Assembly (NCBI GenBank): GCA_026706485.1
Contig: JAPOYR010000002.1
Location: forward strand, 62,001-126,000
DNA length: 64,000 nucleotides
Direction of reading: 5' to 3'
Source of the DNA: Chloroflexota bacterium
GTDB lineage: Bacteria; Chloroflexota; UBA11872
Shown piece after piece: positions 1 through 64,000 of the stretch. The stretch's first letter is position 1, and each line of letters opens with the position of its first letter. A program made the translations under genes and the position numbers. The notes beneath the pieces are model-generated. The model was not told the DNA's origin. It saw nothing but the letters and a program-made list of their open reading frames with translations, and made no database searches.

Positions 1-86
1 GGACTCTCAATCCGACGGCGGCTGCGGCCGCCGCGGTGCACAGAGACCGCCCGGCAGCAGTGGCCGCATCTGCGCCTGCGCCCCCG

Positions 87-341
87 TCATGCGGTCCAAG
101 TCTCGTCGGGGCGGTGTCTCGGCCCCGGCTGCCCGGCATCGAGCAGCGCGTGCAGGTCTTCGTGCAGCGTATGGCTGGGGATGCGGATCCAGCGACCGAT
201 GCGGATGTGGCGGATCAACCCGGCATGGCACATGCGGCGGACACGTACCTCATGGAGCTGCCACAGGTCGGCCACCTGCTTCACGGTGAGCAATCGCGGA
301 CCGTGGTCCGCGGCCGTGGTCCGGCGGCGGGTCGGCGTCAC
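87..341 (-). CDS. Small excisionase-like HTH DNA-binding protein
   Basis: About 84 residues if the GTG at the right edge is the start; the reading frame stays open further upstream, but that part is low-complexity Arg/Ala/Pro sequence. The core, from LLTVKQVADLWQLHEVRVRR to about residue 70, matches the winged-helix layout of excisionase/MerR-type HTH_17 proteins: a helix-turn-helix, then a basic RIGRWIRIP wing and a C-terminal helix. Such proteins bind DNA near att sites or act as small repressors. It diverges from the integrase/excisionase pair, so it may be a regulator or accessory factor of the same element. The start is uncertain. Confidence 0.5.
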   Translation of the reverse strand: MTPTRRRTTAADHGPRLLTVKQVADLWQLHEVRVRRMCHAGLIRHIRIGRWIRIPSHTLHEDLHALLDAGQPGPRHRPDETWTA

Positions 342-1026
342 GCCGGCCGGGCCCGGTCGCGTCGGCGAACGCCGGCTGCCGTCGCAGCGGTGAAACGCAG
401 CGCAGCGGGCGCTCGCCGCGGTCCGACCGGGCCGTGTCGATGCGCCGGCTTGCGATGTGGATGCCGTCCGTGCACGGCCCCATGATCCGCGCCGGTGCGA
501 CATCGGCCACCCCAGGTTTCCGTACATTCTGTGAAGACGGGCGACCCCGCAACCTTGATCGTCTGCGCACCGCAAGGCGGCACACGTTCTGCTGCTTGGG
601 CGAGACTTGGCACCTCCGTGGTCAGTACAGCTAGCAGAGTGATGCGAGGGTAGCGGCGAGAATTCGTGTCGGGGTGCGCGCGAGCTGGGGCAATTCACGA
701 ATCGGTCACTGAACGGTCCGTGCCTGGAGGCTCGGTTCTCAGTTTCGAGTTTCAGAACCCAAGTCCAGCACGCTCATCTGGGCTTCTGTCGGCCGCGAGT
801 CAAGTGTGTGACATAGCCTGGATCTTCCAGCCGAGCGTCGTGCATCTCGACGACCACCTGAACGGGCACCGGTCGGGTCGACACCTAGTCAATCTGTTGC
901 ACGGCGCTCGCGTCAACGACATCGCAGGACTACGGAATCCTTGCTTCCATCTTCCCAGCCCACGTCTGAGACTCGAGTGATTCGAGCCACTTGAGTGCTT
1001 GAACGCGTGGACGCAACCAACTATCG
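342..1026. other. Gene-free stretch inside the integrated element
   Basis: No convincing gene is visible; the open frames here have no family resemblance and atypical composition. Near its right end (972-986) lies the inverted repeat CTCGA-GTGAT-TCGAG, about 40 bases before the excisionase-like start, which could be an operator or Xis/Int binding site. The region probably carries the divergent promoters of the two HTH genes. This is inference. Confidence 0.4.
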
Positions 1027-1317
1027 ATGACTGACCTTGACATGGTTCGGGCCACAGAGCCGGAATCCTCACGCGACCTTCGGCGTGCCATTTCGCCTGA
1101 CCGGGATCGACTTACCGTTGCCCCTCGCGAGGCGGCAACGATGCTCGGTGTGGACGTCAGCTTTGTCTACACTTGGGTTCGGACCGGCGAGTTGCCCCAC
1201 TTCATGGCCGGTCGGGCGATCAAGATCCCAATCGAGGGACTTCGGGAGTTCATCCGGCAGAAGTCCGGTCAAACCAGCCGCCGATCTTTAGCCTCCAGAG
1301 TCAACGAAACGACCTGA
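1027..1317 (+). CDS. Excisionase-family HTH protein (Xis-like)
   Basis: A 96-residue protein with an N-terminal acidic/basic tail and, from about residue 33, an HTH_17 domain: LTVAPREAATMLGVDVSFVY is the helix-turn-helix, followed by the wing FMAGRAIKIPIEGL and a terminal helix. Excisionases of this family bind bent sites beside att cores and set the direction of integrase action. Its stop codon is one base before the integrase ATG, so the two are very likely co-translated. A later in-frame ATG at 1042 is an alternative start. Confidence 0.75.
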   Translation: MTDLDMVRATEPESSRDLRRAISPDRDRLTVAPREAATMLGVDVSFVYTWVRTGELPHFMAGRAIKIPIEGLREFIRQKSGQTSRRSLASRVNETT

Positions 1318-1318
1318 A

Positions 1319-2626
1319 ATGCCGACCTTTCGCCGACGCGGCGACCACTGGGAGTGCCGCATCTTCAGCCCGCAACTCAACCGACAGGTGTCGCGCAGCG
1401 CACGCAGCAAGCGCGCCGCGCGCCAGTTGGCCGAAGCTCAGCTTCGCGATCTGGAGACCGGCGCGACCGCTCCAACAGATCCCACCACGGTTGCCGAGTT
1501 CCTCGATCTATGGCTTGACCAGCACGGCACCAATATCTGGACGAACACACGCACCCGCTATGGCTATCTTGCCCGTCTGCACGTCAAGCCTTACCTCGGT
1601 GGGACACGTTTGTCGAAACTTCAGCCGCTAGATCTGGTCCAGCTCTATTCGACGCTCCTGACTAAGGGGAGACGTGACGGGAAACCCGGCGGACTCCATC
1701 CGCGCCATGTGGGACACGTACACCGCATGTTGCACAAGGCGCTGGGGGATGCCGAGGCCTGGGGCCTTGTCGCACGCAACGTTGCTGACGCCGTGAGTCC
1801 GCCGAAGGTCCCGCGGACCCCGGTGCGGCCGCCGAGCCAAGCCGAAGCCCGCGCGGTGCTAGCCCTGGCCAAGGACGCTGGCATCTACGCGGAGATCGCG
1901 ACGGCTGTGGCGACCGGCATGCGGCCAGGCGAACTACTCGCCTTGCGCTGGCGGGACGTCGATCTCGACGCCGGAGTCGCCTGGGTGCGTCAAGCAGTCC
2001 AGCGCGTTCCCGGTACGGGGCTCGTCTTCAAGGACACGAAAACACACCGGAGCACGCGGCCGGTTGCGCTGCCGCCGTTTCTGGCCGCGGTTCTCCGAGA
2101 ACATAGAGCGGCGATCCGGCAGCGCCGCCGGACGGCCGGCCCGGCCTGGCAGGACGAGGACCTCGTCTTTCCCACTGCCCAGGGCACTGTGCGGTGTCCC
2201 CGCAACTTCCGACGGGCATTTCAGGCAATGTTGAAGAAGGGCGGACTGGCCCCCAGGCGCCTTTACGAATTGCGGCACTGGTTTGCCAGCTTGCTCCTCA
2301 ACGCCGGTGCGCCGATCAGCGTAGTCAGCGAAGCCATGGGCCATGCGGGGATTCAGGTGACGAAGGATGTCTACGGCCACATCTCGCTGGGTGCCCAGCG
2401 TCGGGCTGTCGCCCGACTCGCCCCGCTGTTTCCCGACGCGCCCGGACAGCCGTCTCCGGCGGAATATCGCAACCGTACTCAAATTGTTACTAGAGCAAAA
2501 CTAGAGCAAGGCCGATTTGGCGAGCCGCGGCTCGATCACTGGATGGTCGCGCAACAGGTTTGGGAGCGTGGCACGCCCGGAGGGATTCGAACCCCCGACC
2601 CCTGGTTCCGAAGACCAGTGCTCTAA
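1319..2626 (+). CDS. Tyrosine-type site-specific integrase
   Basis: A 435-residue phage-type integrase that cuts and rejoins DNA at att sites. The N-terminus (about 1-60) looks like an arm-binding domain (FRRRGDHWECRIF), residues about 60-160 are the SAM-like core-binding domain, and about 175-365 the catalytic domain. Catalytic Arg sits in TGMRPGELLALRW (about 202), the second box is YELRHWFAS (about 317, Tyr where His is usual), then VSEAMGHAG and the nucleophile Tyr in VYGHIS (about 351). The tail after residue 365 is unusual: its last residues, GGIRTPDPWFRRPVL, are encoded by the antisense strand of the host tRNA-Arg, and the stop lies inside that tRNA. Upstream excisionase is coupled. 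Confidence 0.92.
   Translation: MPTFRRRGDHWECRIFSPQLNRQVSRSARSKRAARQLAEAQLRDLETGATAPTDPTTVAEFLDLWLDQHGTNIWTNTRTRYGYLARLHVKPYLGGTRLSKLQPLDLVQLYSTLLTKGRRDGKPGGLHPRHVGHVHRMLHKALGDAEAWGLVARNVADAVSPPKVPRTPVRPPSQAEARAVLALAKDAGIYAEIATAVATGMRPGELLALRWRDVDLDAGVAWVRQAVQRVPGTGLVFKDTKTHRSTRPVALPPFLAAVLREHRAAIRQRRRTAGPAWQDEDLVFPTAQGTVRCPRNFRRAFQAMLKKGGLAPRRLYELRHWFASLLLNAGAPISVVSEAMGHAGIQVTKDVYGHISLGAQRRAVARLAPLFPDAPGQPSPAEYRNRTQIVTRAKLEQGRFGEPRLDHWMVAQQVWERGTPGGIRTPDPWFRRPVL
2489..2509 (+). repeat. Tandem 10-bp direct repeats, candidate integrase arm sites
   Basis: ACTAGAGCAA occurs twice with an 11-base period, inside the 3' end of the integrase gene and about 60 bases from the tRNA 3' end. Helically phased short direct repeats close to the crossover core are typical of arm-type binding sites of tyrosine integrases. 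This role is inferred. Confidence 0.5.
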
Positions 2627-2645
2627 TCCGCTGAGCTACGGGCGC
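2572..2645 (-). tRNA. tRNA-Arg (anticodon TCG)
   Basis: A complete 74-nt cloverleaf on the minus strand: acceptor GCGCCCG/CGGGCGT, D stem GCTC/GAGC, anticodon stem CTGGT/ACCAG with loop CTTCGGA (anticodon TCG, reads CGA), and T arm with loop TTCGAAT. Discriminator G; no CCA encoded. The 3' half overlaps the 3' end of the integrase gene and is the likely attB core of the element on its left. Confidence 0.95.
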
Positions 2646-2711
2646 CTGGCGGCGTGACGATTCTAGCGAGGTGCGTGAGCGCCGCGGCGGACTCGGACTC
2701 TGGCCGGCGCG

Positions 2712-4325
2712 CTATCCGGCTACGGGTTCGTCTTCGCCGACCGGGGCGCGAATATAGGACTCGGCATCGCCGAGCATCTCGAACGGACCTTCGATCCACC
2801 GGACGGGATCGACGGCGGCGCCGGCGACGTACATCTCCCAGTGGATATGCGGGCCGGTTGAGCGCCCGGTCGAGCCCACCAGACCGACCGTGGCGCCGCG
2901 CTCGACCACCTGACCGAGCAAGACTGAGAAGTCGTGCAGGTGATAGAAGAGCGTAAACACGCCAAAGCCGTGATCCAGGATCACCGTGTTGCCGCGGATC
3001 GTGAGCGGCCCGACAAAGGCGACGCGCCCTCGGTTCGGCGCGGGGATTGGGGCTCCGGTCGGCGCCGCGTAGTCGACACCCTCGTGCACCGACATGAACG
3101 ACCCCGGCTGCAGCGTGCGGCGCTCGCCGTAGGGCGAGGTGACCCGCCCGCCGCCGGGCCGCTGGAACGGCCCGGTCCACAGCGGCCCTCCATTTACCCG
3201 CTGGACGATGCTGTGGAGAAACTCGCGCTCTTCCTGCGCGACCTCGGCGTCGAGCAGGTCTTCGTGGCTTTCGGGGATATGGAACTCCGCGGAGGGGTAC
3301 TCACGCTCCGCGAGCTCGACCGAGATGTCGACCATGCGCTCGCCGACGCTCACCCGAAGGTCCTGCGGGCCCGTCATGGCCGTGGAGGCCGTCCCGATCA
3401 TGGCGTGCCAGGTGCCGTCAAGGCAGAGCAGCGGGGCGGCCTGCCCATTCCACGTCACCGACACACCGGGGGCCGCCGTGTGGACGCGAATGCCGATCGC
3501 ATCACCCGGCTGCGGCATCTCGGAGTTGATGGTCACCAAGTCCGCGTCGGCAGGCGGAGCGTGGGGGTCAATGGGCGTGATCGCCGCCGCCGGAAACAGG
3601 CCGGCTTCCTTGGCCAGATCACCCGAATTGGCGAAGACGACCTGCCCGGCGCGGGCCCACGGGACATCCACCAGCCACTGTTGCAGCACGGCGCGCTGGG
3701 TCCGCATCGCGACCATGCTGCCGTAGTCGCCGTAGGCGATGGGCAGCCCGAGACGCGTGAGCCAACTGGGCACGGCGAAGTAGGCGTCGCGAATGGCCGG
3801 ATTCACGTCCAGCAGGGCCAGGTGGTTCTCCATGATCTGGGAGAACGGCACGCCGGCATCCTCGGGCAGGGTGGCGTGCCGGGGAACCTGCCGGAACGAC
3901 TCCAGCCAATCGTCGTGGCCCTCTCGATTCATGACGTCCATGGTGTTGGCCACGTTGACGCCGTCCTTGGACGGGTCCCACTGCAGCACCATCTTTTGAA
4001 ACGCTTGCACGAGAAAGCCATGCAGGAGGAATCGGTGCGACACCGGATAGCCGACGACCTGGATGCCGCCGAGTTCCTGAAACGCCGTCCAAAACTTGGC
4101 GGCGTCGTCATCCCGCACGGGATAGCCGCCGCCGGTTCCGCCCCCCGTCTGGGTGAAGAAGCGACCGCCGTTGATCGGAAAGTCGGGGCCGAAGCCACAG
4201 GCGGTACCGAACGGCACCTCGGGCACCTCGGCCGCCAGCGGCACGGGCAGCGCGGCCAGCGCGAGGGCAAGGACGAGAGCCACGGCCACACGGCGCATGG
4301 CGGACCGAGTGCGGGGGGATTTCAC
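2712..4325 (-). CDS. Secreted M23 (LytM-type) metallopeptidase
   Basis: A 537-residue exported protein. It starts with a basic stretch and hydrophobic signal peptide (VAVALVLALALAALPVPLAA). The last ~130 residues are an M23 domain: zinc ligands in HEGVDYAAP (His and Asp), a YHLHD segment, and HIHWEM near the end. M23 enzymes cut peptidoglycan cross-bridges or act as activators of amidases. The first half is a Gly-rich segment followed by a domain with repeated GYPVSHRF/LGLPIAYG motifs, like LGFP-type wall-binding repeats; a beta-rich Ig-like segment precedes the peptidase. Alternative start nine codons in (MRRVAV). It stands alone, divergent from the next gene. Confidence 0.85.
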   Translation of the reverse strand: MKSPRTRSAMRRVAVALVLALALAALPVPLAAEVPEVPFGTACGFGPDFPINGGRFFTQTGGGTGGGYPVRDDDAAKFWTAFQELGGIQVVGYPVSHRFLLHGFLVQAFQKMVLQWDPSKDGVNVANTMDVMNREGHDDWLESFRQVPRHATLPEDAGVPFSQIMENHLALLDVNPAIRDAYFAVPSWLTRLGLPIAYGDYGSMVAMRTQRAVLQQWLVDVPWARAGQVVFANSGDLAKEAGLFPAAAITPIDPHAPPADADLVTINSEMPQPGDAIGIRVHTAAPGVSVTWNGQAAPLLCLDGTWHAMIGTASTAMTGPQDLRVSVGERMVDISVELAEREYPSAEFHIPESHEDLLDAEVAQEEREFLHSIVQRVNGGPLWTGPFQRPGGGRVTSPYGERRTLQPGSFMSVHEGVDYAAPTGAPIPAPNRGRVAFVGPLTIRGNTVILDHGFGVFTLFYHLHDFSVLLGQVVERGATVGLVGSTGRSTGPHIHWEMYVAGAAVDPVRWIEGPFEMLGDAESYIRAPVGEDEPVAG

Positions 4326-4438
4326 AGGCGATTAGCCTAGCATCGGAACGGCGGCGGCACCGGTGATCAAACGCCGGCGCACGCCCGGCGTGACGCGCCG
4401 CCGCGCGCCCGCGACTCTGGCACTCTTGGTCGCAGATC

Positions 4439-5464
4439 ATGGACGGCGACGCACCCGTGAAGCAGCGCGGATTCCGACGGCGGGCGGTCGGGCTGGCTCG
4501 GGCGGCGCGAACGATGTGGCGGAGCGTTCCGGACATCGCGCGGCGGGCCCAAGATCACGTCGGCGGAACCGTTGAGTCGACCACCGACGCGACGATGGCG
4601 TGGATCGAAGCCCATGCGCAACTCCGCGTGCTGTATCTGACGGCCGACCGGTTTGGCACGCAGCAACTGCCCACGTTCGCCGCCGCCATCAGCTTTCAGA
4701 CCTTCGTCTCCCTGTTTCCGCTGATTGGGTTCATCACGGCGATCGCCGCGTTTCTGGTGGAGCCCGACGTGTTGGTGCAATTCGTCGCGGATCAGTCCGC
4801 TGACCTGGCCCCCGGGGCGGAGGATTTTCTGGAGAGCACGCTGCCGTCCATGGCCGCCGTCCGCGAGAGCGTCGGCGTCATCTCCCTGATCGCGCTGTTG
4901 TGGACCGGCAGCAATCTGTTTGGCGCGCTGCGTCGCGGTCTCGACGCGGCGACGGGCGCGACGCGGCGGCGCACGTTCGTTCAGGGCCGCGCGCTGGATC
5001 TCGCCACCACCATGGCTACCGGCGTGTTGCTCGGCGTGTCCGTAACCGTGACCGCGGTGCTGACGTTTCTGCTGCAATCCGAGCTGCTCGGCGGCGGATC
5101 GCCGTTTGCCTGGCTTGGGTGGCTGCTGCGCTGGCTTGGCGTGCTGCTGCCGATCCTCTTCGCCACCGGCGTGTTCGGTCTGATGTATCACCTGGTGCCG
5201 GCCGAGCGCCTAGCGTGGCGTCCGGCGCTGGCGGGCGGACTGGTGGGAGCCGTCGGGTTCGAGATCGGGAAGAACGCCTTCGTCTGGTACACGGCAAACT
5301 TCGGTTCGTTCAACGCGATCTACGGCCCGATTGCGACGGTTGTCCTGCTGCTGATCTGGCTCTATTTCAGCAGCATGATCTTCCTGGCCGGAGCGGCGTT
5401 CGGCTCGGCGGTGTCCGCCGCGATGGCGCCCGGTGAGCCCCCTCGCGCCGGCGCGGGCGCCTAA
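4439..5464 (+). CDS. YihY/BrkB-family inner membrane protein
   Basis: A 341-residue polytopic protein of the YihY/virulence factor BrkB family (once misnamed RNase BN). After a ~75-residue cytoplasmic N-terminus come about six hydrophobic segments. Family hallmarks visible are the AAISFQTFVSLFPLIGF box near residue 85, LLWTGSNLFGALRRGLDAA near 155, and the C-terminal GSFNAIYGPIATVVLLLIWL. Function in the family is unsettled (possibly a transporter or flippase). The neighbouring exopolysaccharide genes are compatible with an envelope role, but the 78-base gap and lack of overlap give no proof of one operon. Confidence 0.88.
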   Translation: MDGDAPVKQRGFRRRAVGLARAARTMWRSVPDIARRAQDHVGGTVESTTDATMAWIEAHAQLRVLYLTADRFGTQQLPTFAAAISFQTFVSLFPLIGFITAIAAFLVEPDVLVQFVADQSADLAPGAEDFLESTLPSMAAVRESVGVISLIALLWTGSNLFGALRRGLDAATGATRRRTFVQGRALDLATTMATGVLLGVSVTVTAVLTFLLQSELLGGGSPFAWLGWLLRWLGVLLPILFATGVFGLMYHLVPAERLAWRPALAGGLVGAVGFEIGKNAFVWYTANFGSFNAIYGPIATVVLLLIWLYFSSMIFLAGAAFGSAVSAAMAPGEPPRAGAGA

Positions 5465-5542
5465 GGCGCCACAGGAACGTTACATTCGTCACCTGTGAGA
5501 CACATGCGTCACGAGCGCGGCGTTGTAGGGTAGGCATTTGGG

Positions 5543-6688
5543 ATGGCTCACATCGCTCTCAACGCGCTGCCGGTATACACCGAAGCCACATTTCGCAACG
5601 CGGGCGTGAGCCGCTTCAGCGCGCGCCTCATCGATGCCGTGCTCGAGGCCGACGCCACGCACCGGTACTCGGTCTTCCTCAACGACCGCGTGCGCGAGCC
5701 GCCGTTTCGCACCCGGCCCGGCGTCCGTCTGCGGCGCACGCGGCTCCCAACGTCGCGCACCTGGGTGCGGATTCTCTGGGAACACCTGGTGGCGCCAGGG
5801 CATCTCGCCCTGGCCGGCGCCGACGTCGTGCATTCGTTTCTGAATGTGACGCCACTGGCCGCGCCGGGGCGGCATGTGGTGGTCGTTCACGACCTGTCCT
5901 TCCTGCGGGCGCCCGAAACTCACCCGGCCCACCGACGGTGGTATCTGCATGCGGCTACCCGGTTGTCCACCCGGCGAGCGAGCGCCGTGCTGGCGGATTC
6001 CAAGTCGACGCGCGACGATCTCATTGAGCTGTTCGGCGTGCCGCCGGACAAGATTTCCGTGGTCTACGCCGGAGTGGAACCGCAGTTCCATCCGCGCCCC
6101 GAGGCCGAGGTCGAGGCATTCTGCGCGGCGCACGGCGTGCGGCAGCCCTTCGTGCTCAGCGTGGGAACCATCGAGCCCCGCAAAAACGTCGACGTGCTGA
6201 TACGCGCATTCGCCCGTCTGCGGCGCGAGGGCCGTTACGCGGGCTCGCTGGTCATCGTTGGAGGACGTGGATGGATGGGCGTTGATGTTCCCGACCTCAT
6301 CCAAGCGGCACAGGTGGTCGATCACGCACGCTGGCTCGGTTACGTCGATCAAAGGGAGCTTCCCTTTTGGTACAGTGCAGCGGACTTGCTGGTGTACCCC
6401 TCCAGCTATGAGGGGTTCGGCATGCCACCGCTTGAAGCCATGGCCTGCGGCACGCCCGTGATCACGTCCAACCGGTCGTCCTTGCCGGAAGTCGTGGGCG
6501 ACGCCGGGATCACCGTCGAGCCACGAGATGAAGCCACCCTGGCCGACGCCATGCACCGAGTCCTTCAGTCACGGGAACGCCGCGACGCCATGCGCTCGCG
6601 GGGCCTCGTCCAAGCCCAGCGATTCAACTGGCCAGCGGCAGCTGAGACATGTCTCAACGCGTATCAGAGCGTCCTGAAATCGCGGTAA
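5543..6688 (+). CDS. GT4-family glycosyltransferase
   Basis: 381 residues with the two-Rossmann GT-B fold of CAZy family GT4, which transfers sugars from nucleotide donors with retention. The [19 protein letters not shown] motif (about 208-226) opens the donor domain, and [20 protein letters not shown] with the E-x7-E signature ([17 protein letters not shown]) binds the nucleotide sugar. [14 protein letters not shown] is the usual acceptor-domain loop. It opens the exopolysaccharide cluster and its 3' end overlaps the next gene by 40 bases. Substrate not predictable from sequence. Confidence 0.9.
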
Positions 6689-8157
6689 CCGCACCGGCGC
6701 CCCCACCGGAGCCTGTGGGCCGCGTCCGCGGGACGCCGTGGCGCGTCCTCACCTCGCGGTGGTTGACCGCCGTGGGCGATGTGGCGGTGCTGTTCGGCGC
6801 GTTCGTGTTCGCTTACGCCCTGCGCTACGTCTGGCGCCTGGGTCCGGAACTCAACGAGTTTCAGTTCACGCCCATCGACGCCTATTGGGTCGTCGCCGGT
6901 CTTTTCATCCCCGTCACGGTGCTGAGCTTCTACGTGCTGGGGCGCTATTCGGGGCGGCGCAGCGTGTCGCTCCTGGACGAGTTGCCACGGATTGCAGCGG
7001 GCGTGGTGATTGGCACGGCGGCGGTGGTCTTCGTGTTCTTCGTGTCGCGGCCGTTGTTCTTCTCGCGCCTGATGTTCATGTACCTCGGGGCGGCCGGCGC
7101 GGTGGGCACGCTGGTGTGGCTGGGTTTGCGGCTGGGCCTGGTGCAGGTGGTGCGCCGGGCCGGCTTCGACAACCAGCGCATCCTGGTCGTGGGCAGCGGG
7201 GTGGTGGCCAAATATCTGATGCAGCAGCTGTCCGCGTCGCCGGCGTCGGGCAACCGGGTGATCGGCTACCTGGAGGAAAACGACGACCAGGTCAATGGCG
7301 CGGGGTTCGGCCGGTTTCAGCGACTGGGCGACCTCAACGACCTCGAGGTGCTGATTCGAACCGAGACGATCGACGTGGTGTATATCGCACTGTCGGGAAC
7401 CACCCAGCACAACTTGCAACCGCTCATCGAGCGCTGCCGCGTCCATGGCGTGCGGTTCCGGGCGGTGCCCGATCTCCTTGAGGCGCAGTTTGGCCGCATG
7501 GAGATCCACCCGTTGGCGGGAATCCCCCTGGTCACCCTGAGCGACAACGCCATCGTCGGATTCAAGTTCGTGCAAAAGCGCGCGCTGGACATCGTGGTAA
7601 GCCTGGTTGGGCTCATTCTCAGCGCGCCGCTGTGCCTCGTGATCGCGATTGCCATTCGGGTGGATTCGCGCGGCCCCGTCCTGTTTCGCCAGACGCGCAT
7701 CGGCAAAGACGGCGCCGAGTTCACCCTGTTCAAGTTCCGGTCGATGGTGGTGGACGCCGAGGCCTTGAAGCGCCAGATGATCGCCGGCGGGCCGCACCCC
7801 GCGCTCTTCAAGATTCGCGACGACTCGCGGCGCACCCGGGTGGGACGCGTCCTGCGCCGCATGAGCCTCGACGAGCTGCCGCAGCTCTTCAACGTCCTGA
7901 CCGGCAGCATGAGCCTGATCGGACCGCGGGCCCAGGTTTCCGACGAGGTGGCCCAGTACGACGAGTGGGCGCGGCACCGCCTGCGCGTGCATCCCGGCCT
8001 CACCGGGCTGTGGCAGGTCAGCGGACGCAGCGACCTTCCCTTCGAGGAAATGGTGATGCTCGACACGTACTACGTCGCGAACTGGTCGCTCGGCCTCGAC
8101 CTGAAGATCCTGGTGAAGACGATTCCGGCCGTGCTGTCTGGACGCGGCGCATTCTGA
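6649..8157 (+). CDS. Polyprenyl-phosphate glycosyl-1-phosphate transferase (WcaJ/WbaP-like)
   Basis: 502 residues; starts the lipid-linked repeat unit by moving a sugar-1-phosphate onto undecaprenyl phosphate at the inner membrane. Four or five N-terminal membrane segments (about 35-165) are followed by a Rossmann-like CoA-binding-type domain (ILVVGSGVVAKYL) and the C-terminal bacterial sugar transferase domain, with a further membrane helix (about 305-330), KFRSMVVDAE, LRRMSLDELPQLFNVL, SLIGPR and PGLTGLWQVSGRS. This layout is that of exopolysaccharide polyprenyl glycosylphosphotransferases. The ATG used overlaps the upstream GT4 by 40 bases; a later start is possible, but the first helix begins around residue 38. 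Confidence 0.92.
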   Translation: MSQRVSERPEIAVTAPAPPPEPVGRVRGTPWRVLTSRWLTAVGDVAVLFGAFVFAYALRYVWRLGPELNEFQFTPIDAYWVVAGLFIPVTVLSFYVLGRYSGRRSVSLLDELPRIAAGVVIGTAAVVFVFFVSRPLFFSRLMFMYLGAAGAVGTLVWLGLRLGLVQVVRRAGFDNQRILVVGSGVVAKYLMQQLSASPASGNRVIGYLEENDDQVNGAGFGRFQRLGDLNDLEVLIRTETIDVVYIALSGTTQHNLQPLIERCRVHGVRFRAVPDLLEAQFGRMEIHPLAGIPLVTLSDNAIVGFKFVQKRALDIVVSLVGLILSAPLCLVIAIAIRVDSRGPVLFRQTRIGKDGAEFTLFKFRSMVVDAEALKRQMIAGGPHPALFKIRDDSRRTRVGRVLRRMSLDELPQLFNVLTGSMSLIGPRAQVSDEVAQYDEWARHRLRVHPGLTGLWQVSGRSDLPFEEMVMLDTYYVANWSLGLDLKILVKTIPAVLSGRGAF

Positions 8158-8185
8158 GATCGCGCCGAGCCGCCGGTGCACCGGA

Positions 8186-9295
8186 ATGAGCGTCGCCCTC
8201 GTCCACGACTGGCTCAATCAGCAGGGCGGCGCCGAAGTGGTGCTGGACCAGCTGCACGCGATGTATCCGGACGCTCCCGTCTACACCTCGTTCTATGCCC
8301 CCGACCTCGTGGACCCCGGCTTTCGCCGCCTGGACGTTCGCACCAGCTGGCTGCAACACCTGCCCGGCTGGCGCACGCGGCATCAGGCCTTTCTCCCGCT
8401 CTACCCGCTCGCGTTTCAGTCGACGCGGGTACGAGACGCCGAAGTCGTGGTGAGCAATGTGAGCGCGTTTTGCAAGGGCATTCAGTCGCCGCCAGGGTCG
8501 GTGCACGTCTGCTACTGCCTCACCCCGACGCGATTCATCTGGATGCCGGAGGCGTATCTGCTGCGCGAGGGCTATCCCGCCTGGCTGCCCCGAGCGCTGG
8601 CGCCGCTGCTCTGGTGGATGCGGCGGTGGGACCGCGCGGCGGCGCAGAAGGTGACGCAGTTCGTCGCCATCTCGCAGGCCGTGGCCGAGCGCATCCGCCG
8701 TTTCTACGGGCGGGAGGCCCTGGTGGTGCACCCGCCGGTGCACACGACCCGGTTTGCGCCCTCGACGGAGGTGGACGACTACTTTCTCGTCGTGTCCCGC
8801 CTGATTCCCTACAAGCGCATCGACCTGGCCGTGCGCGCGTGCACCGAGGCCTCGCTGCCGCTTCTGGTCGTGGGCGACGGCCGCGACCTACACTCCCTGC
8901 GTCGGATGGCCGGTCCGACCGTCAAGTTCGCCGGCCGCGTGTCCGACGACGAAGTGCGACGGCACATGGCGCGCTGCCGCGCGTTCGTGTTCCCCGGTGA
9001 GGAGGATTTCGGCATCGCTCCGGTAGAGGCCCAGGCCGCCGGCCGCCCGGTGGTGGCATACGCCGCCGGCGGCGCGCTGGAGACCGTGCGCGACGGCGAG
9101 ACGGGCGTGCTGTTTCCCGAGCCGACCGTGCCCAGCCTGCGGCAGGCCCTGGAGCGCGTCACCGACGTGACGATCGATTCCGCACGCCTCGTCGAACATG
9201 CCGCGCAGTTCGACGCCTCCGTGTTCCGGTCCAAACTGCGGCGGGCCATCGAGTTGACCATCGAGCGGGCGCGCGCGCCCGAGGCGGCGGCGTAA
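8186..9295 (+). CDS. GT4-family glycosyltransferase (second of cluster)
   Basis: 369 residues, GT-B fold. The N-terminus VALVHDWLNQQGGAEVVLDQ is typical of GT4 enzymes in capsule/EPS clusters. The donor-site half has FLVVSRLIPYKRIDLAVRAC (about 195-215) and the E-x7-E region GEEDFGIAPVEAQAAGRPVV (about 271-290). Expected to extend the lipid-linked sugar begun by the upstream transferase. Followed immediately, with no gap, by the first Wzz-like gene, so they share a transcript. Confidence 0.9.
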   Translation: MSVALVHDWLNQQGGAEVVLDQLHAMYPDAPVYTSFYAPDLVDPGFRRLDVRTSWLQHLPGWRTRHQAFLPLYPLAFQSTRVRDAEVVVSNVSAFCKGIQSPPGSVHVCYCLTPTRFIWMPEAYLLREGYPAWLPRALAPLLWWMRRWDRAAAQKVTQFVAISQAVAERIRRFYGREALVVHPPVHTTRFAPSTEVDDYFLVVSRLIPYKRIDLAVRACTEASLPLLVVGDGRDLHSLRRMAGPTVKFAGRVSDDEVRRHMARCRAFVFPGEEDFGIAPVEAQAAGRPVVAYAAGGALETVRDGETGVLFPEPTVPSLRQALERVTDVTIDSARLVEHAAQFDASVFRSKLRRAIELTIERARAPEAAA

Positions 9296-9967
9296 ATGTC
9301 GTCGGCACGCTTCGCGCGAGTGGTGCAGCGCTGGTGGATTTTCATCGCCGCCGTCACCGGCGCCACCCTCATCGCCGCCATCCTATGGCAGCTCGTGGGA
9401 CCGGTGGGGCTGCGCGCTGAGGCTGAACTGGTCCTCACGCTGAACCTGCCGGAGGAAAGCCAGCGCCTGCAGTACGGCGCCGAAAGCAGCCGGGCGCAGG
9501 CGGCGGGAATCGTCATCGAAGACTTGGCGCGCCTCACGCGCGGCCGAGAGTTGCTGCGGCTGGCGCACGCCGAAGTGACCGACGCCGGCCACACCATGGA
9601 CTTCCGCACCATGTTCGAGACCATCGACGTCTATCCGCTCTCGCGCGGGCTGCGCATCGAGCTGGATTGGGGCGACGGCCCGGCGGCGCAGGCGCTGATC
9701 GACAGCATCGTGACGCAGCTGATCGACAACCAGAATTCCTACTACCCCACGCTCGGTGAGATCGGCACGCTGCGTCTGATCGACAAGACCGACGAGCCCG
9801 AGCGCCCGCCGCGGGCGCTGGCGGCGCTGGACGTGGTGCTCAAGTCCGCGGTGGCGCTGATTCTGGCCGTTGCCGTGGCGCTCGTCGCGGATTGGCGGCT
9901 CAACCGGCTGCACGAGTCCGACGTGACCGACCTGATCGACGCACCGGTGATCGGCCGCCTGCCGTGA
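9296..9967 (+). CDS. Wzz-like polysaccharide co-polymerase (first of two)
   Basis: 223 residues with one membrane segment near each end (about 12-34 and 180-203) and an extracytoplasmic stretch of alternating helical/beta character in between, the topology of chain-length determinant (PCP) proteins. There is no attached kinase domain. The periplasmic part is shorter than usual for PCP-2 proteins. It abuts the preceding glycosyltransferase and its TGA overlaps the GTG of the next gene. Assignment rests on topology and neighbours more than on strong motifs. Confidence 0.6.
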   Translation: MSSARFARVVQRWWIFIAAVTGATLIAAILWQLVGPVGLRAEAELVLTLNLPEESQRLQYGAESSRAQAAGIVIEDLARLTRGRELLRLAHAEVTDAGHTMDFRTMFETIDVYPLSRGLRIELDWGDGPAAQALIDSIVTQLIDNQNSYYPTLGEIGTLRLIDKTDEPERPPRALAALDVVLKSAVALILAVAVALVADWRLNRLHESDVTDLIDAPVIGRLP

Positions 9968-10575
9968 CGGAATCCCACCCCGGATCGACGCGTTGGCCAT
10001 TCGTCGCCATCGCGGGCGCGGCGGCGGCCGTGATCGCTGTGATCGTGAGCGCCGTCGTGGTGGCGGTGGCCGAGCCGGTCTACCGCGCGTCGACGGATGT
10101 CTCGATCCGACCAAGAATTGCCGACCTTGGAGCCTCGGAAGCCGCGTCGCGCCTAATCCGCAACTACGCCGTCTGGGTCGACTCGGAGGACTACGCCATG
10201 CGGCTGAGCTCGGAGGCTCGGGGCGGCCTATCCGACGCCGAGGTCGTCAAGCGCGTGCGGACCAACGGCGACTCCGACCGGCTGGTGGTGACCATTCAAT
10301 CCGAGGACGAGGACGCCGACCGCGCGGCGGCGGTGGTGAACGGGCTGGCCGACGCGCTGGTGGCCGAAGTGGCCACGCCGGCGCGCTTGAACGACCCGGA
10401 AAAGGGACTCGAGATCGCGGTCATCGACGCAGCGAAAGCGCCCGGCGCCCCGACGTGGCCGCGGGGCGAGGTGGTGATCCCGGTCGCGGCCATCGTGGGC
10501 GCCGTGGTGGGCGCTGCCGTGGCCTGGCTGATCACGCCGACGCTGCCGCCCGCGCGCAACGAGGGCGGCGCCTGA
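9964..10575 (+). CDS. Wzz-like polysaccharide co-polymerase (second of two)
   Basis: 203 residues from a GTG that overlaps the upstream TGA. A strong N-terminal membrane helix (about 12-37) is followed by VYRASTDVSIRP, the start typical of the Wzz periplasmic domain, and a C-terminal helix (about 168-190) preceded by APTWPRGEVV, which resembles the Pro-rich motif before TM2 of Wzz proteins. It ends with ATGA overlap into the CpsD-like gene. With its neighbour it may form a two-subunit chain-length regulator. Confidence 0.62.
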   Translation: MTESHPGSTRWPFVAIAGAAAAVIAVIVSAVVVAVAEPVYRASTDVSIRPRIADLGASEAASRLIRNYAVWVDSEDYAMRLSSEARGGLSDAEVVKRVRTNGDSDRLVVTIQSEDEDADRAAAVVNGLADALVAEVATPARLNDPEKGLEIAVIDAAKAPGAPTWPRGEVVIPVAAIVGAVVGAAVAWLITPTLPPARNEGGA

Positions 10576-11102
10576 TGAGCCAAAGCGGCGGCGGAGCAGC
10601 CATGCCCGGCATCGACGAGTTGCGTACCAATGTGCTTGTGGCCCTGGCGGATGCTCCCCACCCGCTGGTGGCCGTGACCAGCCCCCGCGCCGATACGCGG
10701 CGGCTGGACGTGGCGGCGGCGCTGGCGGCATCGGTGGAGCAAACCGGACGCCGGGTCGCCCTGATCGACGCGGACGTTTACGAACCGCGCGACGGCTCGG
10801 CGGCGCCCGCCAGCACCGCGACCACGACTGCGCCGGCCGTCTCCGAATCGAATGCCGCGCTGCTCGTGGCCGAGGCCTTCCGGGATCTGCTGGCCGACAC
10901 CGCCGACGCCAATGACCTGGTGGTGGTGGCGTGCCCGCCGGTGCTCGACGTGGCCGAGACGCGAGCCGTCACCGCGGCGTGCACCGCCACCGTGCTCGTT
11001 GCGTCGCAGCGCACCTCACGTCGCGATTCGACGGTGCAGGCCGCCGGGGTGCTGCGCGAGGCCGGGGCGCGGCTCCTCGGCGTGGCGCTGCGCGGGTCCT
11101 AG
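10575..11102 (+). CDS. CpsD/BY-kinase-like P-loop protein with degenerate Walker A
   Basis: 175 residues in the MinD/ParA-like fold used by bacterial tyrosine kinases and their adaptor ATPases. The Walker A' strand ALIDADVYEP (about 63-72) and a Walker B-type strand LVVVACPPVLD (about 114-124) are present. The normal P-loop Gly-Lys-Ser/Thr is not: at the expected place the sequence is TSPRADTRRLDVAAAL. No C-terminal Tyr cluster is seen. The protein may therefore not hydrolyse ATP and may instead act as a structural partner of the Wzz-like proteins. Start codon overlaps the upstream stop (ATGA). Last gene of the cluster. Confidence 0.65.
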   Translation: MSQSGGGAAMPGIDELRTNVLVALADAPHPLVAVTSPRADTRRLDVAAALAASVEQTGRRVALIDADVYEPRDGSAAPASTATTTAPAVSESNAALLVAEAFRDLLADTADANDLVVVACPPVLDVAETRAVTAACTATVLVASQRTSRRDSTVQAAGVLREAGARLLGVALRGS

Positions 11103-11137
11103 CGTTGCTTCCCAGGGGCCTGGTCTTCAGGGCCAAT

Positions 11138-11191
11138 CCGTTCGCCCTGAGCTTGTCGAAGGGCGTAGTTCGACAGGCTCACCACGAACGG
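11138..11191. repeat. REP-like interspersed palindromic repeat
   Basis: An imperfect hairpin bounded by CCGTTCG and CGAACGG, with an inner arm TTGTCGAA facing TTCGACAGG. It lies between the end of the exopolysaccharide cluster and the convergent aldo/keto reductase, and a diverged copy exists at 56527. Repeats of this sequence type are widespread between genes in environmental bacteria. May also act as a transcription stop. Confidence 0.75.
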
Positions 11192-11244
11192 TGCCGGAGT
11201 CGGCGCACCGACGGGGTCCTCACGAAGGCTCGCGGGCACCGCTC

Positions 11245-12261
11245 TTAGGCGTTTCGGCGCAGCGGACCGAGGTCGGCCGGCGGCAACTCATCCGCCAGCA
11301 TGCGCTCGTAGGCCGTACGCGTGGCGGCGTCGGCTTCCTGCATGACGGCGGCGGGAACGTCTGCCTCCGCCGCGGCCGCCGCCGCGGCGACCTCATCGGG
11401 GTTGCGGAATCCCACAAGCGCGGTCGAGACGGTCGGATTCTCGATGACCCAGCGCAGGGCGAGCTGCGGCAGGTCCAGACCCGCCTGCTTCGCGAGCGCT
11501 CGAATCTGCTCCACCACGACCAGGTTTTGCGGCAGGTGATCGGCGTGAAAGATCGGCAGTCCGAAGGCGTAGCCGGTGGCGCGCCAGTCGTCGTCGTTGA
11601 GCTTGGTGTCGAGCCTGAACTGCCCGGCCAGCACGCCGTGCGCCAGCGATCCGTAGGCCATCACCCCCACGCCGTGCTCCTCGCACGACGGGAATATCCG
11701 CTCGGCGTGGCGCCGGTCGAGCATGTGATAGCCGACCTGGTTGGCGACGATGGGCAGGACGGCCGACGCCTCGGCCATTTGTGCGGGCGTGTAGTTGGAG
11801 ACGCCGACGAACCGCACCTTGCCCTCGTCGATCAGCTCCTTGGCGGCGCCCATGGTGTCGGCGATGGGCGTGTCGGGGTCGGGCCAGTGGTGCAGAAACA
11901 CGTCGATATGGTCTATGCCTAGGTGCCGCAGGCTGCTTTCGCAGCCCCGGCGGACCGCCGAGGGGCGCCCGTCGCGGCGGTAGGCGTGCACCGACTCATC
12001 CCGGTATATGCCGAACTTGGTGACCACGATCACCTCGTCGCGCCGCCCGCGCAGCGCCGCGCCCATCAGCGCCTCGGAGTGCCCCATGCCATAGCCGGCG
12101 GCGGTGTCGAACAGGTTGATGCCCTGGTCAATCGCCGCGTGAATCGTGGCCGTGGCCTCGGCGTCCATGTCCGCGCCGTAGAAGCGCCCGCCCATGGGCC
12201 AGCCGCCAAACCCGACCACGCTGACCAGAAGCTCCGGCGTTCCCATCTCGCGGTACTGCAC
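11245..12261 (-). CDS. Aldo/keto reductase
   Basis: 338 residues, NADPH-dependent (beta/alpha)8-barrel reductase family. Catalytic residues are visible: Asp in LFDTAAGYG with the Tyr of the same motif (about 50-58), Lys in VVTKFG (about 84) and His in VFLHHWPD (about 122). The FVGVSNYTPAQM segment and the cofactor-binding ALVGFRNPDEV near the C-terminus complete the signature. Start taken at the GTG of VQYREMGTPEL, which has a GGGAAAGGG stretch just upstream; the frame is open further but without family similarity. Substrate unknown; closest in feel to the L-galactose dehydrogenase/general stress subgroup. Confidence 0.88.
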   Translation of the reverse strand: MQYREMGTPELLVSVVGFGGWPMGGRFYGADMDAEATATIHAAIDQGINLFDTAAGYGMGHSEALMGAALRGRRDEVIVVTKFGIYRDESVHAYRRDGRPSAVRRGCESSLRHLGIDHIDVFLHHWPDPDTPIADTMGAAKELIDEGKVRFVGVSNYTPAQMAEASAVLPIVANQVGYHMLDRRHAERIFPSCEEHGVGVMAYGSLAHGVLAGQFRLDTKLNDDDWRATGYAFGLPIFHADHLPQNLVVVEQIRALAKQAGLDLPQLALRWVIENPTVSTALVGFRNPDEVAAAAAAAEADVPAAVMQEADAATRTAYERMLADELPPADLGPLRRNA

Positions 12262-12398
12262 GCCCACACCCTTTCCCCGACCTGTTTCGTGCGAAGCATG
12301 CGCCCGGCACCGGCGCGGGTCAACCGCGGCTGATACCATATGGGCGGTGCGCCTTGCCCGACATCCGGCGCCCGCCCCACGCATCCACGAGGAGTCCT

Positions 12399-12734
12399 AT
12401 GTCGTTCGCGGTGATCCGCTCGGGTGGCCAGCAGTTCCGCGTGCAGCCCGGCGACGTGATCGACGTGGAGCTGCGGGACGAGTCGTCCGGACCGGTGGCG
12501 TTCGAGGACGTGCTGCTGATCGATGACGACGACGGCCGGCACGTCGGCACGCCCACGCTGGATGGCGCGACCGTGCGCGGCACGGCGCTGGGCGAAGTCA
12601 AGGGGCGCAAGGTGCGGATCTTCACCTACCACGCCAAGAAACGACACCGGCGGCGCATGGGCCACCGGCAACGCTACACGCGGGTTCGCATCGACGGCAT
12701 CGACCGAGAGCCGTCGGCGGCGACCGCCGAATAG
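12399..12734 (+). CDS. rplU: Ribosomal protein L21
   Basis: 111 residues; 50S subunit protein that binds 23S rRNA. Begins [19 protein letters not shown], with the conserved basic [16 protein letters not shown] near residue 80 and a short C-terminal extension. The ATG has a GAGGAG six bases upstream, which decides against the longer open frame. Followed after 20 bases by rpmA, the usual pair. In many genomes obgE follows; here a tRNA-Ala does. Confidence 0.97.
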
Positions 12735-12754
12735 ACAGAGGAGCGCAGCAAGTC

Positions 12755-13009
12755 ATGGCACATAAGAAAGGCCTCGGCAGCAGCCGCAACGGGCGCGACA
12801 GCAACCCCAAGATGCTGGGCGTCAAGCGCTCGGACGGTGAGTTCGTGCGCCCCGGCGAGATCATCGTGCGGCAGCGCGGCACCAAGCTGCTGCCCGGACC
12901 CAACATCGGCGTCGGCCGCGACCACACCCTTTTCGCGCTCATCGAGGGCCACGTAGTCTTCGAGCGCATGCGCGGGCGCACCCGCGTGCGCGTGGCGGAC
13001 GCGGCCTAA
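12755..13009 (+). CDS. rpmA: Ribosomal protein L27
   Basis: 84 residues, the normal family length. N-terminus [19 protein letters not shown] is the tail that reaches the peptidyl-transferase centre, with no Firmicutes-type cleavable extension. [20 protein letters not shown] and [16 protein letters not shown] are the conserved core. A GAGG-containing site precedes the ATG. Same operon as rplU. Confidence 0.98.
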
Positions 13010-13021
13010 ACTACAGCCTCA

Positions 13022-13097
13022 GGGCCGATAGCTCAGTCGGAAGAGCGCCGCACTCGCATTGCGGAGGTCGTGGGTTCGAGTCCCATTCGGTCCACCA
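13022..13097 (+). tRNA. tRNA-Ala (anticodon CGC), first copy
   Basis: Complete 76-nt cloverleaf with encoded CCA: acceptor GGGCCGA/TCGGTCC, D stem GCTC/GAGC, anticodon stem CCGCA/TGCGG with loop CTCGCAT, T loop TTCGAGT. The G3-U70 wobble and A73 discriminator are the alanine identity elements. It starts 12 bases after rpmA. A near-identical copy lies at 16001. Confidence 0.96.
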
Positions 13098-13321
13098 GCC
13101 ATCTCATCATGCCCGCAGAATGATGCCCATCGCCGTAGTCTCCCTGCGCCGAAAGTCCGACCTACATCTTCGCCGAGCCACTTGTCGGTTACCGAGGTGA
13201 CAACGGAAGTTTGAGAATCCACCGAGAATGTCACGGATGAGCACTTCAAAGAGCTTGCAGTTTCGATGCTCAATTTCTTCAACGAGTTGCGCTTCCGGGC
13301 ACACGCAGGAGAAAAGGAGCT

Positions 13322-15091
13322 ATGCCCTTGATGGAAGTACCCCTCAATAGCATTGAGGAGCGATTGCGACATTTGCCGCTGCATTCCGTAGACCAACTAT
13401 CTGGTATCACCATTCCTCTCCCCGGAGACTTGCAGTTCATCCGCCAGCTTGGGCGAGCTATGGAGAGCATGGTCCGCCGGAAAGGCGAAATCCTAGCCAG
13501 TATTCCCGCGTTCCTCGATGTGATGGAGTGGGTTGAGGTGCACTGGAGTAGCGAGCGGGGACTGCGACCCCCGGCAGGTACGATCCCGCGGGATAGTGGA
13601 GTGCGTCAGGAAGTTGTGCAACCAGACTCTATGGCCGCCGCCTCTAGGCTTTATTTGGCAGCAGCCCGGTACGGAGCGGAGGAGGTAGCGACGCACGCGA
13701 CCCGGTTCGCTTCTCACGGCATGGTGGAGACGCAAAACACCTTCTTGCTCCGGGGGCAGCCACCAAAGAGGGTGATTGATCTGGATGACCATACCGTTCT
13801 AATCCCGTACCGGGAGGCAATGTCAGATGGAGAGCTTCGGCGTCTGGCAAGTGACTCGGGGCAACGCGACTTTTGGCCTCCGGACGGAGCAACTGATGTG
13901 TACATCCTGAGAACCACGGTATTCGAGAACAAGGGCAGATGGATAGGGGAGCCAGAACAGCACATAAGTCCCCTCCTTCGTCTCGGGATTGAGCCGCTAG
14001 TGCTGCTGCTGGGTCTCGTGTGGGGAGTAGGTCTTCGCCCATTTGGGGGTTTGTACTCCATCCCAGAGCCCATAGCAGCGACTCTGCCACATGTCTTTTC
14101 GTTGCAGAATGGATCGTGGGCTCAACGCACTTCGCTTCTCTCGCCTGGATTCGGTCATCAGCCCACTACTCGCCCCTTTGACGCCCGCGAGCTTGCGGAC
14201 CTGGTGGAGAGGCATACTGCGCTGCCAGACCAAGAAAGAAACCGGGCAGCTCTCGCGCTCAGGAGGCTGCGGGACAGCAGAGAGAGGGACGGCGAAGACG
14301 CGATGAGCGACCGGGCCATTGACTTGACCATCGCTCTGGAAGCCATGTTCATGGAGGGTGAGAGATACAACCACGGGAAGTTTGTCTCCGGGCGGGCTTC
14401 CTGGCACTACGCCGACTCAACGCAGGAGAGAGATGCCGTCAGGAATCAGTTGAAGGAATTCTATAGCTACAGGAATGACGTAGCCCACGGGAAGTCGGCG
14501 GGGAGAAGCCAGACCGTTTGGGACATGCTCGACAAGATAGACAACATAGCGCGTGCTTGCCTCAAAACCATGATAATCAAGGGAAGACCGGGGGATTGGG
14601 AGGCTAGCAAAGACTTCAAGCAAATCCGACAGAACCCCCCTCGGAAGGACACGGAGATTCCATCTACCAAGTCCGATTCCCTGAGTTGGTCGGTAGCAGA
14701 GCAAAGGGCGATTGACGCGGCACTAGTAGCTGTCTGGAGGCCAGAAGTAGACAATGCGCCCGACCCGGTTCCAGGAGCGGTTGTGCATATAACCCAAGGT
14801 ATTGTCTCCGAGGGGATCGAGCGTTGCCGGCGGGAAGGGACCGCCTTCACCATAGTAGCCCCCATCCGTCTCTACCTCGCCCACCCGATGTGGCCAAAGG
14901 AAGGAGAAGACCCGGACCAAAGGGTTATGCACTACTGTGGACAAGACGTAGAGAGGCATCTGCGAATGTGGCACTCTGCGGCGCAGGAGAAGGTGATGCA
15001 CATATTTGAGCTCGAATCTGAGAGTCCAGAGTTCTTTCTTCCACGCGTATTGCCCCATTGGCGCGAGCTGCTGCAAAGAGCGGGGTTATGA
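13322..15091 (+). CDS. Large HEPN-domain protein (Apea-like)
   Basis: 589 residues. The region about 330-420 looks like an Apea-like HEPN domain: RAIDLTIALEAMFM, then a second helix pair ending in YRNDVAHGKS, which gives the R-x4-H motif (Arg 384, His 389) that forms the RNase site in HEPN toxins and defence proteins. The preceding ~300 residues have no family I recognise; the last ~130 contain WSVAEQRAIDAALVAVW and no obvious motif. No membrane segments. The ATG has AGGAG eight bases upstream. It is alone on its transcript, between the first tRNA-Ala and the toxin-antitoxin pair. A role as RNA-cutting immunity or abortive-infection protein is an inference from the fold and context. Confidence 0.65.
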   Translation: MPLMEVPLNSIEERLRHLPLHSVDQLSGITIPLPGDLQFIRQLGRAMESMVRRKGEILASIPAFLDVMEWVEVHWSSERGLRPPAGTIPRDSGVRQEVVQPDSMAAASRLYLAAARYGAEEVATHATRFASHGMVETQNTFLLRGQPPKRVIDLDDHTVLIPYREAMSDGELRRLASDSGQRDFWPPDGATDVYILRTTVFENKGRWIGEPEQHISPLLRLGIEPLVLLLGLVWGVGLRPFGGLYSIPEPIAATLPHVFSLQNGSWAQRTSLLSPGFGHQPTTRPFDARELADLVERHTALPDQERNRAALALRRLRDSRERDGEDAMSDRAIDLTIALEAMFMEGERYNHGKFVSGRASWHYADSTQERDAVRNQLKEFYSYRNDVAHGKSAGRSQTVWDMLDKIDNIARACLKTMIIKGRPGDWEASKDFKQIRQNPPRKDTEIPSTKSDSLSWSVAEQRAIDAALVAVWRPEVDNAPDPVPGAVVHITQGIVSEGIERCRREGTAFTIVAPIRLYLAHPMWPKEGEDPDQRVMHYCGQDVERHLRMWHSAAQEKVMHIFELESESPEFFLPRVLPHWRELLQRAGL

Positions 15092-15271
15092 AGGATTCCA
15101 TATTGTCGGTATGCGCGAGCCTGCCCTTCTGCCGTAGCGCGATAAAAGGGTAAGCCAACTTAGAGTCGCGCCAGCCGCATCTCGAAGACCGTGCCATCTA
15201 CCGTCCACGCAGGCCCACCGACGACATCGCGCAGTCCAAGTGCTCACGGGCGTGTTGCAGCCGATAGCCGC

Positions 15272-15305
15272 TATACGTATACTTGCTATGCGGTACCGTA
15301 TACTT
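15272..15305. promoter_or_regulatory. Palindromic operator/promoter of the RHH-PIN pair
   Basis: Just upstream of the antitoxin ATG are the perfect palindrome TATACGTATA (15272-15281), CGGTACCG (15291-15298) and two CGTATACTT copies 21 bases apart, two helical turns. Each CGTATACTT also contains a TATACT -10-like hexamer. RHH antitoxins normally autorepress through such paired sites. Confidence 0.6.
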
Positions 15306-15325
15306 CCCAGAGGGGCCAACTCCCG

Positions 15326-15553
15326 ATGAAGCAAAAGCTCACCATCACCGTGGACGCCGAGCTGCTCCCGGCGGCCAAACGGTATGCCCGCTCCCGCGGC
15401 GTGTCCCTCTCGTCGCTGGTCGAGCAATCGCTCAGGGAAATGGCCGGCGGGAACATGCAATCGTTCTCCATGCGGTGGCGAGGGAAGTTTCGGGCCGCGG
15501 AGCGTCACGATGACCCGCGCTACGACGCGTTGGCCAAGAAGTTCCTCCAGTGA
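15326..15553 (+). CDS. Ribbon-helix-helix antitoxin (VapB-type)
   Basis: 75 residues. MKQKLTITVDAELLPAAKRY followed by ARSRGVSLSSLVEQSLREM is a ribbon-helix-helix DNA-binding domain of the Arc/MetJ type found in antitoxins; the rest (about 45-75) is a charged tail that would wrap the toxin. The stop TGA overlaps the GTG of the PIN gene by four bases, the standard translational coupling of toxin-antitoxin operons. Expected to bind the palindromic repeats directly upstream. Confidence 0.85.
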   Translation: MKQKLTITVDAELLPAAKRYARSRGVSLSSLVEQSLREMAGGNMQSFSMRWRGKFRAAERHDDPRYDALAKKFLQ

Positions 15554-15957
15554 TTCTCCTGGACACCGACGTGCTCATCGACGTCGCGCTCGACAGGCTT
15601 CCACACTCAGACCCGGCTTCCGAACTCTTGGATCGGATCGAGCATGGCGCAGAGGCCGCCTACATCGCGTGGCACTCCGCGTCGAACTTCTATTACATCG
15701 TCTCGCCAGTGCTCGGAGGCACAAGCACCCGAGAGTTCATTGCCGAGCTCACCCGCTTTGTATCGGTGGCTACCACCGACACGGAGAGTGTCCGGTATGC
15801 CACCGCGCTGCCAATGGCCGATTTCGAGGACGCCATACAGGTAGCCGCCGCCCGTGCCTGCGGGGCTCGCCATATCGTCACGAGGAATGTCGCGGACTAC
15901 GAACGCTCCCCCATCCGTGCAATCAGCCCTCAGGAATCGCTCAGTGAATTGTTCTGA
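15550..15957 (+). CDS. PIN-domain toxin (VapC-type RNase)
   Basis: 135 residues, a typical PIN domain that cleaves RNA with Mg2+. Acidic residues at the expected places: ILLDTDVLIDV (Asp 5, Asp 7), Glu/Asp in ASELLDRIE, and DFEDAIQVAAARACGARHIV (about 94-113). The last box reads VTRNVADY, with Asn where Asp is usual, a known variant. Starts at GTG overlapping the antitoxin stop. It lies just before the second tRNA-Ala. Confidence 0.87.
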   Translation: MILLDTDVLIDVALDRLPHSDPASELLDRIEHGAEAAYIAWHSASNFYYIVSPVLGGTSTREFIAELTRFVSVATTDTESVRYATALPMADFEDAIQVAAARACGARHIVTRNVADYERSPIRAISPQESLSELF

Positions 15958-16000
15958 TGCTCGGCGAGTCTGCCCCGAGAGGGACACGTGAACAGCCCCG

Positions 16001-16076
16001 GGGCCGATTGCTCAGTCGGACGAGCGCCGCACTCGCATTGCGGAGGTCGTGGGTTCGAGTCCCATTCGGTCCACCA
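16001..16076 (+). tRNA. tRNA-Ala (anticodon CGC), second copy
   Basis: Same 76-nt layout as the copy near rpmA, including G3-U70, A73 and encoded CCA. It differs only in TT for TA after the acceptor and in one D-loop base (C for A); everything from the D stem 3' strand to CCA is identical. Both copies appear functional. It forms the right border of the HEPN/toxin-antitoxin island. Confidence 0.96.
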
Positions 16077-16215
16077 TCACTACTTGAAGAAGCCATCTCA
16101 AGAAGCCGCCATTTGGCCCGTTCCAAGCCCCTCCTACGGGACGGGAATCTTCCGTCAGGCCGGTAGTACATTGGGCAATCGGGCCATCCTCTTGATCTCG
16201 CGGAGGCGACAGTAG

Positions 16216-17205
16216 ATGGAGAACGTCATTTACACCCCAGAGGGCTATACGGATCGAATACGACAAGTGCTCGGAAACTGCCTCGTTGAGACGAATCATT
16301 CTCAAGGTGAGAAGTCCATAGGCAAAGTACGGGATCGATACGATCTTGGAGACCGTTTGGCCCTCATCACCACCGACCGGCAGAGTGCATTCGACCGGGT
16401 GCTCGCCGCTATCCCCTTCAAAGGGCAGGTCCTCAACCTGACGAGCGCCTGGTGGTTTGAACAGACCCGCCATATCGTGCCAAATCACGTGCTATCCATT
16501 CCCGATCCAAACGTCACGATTGCCAAGCAATGCATCGTCTTCCCAATTGAGTTCGTGGTGCGTGGGTACATCACCGGAACCACGAGCACCGCCCTGTGGA
16601 CGGTCTATAAGAGTGGCCGGCGCGAGTACTGCGGCATCGATCTGCCCGAAGGCCTGGTGAAAAACCAGAAGCTCCCGTCGAACTACCTCACACCGACCAC
16701 CAAGTCGGAGGATCACGACCGTCCGATCAGCCCCGACGAGATCGTGTCCGAAAACTGGATGACGGCCGCCGATTGGGAACAATGCAGCCGCATCGCGCTG
16801 GAACTTTTCGCGTTCGGTCAAGCCAAGGCAGCCGAGCATGGCCTGATTCTTGTGGATACCAAATATGAGATGGGCCGTGACGAGAACGGTGAGATCCTTC
16901 TGATCGACGAGATCCACACCCCCGACTCCAGTCGTTACTGGATCGCCGACACCTATCAACAGCGCATGCGCGAGGGACGGGAACCCGACAACGTCGACAA
17001 GGAGTTCCTCCGGCTCTGGTTCACGGAGAACTGCAACCCCTACGAGGATGAGGTCCTCCCGCCGGCGCCGGACGACCTTGTCGTCGAGCTCTCACGACGC
17101 TACATCTACCTCTACGAGAAGATCACCGGTCGCTCCTTCGAGTTTCCAGAGTCGGACCAACCCATCGAGACGCGTTTGGCCAGCAACCTGCAAGGAATCA
17201 CATGA
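16216..17205 (+). CDS. purC: SAICAR synthase
   Basis: 329 residues; joins aspartate to CAIR with ATP in purine synthesis. GKVRDRYDLGDRLALITTDR (N-terminal ATP-binding lobe), SAFDRVLAAIPFKGQVLNL, VVRGYITGTTSTALWTVYKS and LILVDTKYEMGRDENGEILL with IDEIHTPDSSRYW are signature segments. The length matches the longer ~300-residue type rather than the ~240-residue E. coli type. GGAGG lies about ten bases before the ATG. No other purine gene is in the window, and GC is lower than in most neighbours, so it may have arrived with, or been moved by, the tRNA-Ala locus. Confidence 0.95.
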   Translation: MENVIYTPEGYTDRIRQVLGNCLVETNHSQGEKSIGKVRDRYDLGDRLALITTDRQSAFDRVLAAIPFKGQVLNLTSAWWFEQTRHIVPNHVLSIPDPNVTIAKQCIVFPIEFVVRGYITGTTSTALWTVYKSGRREYCGIDLPEGLVKNQKLPSNYLTPTTKSEDHDRPISPDEIVSENWMTAADWEQCSRIALELFAFGQAKAAEHGLILVDTKYEMGRDENGEILLIDEIHTPDSSRYWIADTYQQRMREGREPDNVDKEFLRLWFTENCNPYEDEVLPPAPDDLVVELSRRYIYLYEKITGRSFEFPESDQPIETRLASNLQGIT

Positions 17206-17234
17206 CGGTGTCCGCGGGCCAATAGCGACCACCG

Positions 17235-17879
17235 GTGAAGAAATACATTCTCTTCGACCATGACGGGGTTCTGGTGGAAACCGAGTTCTGGTATTTCAAA
17301 GCCGGCGAGCGCGCCCTGGCTGACATCGGATTCACCATGGATCGAGATCAATACCTCCGAGACATGACCCACGGAAATGCCACCTGGGCCCAAGCCATAG
17401 CGGCAGGCATTGATGAACAGTCCATCGACAGACAGCGCGAGGTCCGTAACGCCTATTACCAGGAGTATCTTCGAACCGAAGACATCGAGATCGATGGAGT
17501 CTTGGAAACGCTGGACGTACTTGCAGGCACGTACCGGATGGGCATCATTACCACGTCCAAACCAGATGATTTCGCCCTCATACACAAAGAGCGAGCAATC
17601 GTGGACTATATGGAATTCTATTTGGCCAGGGATGACTACGAACGAGCCAAACCACATCCCGAACCCTACCTGAAAGGGCTCCAGCGCTTTGGCGCGACTG
17701 CCGCTGAAACGGTGGTCATTGAAGACTCGGCGAGAGGGTTGGAGTCGGCAATTGCGGCGGGTATTGACTGCATCGTGGTTGCGAACGAGTTCACGGCATC
17801 TCACGACTTGTCCAAAGCAACCGCCAAGGTCGCGACGTTTAGGGAATTGCCAACTGCTATAAAGGAATTAGCAAGCTAG
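17235..17879 (+). CDS. HAD-family hydrolase (beta-phosphoglucomutase-like)
   Basis: 214 residues. HAD motif I is LFDHDGVLVE (nucleophile Asp 8, acid/base Asp 10), motif II IITTSKPDD, motif III Lys in ERAKPHPEPYL, motif IV VVIEDSARGLESAIAAGIDC. The KPxPxxYL and EDSxxGLxAAxAAG segments point to the HAD-IA subgroup that includes phosphoglycolate phosphatase and beta-phosphoglucomutase. Starts at GTG 30 bases after purC, so probably co-transcribed. Substrate unknown. Confidence 0.88.
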   Translation: MKKYILFDHDGVLVETEFWYFKAGERALADIGFTMDRDQYLRDMTHGNATWAQAIAAGIDEQSIDRQREVRNAYYQEYLRTEDIEIDGVLETLDVLAGTYRMGIITTSKPDDFALIHKERAIVDYMEFYLARDDYERAKPHPEPYLKGLQRFGATAAETVVIEDSARGLESAIAAGIDCIVVANEFTASHDLSKATAKVATFRELPTAIKELAS

Positions 17880-17949
17880 CCAGGCGCTATCGCCGCTCCG
17901 CCGTACGCCTGCACGCTAAACGGCGAGTGGCGAGATGGGAGCCGCGTAT

Positions 17950-19317
17950 ATGAGCGCCAAGCGGGTCGTCATCGTTGGCGGGGGATTCGCCGGGCTCAGC
18001 GCCGCCTACACGCTGATGCGGCGCGGCATCACGCCCCTGCTGCTCGAGGCCAACGAGCGCGTGGGGGGACGCGGCCGCGGCGAGCGGGTGGACGGGTTCT
18101 CCCTGGACATGGGCGCCTTCGTCTTCACCTCCACCTACGACACCGCCTTCCGCATGTGCGAGGAGTTGGGCCTGCCGCTCGTGCCGTCGATGATGAAGTT
18201 CGGCCACCACCGCAATGGACGCTGGGTGACGACGACGCCGGACCAATCGCTCTGGAATTTCATCCGGCACCTGCGGACGGCCATCGCCATGGGCTTTCTC
18301 TCGCCCGCGGGCATGCGGGCGGGGTTCAAGGTGATGCGGGAAATTCATCGCCAGGCCGACTACATGAGCTTCGCCAGCGACAGCCCCATCGCCGCGATCG
18401 ACGACGACGAGTCCTTCGGCGATTACATGCAGCGGCTCAACGTGCCCGAGAACTTGCAGCTGACGCTCGAGGCGCCTCTCAAGATGATTCTGGGCGATCC
18501 GAGGCCCGCGGGACAGGCACTGATGCGGGCCTACATCGGCGAAACGATGCTGCACGAGGGCAGGGTCTCCATGCCCGAGCGCGGCATCGGCTCCCTGAGC
18601 GAGGCGCTGGCCACGTACTGCGCCGACGCGATTCGCGTATCGACCCCGGTCAGGAGGATCGTCGTCGCGGACGGGTCGGCGACCGGCGTGGTCACGGACG
18701 GCGAGACGATCGAGGCGGACGCGGTCATCTGCGCCGTCCCCGGCACCAAGGTCGCGGACCTCGTCCCCGAGCTGCCGGCGGAAACGCGCCGTGCGCTCGG
18801 CGCCGTCAGCTACTCGACCGGTTGCCGGGTGGTGATCGGCCTCGACCGCTCCCCGCTCCCTCCCGGCTGGCACGGCGCGCTATTCCCGGAGGACGACGAC
18901 GCCCCGCTGCTGCTCGACCGGACGGCCTTCCTGCCCTCCTGCGCGCCGCCGGGCAAGGGCATTCTCGACCTGCTTATCGGGCGCGACCGCGCCAAGGAGC
19001 TCATCCCGCTCGCCGACGAGGAGATCAAGCGCCGCATGCTGGGCGCCGCGCGCCGCAACGCGCCGCCAGGCTCGGCGTTTCCCGGCGACGACGAGGGCCT
19101 CTTCTATCGCGTCTACCGCTGGGAAGAGGCGCTGTGCATGGGAACGCCGGGAATGCTCGCCGCGGTGGCGAAGATCCCGGAGCAGCTCGCTGGGCGCATC
19201 GACAACCTGTTCCTGGCCGGCGACTACATGAGCGTGCCGTCGGTCAACGGCGCACTCTCCAGCGGCCAAAGCGCCGCAATTGAGGTCGCGGACCGCTTAA
19301 AGTCTCGCGTCAGCTAG
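17950..19317 (+). CDS. FAD-dependent amine-oxidase-type oxidoreductase
   Basis: 455 residues of the flavin amine oxidase/phytoene desaturase/protoporphyrinogen oxidase superfamily. KRVVIVGGGFAGLSAAYTLM is the ADP-binding Rossmann motif, followed by LEANERVGGRGRGERVDGF and the D-M-G-A-F flavin contact. The C-terminus has NLFLAGDYMSVPSVNGALSS, the second FAD contact. The ATG of MSAKRVV was chosen because GGGAG lies eight bases upstream; a longer start 15 bases earlier exists. Substrate cannot be read from sequence; no carotenoid or haem genes are adjacent. Confidence 0.85.
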   Translation: MSAKRVVIVGGGFAGLSAAYTLMRRGITPLLLEANERVGGRGRGERVDGFSLDMGAFVFTSTYDTAFRMCEELGLPLVPSMMKFGHHRNGRWVTTTPDQSLWNFIRHLRTAIAMGFLSPAGMRAGFKVMREIHRQADYMSFASDSPIAAIDDDESFGDYMQRLNVPENLQLTLEAPLKMILGDPRPAGQALMRAYIGETMLHEGRVSMPERGIGSLSEALATYCADAIRVSTPVRRIVVADGSATGVVTDGETIEADAVICAVPGTKVADLVPELPAETRRALGAVSYSTGCRVVIGLDRSPLPPGWHGALFPEDDDAPLLLDRTAFLPSCAPPGKGILDLLIGRDRAKELIPLADEEIKRRMLGAARRNAPPGSAFPGDDEGLFYRVYRWEEALCMGTPGMLAAVAKIPEQLAGRIDNLFLAGDYMSVPSVNGALSSGQSAAIEVADRLKSRVS

Positions 19318-19330
19318 GCCGGGCGTCCGC

Positions 19331-20044
19331 TTAGGGTTGGCTCGCCTCGTCGTCTGTCGATCGTGCGAGTCCCCAGCCCAACAGACCCATGTAGACGAGC
19401 CCGGCTATGGACATCAGGGCGAACACGGGCGCGAAGGCCAGCTCCAGGGCGTTCGAATGCCACGCGGCGATGAACACCACCAGCGACGCCACGGACAGCA
19501 CCGCCACGATGGGGTGCAGGACCTTCGGCAGACGGATGGGTTCAGGCCGGGCGGCCAGGCCCAGCGCGAAGATCGCCGTCCCGACAGAACCGGAGACGCC
19601 GGACGTGAAGTGGAACCCCCAGACCATCCGCTGCATCGCCAGCGCCGAATCGAGCCATTCCTGCGATTTCGCCGCCTCGCTCTCCAGCGCGGCCAGCCCC
19701 ATGCCGACGATCATGTAGTCGAGGCCCCGCATCACCATCTGCAAGGTCGCGGCGATAACCATCCCCAGCAGGCCGAGCCGCGCCACGGGGCCGGCATACC
19801 GCCGCAGGGTCAGGAGTCCGTGCAGCATGAGCAGGGCGCCGCAGATGAGCACCACCGGCACGGTGTAAGACAGCGTCGCGTTGCGCGCCATCGCCAGCGT
19901 GAGGTCGCTGAGGCTGGTGCTCGGCACCGTGTCCACTACGCCACGGCCCGGCGAGAGCGCATAGCCCACCCCCACCGCCACCATCCCCAGCAGCAACGAC
20001 CAGCCGCCGAGCTGCTTGTCGGTCAGACATCTGAGGTGTTTCAC
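19331..20044 (-). CDS. Predicted six-helix integral membrane protein, unknown function
   Basis: 237 residues with about six hydrophobic segments (roughly 14-32, 58-78, 90-108, 140-162, 175-195 and 205-225) and few charged residues between. No motif I recognise. The short tail is acidic (RSTDDEASQP). Converges with the FAD oxidoreductase across a 13-base gap. Codon use looks normal for this genome, so it is likely a real gene. Confidence 0.6.
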   Translation of the reverse strand: MKHLRCLTDKQLGGWSLLLGMVAVGVGYALSPGRGVVDTVPSTSLSDLTLAMARNATLSYTVPVVLICGALLMLHGLLTLRRYAGPVARLGLLGMVIAATLQMVMRGLDYMIVGMGLAALESEAAKSQEWLDSALAMQRMVWGFHFTSGVSGSVGTAIFALGLAARPEPIRLPKVLHPIVAVLSVASLVVFIAAWHSNALELAFAPVFALMSIAGLVYMGLLGWGLARSTDDEASQP

Positions 20045-20214
20045 GTTATGTTTCCGCCGCGACCGAGTGGACGCCGCCTATGGTCATACTGAGTCGCCCA
20101 CCGAGGCAAGGTCGCTTCCGGCCTAGAGCGCCCGCAGGACGGCGATTGCCTCTCCGCTAGCCGCCTCCACCTTCAAACCTTGACCCGGCTTCGGCGAATT
20201 TCCTTTGCGACACT

Positions 20215-21066
20215 ATGCGAAAGAGCATTCGCCGGTCGCGGTTTGTGAGTCTTGTGGAACTGGAGCAAGAGAAGCTAGCAGCCATATTAGAGGCCTGCCA
20301 CTCCTACTATCGGCGAACCGAGAGTTCTCGTGAGGACGACCGCATCAGCCCGAATGCACGTGAGTTCATCGCCTCACAGCTTCGTCCAGATATGCGTGTC
20401 CTGGACATCGGGTGCGGCAACGGCGCCACGCTGCTCGAGCACTGCCACCGATTCGCATCGGGCCTGGGCGTCGACCATGACCTCGCGCACGTCGACTTGG
20501 CCGAGGAGGCGCTGCGGGAGAGCGAGTGCACCAACGTTGAGTTCAGGCTGCTCGAATTTCCAGGCGACGCACACGAGTTGGAGCCAGGGGCATTCGACTT
20601 TGCGTTCACCGAGCGTGGGCCGATCGGCTGTGACAGCCATGGCATCCAGGCGGCGCTGCGGATCCTCAAGGACGACGCCCTGCTGTTCTGCGAGGTGATC
20701 GGCAACCTGCATCACCAGGAAGTGACCGAGACATTTGGTCCTGGGCAGACGCGCCAACCGCACCACGAGACGATTCGGACGCTGGATCAGGCGCGGGCTG
20801 CGATGGAGCAGAATGGGGTCAGCATCAGGATCGCGGCCGATATCGTCAGAAAGCGCTACTACCCGAGCATCTACGACTGGCTGCAATTTCAGTGCCGCAT
20901 CTGGACCTGGAGCGGCAAACCGCTTCCATCGCCTGACGACGTACGATTCCGCCTCTTTGCCGAGCGGAATACGCTTCAGTCGGGGGAGATTGAAACCACG
21001 CACCACGTCGTTTGGGTAGGCGGAGTGAAGCGGTCAGGCGGTTCCCATTACGACGAGCGCGGCTAG
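20215..21066 (+). CDS. Class I SAM-dependent methyltransferase
   Basis: 283 residues. Motif I is VLDIGCGNGATLLEHC (about 62-77), motif II GVDHDLAHVDLAEEAL, and the later FDFAFTERGPIG and CEVIGNLHHQEVTETF fit motifs IV-V. The N-terminal ~55 residues are helical and charged. Methyl acceptor unknown. It stands alone between two unrelated gene groups. Confidence 0.8.
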   Translation: MRKSIRRSRFVSLVELEQEKLAAILEACHSYYRRTESSREDDRISPNAREFIASQLRPDMRVLDIGCGNGATLLEHCHRFASGLGVDHDLAHVDLAEEALRESECTNVEFRLLEFPGDAHELEPGAFDFAFTERGPIGCDSHGIQAALRILKDDALLFCEVIGNLHHQEVTETFGPGQTRQPHHETIRTLDQARAAMEQNGVSIRIAADIVRKRYYPSIYDWLQFQCRIWTWSGKPLPSPDDVRFRLFAERNTLQSGEIETTHHVVWVGGVKRSGGSHYDERG

Positions 21067-21116
21067 TTCGCGGATCCGTTAGTGGCGCTATTAGCTCAGG
21101 GCCTCCTTACCGAAAT

Positions 21117-21140
21117 ATGACCATGGTCATGACCATGGTA
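21117..21140. promoter_or_regulatory. Tandem palindromic operator of the Phd/PIN pair
   Basis: The 12-mer ATGACCATGGTC is followed directly by ATGACCATGGTA; the first 14 bases are a perfect palindrome and the tandem repeats create overlapping ones. It lies about 36 bases upstream of the antitoxin ATG. Phd/YefM antitoxins autorepress by binding paired palindromes at this position. Confidence 0.75.
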
Positions 21141-21175
21141 GGATCGCGGGCGGAGATTGAGTTGAATAGCGAGCT

Positions 21176-21457
21176 ATGACGACAGAAACCGCTGGCAAAC
21201 CCGGACCGCGGACGATCAAGGCGTCGGAGTTCAAGGCCAAGTGCCTCAAGCTTATGGACGAGGTGGCGGAGAGCGGTGAGGAGATTGTCATCACCAAGAA
21301 CGGCCGCCCGGTGTCGCGGCTGACGCCCTATCGGGAGCGGCCCGCGAGTCTCTTCGGCATCGACCGAGGCCGGATCGAGATTCTCGGCGACATCATCGAG
21401 CCGCTCGACGTTGAATGGGAGGCCCAGTCCGACCCGGACCGCGTGTTGAACCCGTGA
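21176..21457 (+). CDS. Phd/YefM-family antitoxin
   Basis: 93 residues. IKASEFKAKCLKLMDEVAES and EIVITKNGRPVSRLTPYRER are the Phd/YefM DNA-binding fold; the C-terminal half (FGIDRGRIEILGDIIEPLDV) is the toxin-binding tail. TGA overlaps the GTG of the downstream PIN gene. Expected to neutralise that toxin and repress the operon through the palindromes upstream. Confidence 0.9.
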   Translation: MTTETAGKPGPRTIKASEFKAKCLKLMDEVAESGEEIVITKNGRPVSRLTPYRERPASLFGIDRGRIEILGDIIEPLDVEWEAQSDPDRVLNP

Positions 21458-21852
21458 TCCTGCTCGATACGCACGTCATGCTCTGGCTGCGACTGGGCGA
21501 CGCGCGGCTCGGACCGGGCGCACGCTCCGCCATCGACCGGGCCTGGCGGTCGGCTGAGCTCTGCGTTTCCGCTGTCTCGTTCTGGGAAGCGGCCTTGCTC
21601 AAGGCGAAGCGGCGGATCCAGTTCCCCGAGGAAGTCGGTCGTTGGCGCCGGGAGCAATTGGAGCAAGGCGTCGTCGAGATTCCCATGAACGGCGAGATTG
21701 GCATCCGCGCGGCGACGCTCCCAGACTTCCACGCCGATCCGGCCGACCGGCTGATCGTGGCCACCGCGCTGGAGGGCCATCGCCTGGTGACCGCCGACCG
21801 GCGGATTCTGGATTGGCCGGGGCAGGTGAGCCGGCTGGACGCTGCGCGGTAG
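21454..21852 (+). CDS. PIN-domain toxin (VapC-like, Phd partner)
   Basis: 132 residues, GTG start overlapping the antitoxin stop. ILLDTHVMLWL (Asp 5 with His 7), VSAVSFWEAALLKAKRRI (Glu), DFHADPADRLIVATALE (Asp pair) and LVTADRRILDW (Asp) mark the PIN active site. This sub-group (DTHxxLW) is regularly paired with Phd-type rather than RHH-type antitoxins, as here. Predicted Mg2+-dependent ribonuclease. Confidence 0.9.
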   Translation: MILLDTHVMLWLRLGDARLGPGARSAIDRAWRSAELCVSAVSFWEAALLKAKRRIQFPEEVGRWRREQLEQGVVEIPMNGEIGIRAATLPDFHADPADRLIVATALEGHRLVTADRRILDWPGQVSRLDAAR

Positions 21853-21920
21853 ATGTCGAAGCGGCCCAGGCGGCCGCCCGCCCGGAAGTCCCGCTTGGGG
21901 CACCTGTGCGTTTTGCGGAC

Positions 21921-21940
21921 GGGCGGTTCGCGAACCGCCC
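21921..21940. repeat. Perfect 20-bp palindrome of the GGGCG/CGCCC repeat family
   Basis: GGGCGGTTCG is followed by its exact reverse complement, then CTAC. It sits between two convergent genes, the PIN toxin and the AstE-like gene. The outer GGGCG...CGCCCCTAC frame is shared with the palindrome at 31640. Could form a strong hairpin that ends transcription in both directions. Confidence 0.7.
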
Positions 21941-21969
21941 CTACTCGTGGGGATTAAGCCTCCATCGCG

Positions 21970-22992
21970 TCACTCGAACAGGTGGTGAAAGGGCTTGGAC
22001 GTTGCCTCTGGCTCGGCTTCCCCCGTGGAGCCGATGTGGAAGAGCGCGTCGCCTTCGTGGGCGAGGGGCAGGTTCGTGCGGCCCACGATCACGCCGTGCA
22101 TGGGCGACTTGATATCGGTTTCCGACTCGCCCAGCGGATCCGAGACGACGGCCAGCAGCTCTCCGTCCTCGACCTTCGCGCCTATCGGCTGTCGCATCCT
22201 GACCACGCCGCTGGCCGGCGCCCGCACCCAGCTGCTCTCGCGCAGGATCACGGGAGCTTTCGATTCGCTGCCCCGCTTTTGCTTGGGCAACATGCCCAGA
22301 TGCTCCATGACCCCGATCACGCCCCATAGGCCGGTGCGAATCGCCGTCTCGTCGAAGCGGAGCGCTTCGCCGGCTTCGTAGACGATCACGGGAACGTCTC
22401 GCTTGTCGGCCGCCTCGCGCAGGCTTCCATCTCGGGATGCGGAGTTCACGACCAGCGGAGCGCCGAACGCGCGCGCCATAGGCTCGGCCGCGGGATTGTC
22501 CAGATCGACGCGAATCTGCGGATAGTTCTCCCGGTGCACGGCGCCGGTGTGGAGATCGATGCCGTGCGTGGCATTCGAAAGGATCTGCTCGACGAACATC
22601 TCGGCGAGGCGGGCCGCCAGCGAGCCCTTGGCCGATCCCGGGAAGGAGCGGTTGAGGTCGCGCCGGTCCGGAAGATATCGACTGAGATTCAAGAACCCGG
22701 GCACGTTCACGATTGGAACGGCGATCAGTGCTCCCTTGAGGCGTCGCAGGGCGGCCAGCTTGATGATGCGGCGGATGATTTCGACGCCGTTGAGCTCGTC
22801 GCCGTGGATGGCGGCCGAGATGAACAACACCGGGCCGTCCTCGGCGCCGTTGATGACGTGCACCGGCATCGCCAGGGGGACGTGAATCGACAGATCGGCG
22901 ATCGGCAGGTCCACCTGGGTTCGATACCCAGGGTCGACTTGGACATCGCCGATCGTGATGGGATCGGATGACCCGCCGGCGGGAGTGCTCAT
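21970..22992 (-). CDS. Succinylglutamate desuccinylase/aspartoacylase-family zinc hydrolase
   Basis: 340 residues of the AstE/AspA branch of M14 carboxypeptidases. The zinc site is visible: SAAIHGDELNGVEIIRR (His and Glu), the substrate Arg/Asn in DRRDLNRSFPG and His in GIDLHTGAVHRENYPQIR; Glu in VIVYEAGEA is the catalytic base. The C-terminal ~90 residues form the beta domain typical of AstE-like proteins. Start at MSTPAGG, in frame. It follows the RimK-like gene by 10 bases, so one transcript. Likely hydrolyses an amide or gamma-glutamyl/acyl bond made by the neighbour; this is inference. Confidence 0.85.
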   Translation of the reverse strand: MSTPAGGSSDPITIGDVQVDPGYRTQVDLPIADLSIHVPLAMPVHVINGAEDGPVLFISAAIHGDELNGVEIIRRIIKLAALRRLKGALIAVPIVNVPGFLNLSRYLPDRRDLNRSFPGSAKGSLAARLAEMFVEQILSNATHGIDLHTGAVHRENYPQIRVDLDNPAAEPMARAFGAPLVVNSASRDGSLREAADKRDVPVIVYEAGEALRFDETAIRTGLWGVIGVMEHLGMLPKQKRGSESKAPVILRESSWVRAPASGVVRMRQPIGAKVEDGELLAVVSDPLGESETDIKSPMHGVIVGRTNLPLAHEGDALFHIGSTGEAEPEATSKPFHHLFE

Positions 22993-23002
22993 CAGCCGGT
23001 CC

Positions 23003-23902
23003 CTACCCGACCGTCTTGGCAAGGGTGGGGTCGGCGCGCGATTCCAGGAAGGCGATGATCTGATCGGCGATATCGGTCCCGGTCGCCTCTTCGATTCCCT
23101 TCAGGCCCGGGGTTGAGTTCACCTCGATGAGCACCGGTCCGCGGCTGGATCGGAGCATGTCAACGCCGGCCACGTTGAGTCCCAATGCCCGGCAGGCGCG
23201 CACCGCGGCCGAATCTTCCTCGGGCGTGATTTCAAGCTTCTCCGCCGTGCCGCCGCGATGCAGATTGGACCGAAACTCGCCGGGTCCGCTCTGGCGCTTC
23301 ATGGCGCCAACCACGCGGTCGCCGATGACGAACGCGCGAATGTCGGCCCCGCCCGCTTCCTTCACATATTCCTGAACCAGGATGTTGATATTGGCCTCCC
23401 GGAACGCCTCGAACGTGCTTTTGGCGGAGGGCATGGTCTCGCCAAGCACCACGCCCAAGCCTTGCGTCCCTTCCACCAGCTTGATGACGACCGGCGGGCC
23501 GCCGACCATGCGGATCAAGTCCTCGGCGCGCCGCGCGGAGTTGGCGAAACCGGTGACCGGCAACCCGATCCCCAGGCGAGACATGATCTGCAGCGCCCAG
23601 AGCTTGTCGCGGGCGCGACCGATGGCCTCCGATTCGTTGAGCGGCCACACGCCCATCGTCTCGAACTGGCGCAACACCGCCAGCCCGTAGAAGGTGATCG
23701 ATGCGCCAATGCGCGGAATCACCGCGTCATAGCCGGAAAGGACGGCGCCGCGGTAGAGCACCTGTGGACGGTCGGCGGTTATGTTGGCGTAGCACTGGGT
23801 CGTGTTGATGATGTCGATGGCGTGACCCCTGGCCTCCGCGGCTTCCACCAGGCGCTTGTGGCTATAGAGGTCGGGATTGCGCGCCAGCATTGCGATTCTC
23901 AC
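23003..23902 (-). CDS. rimK: RimK-family ATP-grasp glutamate ligase
   Basis: 299 residues, the usual RimK length. The N-terminal RimK pre-ATP-grasp domain ([18 protein letters not shown]) leads into the ATP-grasp with [20 protein letters not shown], the nucleotide-binding [18 protein letters not shown], and the metal-binding [19 protein letters not shown] at the end. RimK adds glutamates to the C-terminus of ribosomal protein S6 in E. coli; other members act on different peptides or cofactors. Its start overlaps the end of the RimB-like gene by four bases, and the AstE-like hydrolase follows. Confidence 0.92.
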
Positions 23903-24447
23903 GTGTCCGCTCTTCCTGCCTTGGGGCCGCCCTGGTCCTTCGATGCACCATTGACGGCTTGTCTTGGCTTCCTGCCTGCGCGGTATGAGGCGTGAGGATC
24001 GACGATCAGGCGGTCCCGCATGGCTTCCCGGCCGATGATCATGGGGAACCCCATGGCGTCACGATTGGCCAGGCTCAATTCGATCGGCCAACGGCTGGAA
24101 CCGATCTGAAGGTTCGTGGTGATGATGTACCGGCGCTCGCGCGTACCGCTTGAGTTCATGACCCATCGCTGATCGCTGACCGGCGCCTCGCAGACCACGG
24201 ACGTGACCTTGTCACGCTGCATGGGATGGACGCGAAACCGTATCCACTGCCGACCCTCGACCATGCGAAGGCTGAGATCCCACGCGTGTAGGGCGGAGGT
24301 CTTGGCGCCCGTGTCGAGCTTGGCCTTGATGGCGGCAATGCCGAGGCCCGGCAAGGATGCCCATTCCCGCCAGCCGAGGACTCGTCGGTTCTTGACGCCG
24401 GAAGCCATTGAACGCTTAGCGCGAGCCGATTTCCGCTCGTTCGCCAC
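23899..24447 (-). CDS. RimB-like retropepsin-fold protease
   Basis: 182 residues of the family once called ATP-dependent zinc proteases and now known as retropepsin-like (RimB in Pseudomonas). [19 protein letters not shown] carries the single D-T-G active-site motif, and [20 protein letters not shown] is the conserved second half. A ~25-residue basic N-terminus precedes the domain. In Pseudomonas RimB works with RimK to remodel S6 tails. Here it is the first gene of a three-gene run with RimK and the AstE-like enzyme. Confidence 0.85.
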
Positions 24448-24482
24448 TTCTCACTCTACCCACCGCCGAATGGCTGGTCATC

Positions 24483-24506
24483 GGGCGCCCGCCGTGGCGG
24501 GCGCCC
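24483..24506. terminator. GC-rich hairpin after katG
   Basis: GGGCGCCCGCC and its exact complement GGCGGGCGCCC are separated by only GT: an 11-bp stem just past the katG stop codon. No T-run follows on the katG strand, so it is not a canonical intrinsic terminator; it may protect the 3' end or be a member of the interspersed palindrome family. Confidence 0.55.
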
Positions 24507-24513
24507 ACCGAGA

Positions 24514-26754
<2,241 letters not shown>

Positions 26755-26921
26755 TTACGCGCGAGGTGATGAAGTATGCCGATGAGACGATCGCGAATTT
26801 CGGCCCTCGCGGCCCACGGAGATTTGACGCTCGGAGCCGAACGGAGCCAAATTCGCCGGACTCACCGCGGATCGGGGTGAGCGCATTGGCGGGCAAACGA
26901 TCCAGGAGGGCATCGACCGGC

Positions 26922-27365
26922 ATGAAAAAACCCGCGGCGAAGGGCGGCGACGGGAAGGTGGTGCTGCTCTCGGGCGGCAACCCGCAGATCGCCAAGGCCG
27001 ACGGCGACGCCCCGGTACAGGCCTACATCGCCGCAATGCCGGGCTGGAAGAGCGACCTCGGGCGCCGCCTGGACGAGCTGATCGTGTGCACCGTCCCCGA
27101 CGTGCGCAAGGCGGTGCGGTGGAACTCGCCCTGGTACGGCATCGACGGCATGGGCTGGTTCCTGAGCACCCACGTCTTCACTCGTTATGTAAAGGTGACA
27201 TTTCTCAACGGCGCGTCGTTGCAACCCGAGCCACCCGGTTCGGGCAAGGACCCGGATGCGCGCTGGTGCGACATCTACGAGGACGGCTTCGACGAGGACC
27301 AGATGACGGAGTGGGTGCGGCAGTCCGCCGCGTTGCCCGGATGGGATGGGTTCGACACGCTGTGA
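26922..27365 (+). CDS. DUF1801-family protein (YdhG-like)
   Basis: 147 residues from MKKPAAKGG. The core DAPVQAYIAAMPGWKSDLGR, then LIVCTVPDVRKAVRWNSPWY and GWFLSTHVFTRYVKVTFLNG, is the DUF1801/YdhG iron-chaperone-like fold (frataxin-like in some members). The GGAGG site lies rather far (about 13 bases) upstream; the frame is open for another 52 codons of non-family sequence, so the start is uncertain. Divergent from katG, which might be meaningful if it binds iron, but that is speculation. Confidence 0.78.
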   Translation: MKKPAAKGGDGKVVLLSGGNPQIAKADGDAPVQAYIAAMPGWKSDLGRRLDELIVCTVPDVRKAVRWNSPWYGIDGMGWFLSTHVFTRYVKVTFLNGASLQPEPPGSGKDPDARWCDIYEDGFDEDQMTEWVRQSAALPGWDGFDTL

Positions 27366-27494
27366 AGTCTGGTTCGTCGGAGTTCACGGGACTGGGACGG
27401 GGCACACTGCGGCGACTCGCTGCGCTCCGCGCTATCGACCAGGGATTGCCGGACTAGCCCCTGGGCGAACACCGTCGTGTACAGCTCGTCCCCG

Positions 27495-28142
27495 TCACTG
27501 CCGCTGCGCGAGCACCAGGGGATGGTCCTCGACAGTCCCTCGGTCCGTCTCGTCGCAGCCGCAGGCGGTCGATGACGTCTCAAGCACCACGAATCCGGAA
27601 TTGGCCAGAGTGCCGAGGTATTCGCCGAGGCCGTAGTTGCTCCAGTACATCGTCACTCCATGGAAGTCGCCTTCGGTGTATCCCGGTTCGCTGTGGTGAC
27701 TCAGCGTGCACAGCAGATATCCGCCGGCCTTGAGCCAGCGGTGCAAGCGCCGAAACAACGCCAGCTGCGCCTCTCTGGGAATGTGAAAGATCGAGTACAG
27801 GGCGACGACGGCATCAAAGCTGGACGGCTCGAAGGTGGTCGACACCACGTCAGCGCATCTGAAGTCGCCGGATGGAACCTGGCGCCGCGCCAGACGGACC
27901 ATCTTCCCGGAGACGTCCACTCCGGTGACCCGGTGACGTTCGGCCAGCGACTTCGCGATCGGGACACCGGACCCGCAGCCCACGTCGAGCACCGCGGCTC
28001 CATCCTCCAGGCGCTCCAGGAGTCCCCGTATCTCAGTCGGTGCCTGGGCCTTGCGCGACTCGTGGTAGGCCCGAGCGCACGCGTCATATCCTCGTCTCAC
28101 AAGTGCTCGGTAGTCGACCTCAGGATCAGTCGCAGGCTTCAC
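27495..28142 (-). CDS. Class I SAM-dependent methyltransferase
   Basis: 215 residues. AVLDVGCGSGVPIAKSLAER is motif I, VTGVDVSGKMVRLARRQV motif II, FDAVVALYSIFHIPREAQ motif IV and LRRLHRWLKAGGYLLCTL-like sequence motif V/VI. The fold resembles small-molecule methyltransferases of the Methyltransf_25/11 type. It faces away from the downstream amidohydrolase, whose start is 76 bases off. Acceptor unknown. Confidence 0.85.
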   Translation of the reverse strand: MKPATDPEVDYRALVRRGYDACARAYHESRKAQAPTEIRGLLERLEDGAAVLDVGCGSGVPIAKSLAERHRVTGVDVSGKMVRLARRQVPSGDFRCADVVSTTFEPSSFDAVVALYSIFHIPREAQLALFRRLHRWLKAGGYLLCTLSHHSEPGYTEGDFHGVTMYWSNYGLGEYLGTLANSGFVVLETSSTACGCDETDRGTVEDHPLVLAQRQ

Positions 28143-28218
28143 CGCGCCACGCCCCTCGATGCCGCCGTGTCACTGTAGGAGCAGTGCCGCGATATCGTAG
28201 GAGGTAGGAGGCTCGCTC

Positions 28219-29091
28219 ATGGACAAGCTGGCGTTCGTCGATACGCACGTTCATTTCTACGACCTGCAGCATCCCGAGCTGGTGTACGAGCACTGGAAGC
28301 CGGGGGTTCCGCACCCGACGATGGGATGGAGGCTGCAGAAGCTGGCCGAGCGGAGTTACCTGGCCGAGGACTATATCGCCGAGACGCGGAACGCGAACGT
28401 GACGAAGTCGGTGCACGTGCAGGCGGCCATCGGCAGCCCGGATCCGGTGACCGAGACGGAGTGGCTGCAGGAGGCGGCGGACCGGACCGGGTTTCCGCAC
28501 GGGATCGTCGCCTATGCGGACTTAAGGGACCCGGGCGTGCGGGCGGTGCTGGAGCGTCACGCCGAGTCGCCCAACATGCGGGGAATCCGCGACTTCTCCT
28601 ACGGGGACTACCTGGTGGAGCCGGACTTCCACCGGGGATTCGCGCTGCTGGAGACGTTCAACCTGGTGTCGAGCCTGTCGGTGCAATGGCAGGACATGGA
28701 GAAGGTGCGGGATCTGGCGCACATGTTTCCGAACATCACGATCGTGGTGGATCACACGGGATGGCCGACGGAGCGGACGGATGAGTATTTCGCGAAGTGG
28801 ACGCGCGGGGTGGCCGCCGCGGCCAGCTGCGACAACATCCGCTGGAAGATCTCGGGCCTGGGCATGGGCGACAACGACTGGACGGTCGACAGCATCCGGC
28901 CGTACGTGCTGACGTCGATCGAGACATTTGGCGTCGAGCGCTGTTTCTTTGGCACCAACTGGCCGGTGGACTGGCTGTGGAGTGCGTACGACGAGTTGAT
29001 CGACGCCTACACGGAGATCATCGCGGATTTCAGCCGGGACGAGCAGGCCCGGCTCTTCTCCGGGACGGCTGAGGAGATTTACCGCATCTGA
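28219..29091 (+). CDS. Amidohydrolase-family metal-dependent hydrolase
   Basis: 290 residues of the amidohydrolase_2 (PF04909-type) TIM-barrel family. FVDTHVHFYDLQHPEL carries the first metal His pair, IVVDHTGWPTERTDEYF the third His, and FFGTNWPVDWLWSAYDELI the region where the metal Asp normally stands; here it reads GTNWPVD, a frequent variant of GSDWP. Such enzymes open lactones or decarboxylate aromatics. AGGAGG-type site precedes the ATG. It ends 22 bases from the convergent sterol-reductase-like gene. Confidence 0.88.
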   Translation: MDKLAFVDTHVHFYDLQHPELVYEHWKPGVPHPTMGWRLQKLAERSYLAEDYIAETRNANVTKSVHVQAAIGSPDPVTETEWLQEAADRTGFPHGIVAYADLRDPGVRAVLERHAESPNMRGIRDFSYGDYLVEPDFHRGFALLETFNLVSSLSVQWQDMEKVRDLAHMFPNITIVVDHTGWPTERTDEYFAKWTRGVAAAASCDNIRWKISGLGMGDNDWTVDSIRPYVLTSIETFGVERCFFGTNWPVDWLWSAYDELIDAYTEIIADFSRDEQARLFSGTAEEIYRI

Positions 29092-29113
29092 GAGCGGCCG
29101 CTGTCGCGCCGGC

Positions 29114-30253
29114 TCAGTAGACCCAGGGACAGATCCGGTACTTGACTCGCGCCTTGTATTCCGCCCACTTCTCCTCACCGTACTTCTCGACGCAGTGCTC
29201 CTCGTCGTCCCGTTGACGCCAGGTGAAGAGGGAGACGATGAAGATCAAGTACGTCCAGGCCCAGAGATTCGTGAAGTGACCAAACGATAGGGCGATGCCA
29301 AGGCAGATGATGCCCTCGCCCATGTAGTTGAAGTGGCGGGCCGCGCCCCAGAATCCGCTGCAGAGGATTTTTCGATCGCCGGCCTGGATGTATTGGGGCT
29401 CGATAATTCCCAGGAACTTCCGGTCGGGCCAGCGCTTGAAGGTGTACTTCTGCCAGTTGCCGCCGCGCGTGATGGTCCATCCGAAGAAAAGCAGCACGCC
29501 TAACCCGATCAGCCACACGTACGTCCATGGCTCCGAGAACCCGGGGTGCGGATAGGCGGCCATGCCCCAAAGCGGGAGGATGTAGAGCCAGCCGTAGATG
29601 ACAAGCCCGCCCCAAATCAGCTTGAACCCCAGCTTCTCATGAATCAGGTCGTAGGTGTAGAGCTGAACGCGCTCGAAAAAAAAGTAGTCCATGATGTAGA
29701 GCCCAAAAAATCCAGCATACAGAAACACGCCGGGATTGACGTTATCTCCGAATTGCTGGACGTGCCAGGCGGCGCCCGACAGGGCGTTTAGCGTCAGCAT
29801 CGTCCCGCCGACAACGTACAGGTACATCTTGAGATCGAATCGTTCGTTGAAGAGCGGGTGCTCCAAGGATCGCCCGGTCCAGAACGCGTGAAACGGATTC
29901 TTGATCTCGCCTTGCGGCTGGCTCAGCATGGCTACGAGTGCGATAAGCGCCGCGAAGACGGTTCCTCCAGCCACGGCGTAGATCGCGGACCGGTAGAACC
30001 AGTCACGCGGCATTCCGGTGACTTCGGTCGCCCACACGGCGATCGCGATGGCGAATACCAGGAGGCCGTTGAGCCGATAGTTGCGAGGTTCGCCGGTTTC
30101 GGGATTGATGACATAGCCGGGAACCCGCCGCGCCGGCAGGACGATCTGCGCCACGAAGAACACGGCGAAGACAATCAGCGGGGTGAAGAATCCCCACAGG
30201 GCTTCCGCCCCGGAAAGCTCGACTAGATGCTCGATACCAAGCCATTCAATCAT
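29114..30253 (-). CDS. ERG4/ERG24-type sterol-reductase-like membrane enzyme, copy A
   Basis: 379 residues, about nine to ten membrane helices. The family C-terminus is clear: KILCSGFWGAARHFNYMGE, WQKYTFKRWPDRKFLG before it, and the end EKYGEEKWAEYKARVKYRIC-PWVY. This matches the eukaryotic C14/C24 sterol reductases and DHCR7 (C-x-x-KYG-W-Y-V-YRI-P-Y), which reduce ring or side-chain double bonds with NADPH. NYRLNGLLVF near residue 60 fits the family's N-terminal YxxNG box. Its natural substrate in bacteria is unknown; isoprenoid or sterol-like lipids are plausible. Next to a second paralogue of identical length. Confidence 0.78.
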   Translation of the reverse strand: MIEWLGIEHLVELSGAEALWGFFTPLIVFAVFFVAQIVLPARRVPGYVINPETGEPRNYRLNGLLVFAIAIAVWATEVTGMPRDWFYRSAIYAVAGGTVFAALIALVAMLSQPQGEIKNPFHAFWTGRSLEHPLFNERFDLKMYLYVVGGTMLTLNALSGAAWHVQQFGDNVNPGVFLYAGFFGLYIMDYFFFERVQLYTYDLIHEKLGFKLIWGGLVIYGWLYILPLWGMAAYPHPGFSEPWTYVWLIGLGVLLFFGWTITRGGNWQKYTFKRWPDRKFLGIIEPQYIQAGDRKILCSGFWGAARHFNYMGEGIICLGIALSFGHFTNLWAWTYLIFIVSLFTWRQRDDEEHCVEKYGEEKWAEYKARVKYRICPWVY

Positions 30254-30388
30254 GGGCGAATATCCCGGCTTCTAAACATGCGGCGATTATGGGCACCGTC
30301 CAGGTGGCGGTCAATCAGGCGCCGGGAGGTGAAACATGACCGAATCCACGCGCGTGGAGTGGGTCGACGGCGACTGCCGCCCGATATT

Positions 30389-31528
30389 TCAGTAGAGCCA
30401 GGGACAGATGCGGTACTTCACGCGGGCCTGGTACTCGGCCCACTTCTCCGGCCCATACTTCTCCGCGCAGTAGTGATCGTCCTCGCGCTGGCGCAGAATG
30501 AATAGAGCGACGATCCAGATGAAGTAGGTCCAGGCCCACAGATTGGTGAAGTGACCAAACGCCAGTGCGATCGCCGCCGAATGGAACCATTCGCCCAGGT
30601 AGTTCATGTGGCGGGCCCTTCCCCAAAAGCCGCTCACCAGGATCTTGCGGTCGCCGGCCTGGATGTACTCGGGTTCGATGAGTCCCAGGAACTTGCGTTC
30701 GGGCCAGCGCTTGAACGTGTATTTCTGCATGTTCGCGCCACGGCAGATGGCCCATCCGGCCAGGTACAACAAGGCCGTGCCGATGAGCCAGCCATAGGTT
30801 GCTTCCGTTGAAAACCCTGGCGTCGGCTGCGCGGCCATGCCCCACCACGGGAGGATGTAGAGCCAGCCGTAGATCATCAGACCACCCCAGAACATCTTGA
30901 AGCCGAGCTTTTCGTAAATCACATCGAAGGTGTAGAGCTGGACACGCTCAAAGATAAAGTAGTCCACCACGTAGAAGGTATAGAACGCCGCGCACAGGAA
31001 CACGCCTGGATTGGCGACTTCCCCAAAGCGCTCGACGTTCCACGCGGCCCCGGAAAGAGCGTTGAGTGAAAACATGGTTCCGCCGACGACGTAGAGGTAC
31101 ATCTTGAGATCAATGCGTTCTCTCAGAAACGACAGCTCCTGGATTCGCCCAAGCCAGAAGGCCGCAATCGGGTTCCTGGTTTCGTCTCGAGGCTGGGTAA
31201 ACACCGCGATCAGCGTGAACACCGTGACGGTAATTGTCCCGCCGGCGAACGCAGGGATGGCCGACCGATAGAACCAATCACGCGGCATTCCGGTGACTTC
31301 GGTCGCCCACACGATCACCGCGAGTGCAAACACCAAGAGCCCGTTGAGCCGATATGTTCGAGGCTCCCCGGTCTGGGGATTGATGACGTAACCGGGCACG
31401 CGAAGACCCGGCATGACGAGCTGCACGACGAAGAATATGGCGAAGATAATCAGCGGCGTGAAGAAGCCGAGGATCGCTTCCGGCGGGGAAAGCTCGAACA
31501 GGTGTTCGATACCGAGCCACTCGATCAT
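30389..31528 (-). CDS. ERG4/ERG24-type sterol-reductase-like membrane enzyme, copy B
   Basis: 379 residues, the same length as copy A and alignable end to end, starting MIEWLGIEHL in both. Shared blocks include RVPGYVINPQTGEPRTYRLN, VWATEVTGMPRDWFYRSAI, FDVIYEKLGFKMFWGGLMIY and ILVSGFWGRARHMNYLGEW; the end is VKYRICPWLY. Differences concentrate in the loop around 120-160. Clearly a tandem gene duplication that has diverged, with a 135-base spacer. This copy is upstream on the shared strand. Different substrate or positional specificity would explain keeping both, but that is inference. Confidence 0.78.
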   Translation of the reverse strand: MIEWLGIEHLFELSPPEAILGFFTPLIIFAIFFVVQLVMPGLRVPGYVINPQTGEPRTYRLNGLLVFALAVIVWATEVTGMPRDWFYRSAIPAFAGGTITVTVFTLIAVFTQPRDETRNPIAAFWLGRIQELSFLRERIDLKMYLYVVGGTMFSLNALSGAAWNVERFGEVANPGVFLCAAFYTFYVVDYFIFERVQLYTFDVIYEKLGFKMFWGGLMIYGWLYILPWWGMAAQPTPGFSTEATYGWLIGTALLYLAGWAICRGANMQKYTFKRWPERKFLGLIEPEYIQAGDRKILVSGFWGRARHMNYLGEWFHSAAIALAFGHFTNLWAWTYFIWIVALFILRQREDDHYCAEKYGPEKWAEYQARVKYRICPWLY

Positions 31529-31639
31529 GACTGGCTACCCCTACCGCCGGTGGCGTGGCGAGGATACGTCACCCGCGAGAGCTCCGGCCATCTGGCGCTA
31601 GTGGGAGGCTCACACCTTGAGATTCTTAAGTAGTGCGAG

Positions 31640-31663
31640 AGGGGCGACGCATGCGTCGCCCCT
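31640..31663. repeat. Perfect 24-bp palindrome
   Basis: AGGGGCGACGCA followed by its exact reverse complement, then AC. It lies between the start of the copy B reductase and the stop of the upstream VOC-family gene. Same GGGGCG...CGCCCCTAC frame as the palindrome at 21921, suggesting one dispersed family with variable centre. Confidence 0.75.
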
Positions 31664-31691
31664 ACGCGCGAGTCAACAGGTAGAGCGGCGG

Positions 31692-32114
31692 CTAGCCTTG
31701 CGGCTCCTCGCAGTTGAGCATCCAGTTGACGCCGAACCTGTCGATGCAGGCGCCGAAGTAGGCGCCCCAGAACATTTCCTGGAGCGGCATCGTGACGGTG
31801 CCGCCGTCCGAGAGCTTGGCGAACAGCGCGTCGGTCTCCTCCCGGCTGTGCGCGGCGTAGGAGATTGAGACATTGCTGACCGATGGCGCCGGCTCGCCGA
31901 ACGTCGTCGGCACGTCGCTGCCCATCAGCACGCTCGTTCCCATGGGAAGCGAGACATGCATGACGTTGTTCCGTTCGTCTTCCGGAACCTGCATGTCGGC
32001 GGGACCGTCGCCAAACGTCTCCAGGACGAGAAATTCGCCCCCAAAGGCCGCCCGGTAGAACTCGAACGCCTCGCGGCAGTTGCCGTTGAAGTGCAGATAG
32101 GGGCTCAGGCTCAT
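31692..32114 (-). CDS. VOC/PhnB-like protein
   Basis: 140 residues of the vicinal-oxygen-chelate fold, PhnB/YjdN subgroup. It begins SLSPYLHFNGNCREAFEFYR and ends FWGAYFGACIDRFGVNWMLN, the usual PhnB start and end. MHVSLPMGTSVLMGSDVP is the central strand pair. These proteins resemble glyoxalase or demethylubiquinone methyltransferase-like folds but mostly lack a known reaction. Stand-alone. Confidence 0.88.
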   Translation of the reverse strand: MSLSPYLHFNGNCREAFEFYRAAFGGEFLVLETFGDGPADMQVPEDERNNVMHVSLPMGTSVLMGSDVPTTFGEPAPSVSNVSISYAAHSREETDALFAKLSDGGTVTMPLQEMFWGAYFGACIDRFGVNWMLNCEEPQG

Positions 32115-32207
32115 GGTGGCCTCCTCAAGGCTTGCCCGCGCAAGCTACCAGAGCGCGAATGGCCCTGCCGGACCGTCGTGTCCGAGGCGCCGGCGACGGA
32201 CTCGGGC

Positions 32208-33398
32208 CTAGGCGCCGTCTGCGGCGCGCCGCAGCACCAGGCAGGTGATGTCGTCGGATTGGGGCGTATCGCCGACGAATTCCCGCACCGCCTCGAACAG
32301 CGCATGGGTGGCCTGCTCGGAATCGGTGGGCGGATTCGCCTCGAAGACCTCCTGAATACGGTCGACGCCAAACTGTTCACCGTCGCCGTTCATGGCTTCG
32401 GTGACGCCGTCCGTGTAGAGCACGATGGTGTCGCCGGGATCGAGCTGAACGGTCTGGCTTGGGAAGTCGATGTCGGGCGCCACGCCAAGCGCGACCCCGC
32501 CGGTCAGCGACAGGAGTTCCGCGCCCCCTCCAGCGCGAACCAGAACCGGCGCGTCGTGCCCGCCGTTGGAATAGGTGAGCGTGCCGGTCGCCGGGTCGAA
32601 GATCGAGTACAGCACGGTCACGAACATCATGGTTTCGTTTTCTTCGTACAGCAGCTCATTCACTTCGCGCAGGGCCTCGCCCGGCTCGCCGAGGCCGATC
32701 GCCGCGCCTTTGAGCAGAGTCCGGCTCGACATCATGAACAGGGCGGCCGGAACGCCCTTGTCGGAGACATCCGCTATCGCCAGCCCGACCTTGCCGCTTT
32801 CCAAACGAATCACGTCGTAGAAGTCGCCGCCGACGTTTCGCGCCGGCTCCATGTTGGCGAACACCTGGTATTCATCGCTCTTCGGAAACGTCTTGGGCAG
32901 GATCGACTGCTGGGTGCTGCTCGCGACTTCGAGCTCGTTCTGCAGGGCCACCAGCGCGTCGCGCGAGGAGAGCGCGGCTCGCCACTCCTCGAGGTGGTGC
33001 AGCGCCCGCTCCATGGTGATTTGCAGGTCTTCGAAGTCGATCGGCTTGGTGACGAAGTCGAAGGCCCCACGATTCATCGCCGTGCGAATGTTCTGCATAT
33101 CGCCGTAAGCCGAGACCACGATGCATCTGACGTCGATATCGGTGACATTCGGTATCTGGTCGAGCAGCGTAAGCCCGTCCATGCGCGGCATATTGATGTC
33201 CGTGATGACCATGTCGATTTCGGGGTTCGCGTCCAGCTTTTCAAGCGCCTCGATGCCGTCGTTCGCAAAGTCGAAGCTATGCGTGCCGCGGCGAATCCGG
33301 CGCCGCATGCGCTGCTTGATCAGCGGTTCCAGGTCCGGCTCATCATCAACGACGAGAATGTTGTAGGGCCGCTTCATGGCGCTCATATCGAGAGTCAT
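32208..33398 (-). CDS. Response regulator with SpoIIE/RsbU-type PP2C phosphatase
   Basis: 396 residues. Receiver domain at about 12-130: acidic pocket VVDDEPD, phospho-acceptor Asp 67 in MVITDINMPRMDG, Thr/Ser switch VVSAYGD and Lys in FVTKPIDF. A helical linker (HHLEEWRAALSSRDALVALQ) leads to a SpoIIE phosphatase domain (about 190-392) with NVGGDFYDVIRL, LAIADVSDKGVPAALFM, VLYTDGVTEAMN and DDITCLVLRR, which hold the metal-binding Asp residues. Such proteins dephosphorylate anti-sigma-factor antagonists. No STAS or HATPase anti-sigma gene is in the window. Nine bases downstream of a paralogous stand-alone receiver. Confidence 0.93.
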   Translation of the reverse strand: MTLDMSAMKRPYNILVVDDEPDLEPLIKQRMRRRIRRGTHSFDFANDGIEALEKLDANPEIDMVITDINMPRMDGLTLLDQIPNVTDIDVRCIVVSAYGDMQNIRTAMNRGAFDFVTKPIDFEDLQITMERALHHLEEWRAALSSRDALVALQNELEVASSTQQSILPKTFPKSDEYQVFANMEPARNVGGDFYDVIRLESGKVGLAIADVSDKGVPAALFMMSSRTLLKGAAIGLGEPGEALREVNELLYEENETMMFVTVLYSIFDPATGTLTYSNGGHDAPVLVRAGGGAELLSLTGGVALGVAPDIDFPSQTVQLDPGDTIVLYTDGVTEAMNGDGEQFGVDRIQEVFEANPPTDSEQATHALFEAVREFVGDTPQSDDITCLVLRRAADGA

Positions 33399-33407
33399 AT
33401 CACCATC

Positions 33408-33890
33408 TCAGTTCGCCGCTCCAGGGTCTGAAGCCGGCTGAGGATCGGTCTGGCCTTGGGCCGTTACCAGCGCGTCGCGCGACGACAGGGCCATCCGCCA
33501 GGCGTCGAGATGGTGCCGCGTGCGCTCGATGGTCTCTTGCAGGTCGTCGAAATCGATCGGCTTCATGATGAAATCGAACGCGCCTCGCCGCATCGCCGTG
33601 CGGATATTCTTCATGTCGCCGTACGCCGACAGGATCACGGCGCGGACTGAGGGATCGACTCGTGGAATCTGCTCCAGCAGCGTCAGGCCGTCCATGTGTG
33701 GCATGTTGATATCGGAGATGACGATGTCGATGTCCTGGTCGTCTTGCAGCATGTCAAGCGCCTCGACGCCGTTGCTGGCGAAGACGAATCGGTATTCGCC
33801 GGCCTGAATCTTGCGCCGCATGCGCTGCCGCACCAGCGGCTCGAGATCGGGCTCGTCATCGACCATGAGGATCTTGTAGGGTCGTCCCAT
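33408..33890 (-). CDS. Stand-alone receiver-domain response regulator
   Basis: 160 residues starting MGRPYKILMVDDEPDLEPLV; phospho-acceptor Asp 60 in IVISDINMPHMDG, Lys in FIMKPIDFDDL. It is strongly similar to the receiver of the next gene, including the linker HHLDAWRMALSSRDALV, but ends in an Ala/Gln-rich tail instead of the phosphatase. This looks like a tandem duplication in which one copy lost, or never had, the output domain. It could compete for the same kinase or act as a phosphate sink. Start at MGRPYK, since upstream codons show no family match. Confidence 0.9.
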   Translation of the reverse strand: MGRPYKILMVDDEPDLEPLVRQRMRRKIQAGEYRFVFASNGVEALDMLQDDQDIDIVISDINMPHMDGLTLLEQIPRVDPSVRAVILSAYGDMKNIRTAMRRGAFDFIMKPIDFDDLQETIERTRHHLDAWRMALSSRDALVTAQGQTDPQPASDPGAAN

Positions 33891-34229
33891 CGTCGGCCCT
33901 CCTGCTTCGCCGTCCCTGCGGTTCGCTGAACTCCAACAGCCGCCCCGCACTCAGAAGCAGGCGAATCCACGCACTCTCGCCCAGAAGCGTCGTCACTGTA
34001 GCGAATTCGGCAGGTCCATTGGCCACCTCTGGCCCCCGTGACCCAGTCGATGTCGACGAACGCCTCTCACGCCGTGCATCCCGCGATCCCGTGCGGCCGG
34101 TCCCGGATTACCGTCATGGGTCACCCCCGCCCTTTGGACAGTCGCCACGATAAGCTGCGAATCTGCATCAATTGCGACCGCGAGACTTTCCGGCACGCTC
34201 GGAATCGGCCCCGAATCAAGGAACGCAAC
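33891..34229. other. Divergent intergenic region, no gene seen
   Basis: 339 bases between the divergent response-regulator operon and the solute-binding-protein gene. It must hold promoters for both. I see no convincing -35/-10 pair and no repeat. A frame runs in from the right (to 34038) but its sequence is not signal-peptide-like and it lacks a ribosome-binding site. Confidence 0.4.
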
Positions 34230-36272
34230 ATGCGAAACAGGTTGATGGCACTGCTCGTCGTCGGGCTCTTGGTGGCGCTCGCCGCACCGGTTGGCGCCAC
34301 TGAGGAGTGCGAATTCGTCCTCGGCTTCGCCAGCCTCAAGTCGCTGATCGACGACGCCGAGGGACCGGCCGTCGTCGGCGAGTGCCTGGAGAACGAGGGC
34401 TTCAACCCGATGTTGGGCGAGGCGCATCAGCAGACCACCGGCGGGTTGATGGTCTGGCGCAAGGCCGACAACTGGACCGGATTCAGCGACGGGCAGCGCA
34501 CCTGGATTCACGGGCCCGAGGGGCTCCAATCCCGCCTCGACACCGAGTTGCTCGACTGGGAACGCATTGCCCAGCTCCGCCTGAACGCCTCCAGTTTCGA
34601 GTACGCGGTCGGCCAACCGGGCGGATCGTTGAACATTGCGACCATTTCCGAGCCGCTCACGTTCAACCTGGCCCTCGCCAACGACGCCTCGTCGTCGGGC
34701 ATCCTGGGCTATCTCTTCGACGGGCTCACGGAGATTTCGTGGCTCACGGACGAGGTCGAACCGTCGCTGGCGGAGTCCTGGGAACACTCAGCGGACGGCT
34801 TGACGTGGACCTTCCACCTCCGGCGTGACGTCACCTGGCACGACGGGCAACCCTTCACCGCCCACGACGTGGACTTCACGTTCAACCGGCTCATCTACAA
34901 CGACGACATCGCCGCCAGCAGCCGCCCCTCGTTCCAATTCCGCGTCTTTGATGAGGCGTCCGGCACGTGGCGGGAGTCGCCGATGACGGTGACGGCACTG
35001 GACGACTACACGGTCCAGTGCGTGCTGCCGGTGCCGTTCGCCACCTTTCTACGCTCCATGGGAACCGCGATCTACCCCAAGCACATCCTCGAGTCGCACG
35101 TGGACGACGGCACGTTCGCCGAGGTGTGGAATATCGACACCGACCCGGCCGAGATCATCGGCACCGGGCCCTTCACCATCGCCAGCTATGTACCCGGCGA
35201 GGAGATTGTGCTGCGGCGCAATCCGAGCTACTGGCTCAAGGACGCCGCCGGAAACTCCCTGCCGTACCTGGAGACGATCGACTACACGATCGTTGAAGAT
35301 CTCGAATCCGAGCTCGCCAGGTTCCTGGCCGGCGAGGCCGACATCCACGGCGTGCTGGGCGAGGAGTTCGCGGACCTCGAGCCGCTGCAGGCCGACGGCG
35401 ACTTCACCATCCACCGCCGCGGGCCGGCGTTTGGGACGACCTTTCTCGGATTCAACATGAACCCCGGCGCCAACCCTGACACCGGCGAGGCGTATCTCGC
35501 GCCGGAGAAGCTGCAGTGGTTCCAAAACGTGCAATTCCGCCAGGCCGTCGCGCACAGCATCGACAAGGACGCGATCATCAACGACGTGCTGCACGGACTG
35601 GGCTATCCGCAGTGGTCGTCCGTCAGCCCCGCGGCCGGCGACTTCCACAACCCCGACGTGCGCCGCTATCCCTTCGACGTCGCCCGGGCCAACCGGATCC
35701 TGGATGACCTGGGATGGGTGGACACCGACGGGGACGGCGTCCGCGAAGACGATGCCGGCAATCCGATCTCGTTCACGCTGGTGACCAACACCGGCAACAC
35801 CGTGCGCAGCAGCGCCGGCGAGGTCATCCACCAAGGTCTGACCGCGATCGGCCTTCAGGTGGACTATCAGCTGATCGACTTCGGCGTGCTCGTCGGCCAG
35901 CTGGTCAGCACCTACGACTGGGAAGCCATGATCATTGGCTTCACCGGCGGATCCGACCCGCACAGCGGCATCTCCTTCTGGCACACCAGCGAGGCGCTGC
36001 ACCTCTGGAATCCGAACCAGCCGGAGCCCGCGACGGCGTGGGAGGCGGAGATCGATGAGCTGTACATCAAGGCCAGCCAGGAGCTCGACCGCGACCAGCG
36101 CGTGGCCTACTACCACCGCGCGCAGGCCATCGCCGCCGAGAACGTGCCGGTGATCTACACCACGCTTTCGGAACGGCTGACCGCGGTGCGCAACGTCTTC
36201 GGCAACACCACCCCCACGCTGTACGGGCTATGGGACATCCGCTATCTCTACCGGACCGACCTGGCCGAATAG
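34230..36272 (+). CDS. ABC transporter solute-binding protein, family 5, with extra N-terminal domain
   Basis: 680 residues. MRNRLMALLVVGLLVALAAP is a signal peptide. About 24-105 is an additional domain (ECEFVLGFASLKSLI, CLENEGF, TTGGLMVWRKADNWTGFSDG) that I recall from other secreted Chloroflexota proteins. From about 120 begins the DppA/OppA fold: GGSLNIATISEPLTFNLAL, GLTWTFHLRRDVTWHDGQPF, GTGPFTIASYVPGEEIVLRR and FRQAVAHSIDKDAI. It would bind peptides, nickel or sugars outside the cell. No permease or ATPase gene follows, so it is an orphan. ATG chosen with AAGGA upstream and the signal peptide directly after it. Confidence 0.9.
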   Translation: MRNRLMALLVVGLLVALAAPVGATEECEFVLGFASLKSLIDDAEGPAVVGECLENEGFNPMLGEAHQQTTGGLMVWRKADNWTGFSDGQRTWIHGPEGLQSRLDTELLDWERIAQLRLNASSFEYAVGQPGGSLNIATISEPLTFNLALANDASSSGILGYLFDGLTEISWLTDEVEPSLAESWEHSADGLTWTFHLRRDVTWHDGQPFTAHDVDFTFNRLIYNDDIAASSRPSFQFRVFDEASGTWRESPMTVTALDDYTVQCVLPVPFATFLRSMGTAIYPKHILESHVDDGTFAEVWNIDTDPAEIIGTGPFTIASYVPGEEIVLRRNPSYWLKDAAGNSLPYLETIDYTIVEDLESELARFLAGEADIHGVLGEEFADLEPLQADGDFTIHRRGPAFGTTFLGFNMNPGANPDTGEAYLAPEKLQWFQNVQFRQAVAHSIDKDAIINDVLHGLGYPQWSSVSPAAGDFHNPDVRRYPFDVARANRILDDLGWVDTDGDGVREDDAGNPISFTLVTNTGNTVRSSAGEVIHQGLTAIGLQVDYQLIDFGVLVGQLVSTYDWEAMIIGFTGGSDPHSGISFWHTSEALHLWNPNQPEPATAWEAEIDELYIKASQELDRDQRVAYYHRAQAIAAENVPVIYTTLSERLTAVRNVFGNTTPTLYGLWDIRYLYRTDLAE

Positions 36273-36680
36273 GATCCGCAAGGGCCTGACGCCGGTGTAG
36301 GGGCGCCCCTTGTGGGCGCCCGCGCCCGATTTCCCTTCGCCGGCGCGGTCCGGCTCCCTCTCCCACGGGGAGAGGGTCGGGGTGAGGGGGTCCGGCACCG
36401 CGACCCGAGATCCGCGTAGGGGCGCCCCTGTCCGGTGGCCCGCGCTGCGTGCAGCGTGGGACTCGCCGCTGGTTTGTCGCAGCGCGTTCTTCGGGCACCG
36501 TCCGGCTCCCTCTCCCCGCGGGAGAGGGTCGGGGTGAGGGGTCCGCCCGGTGGCCCGCGCTGCGTGCAGCGTGGGACTCGCCGCGGATGATTCGCCTAAC
36601 GCACTAATCCCATTTGGCGGCACGGCCCGGCTCCCTCTCCCCAGCGTGGGAGAGGGTTGGGGTGAGGGGGTCGGCCCCGG
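36273..36680. repeat. Intergenic array of compound palindromic repeats
   Basis: No gene. Three copies of a ~40-base hairpin unit (CGGCTCCCTCTCCC, short loop, GGGAGAGGGT, then GGGGTGAGGG) lie at 36351-36390, 36502-36540 and 36627-36670. A 37-base segment (starting CGGTGGCCCGCGCTGCGTGC) is repeated exactly at 36433-36469 and 36548-36584, 115 bases apart. GGGCGCCCC-type palindromes occur at both ends of the first part. The array sits between convergent genes and might stop transcription from both sides. Confidence 0.8.
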
Positions 36681-37832
36681 TCAGCCCGCCTTCGGTCGAA
36701 AGATCGCCAGGCTCGCCGTGAACCCGTGCACGAAGTTGGCCCCGCCGATCGGTCCCAGCTCCCCACCGCAGAAGAATCCGCTCACCGGCACCTCGCTGCC
36801 CAGCGCCTGTCGGACCAGCGAGATATCTCCATCGGGCCGGCCATACATCCGCGCCCCGCGTCCATTGCAGGTGAACAGCAACGCCCCGGCCGCCTCGGGC
36901 TCGAACGCCTGGGGCGTCAGCAGCAGCTCCAGGTCCTCCTGGGCAGTCGCGGCGTCGCGCACGTGAAACTGCACCGTGTCCTGCTCGCTCACGATGCCGG
37001 TCACCGCCAGCGCGCCGGACCCGGCGTCGGCGCCCATCAGACCGCGGATGAGGAATCCGCCGCGGCCCCAATCGTCGGCGTCGGTCGAGATCGCGTGGCC
37101 CAGCATCACGCCCGCGCGCATCAGCTCCTGGTCGTTCTCCGCGGCATCGGCAAACACTTGCCGCAGCGTGTCGATCGGCGACTGCCCGTCGAGCTCGGTG
37201 ATGATGTTGCCCCTCGCACCGGTGACGGTGCGCGGCGAGCCGACGGGCCGGCATCCCTGCGAGACCACGATGCTCACGTCCACCGCGCCCCGCAGCGCCA
37301 CGCCAACGGCGCCCCGGTCCGAAATGCGGTCGTTCTGGGCCATGCGATTGCCGCCGGCCGCGCGCCCCCAACTGGCGATGCCGCCGATGAGCGGCACGCC
37401 GGGCGCCAGCTCGTTCATGCGCTCCACGAGCTGTTCCGTGTGCACCGAGAAGGGGTCCACCAGCGCCACCACTGCCGCCGCGCCTTGCAACTGCGCCGCG
37501 GCCGCCTCGCGGTCTTCGAGCAGCGACGCCAGGTCGGGCAGCGGATCGATCTGGACGCCCGGCAACGAGCCCAGCAGCAGCGCCGTCGCCGGCTCGTCCT
37601 CGATCTCACGCCCGGCGGCCACCACGCTCTCGGCCGTGCAGGCCAGGAAGTGCCGCGCCGGCAACGCCTCGCGAACCGCCTCAATGACGGGGCCGATCTC
37701 GGTGTTGTCCGGCGGCCGCACAAACGCCACCGCCAGGTCCAGCGCCCAGTCCGCACTCAGCACCTGGTCCCGCAGGTCCGCCGCAATGGCCTCAGGCGCA
37801 TGCTCCAACGACGCCGCCGACCAGAACTTCAT
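36681..37832 (-). CDS. FIST-domain sensory protein
   Basis: 383 residues with the FIST N-terminal domain (about 25-215) and FIST_C (about 225-365). Markers are GVPLIGGIASWGRAAGGNRM, GAVGVALRGAVDVSIVVSQG with CRPVG, and the C-terminal GALLFTCNGRGARMYGRPDG with VSGFFCGGELGPIGGANFVH. FIST proteins are predicted small-ligand (probably amino-acid) sensors tied to signal transduction. Here it is free-standing, without an attached kinase or GGDEF domain. Starts MKFWSAASLE. Confidence 0.9.
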   Translation of the reverse strand: MKFWSAASLEHAPEAIAADLRDQVLSADWALDLAVAFVRPPDNTEIGPVIEAVREALPARHFLACTAESVVAAGREIEDEPATALLLGSLPGVQIDPLPDLASLLEDREAAAAQLQGAAAVVALVDPFSVHTEQLVERMNELAPGVPLIGGIASWGRAAGGNRMAQNDRISDRGAVGVALRGAVDVSIVVSQGCRPVGSPRTVTGARGNIITELDGQSPIDTLRQVFADAAENDQELMRAGVMLGHAISTDADDWGRGGFLIRGLMGADAGSGALAVTGIVSEQDTVQFHVRDAATAQEDLELLLTPQAFEPEAAGALLFTCNGRGARMYGRPDGDISLVRQALGSEVPVSGFFCGGELGPIGGANFVHGFTASLAIFRPKAG

Positions 37833-38010
37833 CGGATCCAGGTCCCTAGCTTGGTGCCCCGCATACCCGAATCTACACCGTTAGGACGAATCGGCTTAGA
37901 CGGCCCGGGCATGAGCGTGAATTGGACCCCGATGCTTCACCTCCGCAACGGTTTGTTGGTATCGTCTAGACACCGTTTGAGGCTGCCGGGGCGACCGGAG
38001 GAGCAAGCAG

Positions 38011-38451
38011 ATGGCGAAGATGATTCCGATGATTGGATCAAGCGAAGCCGGACCGCTGGGGGCGATCCACCTGCCGAGGCTGTGGCTCAAAGTGACGCTG
38101 TCGGCCGCCGGTCAGCTCAACGACGAATACGACGCCTGCGGCGCCGGGTTCGACCAGATGGTGTTGGACGGCCTGGGCGTTGACCGCGACGCGGCGGTGG
38201 ACTTCATTTCGAGCAGCCGGCCGACCTACCCGCAGTTCGAGCAGTGGGTCGTGGACCAGAACGGCGGCAGCATCGACCAGTCGGTGATCGACGCGTCGAA
38301 TGCGGCGATTGCGGGCTACGAGCACGGCGACGACATCGTGGCGGCGATCTCCGCGGGGGCCGGGACCAACGCGGACCACGCCATCAAGGACGCCGTGACG
38401 CTGAACGCGCTCGAGGACTGGAGCGACTTCCACGCGTCCCTGAGCGGATAA
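38011..38451 (+). CDS. Small protein, possibly DUF5069-like
   Basis: 146 residues, soluble, acidic, rich in Ala and Asp. LPRLWLKVTLSAAGQLNDEY then GFDQMVLDGLGVDRDAAVDF has the flavour of DUF5069 proteins, but I am not certain. GGAGGAGCAAGC before the ATG is a good ribosome-binding site. It precedes the hydroxyisobutyrate-dehydrogenase-like gene by 83 bases on the same strand and may share its transcript. Function unknown. Confidence 0.6.
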   Translation: MAKMIPMIGSSEAGPLGAIHLPRLWLKVTLSAAGQLNDEYDACGAGFDQMVLDGLGVDRDAAVDFISSSRPTYPQFEQWVVDQNGGSIDQSVIDASNAAIAGYEHGDDIVAAISAGAGTNADHAIKDAVTLNALEDWSDFHASLSG

Positions 38452-38534
38452 GCGTTCAACCAGCGACGGAAGACGGGGTGCGGGCAGTCCTTCGCGGCTT
38501 GTCCGTACCCCGCATCACTTAAAGGGGTCTAGCG

Positions 38535-39425
38535 ATGGCGGACACGGCGCAGCGGATTGGGTTTGTGGGCGTGGGGCGCATGGGCGCCAACATGGCGCGC
38601 CACCTGAACGACGAGGGCTATACGGTTTCGGCCGTCTACGACGCCCAGCGCGAGCTGGCCGAGTCGCTGGCGGGCGAGCTTGGGTGCGAGGCGCCGGACA
38701 CGCTTGCCGGCGTGACGGCGGCCTCCGACGTCATCATCACCGTGGTCACCGACGATTCGTCGATGCGGGACATCTTCGGCGAGAGCGGCGACAGCCTGCT
38801 CACCGGCGCCGAGGGCCGGGTGTTCGTCAACTGCGCCACCATCACGCCGCAGGTCCACGTGGACGTGGAGGCCCTGGCCGAGGGCGCGGGCGCGAGCAGC
38901 CTGGAAGCCTGCATGGCCAGCAGCATTACGCAGGCCCGTGACGGCACCCTCTACCTGATGTGCGGCGGGCGGGAAGCGGTCTACCAGCAGGTCGAGCCGC
39001 TGCTGGAAACCCTGAGCGTCTCGCGGCGCTACATCGGACCCGCGGGCACGGCGGCGCAGGTGAAGGCGCTGGTCAACATGGTGATGAACATCAACACCGC
39101 CGGGCTGGCCGAGGGCCTGGGACTCGGGTCGGCGCTGGGTCTGGACCTGGACGTGCTCCAGGAAGTGTTCTCGCAGACCGGGGCTAACTCGCGGGTGCTC
39201 GAAACCGACGGCGAGGACATGGTCATTCGCGACCACGAGACCTATTTCTCGTCGGCGCACGCGGCCAAGGACTCGGGCATTGCTCTGTCGCTGGCCGACG
39301 ACGCCGGGCTCGACCTGCCGCTGGCGCAGGCCACGAAGGCGCAGTACGACAAGATGATCGCCGTGGGCAAGGGCGATCTGGACAAGTCGGGCGTGGCGGA
39401 GCTGACGTTCCCCGGGCGAAACTGA
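38535..39425 (+). CDS. Beta-hydroxyacid dehydrogenase (3-hydroxyisobutyrate dehydrogenase-like)
   Basis: 296 residues, NAD(P)-dependent. IGFVGVGRMGANMARHLNDE is the dinucleotide motif, SLEACMASSITQARDGTLYL the substrate loop (usual DAPVSGG is altered here), and GTAAQVKALVNMVMNINTAG carries the catalytic Lys. The C-terminal all-helical domain has normal length. AAAGGGG lies ahead of the ATG. The altered substrate loop hints at a non-standard hydroxyacid substrate. Followed by a cupin gene. Confidence 0.88.
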   Translation: MADTAQRIGFVGVGRMGANMARHLNDEGYTVSAVYDAQRELAESLAGELGCEAPDTLAGVTAASDVIITVVTDDSSMRDIFGESGDSLLTGAEGRVFVNCATITPQVHVDVEALAEGAGASSLEACMASSITQARDGTLYLMCGGREAVYQQVEPLLETLSVSRRYIGPAGTAAQVKALVNMVMNINTAGLAEGLGLGSALGLDLDVLQEVFSQTGANSRVLETDGEDMVIRDHETYFSSAHAAKDSGIALSLADDAGLDLPLAQATKAQYDKMIAVGKGDLDKSGVAELTFPGRN

Positions 39426-39479
39426 AGCCGTGGGTCGATCTGCTTCCTCGGCATGTGGCCGGCGGAAGCGCCCCCGGAT

Positions 39480-39525
39480 CTCACCCTCACCCTAGCCCTC
39501 TCCCATCGAGGGAGAGGGGACCGGA
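39480..39525. repeat. Single copy of the CCCTCTCCC hairpin repeat, inverted
   Basis: CCCTCTCCC and GGGAGAGGG form a perfect 9-bp stem with loop ATCGA (39496-39518), preceded by CTCACCCTCACCCTAG. This is the same unit as in the array at 36.3-36.7 kb, in opposite orientation. It lies between the dehydrogenase and the cupin gene. Confidence 0.75.
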
Positions 39526-39555
39526 CGGCGTGGGAGTTCTGAGGAGGACTGCCTC

Positions 39556-39948
39556 GTGCCCATCGTGCGCATCGCCGACCAGCCGGAGGCCGCGTGGCGG
39601 CCCGGGCAGTCGCTGCGTCATGTCATGGGAGTCGCGGAGGGATCCACTTCGCTCTCCATGCAGCACTTCAGGGTGGCGCCCGGCGCCGAGACGCCGCTCC
39701 ACTTTCACGACGTGGACGAGGCGCTGCTGCCGCTGAGCGGCTGCATTCAGGTTTACCTGGACGACGCGTGGCACGCGGTGGGGCCGGGAGAAATCTGCGT
39801 GTTTCCGGCCGGAAGCCAACACGGCTTTGTGGGGACCGGCGACAAACCCGCGGAAATCCTGACCGTGTTTCCGGTTCCGGACGCCTTGACGGCTGTGCAC
39901 ACCACCTATCTCGAAGGCGAGCCGCCGATTCCCTGGTCGAAACCCTAG
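39556..39948 (+). CDS. Cupin-domain protein
   Basis: 130 residues, one small beta-barrel cupin. Motif 1 is PLHFHDVDEALLPLSG-like (two His, Asp/Glu), motif 2 PGEICVFPAGSQHGF (final His); together a likely metal site. GTG start (PIVRIADQPEAAW). Cupins of this size bind or isomerise small organic acids or sugars, so it could act with the dehydrogenase upstream, though a repeat lies between them. Confidence 0.87.
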   Translation: MPIVRIADQPEAAWRPGQSLRHVMGVAEGSTSLSMQHFRVAPGAETPLHFHDVDEALLPLSGCIQVYLDDAWHAVGPGEICVFPAGSQHGFVGTGDKPAEILTVFPVPDALTAVHTTYLEGEPPIPWSKP

Positions 39949-40122
39949 GGCGAAGGAAATTCCACGACCGCCCACGCTGGCAATGCCCTTCCAACCAAGG
40001 TCGGACGGCGTTGCATGTTTGCCTATCCGCCGGACGCGCTCCTACACTTCCAACTCGAATTGAATGGCTAGTGCTAAATGTAGGGGCGGACCTGGATGGT
40101 CTCGGTCCGAGGAGGGAATCTT

Positions 40123-41301
40123 GTGAGCGTATTTTCATGGAAGCGAACCGCCTCGCTGGGGCTGCTGGCCGTGCTCGTGGTGGCCGCTCTGGGATGCGGT
40201 GAGGCCGGCAGCGACGAACCGTTTCGGATCGGCGTGATGGAGTCCGTCACCGGTCCGGGCGAAACCTACGGCACGGTTGCGGTGCAATCCAAGGAAATGG
40301 CCGTAGCCGAGATCAACGCCGCCGGCGGCATCAACGGGCGCATGCTGGAGTTGGTCGTCGAAGACTCGAAGTGCAACGCCCAGGACGCCATCACGGCCTA
40401 CACCAAGCTCACCGACGTGGACGGGGTGAAGATCATCCTCGGCACGTCGTGCAGCGGCGCGATGCTCGGGGCCGCGCCCCTGGCCGAAGCCGATGGCGTG
40501 GTCATGTTCTCCGGATTGGCCACCAACCCGGACATCGCCGAGGCCGGCGACTACATCTTCCGCACGTCGTTGAGTGACGCCACCGTGGGTGTCGACACGG
40601 GCAACGTGCTCTGGGCCGACGGGATTCGCCGGCTGGCGACCATCAGCGAGTCGACCGACTACGCCGAGGGAGTCCGGCGAACCACGGCTGAACACTTCCA
40701 GAGCCTGGGCGGCGAGGTCGTGGCCGAGGAGCGGTACGCCTCCGACACCACGGACTTCCGCACCCAGCTGGAGAAGCTGCTCGGCGCGAACCCGGACGCC
40801 GTGCACATCGCCGCACAGTCCGAGTTCACCGGCGGAACCGTCATCAAGCAGCTCCGAGAACTGGGCTACGACGGTCCGATCTACGCCGACGTGGTGCCGA
40901 TCGGGACGACCGCGCTGGAAATCGCGGGCGAAGCCGCGACGGGCGTGAAGGCCATTACGCCGGACCTCGATCCGGCCAACGCCAAAGCGCAGGAAGTGCT
41001 GGCGAATTTCAAGGACCGCTATGACTACGTCACGCTGCCCTGGTTCCTCGGTTCGGCGTATGACAACGTCTACATCGCCGCCGAGTGCCTCAAGCAGACT
41101 GGCGACGACCAGGATGCCGACGGATTCCGCGACTGCCTCTACGAGATCACGTGGAGCGGGACCATCGGCGACAACTACAGCTTCGACGAGAAAGGCGAAG
41201 TCGTCGGCCTGTCCAATGCGGTGCTGGAGGTGCTGCCGGTAGCCGAGCGCACCGAGGAGAACGGGGGCTACAAGGTCCTGGGCGCCGCACCGACCGGGTG
41301 A
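40123..41301 (+). CDS. livJ: Branched-chain amino-acid-type ABC transporter binding lipoprotein
   Basis: 392 residues, periplasmic-binding fold type I (LivJ). Signal peptide with lipobox VVAALGC (Cys about 25), so membrane-anchored. FRIGVMESVTGPGETYG, INAAGGINGRMLELVVEDSK and GTSCSGAMLGAAPLAEADGV are typical. GTG start preceded by GGAGGG at good spacing, better than the ATG nine codons earlier. First gene of the liv operon; a hairpin follows its stop. Ligand unknown: this family binds branched amino acids, but also amides, urea and aromatic acids. Confidence 0.9.
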   Translation: MSVFSWKRTASLGLLAVLVVAALGCGEAGSDEPFRIGVMESVTGPGETYGTVAVQSKEMAVAEINAAGGINGRMLELVVEDSKCNAQDAITAYTKLTDVDGVKIILGTSCSGAMLGAAPLAEADGVVMFSGLATNPDIAEAGDYIFRTSLSDATVGVDTGNVLWADGIRRLATISESTDYAEGVRRTTAEHFQSLGGEVVAEERYASDTTDFRTQLEKLLGANPDAVHIAAQSEFTGGTVIKQLRELGYDGPIYADVVPIGTTALEIAGEAATGVKAITPDLDPANAKAQEVLANFKDRYDYVTLPWFLGSAYDNVYIAAECLKQTGDDQDADGFRDCLYEITWSGTIGDNYSFDEKGEVVGLSNAVLEVLPVAERTEENGGYKVLGAAPTG

Positions 41302-41329
41302 GCCCGTCCGCGTCGTCCGTAGATCCGAG

Positions 41330-41358
41330 GGGGCGGCCCAGCTACGGTGGGCCGCCCC
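41330..41358 (+). terminator. Hairpin between livJ and livH
   Basis: GGGGCGGCCCA and its exact complement form an 11-bp stem with a 7-base loop (GCTACGG), about 28 bases after the livJ stop. No T-run follows. Such hairpins after the binding-protein gene usually protect its mRNA 3' end or attenuate the rest of the operon, giving more binding protein than permease. Confidence 0.65.
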
Positions 41359-41441
41359 ACGGTCGCCTCAGCTGAACCCGTGGGCCGCCAGTCTTCCGCA
41401 CCCGGAATGCTAGCGAGGCAACGCCCAAGTCCTGTTGCCCG

Positions 41442-42827
41442 ATGAGTTTGGCCCAACTCAAGGTGACCGCGCTGTCCGGCGCGCTGCGCATTCGCGACCA
41501 CCACAGCCGGGCGTTGGCGACCACGCTGACCACGGCAGTCATCGCCTACGTCATCTGGAAGATCGTCCAGTCGCCCGAACAAGCCTTGCAGTTCGCCTTC
41601 AACGGCCTGCCCGTGGGCGCCGTCTATACGCTGCTGGCGCTGGGATTCACCCTCGTCTACAGCACGGTGTGGTTCTTCGACCTGTACTACGGAGCCGCCG
41701 CGGCGCTCGGCGCTTACGGCGTCTTCTACCTACGATCCCAGGACTTCCTCGGCGGTCGATACGACGTCAACAATCACTTCGTCAACATCGTCTTCGCGGC
41801 CGTGGTCGCCGGGGTCGTCGCATGGGCGCTCCATGAGAACTTCCACAGCCGTCTTCGGAGCCGCTTCAAACCGAACGTGCTGCTCACCTTTGGGGCCCTG
41901 CTTTGCGGGATGGTTGGCGTCTATATGTGGCTGGTCCTTGCCAACCCAAGCAACCTCAACGTCCTGCTCAGCCCGGTCATCGGCGTCGCGGTTGCGGCGG
42001 TGGCGCTCTGGGTGCTGCATCGGACCTACCGGAGCCTTGCCAACAGTGCTCGGCCGGTTTCGCCTCTTGCTCTTGCCGTGCCCGCGGCAGCCCTGGGCGC
42101 CTTTTGCGGCTACCTGGTGGCAAGCACGCCGGAATCAAATCTCTACTTGAGCTGGGGCGTCTCCTGCCTGCTGGCGGGAGCCGTGAGCCTGGCCCTCTAC
42201 CGAGGTCTCTACGTCTACATGCGCCTCAGGGCCAAGTCGCCCCTAATCATGCTGGTGGCCTCGCTCGGAGTCCTGCTGGCGATCACCGCCATCATCACCA
42301 TCGTCTTTCGCGCCGCGCCGCGCCCGCTGCCGGAAGCCTTCGGCAGCGACGTTTGGACCATTGCCGGGGCGAACATCAAGGGTTTCAACGTCTTCGCGAT
42401 CGGCGTGTCCCTCGCGGGTTTTGCCGGCCTGCTGGTCCTCCTCAAGCGGACCGCCTTCGGTACTGCGGTGCGAGCCATCGGCGACGACGAGGAAGTGTCC
42501 AAGGTGGTGGGCATCAACACCACGGTCGTCATTGCCGTCGTGTTTTTCATTGGCGCGATGTTCGCCGCCCTGGCCGGAATTCTCAGCGGCCACGACACCG
42601 CCATTCAGCCCCGAATGGGCCTGCTGCTGCTCTTGAAGGGCTGGATCGCCTCGGTCATCGGCGGCATCGGGAATCTGCACGGCGCCATCATCGGCGGCTT
42701 CGCCCTGGGCATGATCGAGCAGTTCGGTATCTGGGACCTGGCCGGCGAGTGGAAGGACGTCATCTCGTTCGTGGTCCTCATCATCTTCCTGTCGTTCTGG
42801 CCCCAGGGCCTCCTGCCGCGGAGATAG
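41442..42827 (+). CDS. livH: LivH-type permease, enlarged
   Basis: 461 residues, against about 290-310 for ordinary LivH. The N-terminus has ALQFAFNGLPVGAVYTLLAL and LVYSTVWFFDLYYGAAAALG; the C-terminal half is standard: RAIGDDEEVSKVVGINTTVV (the EAA-type loop that contacts the ATPase), LLKGWIASVIGGIGNLHGAI. Between about 95 and 245 lies an insert with three or four extra hydrophobic segments. About ten membrane helices overall. Inner membrane partner of LivM. Coupled by four bases to livM. Confidence 0.9.
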   Translation: MSLAQLKVTALSGALRIRDHHSRALATTLTTAVIAYVIWKIVQSPEQALQFAFNGLPVGAVYTLLALGFTLVYSTVWFFDLYYGAAAALGAYGVFYLRSQDFLGGRYDVNNHFVNIVFAAVVAGVVAWALHENFHSRLRSRFKPNVLLTFGALLCGMVGVYMWLVLANPSNLNVLLSPVIGVAVAAVALWVLHRTYRSLANSARPVSPLALAVPAAALGAFCGYLVASTPESNLYLSWGVSCLLAGAVSLALYRGLYVYMRLRAKSPLIMLVASLGVLLAITAIITIVFRAAPRPLPEAFGSDVWTIAGANIKGFNVFAIGVSLAGFAGLLVLLKRTAFGTAVRAIGDDEEVSKVVGINTTVVIAVVFFIGAMFAALAGILSGHDTAIQPRMGLLLLLKGWIASVIGGIGNLHGAIIGGFALGMIEQFGIWDLAGEWKDVISFVVLIIFLSFWPQGLLPRR

Positions 42828-42831
42828 CGTC

Positions 42832-43869
42832 GTGGCACTGAGCACCCAGGCCATCGGCAATCTGCTGCGGCGGCGCCCGCGCTTCGCCAGTCGAAACATC
42901 GAGCTCTGGGCAAACCTGGTCATCCTGTCCTGGGCGGCGGGGTTCATGCTGTGGCAAGGCCTCGGCTTTGCCATCACCGTGAGCACGGTCTTCGCCATCT
43001 GGGCGATCCTGGCGGTCAGCCTGAATCTGGTGGTGGGATACACCGGTCTGCTGTCCGTGGGGCATATCGGGTTCTTCGGCATCGGGGCCTACGCGATGGC
43101 GATCCTCAGTTCCGACGCGTCGTACGAGCAGCTGCGCACGGAGGCCATTCCCACCTTCGGCTGGCCCTTCTTTGCCGCGCTGCCGATCAGCGTGATCCTG
43201 GCCGGGTTGGTGGCGATCGTCGTGGGCGTTGCCTTCAACCGGTTCAGAGACGACATCTACGTCCTGGTCTCATTCGGATTCGCCGTCATCGCCTTCAACC
43301 TCTTCTTGAATTGGCGCCCGCTCACCAGGGGCGCGTTCGGCATCCACGAGATTGCCCGGCCCGAGATCGGCGGGTGGACGCTCAACGGCCCGTTCGAGTT
43401 CCTGGTTTTGGCGCTCGTGTTTCTCGCGATCGTGGTGCTCATCTCGTGGTTCATCGTGACCTCATCGTTTGGACGGGTGCTCACCGCCATCCGCGAGGAC
43501 GAGCAGGCCATCGAGGTCTTCGGCTACCAGACCGCCCACTACAAGCTGGCCATCTGGGTCATCTCGGCCATGATGGCCGGGCTGGCGGGCGCCCTGTTCG
43601 GGAGCTGGACCAGCTTCATCGATCCCAACTCCTTCATCCTGCTGGAATCGATCCTCTTGGTCTCCATCGTCATCCTGGGCGGGCTGGCCACGATCTGGGG
43701 ATCGCTGCTCGGGGCCATGGCCTTCGTCATGCTCGAAGAGGGCATGCGCTTCCTGCCGTTCTTGCCCACCGAGTTCATCGGCCAGGCGCGGCAGGTCGTG
43801 CTGGGGATCCTGCTGGTGCTGCTCATGCTGTTCCGGCCGCAAGGCCTGGTCGGGAAGTTCCGCCTGTGA
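42832..43869 (+). CDS. livM: LivM-type permease
   Basis: 345 residues, about ten membrane segments. VGYTGLLSVGHIGFFGIGAY is the LivM signature, LTAIREDEQAIEVFGYQTAH the cytoplasmic ATPase-contact loop, and ESILLVSIVILGGLATIWGS the conserved tail with FRPQGLVGKF at the end. GTG start four bases after livH. The TGA overlaps the GTG of livG. Confidence 0.94.
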   Translation: MALSTQAIGNLLRRRPRFASRNIELWANLVILSWAAGFMLWQGLGFAITVSTVFAIWAILAVSLNLVVGYTGLLSVGHIGFFGIGAYAMAILSSDASYEQLRTEAIPTFGWPFFAALPISVILAGLVAIVVGVAFNRFRDDIYVLVSFGFAVIAFNLFLNWRPLTRGAFGIHEIARPEIGGWTLNGPFEFLVLALVFLAIVVLISWFIVTSSFGRVLTAIREDEQAIEVFGYQTAHYKLAIWVISAMMAGLAGALFGSWTSFIDPNSFILLESILLVSIVILGGLATIWGSLLGAMAFVMLEEGMRFLPFLPTEFIGQARQVVLGILLVLLMLFRPQGLVGKFRL

Positions 43870-44621
43870 CCACCGAGGTCGATCCCCGTGTCTTCGCCCT
43901 GGAGACGAAGGCAATCTCCAAGAGCTTCGGCGCGGTGCGCGCCGTGGACCAACTCTCGATTTCCATCTTCCGGGAGTGGATCACCTGCATCGTCGGTCCA
44001 AACGGCTCGGGCAAGTCGACGTTGATCAACCTGCTGAGCGGCATGCTGCCCATCGACGAGGGCATCGTCGTCATCGACACCGTCGGCATCCGCGTCCTGA
44101 AGGCGCACGAGACGCCCGACCACGGCATCACCCGGACGTTCCAGGAGGTGCGGCTCTTCGACCAGATCACGGTGTGGGACAACATCATGGTCGGCCTCAC
44201 GGAGCGCCGCCTGTTCCCCTCGCTGCTGGAGCGGACGAGGCCTCGCCATGAAGCGAGGGCCGAGGAAATCCTGCGGAGCGTCGGGATGTGGGAGAAGCGC
44301 GACGCCATGGCCGGCGATTTGTCCTACGGCCAGCGCAAGCTGCTGGAGATCGGCCGCGTGATGGCACTGGACGTGAACATCTATCTGTTCGACGAGCCCT
44401 TCGCCGGGCTGTTTCCCCGGATGCTGGAACGGGTCAAGGCCATCCTGAAGGAAATGCGGGCGCAGAAGCGCACCGTCATTTTCGTCTCCCACAACATGGA
44501 CATCGTCCGCGAGCTGTCGGACCACATCTTTGTGCTGGACAGCGGCGGCCTCCTGGCCGTGGGAGAGGTCGACGAGGTGCTCGGTCGTTCCACGGTCATC
44601 GACGCCTACCTGGGCCACTAG
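43866..44621 (+). CDS. livG: LivG-type ABC ATPase
   Basis: 251 residues. Walker A GPNGSGKSTL (about 43-52), Q-loop ITRTFQEVRLF, signature LSYGQRKLLEIGR (LSYGQ, the form used by LivG), Walker B YLFDEPFAGL and H-loop FVSHNMD. Starts at GTG overlapping livM stop (GTGA). Powers transport together with LivF. Confidence 0.95.
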   Translation: MTTEVDPRVFALETKAISKSFGAVRAVDQLSISIFREWITCIVGPNGSGKSTLINLLSGMLPIDEGIVVIDTVGIRVLKAHETPDHGITRTFQEVRLFDQITVWDNIMVGLTERRLFPSLLERTRPRHEARAEEILRSVGMWEKRDAMAGDLSYGQRKLLEIGRVMALDVNIYLFDEPFAGLFPRMLERVKAILKEMRAQKRTVIFVSHNMDIVRELSDHIFVLDSGGLLAVGEVDEVLGRSTVIDAYLGH

Positions 44622-44623
44622 CG

Positions 44624-45382
44624 ATGAACGGCAACGCCGGAACGATGTTCCTCGAGATGGTCGACATTTCCGTGCGCTACGGGGCCGTGCGCGCCCTGAC
44701 CGACGTATCGCTCGGAGTCCAGAAGGGCGAGGTCGTCGCAGTGATGGGTCCCAACGGGGCCGGGAAGTCCACCGTGCTCAAGGCCATCATGGGCCTCGCG
44801 CCCGTGGTCGGCGGCGAGGTGTACTGGCGTCAGGAACCGCTGGTGGCGGCGACCCACGAGATCGTCAAGCAGGGCATCGCCTTCGTGCCGCAAGGACGGC
44901 GCGTCTTTACCCATCTCACCATTCAAGAAAACCTGGAGATGGGCTGCCTCTACCTGAACGACACGGCGGAAAAAGCCCGCCGCCTGGATTCAGTGCTGGA
45001 GCTCTTCCCGATCCTGCATGAGAAGCGCGCCGACTACGCCAGCCAGATGTCCGGGGGGCAGCAGCAGATGCTGGCCCTGGGTCGCGGGCTCATGGCCGCG
45101 CCGGACGTGCTGCTGCTCGACGAGCCCACCCTGGGCCTGGCGCCGGTCGTGGTCAAAGAGGTGTTTCAGAAAGTCGCCGAGATCAGCCAGCGGCTCAACA
45201 CCACGATCATGGTCGTGGAGCACAACATCAAGGGCGTGCTGGACATCGTCGACCGCGCCTACGTCCTCGACATGGGCCGCGTCGTCCACGACGGCACGCC
45301 CCAATCGGTCCAAGAAACCGACATCCTGACCCAGGTCTTCCTCGGCAAGGTCGACGCGGGGGAAGACCAGGACGCGGAGTAG
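44624..45382 (+). CDS. livF: LivF-type ABC ATPase
   Basis: 252 residues. Walker A GPNGAGKSTV, Q-loop FVPQGRRVFTHLTIQENLEM (LivF hallmark), signature MSGGQQQMLALGR, Walker B VLLLDEPTLGLAP, H-loop VVEHNIKG. The C-terminus is slightly extended and acidic (VDAGEDQDAE). Starts two bases after livG. Last gene of the operon. Confidence 0.95.
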   Translation: MNGNAGTMFLEMVDISVRYGAVRALTDVSLGVQKGEVVAVMGPNGAGKSTVLKAIMGLAPVVGGEVYWRQEPLVAATHEIVKQGIAFVPQGRRVFTHLTIQENLEMGCLYLNDTAEKARRLDSVLELFPILHEKRADYASQMSGGQQQMLALGRGLMAAPDVLLLDEPTLGLAPVVVKEVFQKVAEISQRLNTTIMVVEHNIKGVLDIVDRAYVLDMGRVVHDGTPQSVQETDILTQVFLGKVDAGEDQDAE

Positions 45383-45450
45383 GGGACATTCGAACCGCAT
45401 TCGGCGCTGAATCTTCAATGAAATCCTGGATGATTGATTGGGCGATTGGG

Positions 45451-46827
45451 ATGACCGGTCTACGCCGGAGGCAAACGCTGGCGGCTGCGGCAGTGCTCGT
45501 GGTTTTAGGTATTGCCGGGTGCGGGGAGGAAGAGGAGCTCTTGGTCCAATTCACCAGTACGTCGCCGTGCCATGTCTCGTGGTCGGACACACAGGTTGTG
45601 GCGTGGCACCCCGACGGTTCGGAGATCTACTTCAGCACCGTGGGGTCAGGGGGCGCGATCTTCGCGGTGGCCGCGGATGCGTCGCGGATCGAAGGCATTG
45701 CTCGCACGGGGCCGCCCGGCGAGCTTTACGTCGGATTGGCGACAAGCTTTTCACTTTCGCCGGCGGGCTGGTATCTGGTCTACGACACTTGCGCTTATCC
45801 CGTCTTCTATCCCGACACTCGAGGAGCGCCGCCGTGGCATCGATACCAGCGGGAACTTGTCCGCGTGTCGACCGACGGCACGGGCGACACCCGGTTGACG
45901 ACGGATGCCGCGTTTGACGCATATCCGTCCTGGTCACCCGACGGCAGCCGGATTGCGTTCATCTCCGATCGCCATTACGCAGCATCCGGGAGATACCCGG
46001 GCCCGCGTCTCTACACTATGTCGGTCACCGGTGCCGACGTGCAGGTCCTCGATACCCGGCTGGAGAATTCCGCGGCTGGGCTGACTGCGAGCAGCGACGC
46101 CGCCGGGCGTGCCGGTTCCGACTCGCCGGACGGCTATGAGTCCCTTGCCGAGCATCCGCCCCAATGGTCGCCGGACGGTCGGCGTCTCGCCTTTGTGGGT
46201 GTCGAAGACAATCGGCGACGCGCCATATACACCGTCGATGCCGAAGGCGGGGACCTGCGCCGGCTCACCGATACGGTGAGCGGGCCGTCGTGGTCGCCGG
46301 ACGGCAAACGCCTAGCGTTTGCCAAGCCTGAGACCAATGACGTGGCGCTTTACACCATTGCCGCGGACGGCTCGGACGCGCGGCGGCTGACGCACATCCC
46401 CCGCAAGACCTGGCGCCCGCAGCGCGGGGAGCCCGATCCGCAGCGAGCCTGGATCGAGCTGGTGGCCTGGTCACCCGACGGCTCCAACATCCTCTATGCG
46501 TGTGGCGGTATCTGCGTGGTCGCCGAGGACGGCACACCGACGAACGAGATTCTCCTACCGGGCGATGCAGCAGCCTGGTCGCCGGACGGATCGCGCATCG
46601 CGATCAGCCTCATCCGAGAGAAACTAAAGCTCGGCGACGTCATGCTGTATAGCGCGGCGGCGGACGGCAGCGAAAGGCGGGACCTCGTCTATAGGGGGCT
46701 CGGGGAACCAGTGATAGCGCCGGTTGCGATGCAAGCGGGCTTTGTGCGCGTAACGGCAGACCTGGTGCCGGGTGCCATCGGGATTGCTATGCACGAACCC
46801 AGCGCGAATGCCAGGCCTGTGCCGTGA
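45451..46827 (+). CDS. PD40/TolB-like beta-propeller lipoprotein
   Basis: 458 residues. MTGLRRRQTLAAAAVLVVLG-IAGC is a lipoprotein signal with lipobox Cys; this decided the start over an earlier ATG at 45418. Then come about six WxPDG blades: AWHPDGSEIYF, SWSPDGSRIAF, QWSPDGRRLAF, SWSPDGKRLAF, AWSPDGSNILY and AWSPDGSRIAI, as in TolB/WD40-like PD40 propellers. Probably a surface-anchored binding protein. Lies 68 bases after livF but need not belong to that operon. Confidence 0.85.
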   Translation: MTGLRRRQTLAAAAVLVVLGIAGCGEEEELLVQFTSTSPCHVSWSDTQVVAWHPDGSEIYFSTVGSGGAIFAVAADASRIEGIARTGPPGELYVGLATSFSLSPAGWYLVYDTCAYPVFYPDTRGAPPWHRYQRELVRVSTDGTGDTRLTTDAAFDAYPSWSPDGSRIAFISDRHYAASGRYPGPRLYTMSVTGADVQVLDTRLENSAAGLTASSDAAGRAGSDSPDGYESLAEHPPQWSPDGRRLAFVGVEDNRRRAIYTVDAEGGDLRRLTDTVSGPSWSPDGKRLAFAKPETNDVALYTIAADGSDARRLTHIPRKTWRPQRGEPDPQRAWIELVAWSPDGSNILYACGGICVVAEDGTPTNEILLPGDAAAWSPDGSRIAISLIREKLKLGDVMLYSAAADGSERRDLVYRGLGEPVIAPVAMQAGFVRVTADLVPGAIGIAMHEPSANARPVP

Positions 46828-46843
46828 CTGCGAGGCGCTTCGG

Positions 46844-46859
46844 GGCCGGCCAGCCGGCC
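46844..46859. terminator. Short GC hairpin between convergent genes
   Basis: GGCCGGC-CA-GCCGGCC lies midway between the ends of two convergent genes. A 7-bp stem with a 2-base loop and no T-run: possible bidirectional stop, weak evidence. Confidence 0.4.
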
Positions 46860-46930
46860 GTTCCGCAGCAAGACGTGGACGCTCCGGTCGCCGTCGTCGA
46901 CCTCGCCGTTCTACGACCTGAGCCACACCC

Positions 46931-47623
46931 TCACGGTCCGTGCCGAACCAACTCAAGCAGCATGATCTTGGGCACCGGATCGTCAGGTAGGTGCGGATCG
47001 GACGGGTTGGGCCGGATGTCCACCAGGCTCCGAAGTAGGAATCCCTGCCGCCGAAACTCGGCCATCAGGTCCTTGAACGAGCGGTAGTAGAACGGGACCT
47101 CATATCGCGCTTGGTCTGTGCCAAACGTCTGCGCGAGCGCTCCCGATCTGAAGTAGTCGTCCACCTTTCCGCGTGCGGCGACCGCGTAGGGATTGTTCAG
47201 CGACAGCAGAAACCGACCGTCGGGATTGAGGGCATCGGCGATACCGGCGAGAACGCCAGCGTGATCCTCGCAGTCCTCGAGCACCATGTTCGCGATCGCC
47301 AGATCGAATGCCCCGCAGTGGGACGGCAACCCATCGGCCAAGTCCGCCTCGACATACTCAATGGCGAGTTGATCCTGCTCCTCGAAGGTCCGCGCGAGGT
47401 GCAGCAGCTTCGGCGAAATGTCGACGGCCACCACCTCGGCCCCGTGGCGCGCGAATAAGCGGGCCACGTGACCTTCGCCACAGCCCGCATCCAGGACCCG
47501 CTTGCCGGAGACCTCGCCCGCCATCTCGAGGAGACGGCAGGCGAGGTGGGAAAGAAAGGCATTCAGCGAGCCCGAGCGAACCTGGGCCGCGTACCAATCG
47601 GCAATGGGGTCGTAGGCGGCCAT
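46931..47623 (-). CDS. Class I SAM-dependent methyltransferase
   Basis: 230 residues. MAAYDPIADWYAAQVRSG at the start, motif I VLDAGCGEGHVARLFARHG, motif II VVAVDISPKLLHLARTFEE, motif IV FDLAIANMVLEDCEDHAGVL and later GRFLLSLNNPYA. This is the UbiE/Methyltransf_11-type fold for small molecules. Its ATG overlaps the stop of the phosphoesterase gene upstream, so they are co-translated. Confidence 0.87.
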   Translation of the reverse strand: MAAYDPIADWYAAQVRSGSLNAFLSHLACRLLEMAGEVSGKRVLDAGCGEGHVARLFARHGAEVVAVDISPKLLHLARTFEEQDQLAIEYVEADLADGLPSHCGAFDLAIANMVLEDCEDHAGVLAGIADALNPDGRFLLSLNNPYAVAARGKVDDYFRSGALAQTFGTDQARYEVPFYYRSFKDLMAEFRRQGFLLRSLVDIRPNPSDPHLPDDPVPKIMLLELVRHGP

Positions 47624-48396
47624 CACGTCAGAGCCCTCAGGTCGGACCAGCTCGGATCGCGCGGCCCGAAGGGCGCCCACTCGAACCCAATGCGCCAACG
47701 GGCGAAGCCGGTCAACGGACCGCCGCTATCCGTCAGCACGCAAATTCCCTGATACCACGGCCCCGGACCGTCGCCGGGCCGGTACCCCGAGCTGCGAACC
47801 ACGAGCGCCGCCCGGCCATTCGGAAGCGCGACTCGCAGGAGCGTTGGGCCCGGCGTGTGGCCGCACAAGATGAGGTCGGCCGACGCGACGCCTTCGCGGG
47901 ATAGCGCCACCTCGATCTCCTGCTCGGTAAAGGCGGGAGTGAAGGCCGGGTCCGTGTCCCAGATCGTGGCGAACGGATTGCCCGGCATGCCGTGGCACAC
48001 GAACACGTCCCCTTCCCGCGCCCCGCCCAGCGACAACTCCGCAGGCAAGGCCCGCAGCCACTCGAGGTCCGTGGCGCTGATCTCAGCCTGACCCCGCTCG
48101 ATATGCGACAAGAAATAGTCCGGTGAGTCCGGCCGGCGCCGGCGGGCGGCCACGGTCGAATCCCAGCGAGGCGTTCCCCAGTCGCGCAGATAGGCCTCGT
48201 TGTTGCCGTAGATGACGTCGACTCCCTCCGCGCGCAAGAGATCCATCGTCTCGCCGGGCGGGTCGGGCGAAAACGGCGAGGTCAGAAAGTCACCGCAATG
48301 CACGACGCGATCGGGGGCGTGGCGCCGGCATGCCTCGATCGCGGCATCGAGACCCGGCACGAAGCCGTGCGTGTCACCGATCAGGCATATCCGCAT
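47623..48396 (-). CDS. Calcineurin-like metallophosphoesterase
   Basis: 257 residues. Metal motifs: ICLIGDTHGFVPGLDA (D-x-H), VVHCGDFLTSPF (GD), VIYGNNEAYLRD (GNx-E; usual GNHD/E is altered), VFVCHGMPGNPF (His) and LILCGHTPGPTLLR (GHT). This is a YfcE/MJ0936-type phosphodiesterase arrangement. Start at MRICLIG, not the GTGs just before it. Coupled to the methyltransferase downstream; their common pathway is not evident. Confidence 0.87.
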   Translation of the reverse strand: MRICLIGDTHGFVPGLDAAIEACRRHAPDRVVHCGDFLTSPFSPDPPGETMDLLRAEGVDVIYGNNEAYLRDWGTPRWDSTVAARRRRPDSPDYFLSHIERGQAEISATDLEWLRALPAELSLGGAREGDVFVCHGMPGNPFATIWDTDPAFTPAFTEQEIEVALSREGVASADLILCGHTPGPTLLRVALPNGRAALVVRSSGYRPGDGPGPWYQGICVLTDSGGPLTGFARWRIGFEWAPFGPRDPSWSDLRALT

Positions 48397-48508
48397 GCCG
48401 CGCACCACAAGACACTGCCAGGTACAAACCGAATTTGGGCAAGTCTACGGATGGTGCTCCGCGTCCATCCTTCGACCGCGGCGTCGCGCCTACTGTGGAA
48501 GGCCCGGC

Positions 48509-48865
48509 CTAAACGTGGACGTACAGCTCACCGTCGTCCACCTCGACGGTGTATGACCTGAGGCGCTCACCGAGGCCGCGAATGCGCTCGCCGGTGTCGA
48601 GGTCGAACTCGACCTGGTGCCAGGGGCAGAGCAGCACGCGTCCGTCGAGGACCCACTCCAGCTGCCAGTCGGTGTCCGCCGAGCCCATCAGCGTGCCGCT
48701 GATCGCGCCTTCGCAGGCGGGTCCCAACTGATGCGGGCAGCGGTTGCGGTAGGCCCGGAACTTGCCATTGACGTTGAAGACCCCGATCTCGAAGTTGCGG
48801 TGCTTGACGAACGTGCGCTCGCCGGGCGCCAGCGCGTCGGCGGGTCCCGCGTGAATGCGCGCCAT
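48509..48865 (-). CDS. Small Rieske [2Fe-2S] ferredoxin
   Basis: 118 residues from MARIHAGPADAL. NRCPHQLGPACEG (C-x-H) and LCPWHQVEFDLDTGERIRG (C-x-x-H) bind the Rieske cluster. The size fits soluble Rieske ferredoxins that feed electrons to ring-hydroxylating or other oxygenases. It ends in SYTVEVDDGELYVHV, the typical last strands. It follows the amidohydrolase by five bases, so one transcript; no oxygenase gene is nearby. Confidence 0.9.
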   Translation of the reverse strand: MARIHAGPADALAPGERTFVKHRNFEIGVFNVNGKFRAYRNRCPHQLGPACEGAISGTLMGSADTDWQLEWVLDGRVLLCPWHQVEFDLDTGERIRGLGERLRSYTVEVDDGELYVHV

Positions 48866-48870
48866 GTGAG

Positions 48871-49989
48871 CTAGCCAGCTCGCACGGGCGCGTCGATGCC
48901 GAACAGCGCCAGCGCGTTCTCGCCCATGATCTTCCGCTTCGCGTCCGCCGGGAACGGCATGTTGAGCACCTGGCGCGGATGATCGAAGTCGTGGTGGGGC
49001 CAATCGGACGCGAACAGGACCTGGTCGGCGCCGTCGAACATGTCGAGCATCGTCACCAGGTCCTGGGGACGCTCGGGTTCCTCGATTGGCTGGGTCGAGA
49101 AGTAGAACTTCCGGATGTAGTGGCTCGGCGGGTGTTCAAGCAGCGGCGCCAGCGAGCGGTATTCGTGGTACTCCTTGTCCAGCCGCCACATCGTAAAGGG
49201 CACCCACGAGATGCCGCCCTCGGTGAAGACGATGCGTAGGTCGGGGAATCGCGCCGGTATGGCCGATTCGAGCATGCTGAACATATTCGCCATCAGGGCA
49301 AACTCGTGCTGGATGGGGTGGCGGAACAGAATGGTGCGGAACTGCTCGACGTTGAAGGGGAACGCGGCGTGAATCAGGCCCACGCTGTGCAGCATCACCG
49401 GCAGCCCCATCTCGGCGGCGGCTTCGAAGATCGGCGTATAGCGCCGAGCGCCCCACAGCGGACTGACGCCCGCCGTCGGCAGGTACACACCGACAAACTC
49501 ATCGAGCGCGCCGTAGCGGCGGATTTCGCGCGCGGCGTCCTCCGGGTCGTGCGGGGCGGCGACCACGGCCCCGTACAGCCCATCCGCGCGGCTCACCCAC
49601 TCCTCGGCCAGCCAGGCGTTGTAGGCCCGGCCCAGCGCCGCCGCGTAGACGTCGTCCGGCAGCGCCGCCATCGTCAGCAGGTGGTCCGGGAACAGGATGC
49701 CGATATCGACCGCCAGCGCGTCCAGGTCCTCCCGCATCTGCTGCGGCGTGTGCACGGACCGCGCGCCCGCCCCGCGATCGGGCAGGGGCAGATCGATTGC
49801 GAGCCGGAGCGCGTATCCCGGAATGTCCAGATAGCGTCGCGGCAGCGTGCTGATGTGCTCCAGCACGCGGCGATACGGCGGGTCAACGTAGGGCGCCAAC
49901 GCCTCGGGCGTGTCGTTGACGTGGACGTCGACATCCACGATGACCATATCGTCACGGGTGGTGGCCGGTCGATCGGCGGTGACCGCCAT
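48871..49989 (-). CDS. Amidohydrolase-family hydrolase/decarboxylase (ACMSD-like)
   Basis: 372 residues, amidohydrolase_2 TIM barrel. VDVDVHVNDTPEALAPYVDP carries the first metal motif (D-x-H), MLHSVGLIHAAFPF the His on strand 5, and LFASDWPHHDFDHPRQVLNM the metal Asp with following His residues. ENALALFGIDAPV ends the fold, as in ACMSD-like decarboxylases and lactonases. Precedes a Rieske ferredoxin on the same transcript, which suggests breakdown of an aromatic or heteroaromatic compound; the substrate is unknown. Confidence 0.87.
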   Translation of the reverse strand: MAVTADRPATTRDDMVIVDVDVHVNDTPEALAPYVDPPYRRVLEHISTLPRRYLDIPGYALRLAIDLPLPDRGAGARSVHTPQQMREDLDALAVDIGILFPDHLLTMAALPDDVYAAALGRAYNAWLAEEWVSRADGLYGAVVAAPHDPEDAAREIRRYGALDEFVGVYLPTAGVSPLWGARRYTPIFEAAAEMGLPVMLHSVGLIHAAFPFNVEQFRTILFRHPIQHEFALMANMFSMLESAIPARFPDLRIVFTEGGISWVPFTMWRLDKEYHEYRSLAPLLEHPPSHYIRKFYFSTQPIEEPERPQDLVTMLDMFDGADQVLFASDWPHHDFDHPRQVLNMPFPADAKRKIMGENALALFGIDAPVRAG

Positions 49990-50300
49990 GCGTCAAGCCC
50001 CCTGGCAGCGTGCCAAGCGGGCCATTCTATGCCGGATCGCGAGCGGCGACCTACCGGCGAGCGGAGACCTTTGCCTGGATGGTCGACATCCGACGTCCGA
50101 GACTCGGAACATCCCCACCCCTGTATCAAGTACGGGGCAGGCTCTATCCCTCTCCCATCAATAGTCCTGTGCAATACGCAGCCGAGTTTGAGGATGACCG
50201 GGCGCATCCTATCGGCACCCAGGTTCAATGATGGGTGGATTCCCGCCTTCGCGGGAATGACGAACGGGTACGCAAAGGTCTCCGGCTGTCGGAGTGCGGC
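49990..50300. other. Intergenic stretch with an interspersed hairpin repeat
   Basis: Divergent region without a gene. At 50239-50258, ATTCCCGC-CTTC-GCGGGAAT followed by GACGAACGGG is a perfect 8-bp hairpin of a type common between genes in environmental bacteria. CCTGTATCAAGTACGGGGCAGG about 140 bases earlier is a second, weaker inverted repeat. The promoter of the pyruvate kinase gene must be in this stretch or just after the repeat. Confidence 0.6.
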
Positions 50301-51731
50301 ATGACTGCCGACGGCATGGCGCGGCGCCGGACCAAGATCGTCGCCACGATCGGTCCCGCCAGCGTTGGTCGGGTCGATGAGCTGGTGGCGGCCGGCATGG
50401 ACGTGGCGCGCCTCAACTTCTCTCACGGCACACCGGCTGACCACCGGGCCGCCGCGCGGGCAGTGCGTGAGGCGTCCGCGCGCGCCGGCCGGCCGGTGGC
50501 CGTGTTGGTGGACCTGGCCGGCCCGAAAGTGCGGCTCGGCCGGCTGCCACCTGGCGGCGTGACGCTCACGACCGGAGCCACGTTCACGCTGCGGCGCGGC
50601 ACGGAGATCGGCGATGCCCACGGTGCGGCAACCAACCACGGTGGGCTGGGGCGCGACCTGGAGCCGGGCGATCGGATATCGCTGGCCGACGGCGCGGTCG
50701 AGCTGCGCGTGACCTCCACCGGCGACGACGTGGCGTGCGCGGTGGTGACCGGGGGCGTCCTGCGATCGCACGCCGGCGTCAACGTGCCTTCCGTGAGACT
50801 CTCGCTGCCGGCCATCACGGACCGTGATCGGTCGGATCTCGCGCGAGCCCGCGCGCTCGGCGCCGACTACATCGCGCAGTCCTTCGTGCGCCAAGCGTCC
50901 GACGTGGACGCCCTGCGCGCGGCGCTTGGCGAGCCGAAGATCCCCATCGTCGCCAAGATCGAGACCGGCGCCGCCGTCCAGGCGGCAGCGGCTATCCTTC
51001 AGGCGGCCGACGCCGTGATGCTCGCCCGCGGCGACCTGGGCGTGGACGTGGACCTGGAGCGCGTGCCCCTGATCCAGAAGCGCCTGACCCGCCAGGCCGT
51101 CGCGATGGGCGTTCCGGCAATCATCGCGACACATATGCTGGAGTCCATGATCGAGGAACCGCGTCCCACGCGCGCCGAGGTGAGCGATGTCGCCAACGCC
51201 GTCCTGGACGACGCCGACGCCGTGATGCTGTCGGCCGAGACGGCCATCGGACGGCATCCCGTCGCCGCCGTCCAAACGGCCGCGCGCATCGCCACCGAAA
51301 CCGAGCGCCATAGCGACGAGTTTTCGACCCCGGCACTACAGCCGGAACCCGGCGATCCAGCCGCGGCCGTGGCCCGCGCGGCGGCGGACGTGACGGCTGC
51401 CAACTCGGAGGTCGCCGCGATCGCCTGCTTCACCGAGACCGGTTCCACGGCGGAACTGCTGGCGGCGGCACGGCCACGCGTCCCCATCGCGGCCTTCTGC
51501 GCGGACGAAGCCGTTGCTCGCCGCCTGACACTCCACCGCGCCGTGAACCCGATAGTCACCGATCCCATGCCCGATACGGACGCCGTGATTGGAATGCTGG
51601 ACGCCGGCTTGAGCCGCGACTTCGGGCTCGCGGCGGGAACCCCGGTGGTGTTGGTGGCGGCGTCACCGGTGGGCAAAGCCAGCACCAACCTGCTCAAGCT
51701 GCATCGCGTCGGCGAATGGATCGCGCCGTGA
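50301..51731 (+). CDS. pyk: Pyruvate kinase
   Basis: 476 residues; makes pyruvate and ATP from phosphoenolpyruvate and ADP. RRTKIVATIGPAS at the start, MDVARLNFSHG, DLAGPKVRLGRLP, catalytic Lys in IVAKIETGAAVQ, Mg/K site VMLARGDLGVDVDLERVPLI and LMLSAETAIGRHP-like VMLSAETAIGRHP. The B domain (about 70-165) and C-terminal domain (TEVAAIACFTETGSTA-type) are complete. ATG chosen with GGAG ten bases upstream. The stop overlaps the GTG of the Fe-S gene. Confidence 0.95.
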   Translation: MTADGMARRRTKIVATIGPASVGRVDELVAAGMDVARLNFSHGTPADHRAAARAVREASARAGRPVAVLVDLAGPKVRLGRLPPGGVTLTTGATFTLRRGTEIGDAHGAATNHGGLGRDLEPGDRISLADGAVELRVTSTGDDVACAVVTGGVLRSHAGVNVPSVRLSLPAITDRDRSDLARARALGADYIAQSFVRQASDVDALRAALGEPKIPIVAKIETGAAVQAAAAILQAADAVMLARGDLGVDVDLERVPLIQKRLTRQAVAMGVPAIIATHMLESMIEEPRPTRAEVSDVANAVLDDADAVMLSAETAIGRHPVAAVQTAARIATETERHSDEFSTPALQPEPGDPAAAVARAAADVTAANSEVAAIACFTETGSTAELLAAARPRVPIAAFCADEAVARRLTLHRAVNPIVTDPMPDTDAVIGMLDAGLSRDFGLAAGTPVVLVAASPVGKASTNLLKLHRVGEWIAP

Positions 51732-53857
51732 GCCACGCCGTTGCGCCGTTCAAGCGGCGGCTGCGGGACGCCCTGGAGTCGGACTCGCTGCCAATGGCGC
51801 TGGGACGGGTGCTGCCGCTGCTGGACGGACGCCGGCGCGAGGCGTTTCACGGACGCGACTTCCCCGCCGAGCAGGCGCGGCTGGCGGCGATCCGCAAGCG
51901 GGACGTCGCCGACGGTCCTCGTCTGCTCGAGCAGTTCACCGCGGTTGCCGAGAAGGCGGGCATGGTGGTGCATCCACCGGCCGACGCGGAAGCGGTGCGC
52001 GAAACCGTGGCGGAGCTGTTGCGCCAGGCATCGGCGCGCATGGTCGTGAAGAGCAAGTCCATGGCCACCGAGGAGATCGGCCTGCGCCAGGCGCTCGAAG
52101 CCGACGGTTTGGAAGTGGTCGAGACCGACCTGGGCGAGTTCCTGGTGCAGGTGGCGGATGAGCTGCCCTCGCACATCGTCGCGCCGGCGCTGCACATCAC
52201 CCGCGAGCGCGCCGCCGAGCTGATCGGCAGCGCCACGGGACAGGACTTGCCGCCAGATCCCGACACGCTGGTGCGGGCGGCGCGCGAGTACCTGCGCGAC
52301 AAGTTCATCACCGCCGACGCCGGCATCACGGGCGCCAACGCCCTGGTGGCCAGCACCGGCAGCGTGATGCTGGTGAGCAACGAGGGCAACGCCCGGCTGT
52401 GCAGCAGCCTGCCGTCGCTGCACATCGTGGTCGCGGGCGTGGACAAGCTCGTCGCCACCATGACCGACGCGGCGGCGACGCTGGACCTGCTCCCGGCGAG
52501 CGCCACGGGACAGACCATGTCCAGCTACGTCTCGTTCATCAGCGGACCCAGCCGCAGCGCCGACATCGAGATGTCGCTGTCGCTGGGCGTCCATGGACCG
52601 CGCGACGTGCACGTCGTGCTGCTCGACAACGGTCGCGAGGCCATGCGCCGCGACCCGATGTTCCAGACCGCGCTGCAGTGCGTGCGCTGCGGGGCCTGCT
52701 CGAACGTCTGCCCGACATATCAGCAGGTGGGCGGCCACGCCATGGGCCACATCTATACCGGACCCATCGGCCTGCTGCTCACGTCGTTTCACCACGGCAT
52801 GGAGAACGTCGCCGGACCGCAGTCGCTCTGCGCCGGCTGCGGCGCCTGCGCCACCGTGTGCCCAGCCGGCATACCGATTCCCCAACTGATCCAGGAGGTG
52901 CGCACGCGGGCCGTCGGCGACGGCGCGGCGAAGAACCGGCTCAAATCGATGGCGCTACGGGTGCTCGCCGACCCTCGGGCGTTCGAAAAGGGCCTGCGTA
53001 CCTTCACCCGGATTCCTGGGGCGCAGGGGCTGGCACGCCGGCTGCCGGGATCGCCGCTGCGGGCGCGTCCCCTGCCGCCCGTGGCGGCGCGTCCCTTCCG
53101 CGATCGACTGCCCACTCTGATCGCCCAGGACGGCGAACAGGCCCAGGTGGCCTACTTTCCCGGCTGCCTCACCGACTGGCTCGCGCCGGAGACCGGCGAG
53201 GCGGCGGTGCAGGTGCTTGGCGCCGACGCCGTCGCGCCCATCGTCTTCGAGTCTTGCTGCGGGCTGCCGGCCATCAACGCCGGCTACCGCGAGCCGGCCC
53301 TGCGCATGGCCAAGCAGACCATCGAGGCCATCGAGGACTCCGGCGTAGACACCATCGTCAGCACGTCCACCAGCTGCCTGGGCGCCATCCGGGATGACTA
53401 TCCGCGCCTGCTTGCAGACGAGTCCGAGTGGCGGGAGCGAGCGGAGGCGGCAGCGAGCCGCCTGGTCGATTTCGCCAGCTACGTTGAGAAGCATGCGCCG
53501 AAGCCGGTCGCGACGCCGGAGCCACGCGGAGTGGTGACCGTCCACGACGCCTGCCAATCGCGCCACGGGCTCGGCCTTGGGGAAGGCACGCGCCGGCTGC
53601 TCGAAGCCGCGGGCTACGACGTGCGCGAGGCCCCCTATAGCGGCGAGTGCTGTGGGTTCGGCGGATCGTTCTCGTTCGACTTTCCCGAAGTGGCCGGCCG
53701 CATGCGCCAACGCAAGCTGGAGGCCTTCGGGTCCACCGGCGCCACGTTCGTCTGCGGCGACAATCCCGGCTGCCTGCTGCACCTGAACTCGGACGGCGCG
53801 ACGCCCGACGCCCCGCGCCCGGTGCATCTGGCCGAGCTTCTGCGGGACGCTACGTGA
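51728..53857 (+). CDS. LutB-LutA-like fusion: LUD, 2x[4Fe-4S] and CCG domains
   Basis: 709 residues from the GTG overlapping the pyk stop (an ATG 12 bases earlier is an alternative). About 60-290 is a LUD domain (VVKSKSMATEEIGLRQALEA, NEGNARLCSSLPSLHIVV), about 315-385 two 4Fe-4S motifs (CVRCGACSNVCP, CAGCGACATVCP), and about 475-705 two CCG domains (YFPGCLTDW, ESCCGLPAINAG, CCGFGGSFSFDFPE). In Bacillus these are separate LutB (LUD plus ferredoxin) and LutA (CCG) proteins that, with LutC, oxidise L-lactate to pyruvate. LutC is not in the window. Coupling to pyruvate kinase fits a pyruvate node role, as inference. Confidence 0.87.
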   Translation: MSHAVAPFKRRLRDALESDSLPMALGRVLPLLDGRRREAFHGRDFPAEQARLAAIRKRDVADGPRLLEQFTAVAEKAGMVVHPPADAEAVRETVAELLRQASARMVVKSKSMATEEIGLRQALEADGLEVVETDLGEFLVQVADELPSHIVAPALHITRERAAELIGSATGQDLPPDPDTLVRAAREYLRDKFITADAGITGANALVASTGSVMLVSNEGNARLCSSLPSLHIVVAGVDKLVATMTDAAATLDLLPASATGQTMSSYVSFISGPSRSADIEMSLSLGVHGPRDVHVVLLDNGREAMRRDPMFQTALQCVRCGACSNVCPTYQQVGGHAMGHIYTGPIGLLLTSFHHGMENVAGPQSLCAGCGACATVCPAGIPIPQLIQEVRTRAVGDGAAKNRLKSMALRVLADPRAFEKGLRTFTRIPGAQGLARRLPGSPLRARPLPPVAARPFRDRLPTLIAQDGEQAQVAYFPGCLTDWLAPETGEAAVQVLGADAVAPIVFESCCGLPAINAGYREPALRMAKQTIEAIEDSGVDTIVSTSTSCLGAIRDDYPRLLADESEWRERAEAAASRLVDFASYVEKHAPKPVATPEPRGVVTVHDACQSRHGLGLGEGTRRLLEAAGYDVREAPYSGECCGFGGSFSFDFPEVAGRMRQRKLEAFGSTGATFVCGDNPGCLLHLNSDGATPDAPRPVHLAELLRDAT

Positions 53858-54444
53858 CTTTCGACCGACTTCAGCGCCAGCTCGCGTTCATCGTCGAGAT
53901 CGACAAGGCGAAGTCCATCCTCCGCAACTCCCTGGTCATCGAGGAGGGCCGGCGCGAAAACGACGCGGAGCATGCGTGGCACCTGGGCGTGATGGCGCCG
54001 CTGCTCGCCGAGTACGCACGCGAGAAAATCGACGTCGACCGCGTGATCGAAATGCTGCTAGTCCACGACCTGGTCGAGATCGACGCCGGCGACACGTTCA
54101 TCTACGACACCGCTGCCCGCGAGCAGCAAGCCGAGAAGGAACGCGCCGCGGCCGACCGCATCTTCGGTCTCCTGCCGCCCGATCAGGCCGCCGCGCTGCG
54201 CGCGGCGTGGGAGGAATTCGAGGCGCGACAGACGCCCGAGGCCAGGTTCGCCTTCGCGCTGGACCGCCTGCAACCGCTCCTGCTCAACTTCCACACCCGG
54301 GGTCACGCCTGGCGCAAGCACGGCGTGCGCCGCGCGCAGGTGATGGCCGTGAATGCCAGCATCGCGGGCAGCGCGCCGGAGCTTTGGGAATTCGCGCGGG
54401 GTCTGATCGACGAGGCCGTCCGGCGGGGCTATCTGTCGGAGTAG
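53854..54444 (+). CDS. HD-domain phosphohydrolase (YfbR/HDDC2-like)
   Basis: 196 residues. The N-terminus LAFIVEIDKAKSILRNSLV and ENDAEHAWHLGVMAPLLAEY (His), VIEMLLVHDLVEIDAGDTF (HD) and FAFALDRLQPLLLNFHTRGH (later Asp) form the HD metal site of the YfbR/HDDC2 group of 5'-deoxynucleotidases. GTG start overlaps the upstream stop. Third gene of the pyk operon. Confidence 0.88.
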   Translation: MTFDRLQRQLAFIVEIDKAKSILRNSLVIEEGRRENDAEHAWHLGVMAPLLAEYAREKIDVDRVIEMLLVHDLVEIDAGDTFIYDTAAREQQAEKERAAADRIFGLLPPDQAAALRAAWEEFEARQTPEARFAFALDRLQPLLLNFHTRGHAWRKHGVRRAQVMAVNASIAGSAPELWEFARGLIDEAVRRGYLSE

Positions 54445-54477
54445 TTGAGGCCCATAGCGCCTCGATCCGATTCCGCC

Positions 54478-55557
54478 CTAGGTAGATCGAGTCTCAGGAC
54501 CGCTCGCGATGCGCTCCACGTGCCAAGGGTGGCGATTGGCGTAATAGGTTTTCGACTCGTGGAAGGCGCGGGCGGGCGGCTCGAGCGCCAGCTCGAACAG
54601 GCACAGATCGACCCAGGCGTCTCCGTCGCGGATGCGGTTCGGCAGGCGCGCCGCCTCGGTGAAGCCGGCGGCGCCGGCGATGGCCGCCAGATCGTCATCG
54701 GTGGCCGCGATCGGAAACTCGAGCACGCTCACGCCGATCTCGCGAGCCCGGTCGGCCGCGGCGCGAAGCAATGTCACGGCGTGGTCCATGTAGGCCGGCG
54801 CCACGCGCAGTGAGAGGGTGGCCACGTGTTGCTGCGGGAACGTATCGCGGCGCACGAAGACCGTCTGCCCGACCACACGGTTCGTGGGCGTCGCCAGAAC
54901 GAGCATGGCGCCCTGCACGTTCTCGACGCGGAGCTTCAGGCGCGCGAAGTGGTACTCGTAGCGCGTGTCGCGGAGACAGTCGTCCAGGACCTCCTTGAGC
55001 AGCCAGGCCGGCTCGCGCATGTTGTAGAGGATGGCCGCGCGCGGCAGATCGCCCCAGACGGCGTCCCGCACGACCGGATCGCCGTCGAACGCCAGATACG
55101 TCGCGTCGAAGTCGTCCGCGTCCGCCACCGTGAAGCGCATGCCATCGCCGACGCGGTACCAGAACCCGTGGTTTTCATAGAGATGGCCGGCGACCGGATT
55201 GGTCGTGCAGAGATGGAGCGCCTGGCCGCCATTCGCCACGAACTCTTGCAGCATGCGCGACATGAGCGCGTCGGCCACACCCTTGCGGCGGTGCCGGTCC
55301 TCGGTCGCCACGAACTCCACGATGCCGACGTCGCGCGTGTCGACAGGGACGTAGTAGCCCAGCGATCCCGCATAGTCACCGTCGATGACTCCCACGAAAT
55401 AGGGCGTGTAGAGCGTCTCGGCCAGCGCCCCGCTGAACAGGTCGTCCTGCAGAGGTTCCCAGGTGCGGACGCGCCCCCCGAACGTGTCCATCGGCGGGAC
55501 GAGGGGCTCGATTTGCATGCGCTCGCCGTTCCGCAGCGTGACGTTTTCAGAGGCCAT
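54478..55557 (-). CDS. GNAT-family acetyltransferase with C-terminal extension
   Basis: 359 residues. The GNAT core is at about 40-150: VGIVEFVATEDRHRRKGVAD with the acetyl-CoA loop R-x-x-G-V-A, ALMSRMLQEFVANGGQALHL and HLYENHGFWYRVGD. The remaining ~200 residues look like a second, degenerate GNAT half (VLATPTNRVVGQTVFVRRDT, ATLSLRVAPAYMDHAVTLLR, LEFPIAATDDDLAAIAGAAG). Acceptor unknown. Start at MASENVTLRN; the frame is longer upstream but overlaps the opposite gene's promoter. Divergent from the cyclase-family gene. Confidence 0.8.
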   Translation of the reverse strand: MASENVTLRNGERMQIEPLVPPMDTFGGRVRTWEPLQDDLFSGALAETLYTPYFVGVIDGDYAGSLGYYVPVDTRDVGIVEFVATEDRHRRKGVADALMSRMLQEFVANGGQALHLCTTNPVAGHLYENHGFWYRVGDGMRFTVADADDFDATYLAFDGDPVVRDAVWGDLPRAAILYNMREPAWLLKEVLDDCLRDTRYEYHFARLKLRVENVQGAMLVLATPTNRVVGQTVFVRRDTFPQQHVATLSLRVAPAYMDHAVTLLRAAADRAREIGVSVLEFPIAATDDDLAAIAGAAGFTEAARLPNRIRDGDAWVDLCLFELALEPPARAFHESKTYYANRHPWHVERIASGPETRST

Positions 55558-55675
55558 GGCATCGCTCGGCGTGGGCGGACGCGCGATTCTACGCGCGGGC
55601 CGGTGGTCCGGGACCGCACGGTGCGCCACTATGGCGGAAAGGGTCCCTTTCTCGGCATCGACCGGAGGATCACCA

Positions 55676-56491
55676 ATGGCGCAGGCAACGGCAGCCAATC
55701 CCGAAATGATCGACCAGCTCACGGCGTCGCGGGTCTATGACCTGGGCACGCGCTACGAGATGGACATGCCGGTGCATCCGGCCCATCCGCCCTACATCTT
55801 CACGCTGCAGCGGCGCCACGGCGACACCTTCCGTCCCGGCGGCTACAGCTCGTCCAACGAGCTGATCGTCATGTGCGGCCACACGGGGACGCACATCGAC
55901 TCCCTGGCGCACGTCTCCGAGCACGGGCAGCTCTTCGGCGGCGTGGACGCCAGCTGCAACCAGCAGGGCGGGCGGGGCATGAAATCCATTGGCGTGGACA
56001 CCATCGAGCCGGTGGTTCGGCGCGGCGTGCTGCTCGACGTGGCCGGCGCGGAGGGCGTAGACATCCTGCCGCCCGACTACGGGGCCGATGCCGAGACGTT
56101 GCAGGGCGTGGCCAAGGCCCAGGGGGTAGAAATCCGCGCCGGAGACTGCGTCCTGGTGCGCACGGGATGGATGCGCCACTGGGGCAACCCGCCGGCGTAC
56201 CTGGCCGAGAGCGAGGGCCAGCCCGGCGTCAACGCCGACGCCGCCGAGTGGCTGGTCGAGCGCGGGATCTTCCTGGGCGGGTCGGACACGGCGGCCTTCG
56301 AGCAGGTCATCCCCGGCGCAGCCATGCCGGTGCACCTGATCTTCCTGGCGCGCAACGGCATCCACATCCTCGAAATGGCCGACCTGGAGACCCTGGCCGC
56401 GGACGGTGTCTACGAGTTCGGCTTCGTCCTCTCACCGCTCAAGCTCGTGGGCGCCACTGGCTCGCCGGTTCGACCGCTCGCGCTGGTCTAG
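55676..56491 (+). CDS. Cyclase-family hydrolase (kynurenine-formamidase-like)
   Basis: 271 residues of the cyclase (PF04199) family. VMCGHTGTHIDSLAHVSEHG carries the metal motif H-x-G-T-H-x-D and the following His. RGVLLDVAGAEGVDILPPDY and GDCVLVRTGWMRHWGNPPAY are family segments; HILEMADLETLAADGVYEF closes the fold. Members hydrolyse N-formylkynurenine or cyclic amides and lactones. GGAGG nine bases before the ATG. No tryptophan pathway genes nearby. Confidence 0.9.
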   Translation: MAQATAANPEMIDQLTASRVYDLGTRYEMDMPVHPAHPPYIFTLQRRHGDTFRPGGYSSSNELIVMCGHTGTHIDSLAHVSEHGQLFGGVDASCNQQGGRGMKSIGVDTIEPVVRRGVLLDVAGAEGVDILPPDYGADAETLQGVAKAQGVEIRAGDCVLVRTGWMRHWGNPPAYLAESEGQPGVNADAAEWLVERGIFLGGSDTAAFEQVIPGAAMPVHLIFLARNGIHILEMADLETLAADGVYEFGFVLSPLKLVGATGSPVRPLALV

Positions 56492-56526
56492 GAAAAGTGT
56501 GAAGTAGGCGTTTTATCAACCTCGAT

Positions 56527-56564
56527 CCGTTCGCCCAGAGCTAGTCGAAGGGATGATCGAACGG
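56527..56564. repeat. Diverged copy of the REP-like repeat
   Basis: CCGTTCGCCCAGAGCTAGTC...CGAACGG keeps the outer arms and most of the left half of the repeat at 11138, but is shorter (38 versus 54 bases). It lies between convergent genes (cyclase and NUDIX). Confidence 0.7.
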
Positions 56565-56643
56565 ATTGGGGTCCATGGATGCCTTGGGGTTTCGCTCTTG
56601 CAATTGTTTCCCACGCCACTGCTTCGGGGATCCGGAGTCGGAC

Positions 56644-57126
56644 TCAGCCCAGAAAGAGGTCGTAGGGTCCCGGGATCGGCGACTCGACCGCGGCGCGCTG
56701 GAGCAGTTCGCGCGAGGGGCTGAGCGCCCGCGCGGCGATGGCGCGATTGATCTCCGGAACCTTGTCCAGCGCGTCGATCTCCTCCATGGTGAGGAATCGG
56801 GCGGCGTCGACCTCGTCACCGGGCGTCGGCTCGCCGGCGACGCGCCGGAGCAGGAACACCACGTAGGTGGAGTGGTCCTCGGCGTGCCGCGAGCGCACCG
56901 CCAGCAGCCCCTGAACCTCCGTGGTGAGACCGGCTTCTTCCTGGACCTCACGGACGGCGGCCTCGGGCAGCGTCTCATCGGCCTCGCAGAACCCGCCGGG
57001 AATCTGCCAGCTGCCGCGCCCGTAGTCGGTCGCGCGGCGCACGAGCAAAACGCGGTCGCCGTCGACCACGGCGCCGCCCACTCCGACGTTGTAGCCGCTG
57101 TTGTAGCGCGCGGGAATCGGGCTCAT
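56644..57126 (-). CDS. NUDIX hydrolase
   Basis: 160 residues. The Nudix box GGFCEADETLPEAAVREVQE-EAGL fits G-x5-E-x7-REUxEExGU, with the metal-binding Glu residues in place. NVGVGGAVVDGDRVLLVRRA before it and VFLLRRVAGEPTPGDEVDAA after it are standard. It would split a nucleoside diphosphate linked to another group; the YGRGSWQIPGG start resembles ADP-ribose or NADH pyrophosphatase types. Stand-alone. Confidence 0.92.
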   Translation of the reverse strand: MSPIPARYNSGYNVGVGGAVVDGDRVLLVRRATDYGRGSWQIPGGFCEADETLPEAAVREVQEEAGLTTEVQGLLAVRSRHAEDHSTYVVFLLRRVAGEPTPGDEVDAARFLTMEEIDALDKVPEINRAIAARALSPSRELLQRAAVESPIPGPYDLFLG

Positions 57127-57253
57127 CGCGCCATAGTACCGGCGCGAATCGCGCCGCCAGGGTTGAAGCCGCCAAAGGAAGTCCCCGGACAGCAGGACAT
57201 TGAGTCCCCGGCATGCAGCCTCATAGAATCAAGGGCCTCCCCGGATACATAGC

Positions 57254-57949
57254 GTGCCTTTCGTGCTCTTCGACTTCCATACGCACACGTTCTTCAGCGA
57301 CGGCGAGCTTTCGCCGATCGAGCTCTTGCGGCGTTGCCACGTCGCGGGCTACACCGCCGTGGCCCTGACCGATCACGCCAGCCCGGCCAACGTCGACACG
57401 CTGGTGCCGGCCCTGGCCCGCGATTGCCGCATCGCCGAGGAGGCGTGGGGCATCGTGGCCATTCCGGGCGTCGAGATCACGCACGTGCCGCCGGGCGAGA
57501 TCGACGCGGTGGCGCGCCGCGCGGCGGAAGCTGGTGCCGAGATTGTGGGCGTCCACGGTGAGACCATCGCCGAGCCGGTCGCCGCCGGCACCAACCGCGC
57601 CGCGCTGGAGTCGGACTACGTGCATGCGCTGGTGCACCCCGGCCTGCTGAGCCCGGAACTGGCGCGGTTGGCGCAGCGCAACGGCAAGTGGCTGGAGCTG
57701 TCGGCGCGCCGCGGGCACTCGCTCACCAACGGGCACGTGGCCGCACTGGCCCGGGCGTCGGGAGCACGGTTGCTGGTCAACAGCGACGCGCACGCTCCGG
57801 GTGACCTGTTGTCGGAGCCCCTGGCGCGCCGCGTCGCGCGCGGGGCGGGACTCAACGCCGACGAAACCGAGATCGTGGTGGCGGACAATCCGCTGGAGTT
57901 CCTGCGCCAAATCGGGCGCTCAGTTTCTGAGATCAGCCCGGTCCCGTGA
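57254..57949 (+). CDS. PHP-domain phosphoesterase
   Basis: 231 residues. VLFDFHTHTFFSDGELSPIE is PHP motif 1 (H-x-H plus D), AVALTDHASPANVD motif 2, VAIPGVEITHVPPGEID (Glu and His) motif 3, ALVHPGLL and LLVNSDAHAPGDLL the last metal ligands. Close to histidinol-phosphatase/TrpH-like PHP proteins. GTG start; TGA overlaps the GTG of lon, so the two are co-translated, an unusual partner for lon. Confidence 0.9.
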   Translation: MPFVLFDFHTHTFFSDGELSPIELLRRCHVAGYTAVALTDHASPANVDTLVPALARDCRIAEEAWGIVAIPGVEITHVPPGEIDAVARRAAEAGAEIVGVHGETIAEPVAAGTNRAALESDYVHALVHPGLLSPELARLAQRNGKWLELSARRGHSLTNGHVAALARASGARLLVNSDAHAPGDLLSEPLARRVARGAGLNADETEIVVADNPLEFLRQIGRSVSEISPVP

Positions 57950-60333
57950 CCATCCTCGACCACGAACCGCTACCGCCCGACCTCGAAATCATCGGCCCCG
58001 ACGATGACGACGCGACCGGGTCCGAGCGCGTGGAGCTGCCGGTGCTGCCCCTGCGCGCCGAATCGCTCTACCCCATCCCCGAGACCATGACCCCCTTCCT
58101 CGTGGGACGCGAGGGCTCCGTGTCGGCCATCGAAGACGCGTTGGCCCGCGACCGGCGGATCCTGGCCGTGGCCCAGCGCGAGCCCAACAAGGAGGAGGTC
58201 GGCTTCGAGGACCTGCACGAGATGGGAACCGAGGCGCGGATCATCCGCATGCTGCGGCTGCCGGACGGGACAACCAGCGTGCTGGTGCACGGCGCGCGGC
58301 GCGTTCGCGTGGTCTCGGTTCTCAGTGAGTACCCCATCGTGCGGGTCGTGGGTCAGGTCGTGGAGGACCTGGACGAAGACCCCGCGGCCTCACGCGCGGC
58401 GATGCCGAAGGTGCTGGAGCTCTTCCAGCACGTCGCCCGGCTCAGCGACACCATTTCGGAAGAGGCGCAGATCCGCGCCATGAACGCCGAGACGCCCGGG
58501 TTGCTGGCGGACGTGGTGGCGGCGTCGCTCAGCCTCTCCCTGGACGATCACCAGACGCTGCTGGAAATGCGCGATGTGGCGGAGCGGCTGGAGCGCGTGC
58601 GCACGTTGCTGGACGAGGAAATCCGCGTCCTCAAGCTCGAGCAGGAAATCCGCGAGAGCACCCGCAACGATGTCGACATCAAGCAGCGCGAGTTCTACCT
58701 GCGCGAGCAGATGCGGGCGATCATCAAGGAAATCGGGGAAACCAACGCCCAGAACGCCGAGATCGCCGCCATCCGCGAGCGGCTGGAGTCCGGCGCATAC
58801 CCCGAGGCGGTCGTGACGCGTGGACTCAAAGAGATCGACCGCCTCAACGCCCTTCCGCATGGATCGCCCGAAACCAGCGTGTTGCGCACCTACCTGGAGT
58901 GGCTCACGGAACTGCCGTGGCGGCGCCGCTCGAGGGACAAGACGGACGTGGCGCGGGCGGAAGACATCCTCAACCAGCACCACTATGGGCTCAAGGACGT
59001 CAAGGAGCGCCTGCTGGAATACATCGCGGTGCGCCACCTCGCCCGGCGCTCGCGCAGCCCGATTCTCTGCTTCGTGGGACCGCCGGGAGTTGGCAAGACG
59101 AGCCTGGGTCGTTCCATTGCCGAAGCCCTGGGCCGAGCCTTCGTCCGGGTGTCATTGGGCGGCGTGCGCGACGAGGCCGAGATTCGCGGCCATCGCATGA
59201 CCTACGTCGGCTCCATGCCCGGCCGCATCCTGCAGAAGATGCGGGAAGCCGGGACCGTCAACCCCGTCTTCATGATCGACGAGATCGACAAGCTCGGGCT
59301 GGATTTTCGCGGCGACCCCGCCGCCGCCCTGCTCGAAGTGCTGGACCCGGAGCAGAATCACACCTTCAGCGATCACTACCTGGAGTTGCCCTTCGACCTG
59401 AGCAAGGTGATGTTCATCGCCACCGCGAACACGCTGCACGGCCTGCCGCCCGCGCTGGTCGACCGCATGGAGGTGATCGAGCTCCCGGGCTACGTCGAAG
59501 ACGAAAAGGTCGCCATCGCGGAGCATTTCCTGGTCGACCGGCAGTTGCACGAACACGGGCTGAGCGCCGATGCGCTCCAATTCGAACGGGACACGCTGCG
59601 TCGCATCGTGCAGGCCTACACCCGCGAGGCGGGCGTGCGCGAGCTGGAGCGCGCCATCGCCACCATCGCCCGCAAGCAAGCGCTGGCCCGCGCCGAGGGC
59701 CGCGAGGGGCAGCAACGGATTCGACCGGCGGACATACCGGAATACCTCGGCCCGCCGAAATATCGCTATGGCAAGGCCGAAAGCGACGACGCGCACGCCG
59801 TAGCCACCGCGGTGTTCACCACGCCGGCCGGCGGCGACCTATTGCCGATCGAGGTATCCATTGCCGAGGGCGCGGGCAAGGTCACGCTGACAGGCTCCCT
59901 GGGCGACGTGATCCAGGAGTCCGCCCACGCCGCCATCACCTACGCCCGGGCGCATGCCGACGAGCTTGGCTACGGCGCGTCCAACTTCGACGCCGTGGAC
60001 ATCCACGTGCACGTGCCCCAGGGCGCCCTGCCGAAGGAAGGCCCGGCGTCGGGCGTGGCCATCGCCGCCGCGCTGGTCTCGGCCCTCGCGCAGCGCAAGG
60101 TGCGCGGCAGCGCGGCCATGACCGGAGAGATCACGCTGCGAGGGCGCGTGCTGCCGGTGAGCGGAATCAAGGAGAAGGTCCTTGCCGCCCAACGCGCGGG
60201 CATTGAGACCTTCGTGCTGCCGCATGGCAATCGGCAAGACCTGGACGAGCTGGACGCGGACACCCGGCGAGGCCTCGAATTCGCCCTCGCGACCACGGTG
60301 GACGAGGCGCTCGCGCACGTTCTGGTGGGCTAG
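57946..60333 (+). CDS. lon: ATP-dependent Lon protease
   Basis: 795 residues, a full-length LonA: N-terminal substrate domain (about 25-225), coiled-coil linker (about 230-280), AAA+ domain with Walker A GPPGVGKTSL (about 378-387), FMIDEIDKLGLDFRGDPAAA as Walker B, sensor regions, and the serine-lysine protease domain with Ser in PKEGPASGVAIAAAL (about 702) and Lys in VSGIKEKVLAAQRAG (about 742). Cytosolic hexamer that removes damaged and regulatory proteins. GTG start overlaps the PHP gene. No HrcA/CIRCE-type site visible within the overlap. Confidence 0.97.
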   Translation: MTILDHEPLPPDLEIIGPDDDDATGSERVELPVLPLRAESLYPIPETMTPFLVGREGSVSAIEDALARDRRILAVAQREPNKEEVGFEDLHEMGTEARIIRMLRLPDGTTSVLVHGARRVRVVSVLSEYPIVRVVGQVVEDLDEDPAASRAAMPKVLELFQHVARLSDTISEEAQIRAMNAETPGLLADVVAASLSLSLDDHQTLLEMRDVAERLERVRTLLDEEIRVLKLEQEIRESTRNDVDIKQREFYLREQMRAIIKEIGETNAQNAEIAAIRERLESGAYPEAVVTRGLKEIDRLNALPHGSPETSVLRTYLEWLTELPWRRRSRDKTDVARAEDILNQHHYGLKDVKERLLEYIAVRHLARRSRSPILCFVGPPGVGKTSLGRSIAEALGRAFVRVSLGGVRDEAEIRGHRMTYVGSMPGRILQKMREAGTVNPVFMIDEIDKLGLDFRGDPAAALLEVLDPEQNHTFSDHYLELPFDLSKVMFIATANTLHGLPPALVDRMEVIELPGYVEDEKVAIAEHFLVDRQLHEHGLSADALQFERDTLRRIVQAYTREAGVRELERAIATIARKQALARAEGREGQQRIRPADIPEYLGPPKYRYGKAESDDAHAVATAVFTTPAGGDLLPIEVSIAEGAGKVTLTGSLGDVIQESAHAAITYARAHADELGYGASNFDAVDIHVHVPQGALPKEGPASGVAIAAALVSALAQRKVRGSAAMTGEITLRGRVLPVSGIKEKVLAAQRAGIETFVLPHGNRQDLDELDADTRRGLEFALATTVDEALAHVLVG

Positions 60334-60444
60334 CGCGGCGGGATCCGCCGCCAGGGGCGACTCTGGCGACCGAAGGGAGTGGCTATTCTGCGTTACGCGT
60401 CCGCGGCGCCGCCCGCGGAATGGGAGAGCTGAGCAAGCGGTCTG

Positions 60445-61500
60445 ATGTTTGGTCCGTTCAACACGCTCCTCGGGCTCTTCTCGCGCGACCTCGGCATCGA
60501 CTTGGGCACGGCGAACACCCTGGTCTATGTGAAAGACCGGGGCGTCGTCCTCTCAGAGCCGTCGGTGGTCGCGACCGATCAAAACACGATGCGCGTGCTG
60601 GCCGTGGGCGCCGAGGCCAAGAAGATGGTGGGCCGAACGCCGTCCAACATCACCGCCATGCGACCGCTGCGCGACGGCGTGATCGCCGATTTCGACACCG
60701 TGGAGACCATGCTGCAGTACTTCATCAGCCGCGTGCACGACGAGCTGCCGTTTGCCCCGCGTCCCCGCGTGATCGTCGGCGTGCCCTCCGGCGTCACCGA
60801 GGTTGAGAAGCGCGCGGTCCACGAGGCGAGCCTGCAGGCGGGCGCCCGCGAGGTCTACCTGATCGAGGAGCCAATGGCTGCCGCCATCGGCGCCGGACAA
60901 CCGATTCAGGAAGCGACCGGCAACATGATCGTGGACATCGGCGGCGGCACCACCGAGGTCGCCGTGATCTCGCTGGGCGGCGTGGTGGTGAGCCACAGCA
61001 TTCGCGTGGCGGGCGACGAGATCGACGAGCAGATCGTGGAGTACTGCCGCAACGAGCACATGCTGCTCATCGGCGAGCGCACGGCGGAGGCTTGCAAGAT
61101 CGCCGTCGGATCGGCCTACGCCGGTTTGCAGGAAGACACCGTGCTTGTCCGCGGCCGTGACCTGCAGAGCGGGCTGCCGCGCCAGGCCGAGCTGACCTCC
61201 GGGCACATCCGCGAGGCGATTGGCGGGCCGGTGACCGAAATCGTTGACAACGTGAAGCTCGCCATCGAGGCTACGCCCCCTGAATTGCTGGCCGACATCA
61301 TGGAGCACGGCATCTATCTCGCCGGCGGTGGGGCGTTGCTGCGCAATCTGGACAAGCGCATCGAGCAGGAGGCCGACATTCCGGTACACGTCTCGGAGAA
61401 TCCGCTTGAGGCGGTCGTGCGGGGCACGGGAGCGTGCCTGCACAACCTCGAGGCTTACCACGAAGTCTTCGTCGCCGAGAACAGATCGCCTTACGGCTAG
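60445..61500 (+). CDS. mreB: Rod-shape-determining protein MreB
   Basis: 351 residues, bacterial actin. FSRDLGIDLGTANTLVYVKD (phosphate 1), VVGVPSGVTEVEKRAVHEAS, MIVDIGGGTTEVAVISLGGV (phosphate 2) and GIYLAGGGALLRNLDKRIEQ (adenosine) are the nucleotide-binding motifs. Filaments under the membrane organise wall synthesis. First gene of mreBCD-mrdA; 111 bases after lon, so possibly its own promoter. Confidence 0.98.
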   Translation: MFGPFNTLLGLFSRDLGIDLGTANTLVYVKDRGVVLSEPSVVATDQNTMRVLAVGAEAKKMVGRTPSNITAMRPLRDGVIADFDTVETMLQYFISRVHDELPFAPRPRVIVGVPSGVTEVEKRAVHEASLQAGAREVYLIEEPMAAAIGAGQPIQEATGNMIVDIGGGTTEVAVISLGGVVVSHSIRVAGDEIDEQIVEYCRNEHMLLIGERTAEACKIAVGSAYAGLQEDTVLVRGRDLQSGLPRQAELTSGHIREAIGGPVTEIVDNVKLAIEATPPELLADIMEHGIYLAGGGALLRNLDKRIEQEADIPVHVSENPLEAVVRGTGACLHNLEAYHEVFVAENRSPYG

Positions 61501-62334
61501 GTGGTCACGAGCATGCGGGGAGGCCAGCGAGCCGCGATCGTGCTGATCGGGCTGATCCTTGCGGCGGTCGTGCTCTCGATGCTGCACAACACGGGCGCCA
61601 GCGTTCCGGTGGAGGGCCTCGTCCTGCGCGTGGTGGAACCCGTGCGAAGCGCCTTCACGACGGTTGCCAACGGCGCCTCGCGTGCGCTGGCCGACCTCGA
61701 GCGGTTTGGCGAAATGCGCGAGGAGAACGCCGCGCTGCGGATCGAAGTGGCCGAGCTTCGCGCGCGGGCGGCCCGCCTCAGCGACGCCGAACGCGAGAAC
61801 GAGCGCTTTCGAGAGGCCCTGACCTATCTGGACGAAAACCCTGAGCTGGAGCTGGTGACGGCCCGCATTGTCGGGCGCGACAGCCTCGACATGCTGGACA
61901 CCATCGTGATCGATCGCGGGGCGTCCTCGGGCATCCGCGTGGGAATGGCGGTGGTGGCCAACGGGGGACTGGCGGGCCGCGTGACCAAGGTGACCGACAC
62001 CACCGCCGACATCCTGCCCGTGCACAGTCCGCAAAGCACGGTGAGCGTGCTGGCTCAGGGTAACGAAGCCACGGCGGACGGCACGTTGGACGGGACCAAT
62101 GGGGCCGATCTCGTGATGCGCCACATTGACGCCGAGGCCGCGATCATGGTGGGCGACCCGGTCGTGACCTCCAGCCTTGGCGGCAGCCTCCCGCGCGGAA
62201 TCCCGGTGGGGCGAATCGTGGCCATCGAGGTTTCGCCCACAAGCGTGCTGCGCCAGGCGATCGTGGAGCCGCTGGTGCAGCCCGAGCATTTGGACGTCGT
62301 CCAGGTCATCCTGGGACAGACCGCCGGGGCGTAG
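61501..62334 (+). CDS. mreC: Rod-shape-determining protein MreC
   Basis: 277 residues. One N-terminal membrane helix (AAIVLIGLILAAVVLSML), a coiled coil at about 65-105 (EENAALRIEVAELRARAARL), then the beta-rich periplasmic domain with IVGRDSLDMLDTIVIDRGAS and GIRVGMAVVANGGLAGRVTK. GTG start directly after the mreB stop (ATG 12 bases later is an alternative). Links MreB to PBP2. Confidence 0.95.
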   Translation: MVTSMRGGQRAAIVLIGLILAAVVLSMLHNTGASVPVEGLVLRVVEPVRSAFTTVANGASRALADLERFGEMREENAALRIEVAELRARAARLSDAERENERFREALTYLDENPELELVTARIVGRDSLDMLDTIVIDRGASSGIRVGMAVVANGGLAGRVTKVTDTTADILPVHSPQSTVSVLAQGNEATADGTLDGTNGADLVMRHIDAEAAIMVGDPVVTSSLGGSLPRGIPVGRIVAIEVSPTSVLRQAIVEPLVQPEHLDVVQVILGQTAGA

Positions 62335-62336
62335 GC

Positions 62337-62903
62337 ATGATTTCGCATCTCGGCACGGCCGCGCGCGGTGTGCGCTGGCTTCCATCGCCCGGCACATTGG
62401 CGGCGGCGCTGTTCCTGGCGCTGCTGGCGCTGGTGCAAACCTCGGTATTGCCCTACTTCGAGATCATGGGCGCGCAGCCGTCGCTGGTCCTGGTCAGCGT
62501 CGTGATCCTGGCCACGATGCAGGTGGGGACGCGGGCCCTCGGCTGGGGCTTCGGCGGCGGGCTGTTGGTCGACCTGTTCTCGGCCGCGCCCCTCGGAACC
62601 AACGCCCTGCTGTTCACGTTGATCGCCTATCTGGCCGGCGGCGGCTTCGGCGGCGTCGACCGTGCGAACGTGCTCATCCCGGCCGTCGCGGTCGCGCTCG
62701 CAACCGCCGCCTACTACCCAAGCGTGCTGCTGGCCCTGCAGCTGCAGGGCCTCGACATCTCGTGGGAGGCCCATCTGCCCGCCCGCTTGTGGCCGGCGAT
62801 CGGCGTCAATCTTGGCGCCGCGGCGGTGCTCTACTACCCGGTGCGGGTGCTCGAACGCTGGACGCACGGTCGCCCAATTCCGACGTTTCGAGGAGTACGC
62901 TAG
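62337..62903 (+). CDS. mreD: Rod-shape-determining protein MreD
   Basis: 188 residues, about five membrane helices. LFLALLALVQTSVLPYFEIM, GAQPSLVLVSVVILATMQVG and ALGWGFGGGLLVDLFSAAPL-GTNAL are typical of MreD. Two bases after mreC. Member of the elongasome in the inner membrane. Confidence 0.93.
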   Translation: MISHLGTAARGVRWLPSPGTLAAALFLALLALVQTSVLPYFEIMGAQPSLVLVSVVILATMQVGTRALGWGFGGGLLVDLFSAAPLGTNALLFTLIAYLAGGGFGGVDRANVLIPAVAVALATAAYYPSVLLALQLQGLDISWEAHLPARLWPAIGVNLGAAAVLYYPVRVLERWTHGRPIPTFRGVR

Positions 62904-62908
62904 AAGCC

Positions 62909-64000
62909 ATGGCGGCGAACGGCGGGCCAAGCGATCAATCGGCGGCGGGGGCGCCTGGAACCAAGAGCGACGGCGGCGCGAGCGCCAATCGCAAGCTCAG
63001 GCGCGGCCTGATCCTCGGTGGCGCGGTGGTGGCGGCCAATACGGCTCTGGCGGGACGGCTCTGGCAACTCCAGGTCGTAGAAACCGAGACCTACCAGGAG
63101 CAAGCGGCGCGAAATCGTCTGCGAACCGAACCGGTGCGGCCGGTCCGCGGTCTGGTGTTTGACCGCAACCGCGAGCCGTTGGTGCGCAACGTCCCCGTGT
63201 TCGGTGTATGGGTCACACCGGCCGACGTGCCCAAGTCTCGCGAAGGCTCAATCATCGCCAGCCTGGCCGCCCTCACGGGGGAGCAACCCGACGACGTGCG
63301 CCTCAAGTTGTCGCAAGCCCGCTACGACCCGGGGCGCCCGGTGCAGGTGGCGGCGGACGTGCAGCGGGACTCGGCGCTGGCGATCGAGGAGCGACGCCAC
63401 GACCTGCCGGGCGTGCAGGTTCGTTCCGGGATTCGTCGGCACTATCTCCACGGCGACATCTTTGGGCACATGCTGGGATTCGTCGGTCCCGTTCCGGCCG
63501 AGTCGCTGGAGGAATACCAGGCGCTTGGCGTGGGCTTCGACGAAACGGTCGGGCTGGCGGGCCTGGAACGCCAATTCCAGGGGGCGCTGCGCGGTGCCGA
63601 CGGCTCGCGGAGAGTCCAGATCGACGCGCTGGGGCGCGAGCTAAGCGAGATCGAATCCGAAGCGCCGGTCGAGGGACGACACCTCGTGCTGACGGTCTCC
63701 GTTCGCGAGCAGCGGGCCATCCGCGAGATTCTGGCGCGGCATCTGGCCCTCCGTGACTCCGGCGCCGGGGTCGCCGTCGTCATTCGACCGGAGGACGGAT
63801 CGATCGTGGCGCTGGCCAGCCTGCCGGACTACGACAACAACGCCTTCGGAGTGGGCGGAGATCCCAGCGTGCTGACGCGGCTGGTCACCGATCCGCGCCG
63901 CCCCCTCATCAACCACGCGGTGGCCGGCCTCTACCCGCCCGGATCCAGCTACAAGGTCATTGCGGCCTCGGCGGCGCTCGAAACGGGGATCGTCTTGCCG
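62909..64000 (+). CDS. mrdA: Penicillin-binding protein 2 (5' part, cut by window end)
   Basis: The first 364 residues; the frame is open to the last base. A low-complexity cytoplasmic tail (about 1-28) precedes one membrane helix (LRRGLILGGAVVAANTALAG). Then RTEPVRPVRGLVFDRNREPL opens the PBP dimerisation domain, FGHMLGFVGPVPAESLEEYQ follows, and the transpeptidase starts with GVAVVIRPEDGSIVALASLP. The active-site S-x-x-K is in YPPGSSYKVI (Ser 346, Lys 349). The KTG and SxN motifs lie beyond the window. Five bases after mreD; elongation-specific transpeptidase of the mre operon. Confidence 0.95.
   Translation, partial: MAANGGPSDQSAAGAPGTKSDGGASANRKLRRGLILGGAVVAANTALAGRLWQLQVVETETYQEQAARNRLRTEPVRPVRGLVFDRNREPLVRNVPVFGVWVTPADVPKSREGSIIASLAALTGEQPDDVRLKLSQARYDPGRPVQVAADVQRDSALAIEERRHDLPGVQVRSGIRRHYLHGDIFGHMLGFVGPVPAESLEEYQALGVGFDETVGLAGLERQFQGALRGADGSRRVQIDALGRELSEIESEAPVEGRHLVLTVSVREQRAIREILARHLALRDSGAGVAVVIRPEDGSIVALASLPDYDNNAFGVGGDPSVLTRLVTDPRRPLINHAVAGLYPPGSSYKVIAASAALETGIVLP

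Follow-up and report, generated by a model that had tools for sequence, protein, structure and literature searches.

Tandem sterol reductase-like genes and a sterol methyltransferase suggest remodeling of sponge-host sterols by a Chloroflexota bacterium

Introduction

The makers of the side-chain-alkylated sterols of demosponges are disputed, and hence also the use of 24-isopropylcholestane as a fossil marker of early animals. The sterol C-24 methyltransferases (SMTs) of symbionts can build the carbon skeleton, but a double bond remains in the side chain of what they make. In the stretch of 64,000 nucleotides analyzed here (the window), a Chloroflexota bacterium carries two adjacent genes for membrane enzymes of the ERG4/ERG24 type, which raises the question of what these enzymes might reduce, and of whose sterols.

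Two intact and maintained members of the ERG4/ERG24 family

The locus comprises the following genes:
28219..29091, plus strand: Amidohydro_2 protein of 290 residues (PF04909, E 9.6e-34), used for synteny
29114..30253, minus strand: reductase A, 379 residues, PF01222 (ERG4/ERG24-like), second gene of the tandem (from ORF and profile)
30389..31528, minus strand: reductase B, 379 residues, PF01222 (ERG4/ERG24-like), first gene of the tandem (from ORF and profile)

Both reductase ORFs are complete, lie head to tail and share 71% identity over their full length, in agreement with an earlier note on this DNA, which had described two 379-residue ERG4/ERG24-like paralogues. Profile searches assigned them to PF01222: A scored 134.9 bits and B 125.6 bits (E 4.5e-39 and 2.9e-36, respectively), against a gathering score of 27 bits. 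Isoprenylcysteine methyltransferase (ICMT) and DUF1295 had been named in the note as competing placements. The pair scored only 29.4 and 17.7 bits against DUF1295, far below PF01222, and 13.4 bits against the NCBIfam model of ICMT, which has a cut-off of 160, and the model of A has a TM-score of 0.27 to ICMT; both identities were thus rejected, and the placement inside PF01222 stands. The best solved structure by sequence, and the sole strong one, is the Delta14-sterol reductase MaSR1 (PDB 4quv, E 4e-30), followed by 9l5r, another Delta14-sterol reductase.

Comparison with orthologues in related genomes gave dN/dS values of 0.08-0.09 for A and 0.06-0.12 for B. Both copies, whose retention had already been remarked upon, are maintained by strong purifying selection and are therefore neither chance ORFs nor decaying pseudogenes; it is possible that they catalyze two different reactions. 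The amidohydrolase gene stays beside reductase A in the own genus and in the sister genus g2, and we treat it as a neighbor only, with no role claimed in the pathway proposed below.

Two adjacent response-regulator genes elsewhere in the window (32208-33950) have receiver domains that are ~75% identical in DNA, the mark of a local tandem duplication. In addition, the genome holds a third, weak match to PF01222 on another contig (G000:C12:15290-15511; L066:7072-7545), which scores 18.8 bits over the C-terminal part only of a 157-residue ORF and is probably a related small methyltransferase-like membrane protein.

Fold and active-site residues

The AlphaFold model of reductase A (pLDDT 85.3, pTM 0.86) displays the multi-helix membrane fold of MaSR1, with a TM-score of 0.80-0.81 against 4quv, and the next structural matches, ICMT and the steroid 5-alpha-reductase SRD5A, are far weaker. 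We mapped the residues of A and B onto MaSR1, with functional roles taken from previous reports (PMC12489058, PMC4951196). The proposed catalytic residue Tyr241 of MaSR1 corresponds to Y186 in both A and B, whereas K319, N359, R395, D399 and Y407 correspond to K269, N309, R346, D350 and Y358. The counterparts of most of these residues have been named as cofactor residues, and mutant data in LBR are available for those of N359 and R395 (PMC12489058, PMC4951196).

The position of MaSR1 D271, the Asp of the WGD motif, is occupied by Gly in 86 of the 97 members of the clade described below. The yeast counterpart of Asp271 was placed near the sterol 3-OH by docking only, and loss of this Asp would be compatible with a different orientation of the sterol in the site. 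The "full signature of eukaryotic reductases" claimed in the earlier note is thus correct as to family but overstated, for the pair belongs to a divergent bacterial clade that is ~30% identical to MaSR1 and usually lacks this Asp. At the position of MaSR1 D363, the pair has E313 and all 97 clade members have Glu; we rejected this exchange as a hallmark of the clade, since the operon-type ERG24s of the same phylum have Glu too.

Among the tandem pairs of Acidimicrobiia, the upstream copy has Gly at N309, the Asn of the NADPH phosphate, in 11 of 11 cases (e.g., L039:6819-7961, L040:1947-3083 and L041:6828-7961), whereas the partner copy keeps Asn. The mutation N547D at the equivalent site of LBR cripples NADPH binding (PMC4951196).

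A separate clade in sponge-associated bacteria

A scan of one genome per species yielded 60 loci with relatives of the pair; judged by isolate names, nearly all of them come from sponge metagenomes. Bins named jk18x are MAGs from Ircinia (PMC9531527), and the prefixes COS, RHO, IRC and APA fit, as matched by name, the sponge hosts of PMC8163846. Members of the clade are found in Chloroflexota, Acidimicrobiia, Gemmatimonadota, and Alpha- and Gammaproteobacteria, often as a tandem.

A PF01222 search of 400 Chloroflexota genomes placed the clade at ~90-140 bits, separate from enzymes with 230-435 bits; one high-scoring group (family f72) sits in a known ERG24-CYP51-OSC operon (L099). In a tree whose groups are joined by long branches and which holds no eukaryotic references, all 97 clade members fall together (SH-aLRT 100), and the pair does not group with the known or operon-linked Delta14 reductases. 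Two long enzymes (L068 and L069), which we take to resemble ERG4 by their motifs, fall outside the clade and with MaSR1, in a tree with long branches and no verified ERG4 sequence. By profile and phylogeny, we assign A and B to a distinct bacterial clade of PF01222, and not to the Delta14 reductases of the ERG24-CYP51-LSS operon.

Tandem pairs occur in several families of Chloroflexota and in Acidimicrobiia, where the copies form a subclade of their own, which indicates that pairs arose at least twice. Doublets of TM7SF2/ERG24 genes have already been reported in Ircinia symbionts (PMC9531527). Acidimicrobial ORFs of 596-694 residues were considered as fusions and rejected, as they reflect upstream read-through of the open frame. 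One Chloroflexota genome (G218) combines a full ERG24-CYP51-OSC operon (L099, G218:C4) with a separate copy of the clade (L100).

No detectable route of de novo sterol synthesis

The own genome of the pair is a MAG of 97.9% completeness. Searches of this genome with PF08491 for squalene epoxidase and with PF00067 for cytochrome P450 gave no match, and with no P450 there is no CYP51 to make a Delta14 substrate. The sole cyclase found has the hopene-cyclase motif DVDD, not DCTAE, and is adjoined by hopanoid-type genes; the genome check for squalene epoxidase and oxidosqualene cyclase (OSC) that the earlier note called for thus found neither. No sterol-synthesis genes were noticed near the pair, and neither an OSC nor a P450, as in CYP51/OSC linkage, adjoins any of the 60 relatives. 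Among 43 carriers of the clade, 6 have cyclase scores in the OSC range, as read from a score gap with no match reaching the family cut-off, and 13 have no cyclase match of either kind. Judged by these searches, the own genome appears to lack de novo sterol synthesis in the form of squalene epoxidase, OSC and CYP51. The previous statement that the window contains no sterol synthesis genes holds for the window itself; the genome as a whole does encode an SMT, on another contig.

An SMT partner and the proposed reaction

The SMT gene of the own genome is as follows:
Contig C13 (G000:C13): SMT, 339 residues (PF08498 Sterol_MT_C 90.9 bits, PF08241 60.9 bits)

SMT and reductases lie on different contigs here, and in genus g2 an SMT is found within ~6 kb of the reductase pair. 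In the Chloroflexota sample (n=400), with 25 clade carriers counted from the PF01222 match table and 375 others, 23 of the 25 carriers but only 1 of the 375 non-carriers encode an SMT (Fisher p 5e-34, a value that ignores shared ancestry and habitat, by which the co-occurrence is inflated). Carriers of other families and phyla have an SMT in 32 of 35 cases. An SMT is missing from two or three carriers whose genomes are otherwise good (G069, G109; G438, G441), G093 has an SMT without a clade reductase, and several related genomes lack both (G010 and G273 of family f1, and G213 of f3).

In G109, which has no SMT, the only reductase match (L086, G109:C9:929392-930489) contains an in-frame TAA, a pattern consistent with decay after loss of the SMT. 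In another genome (G033, L098:9553-13185), a long PF01222 enzyme of 421 bits, presumably ERG4-like, is collinear with a distant Rieske oxygenase and with an SMT of the same type as that of the own genome, a predicted second and different sterol-tailoring cluster.

It has been reported that SMTs of sponge symbionts act on desmosterol and 24-methylenecholesterol to give products with a side-chain double bond retained, be it a 24-methylene, 24-ethylidene or Delta25 bond (PMC10070321). We propose, with a confidence only slightly better than even, that A and B are NADPH-dependent integral-membrane sterol reductases that act on sterols of the sponge host or its diet, not made by the bacterium itself, and that they reduce the side chain of the SMT product. 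In this scheme, sterol from the host or from the host's diet would enter the bacterial membrane, where the bacterium's own SMT would alkylate C-24 and leave a 24-methylene, 24-ethylidene or Delta25 double bond in the side chain. One or both reductases would then saturate this bond, with hydride from NADPH and protonation by the conserved Tyr. The scheme is analogous to yeast, where ERG4 acts after ERG6 and reduces the bond left by it. The two copies may serve two bonds or two alkylation states.

This reading is supported by the family, fold and residues of the pair, the purifying selection, the separate clade, the missing de novo genes, the presence and association of the SMT, and the distribution in sponges; from these we infer the substrate, the bond reduced, the division of labor and the uptake. 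The suggestion of environmental or host sterols as substrates gains support from the profile, fold, residues and near-exclusive distribution in sponge MAGs, whereas "isoprenoid or sterol-like lipids" was too vague, as the SMT and its near-perfect co-occurrence point to tailoring of imported sterols. Altogether, the closest relatives in marine sponges, the SMT and the absence of detectable sterol making suggest that the bacterium remodels sterols of its sponge host.

A Rieske/P450 module at a tRNA-Arg site

A search meant to test steroid catabolism brought to light a KshA-type Rieske oxygenase, with KshA as its nearest solved structure, in 22 of 24 carriers; in the Chloroflexota sample it occurs in 23 of the 25 carriers and 7 of the 375 others. 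Most of the carrier Rieskes form one clade, with ~56-73% mutual identity across phyla; those of Gammaproteobacteria are more distant, and so are the reductases of this class. The Rieske gene is embedded in a conserved cluster that also encodes an additional SMT, an RND/MMPL transporter carrying a sterol-sensing domain, a fusion of GPP34 with P450 and a protein resembling flavin amine oxidases. In genus g2 (e.g., L007-L013, L116-L118 and L124), this module directly precedes reductases B and A, followed by the amidohydrolase. A KshA-like Rieske was not found in the own genome, where PF19298 and TIGR03213 both had no match.

At most module loci, in sponge symbionts across phyla, the cytochrome P450 carries a fused GPP34 (Golgi phosphoprotein 3) domain (L117:5208-7148, L141:3114-5141); this is an unusual domain pairing, and a search of the open-access literature found no mention of such a link. 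The RND/MMPL transporter matches the sterol-sensing/Patched domain (L115:8275-10767, L117:1434-3911) and is a candidate sterol transporter by its domain content.

The synteny between the window and a sister genome has its boundary at a tRNA gene:
1319..2626, plus strand: phage-type tyrosine integrase abutting the tRNA-Arg gene (PF00589, E 9.8e-21; context only)
2569..2645, minus strand: tRNA-Arg(TCG) (ARAGORN), boundary of synteny

An HTH_17 ORF accompanies the integrase at this site (window 1027-2645). In the sister genome G042 (L115:15588-17172), the Rieske/SMT/P450 module sits beside the tRNA-Arg gene, accompanied by a second, 45-bp copy of the tRNA end; the module is located on the other side of the tRNA, at which synteny with the own genome begins. 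The tRNA-Arg(TCG) gene is a variable integration site, and the integrase in one genome and the module in the other place the module in a variable, possibly mobile region. It is conceivable, though we would sooner doubt it, that A and B are part of a horizontally shared pathway of host-sterol remodeling, in which an SMT and the clade, mostly with the Rieske, GPP34-P450, flavin oxidase and RND transporter, would alkylate and saturate sponge sterols in non-synthesizing bacteria.

Alternative roles of the pair

The module also gives rise to the main rival explanation, namely that the pair reduces host sterols at a double bond of the ring system (e.g., Delta5, Delta7 or Delta14) alongside the KshA/Neverland-like Rieske, GPP34-P450 and flavin oxidase, so that an oxidized or rearranged steroid, such as a signal or defense compound, would result. 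The frequency of a single-clade Rieske among the carriers, the direct linkage of the pair to the Rieske/P450 module in genus g2, and the fact that the nearest solved relatives are characterized ring reductases (MaSR1 and ERG24) all argue for such a role. However, both reductases remain under selection in the own genome, which also has the SMT but neither Rieske nor P450, although one missing island or a gap in the MAG could explain both absences. Moreover, ring reductases have an Asp that was placed near the sterol 3-OH by docking only, and most of the clade has Gly in its stead. We therefore consider ring reduction unlikely, and side-chain reduction remains our preferred reading.

It is quite improbable that one of the bacterium's own non-sterol isoprenoids, for example a hopanoid, a carotenoid or a quinone side chain, serves as the substrate. 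The hopene cyclase of the own genome, with its hopanoid-type neighbors, would fit this role, but the 13 of 43 carriers with no cyclase match at all, the tie to the SMT as a sterol-specific enzyme and a distribution that follows sponges speak against it. Even less probable is a route of steroid degradation in which the pair readies host sterols as a carbon source. Most carriers do have the KshA-like Rieske alongside, and sponges are known to harbor steroid degraders as well as a KshA cluster restricted to them (PMC5790920); yet matches to the HsaC family of ring-cleavage enzymes are missing or weak in 23 of 24 carriers, among them the own genome, which also has no KshA-like gene, and the SMT adds carbon and so has no place in catabolism. 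Least probable of all is a Delta14 reductase of de novo synthesis, as in the ERG24-CYP51-LSS operon of sponge symbionts: despite the TM7SF2/ERG24 genes in operons and doublets of Ircinia symbionts (PMC9531527) and a Delta14 reductase as the nearest solved relative, the own genome has no squalene epoxidase, P450 or OSC, none of the 60 relatives adjoins an OSC or P450, the operon-linked Chloroflexota enzymes are not part of the clade, and G218 has the operon plus a separate clade copy.

Significance and comparison with known systems

A reductase clade tied to the SMT, mostly in bacteria apparently unable to make sterols, is a candidate for the finishing step of side-chain alkylation, and suggests that symbionts edit host sterols rather than make their own. 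If true, the horizontally shared pathway considered above would provide the reductase step that is missing for 24-alkylated sterols, even the 24-isopropyl ones, which are read as a sponge fossil marker. The PF01222 enzyme family, the symbiont SMTs and the symbiont sterol operons are already known; the separate clade, its tie to the SMT in bacteria where sterol synthesis was not detected, and the tRNA-linked module were not found in the open-access literature searched, which we regard as a lead on novelty.

Several known systems resemble the pair in part. MaSR1 of Methylotuvimicrobium (Methylomicrobium) alcaliphilum (PDB 4QUV) has in common with it the PF01222 family, the fold (TM 0.80), the catalytic Tyr and the NADPH residues, but the pair is only ~30% identical, has a shorter N-terminus, belongs to a clade usually without Asp at D271 and resides in a genome without CYP51. 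The ERG24-CYP51-LSS clusters of Ircinia symbionts (PMC9531527) likewise contain PF01222 reductases in many phyla, with evidence of horizontal transfer and with ERG24 doublets, whereas the pair forms a separate clade with no adjoining CYP51 or OSC, in a genome that has neither. The 8,14-Bsr of Methylococcus capsulatus (PMC13277303) is also a bacterial reductase of sterol double bonds, yet it is a protein of the NTF2 superfamily, unrelated to the pair in sequence and fold.

The Delta24 sterol reductase of Coxiella burnetii and the sterol reductases of Chlamydiae, as cited in PMC9666466, likewise belong to host-associated bacteria that do not make sterols. Those bacteria are intracellular, and no SMT-linked tandem is described for them. 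The SMTs of sponge symbionts and chlamydiae (PMC10070321) are bacterial as well, and the chlamydial one comes from a MAG without other sterol-synthesis genes; a reductase that finishes the side chain is not treated there. In its proposed chemistry, the pair is matched by yeast ERG6 and ERG4, where C-24 methylation is followed by Delta24(28) reduction, and where an SMT and a PF01222 reductase also occur together. It differs from them in having two reductases, in a putative ERG4 role, in a bacterium with no sterol synthesis of its own.
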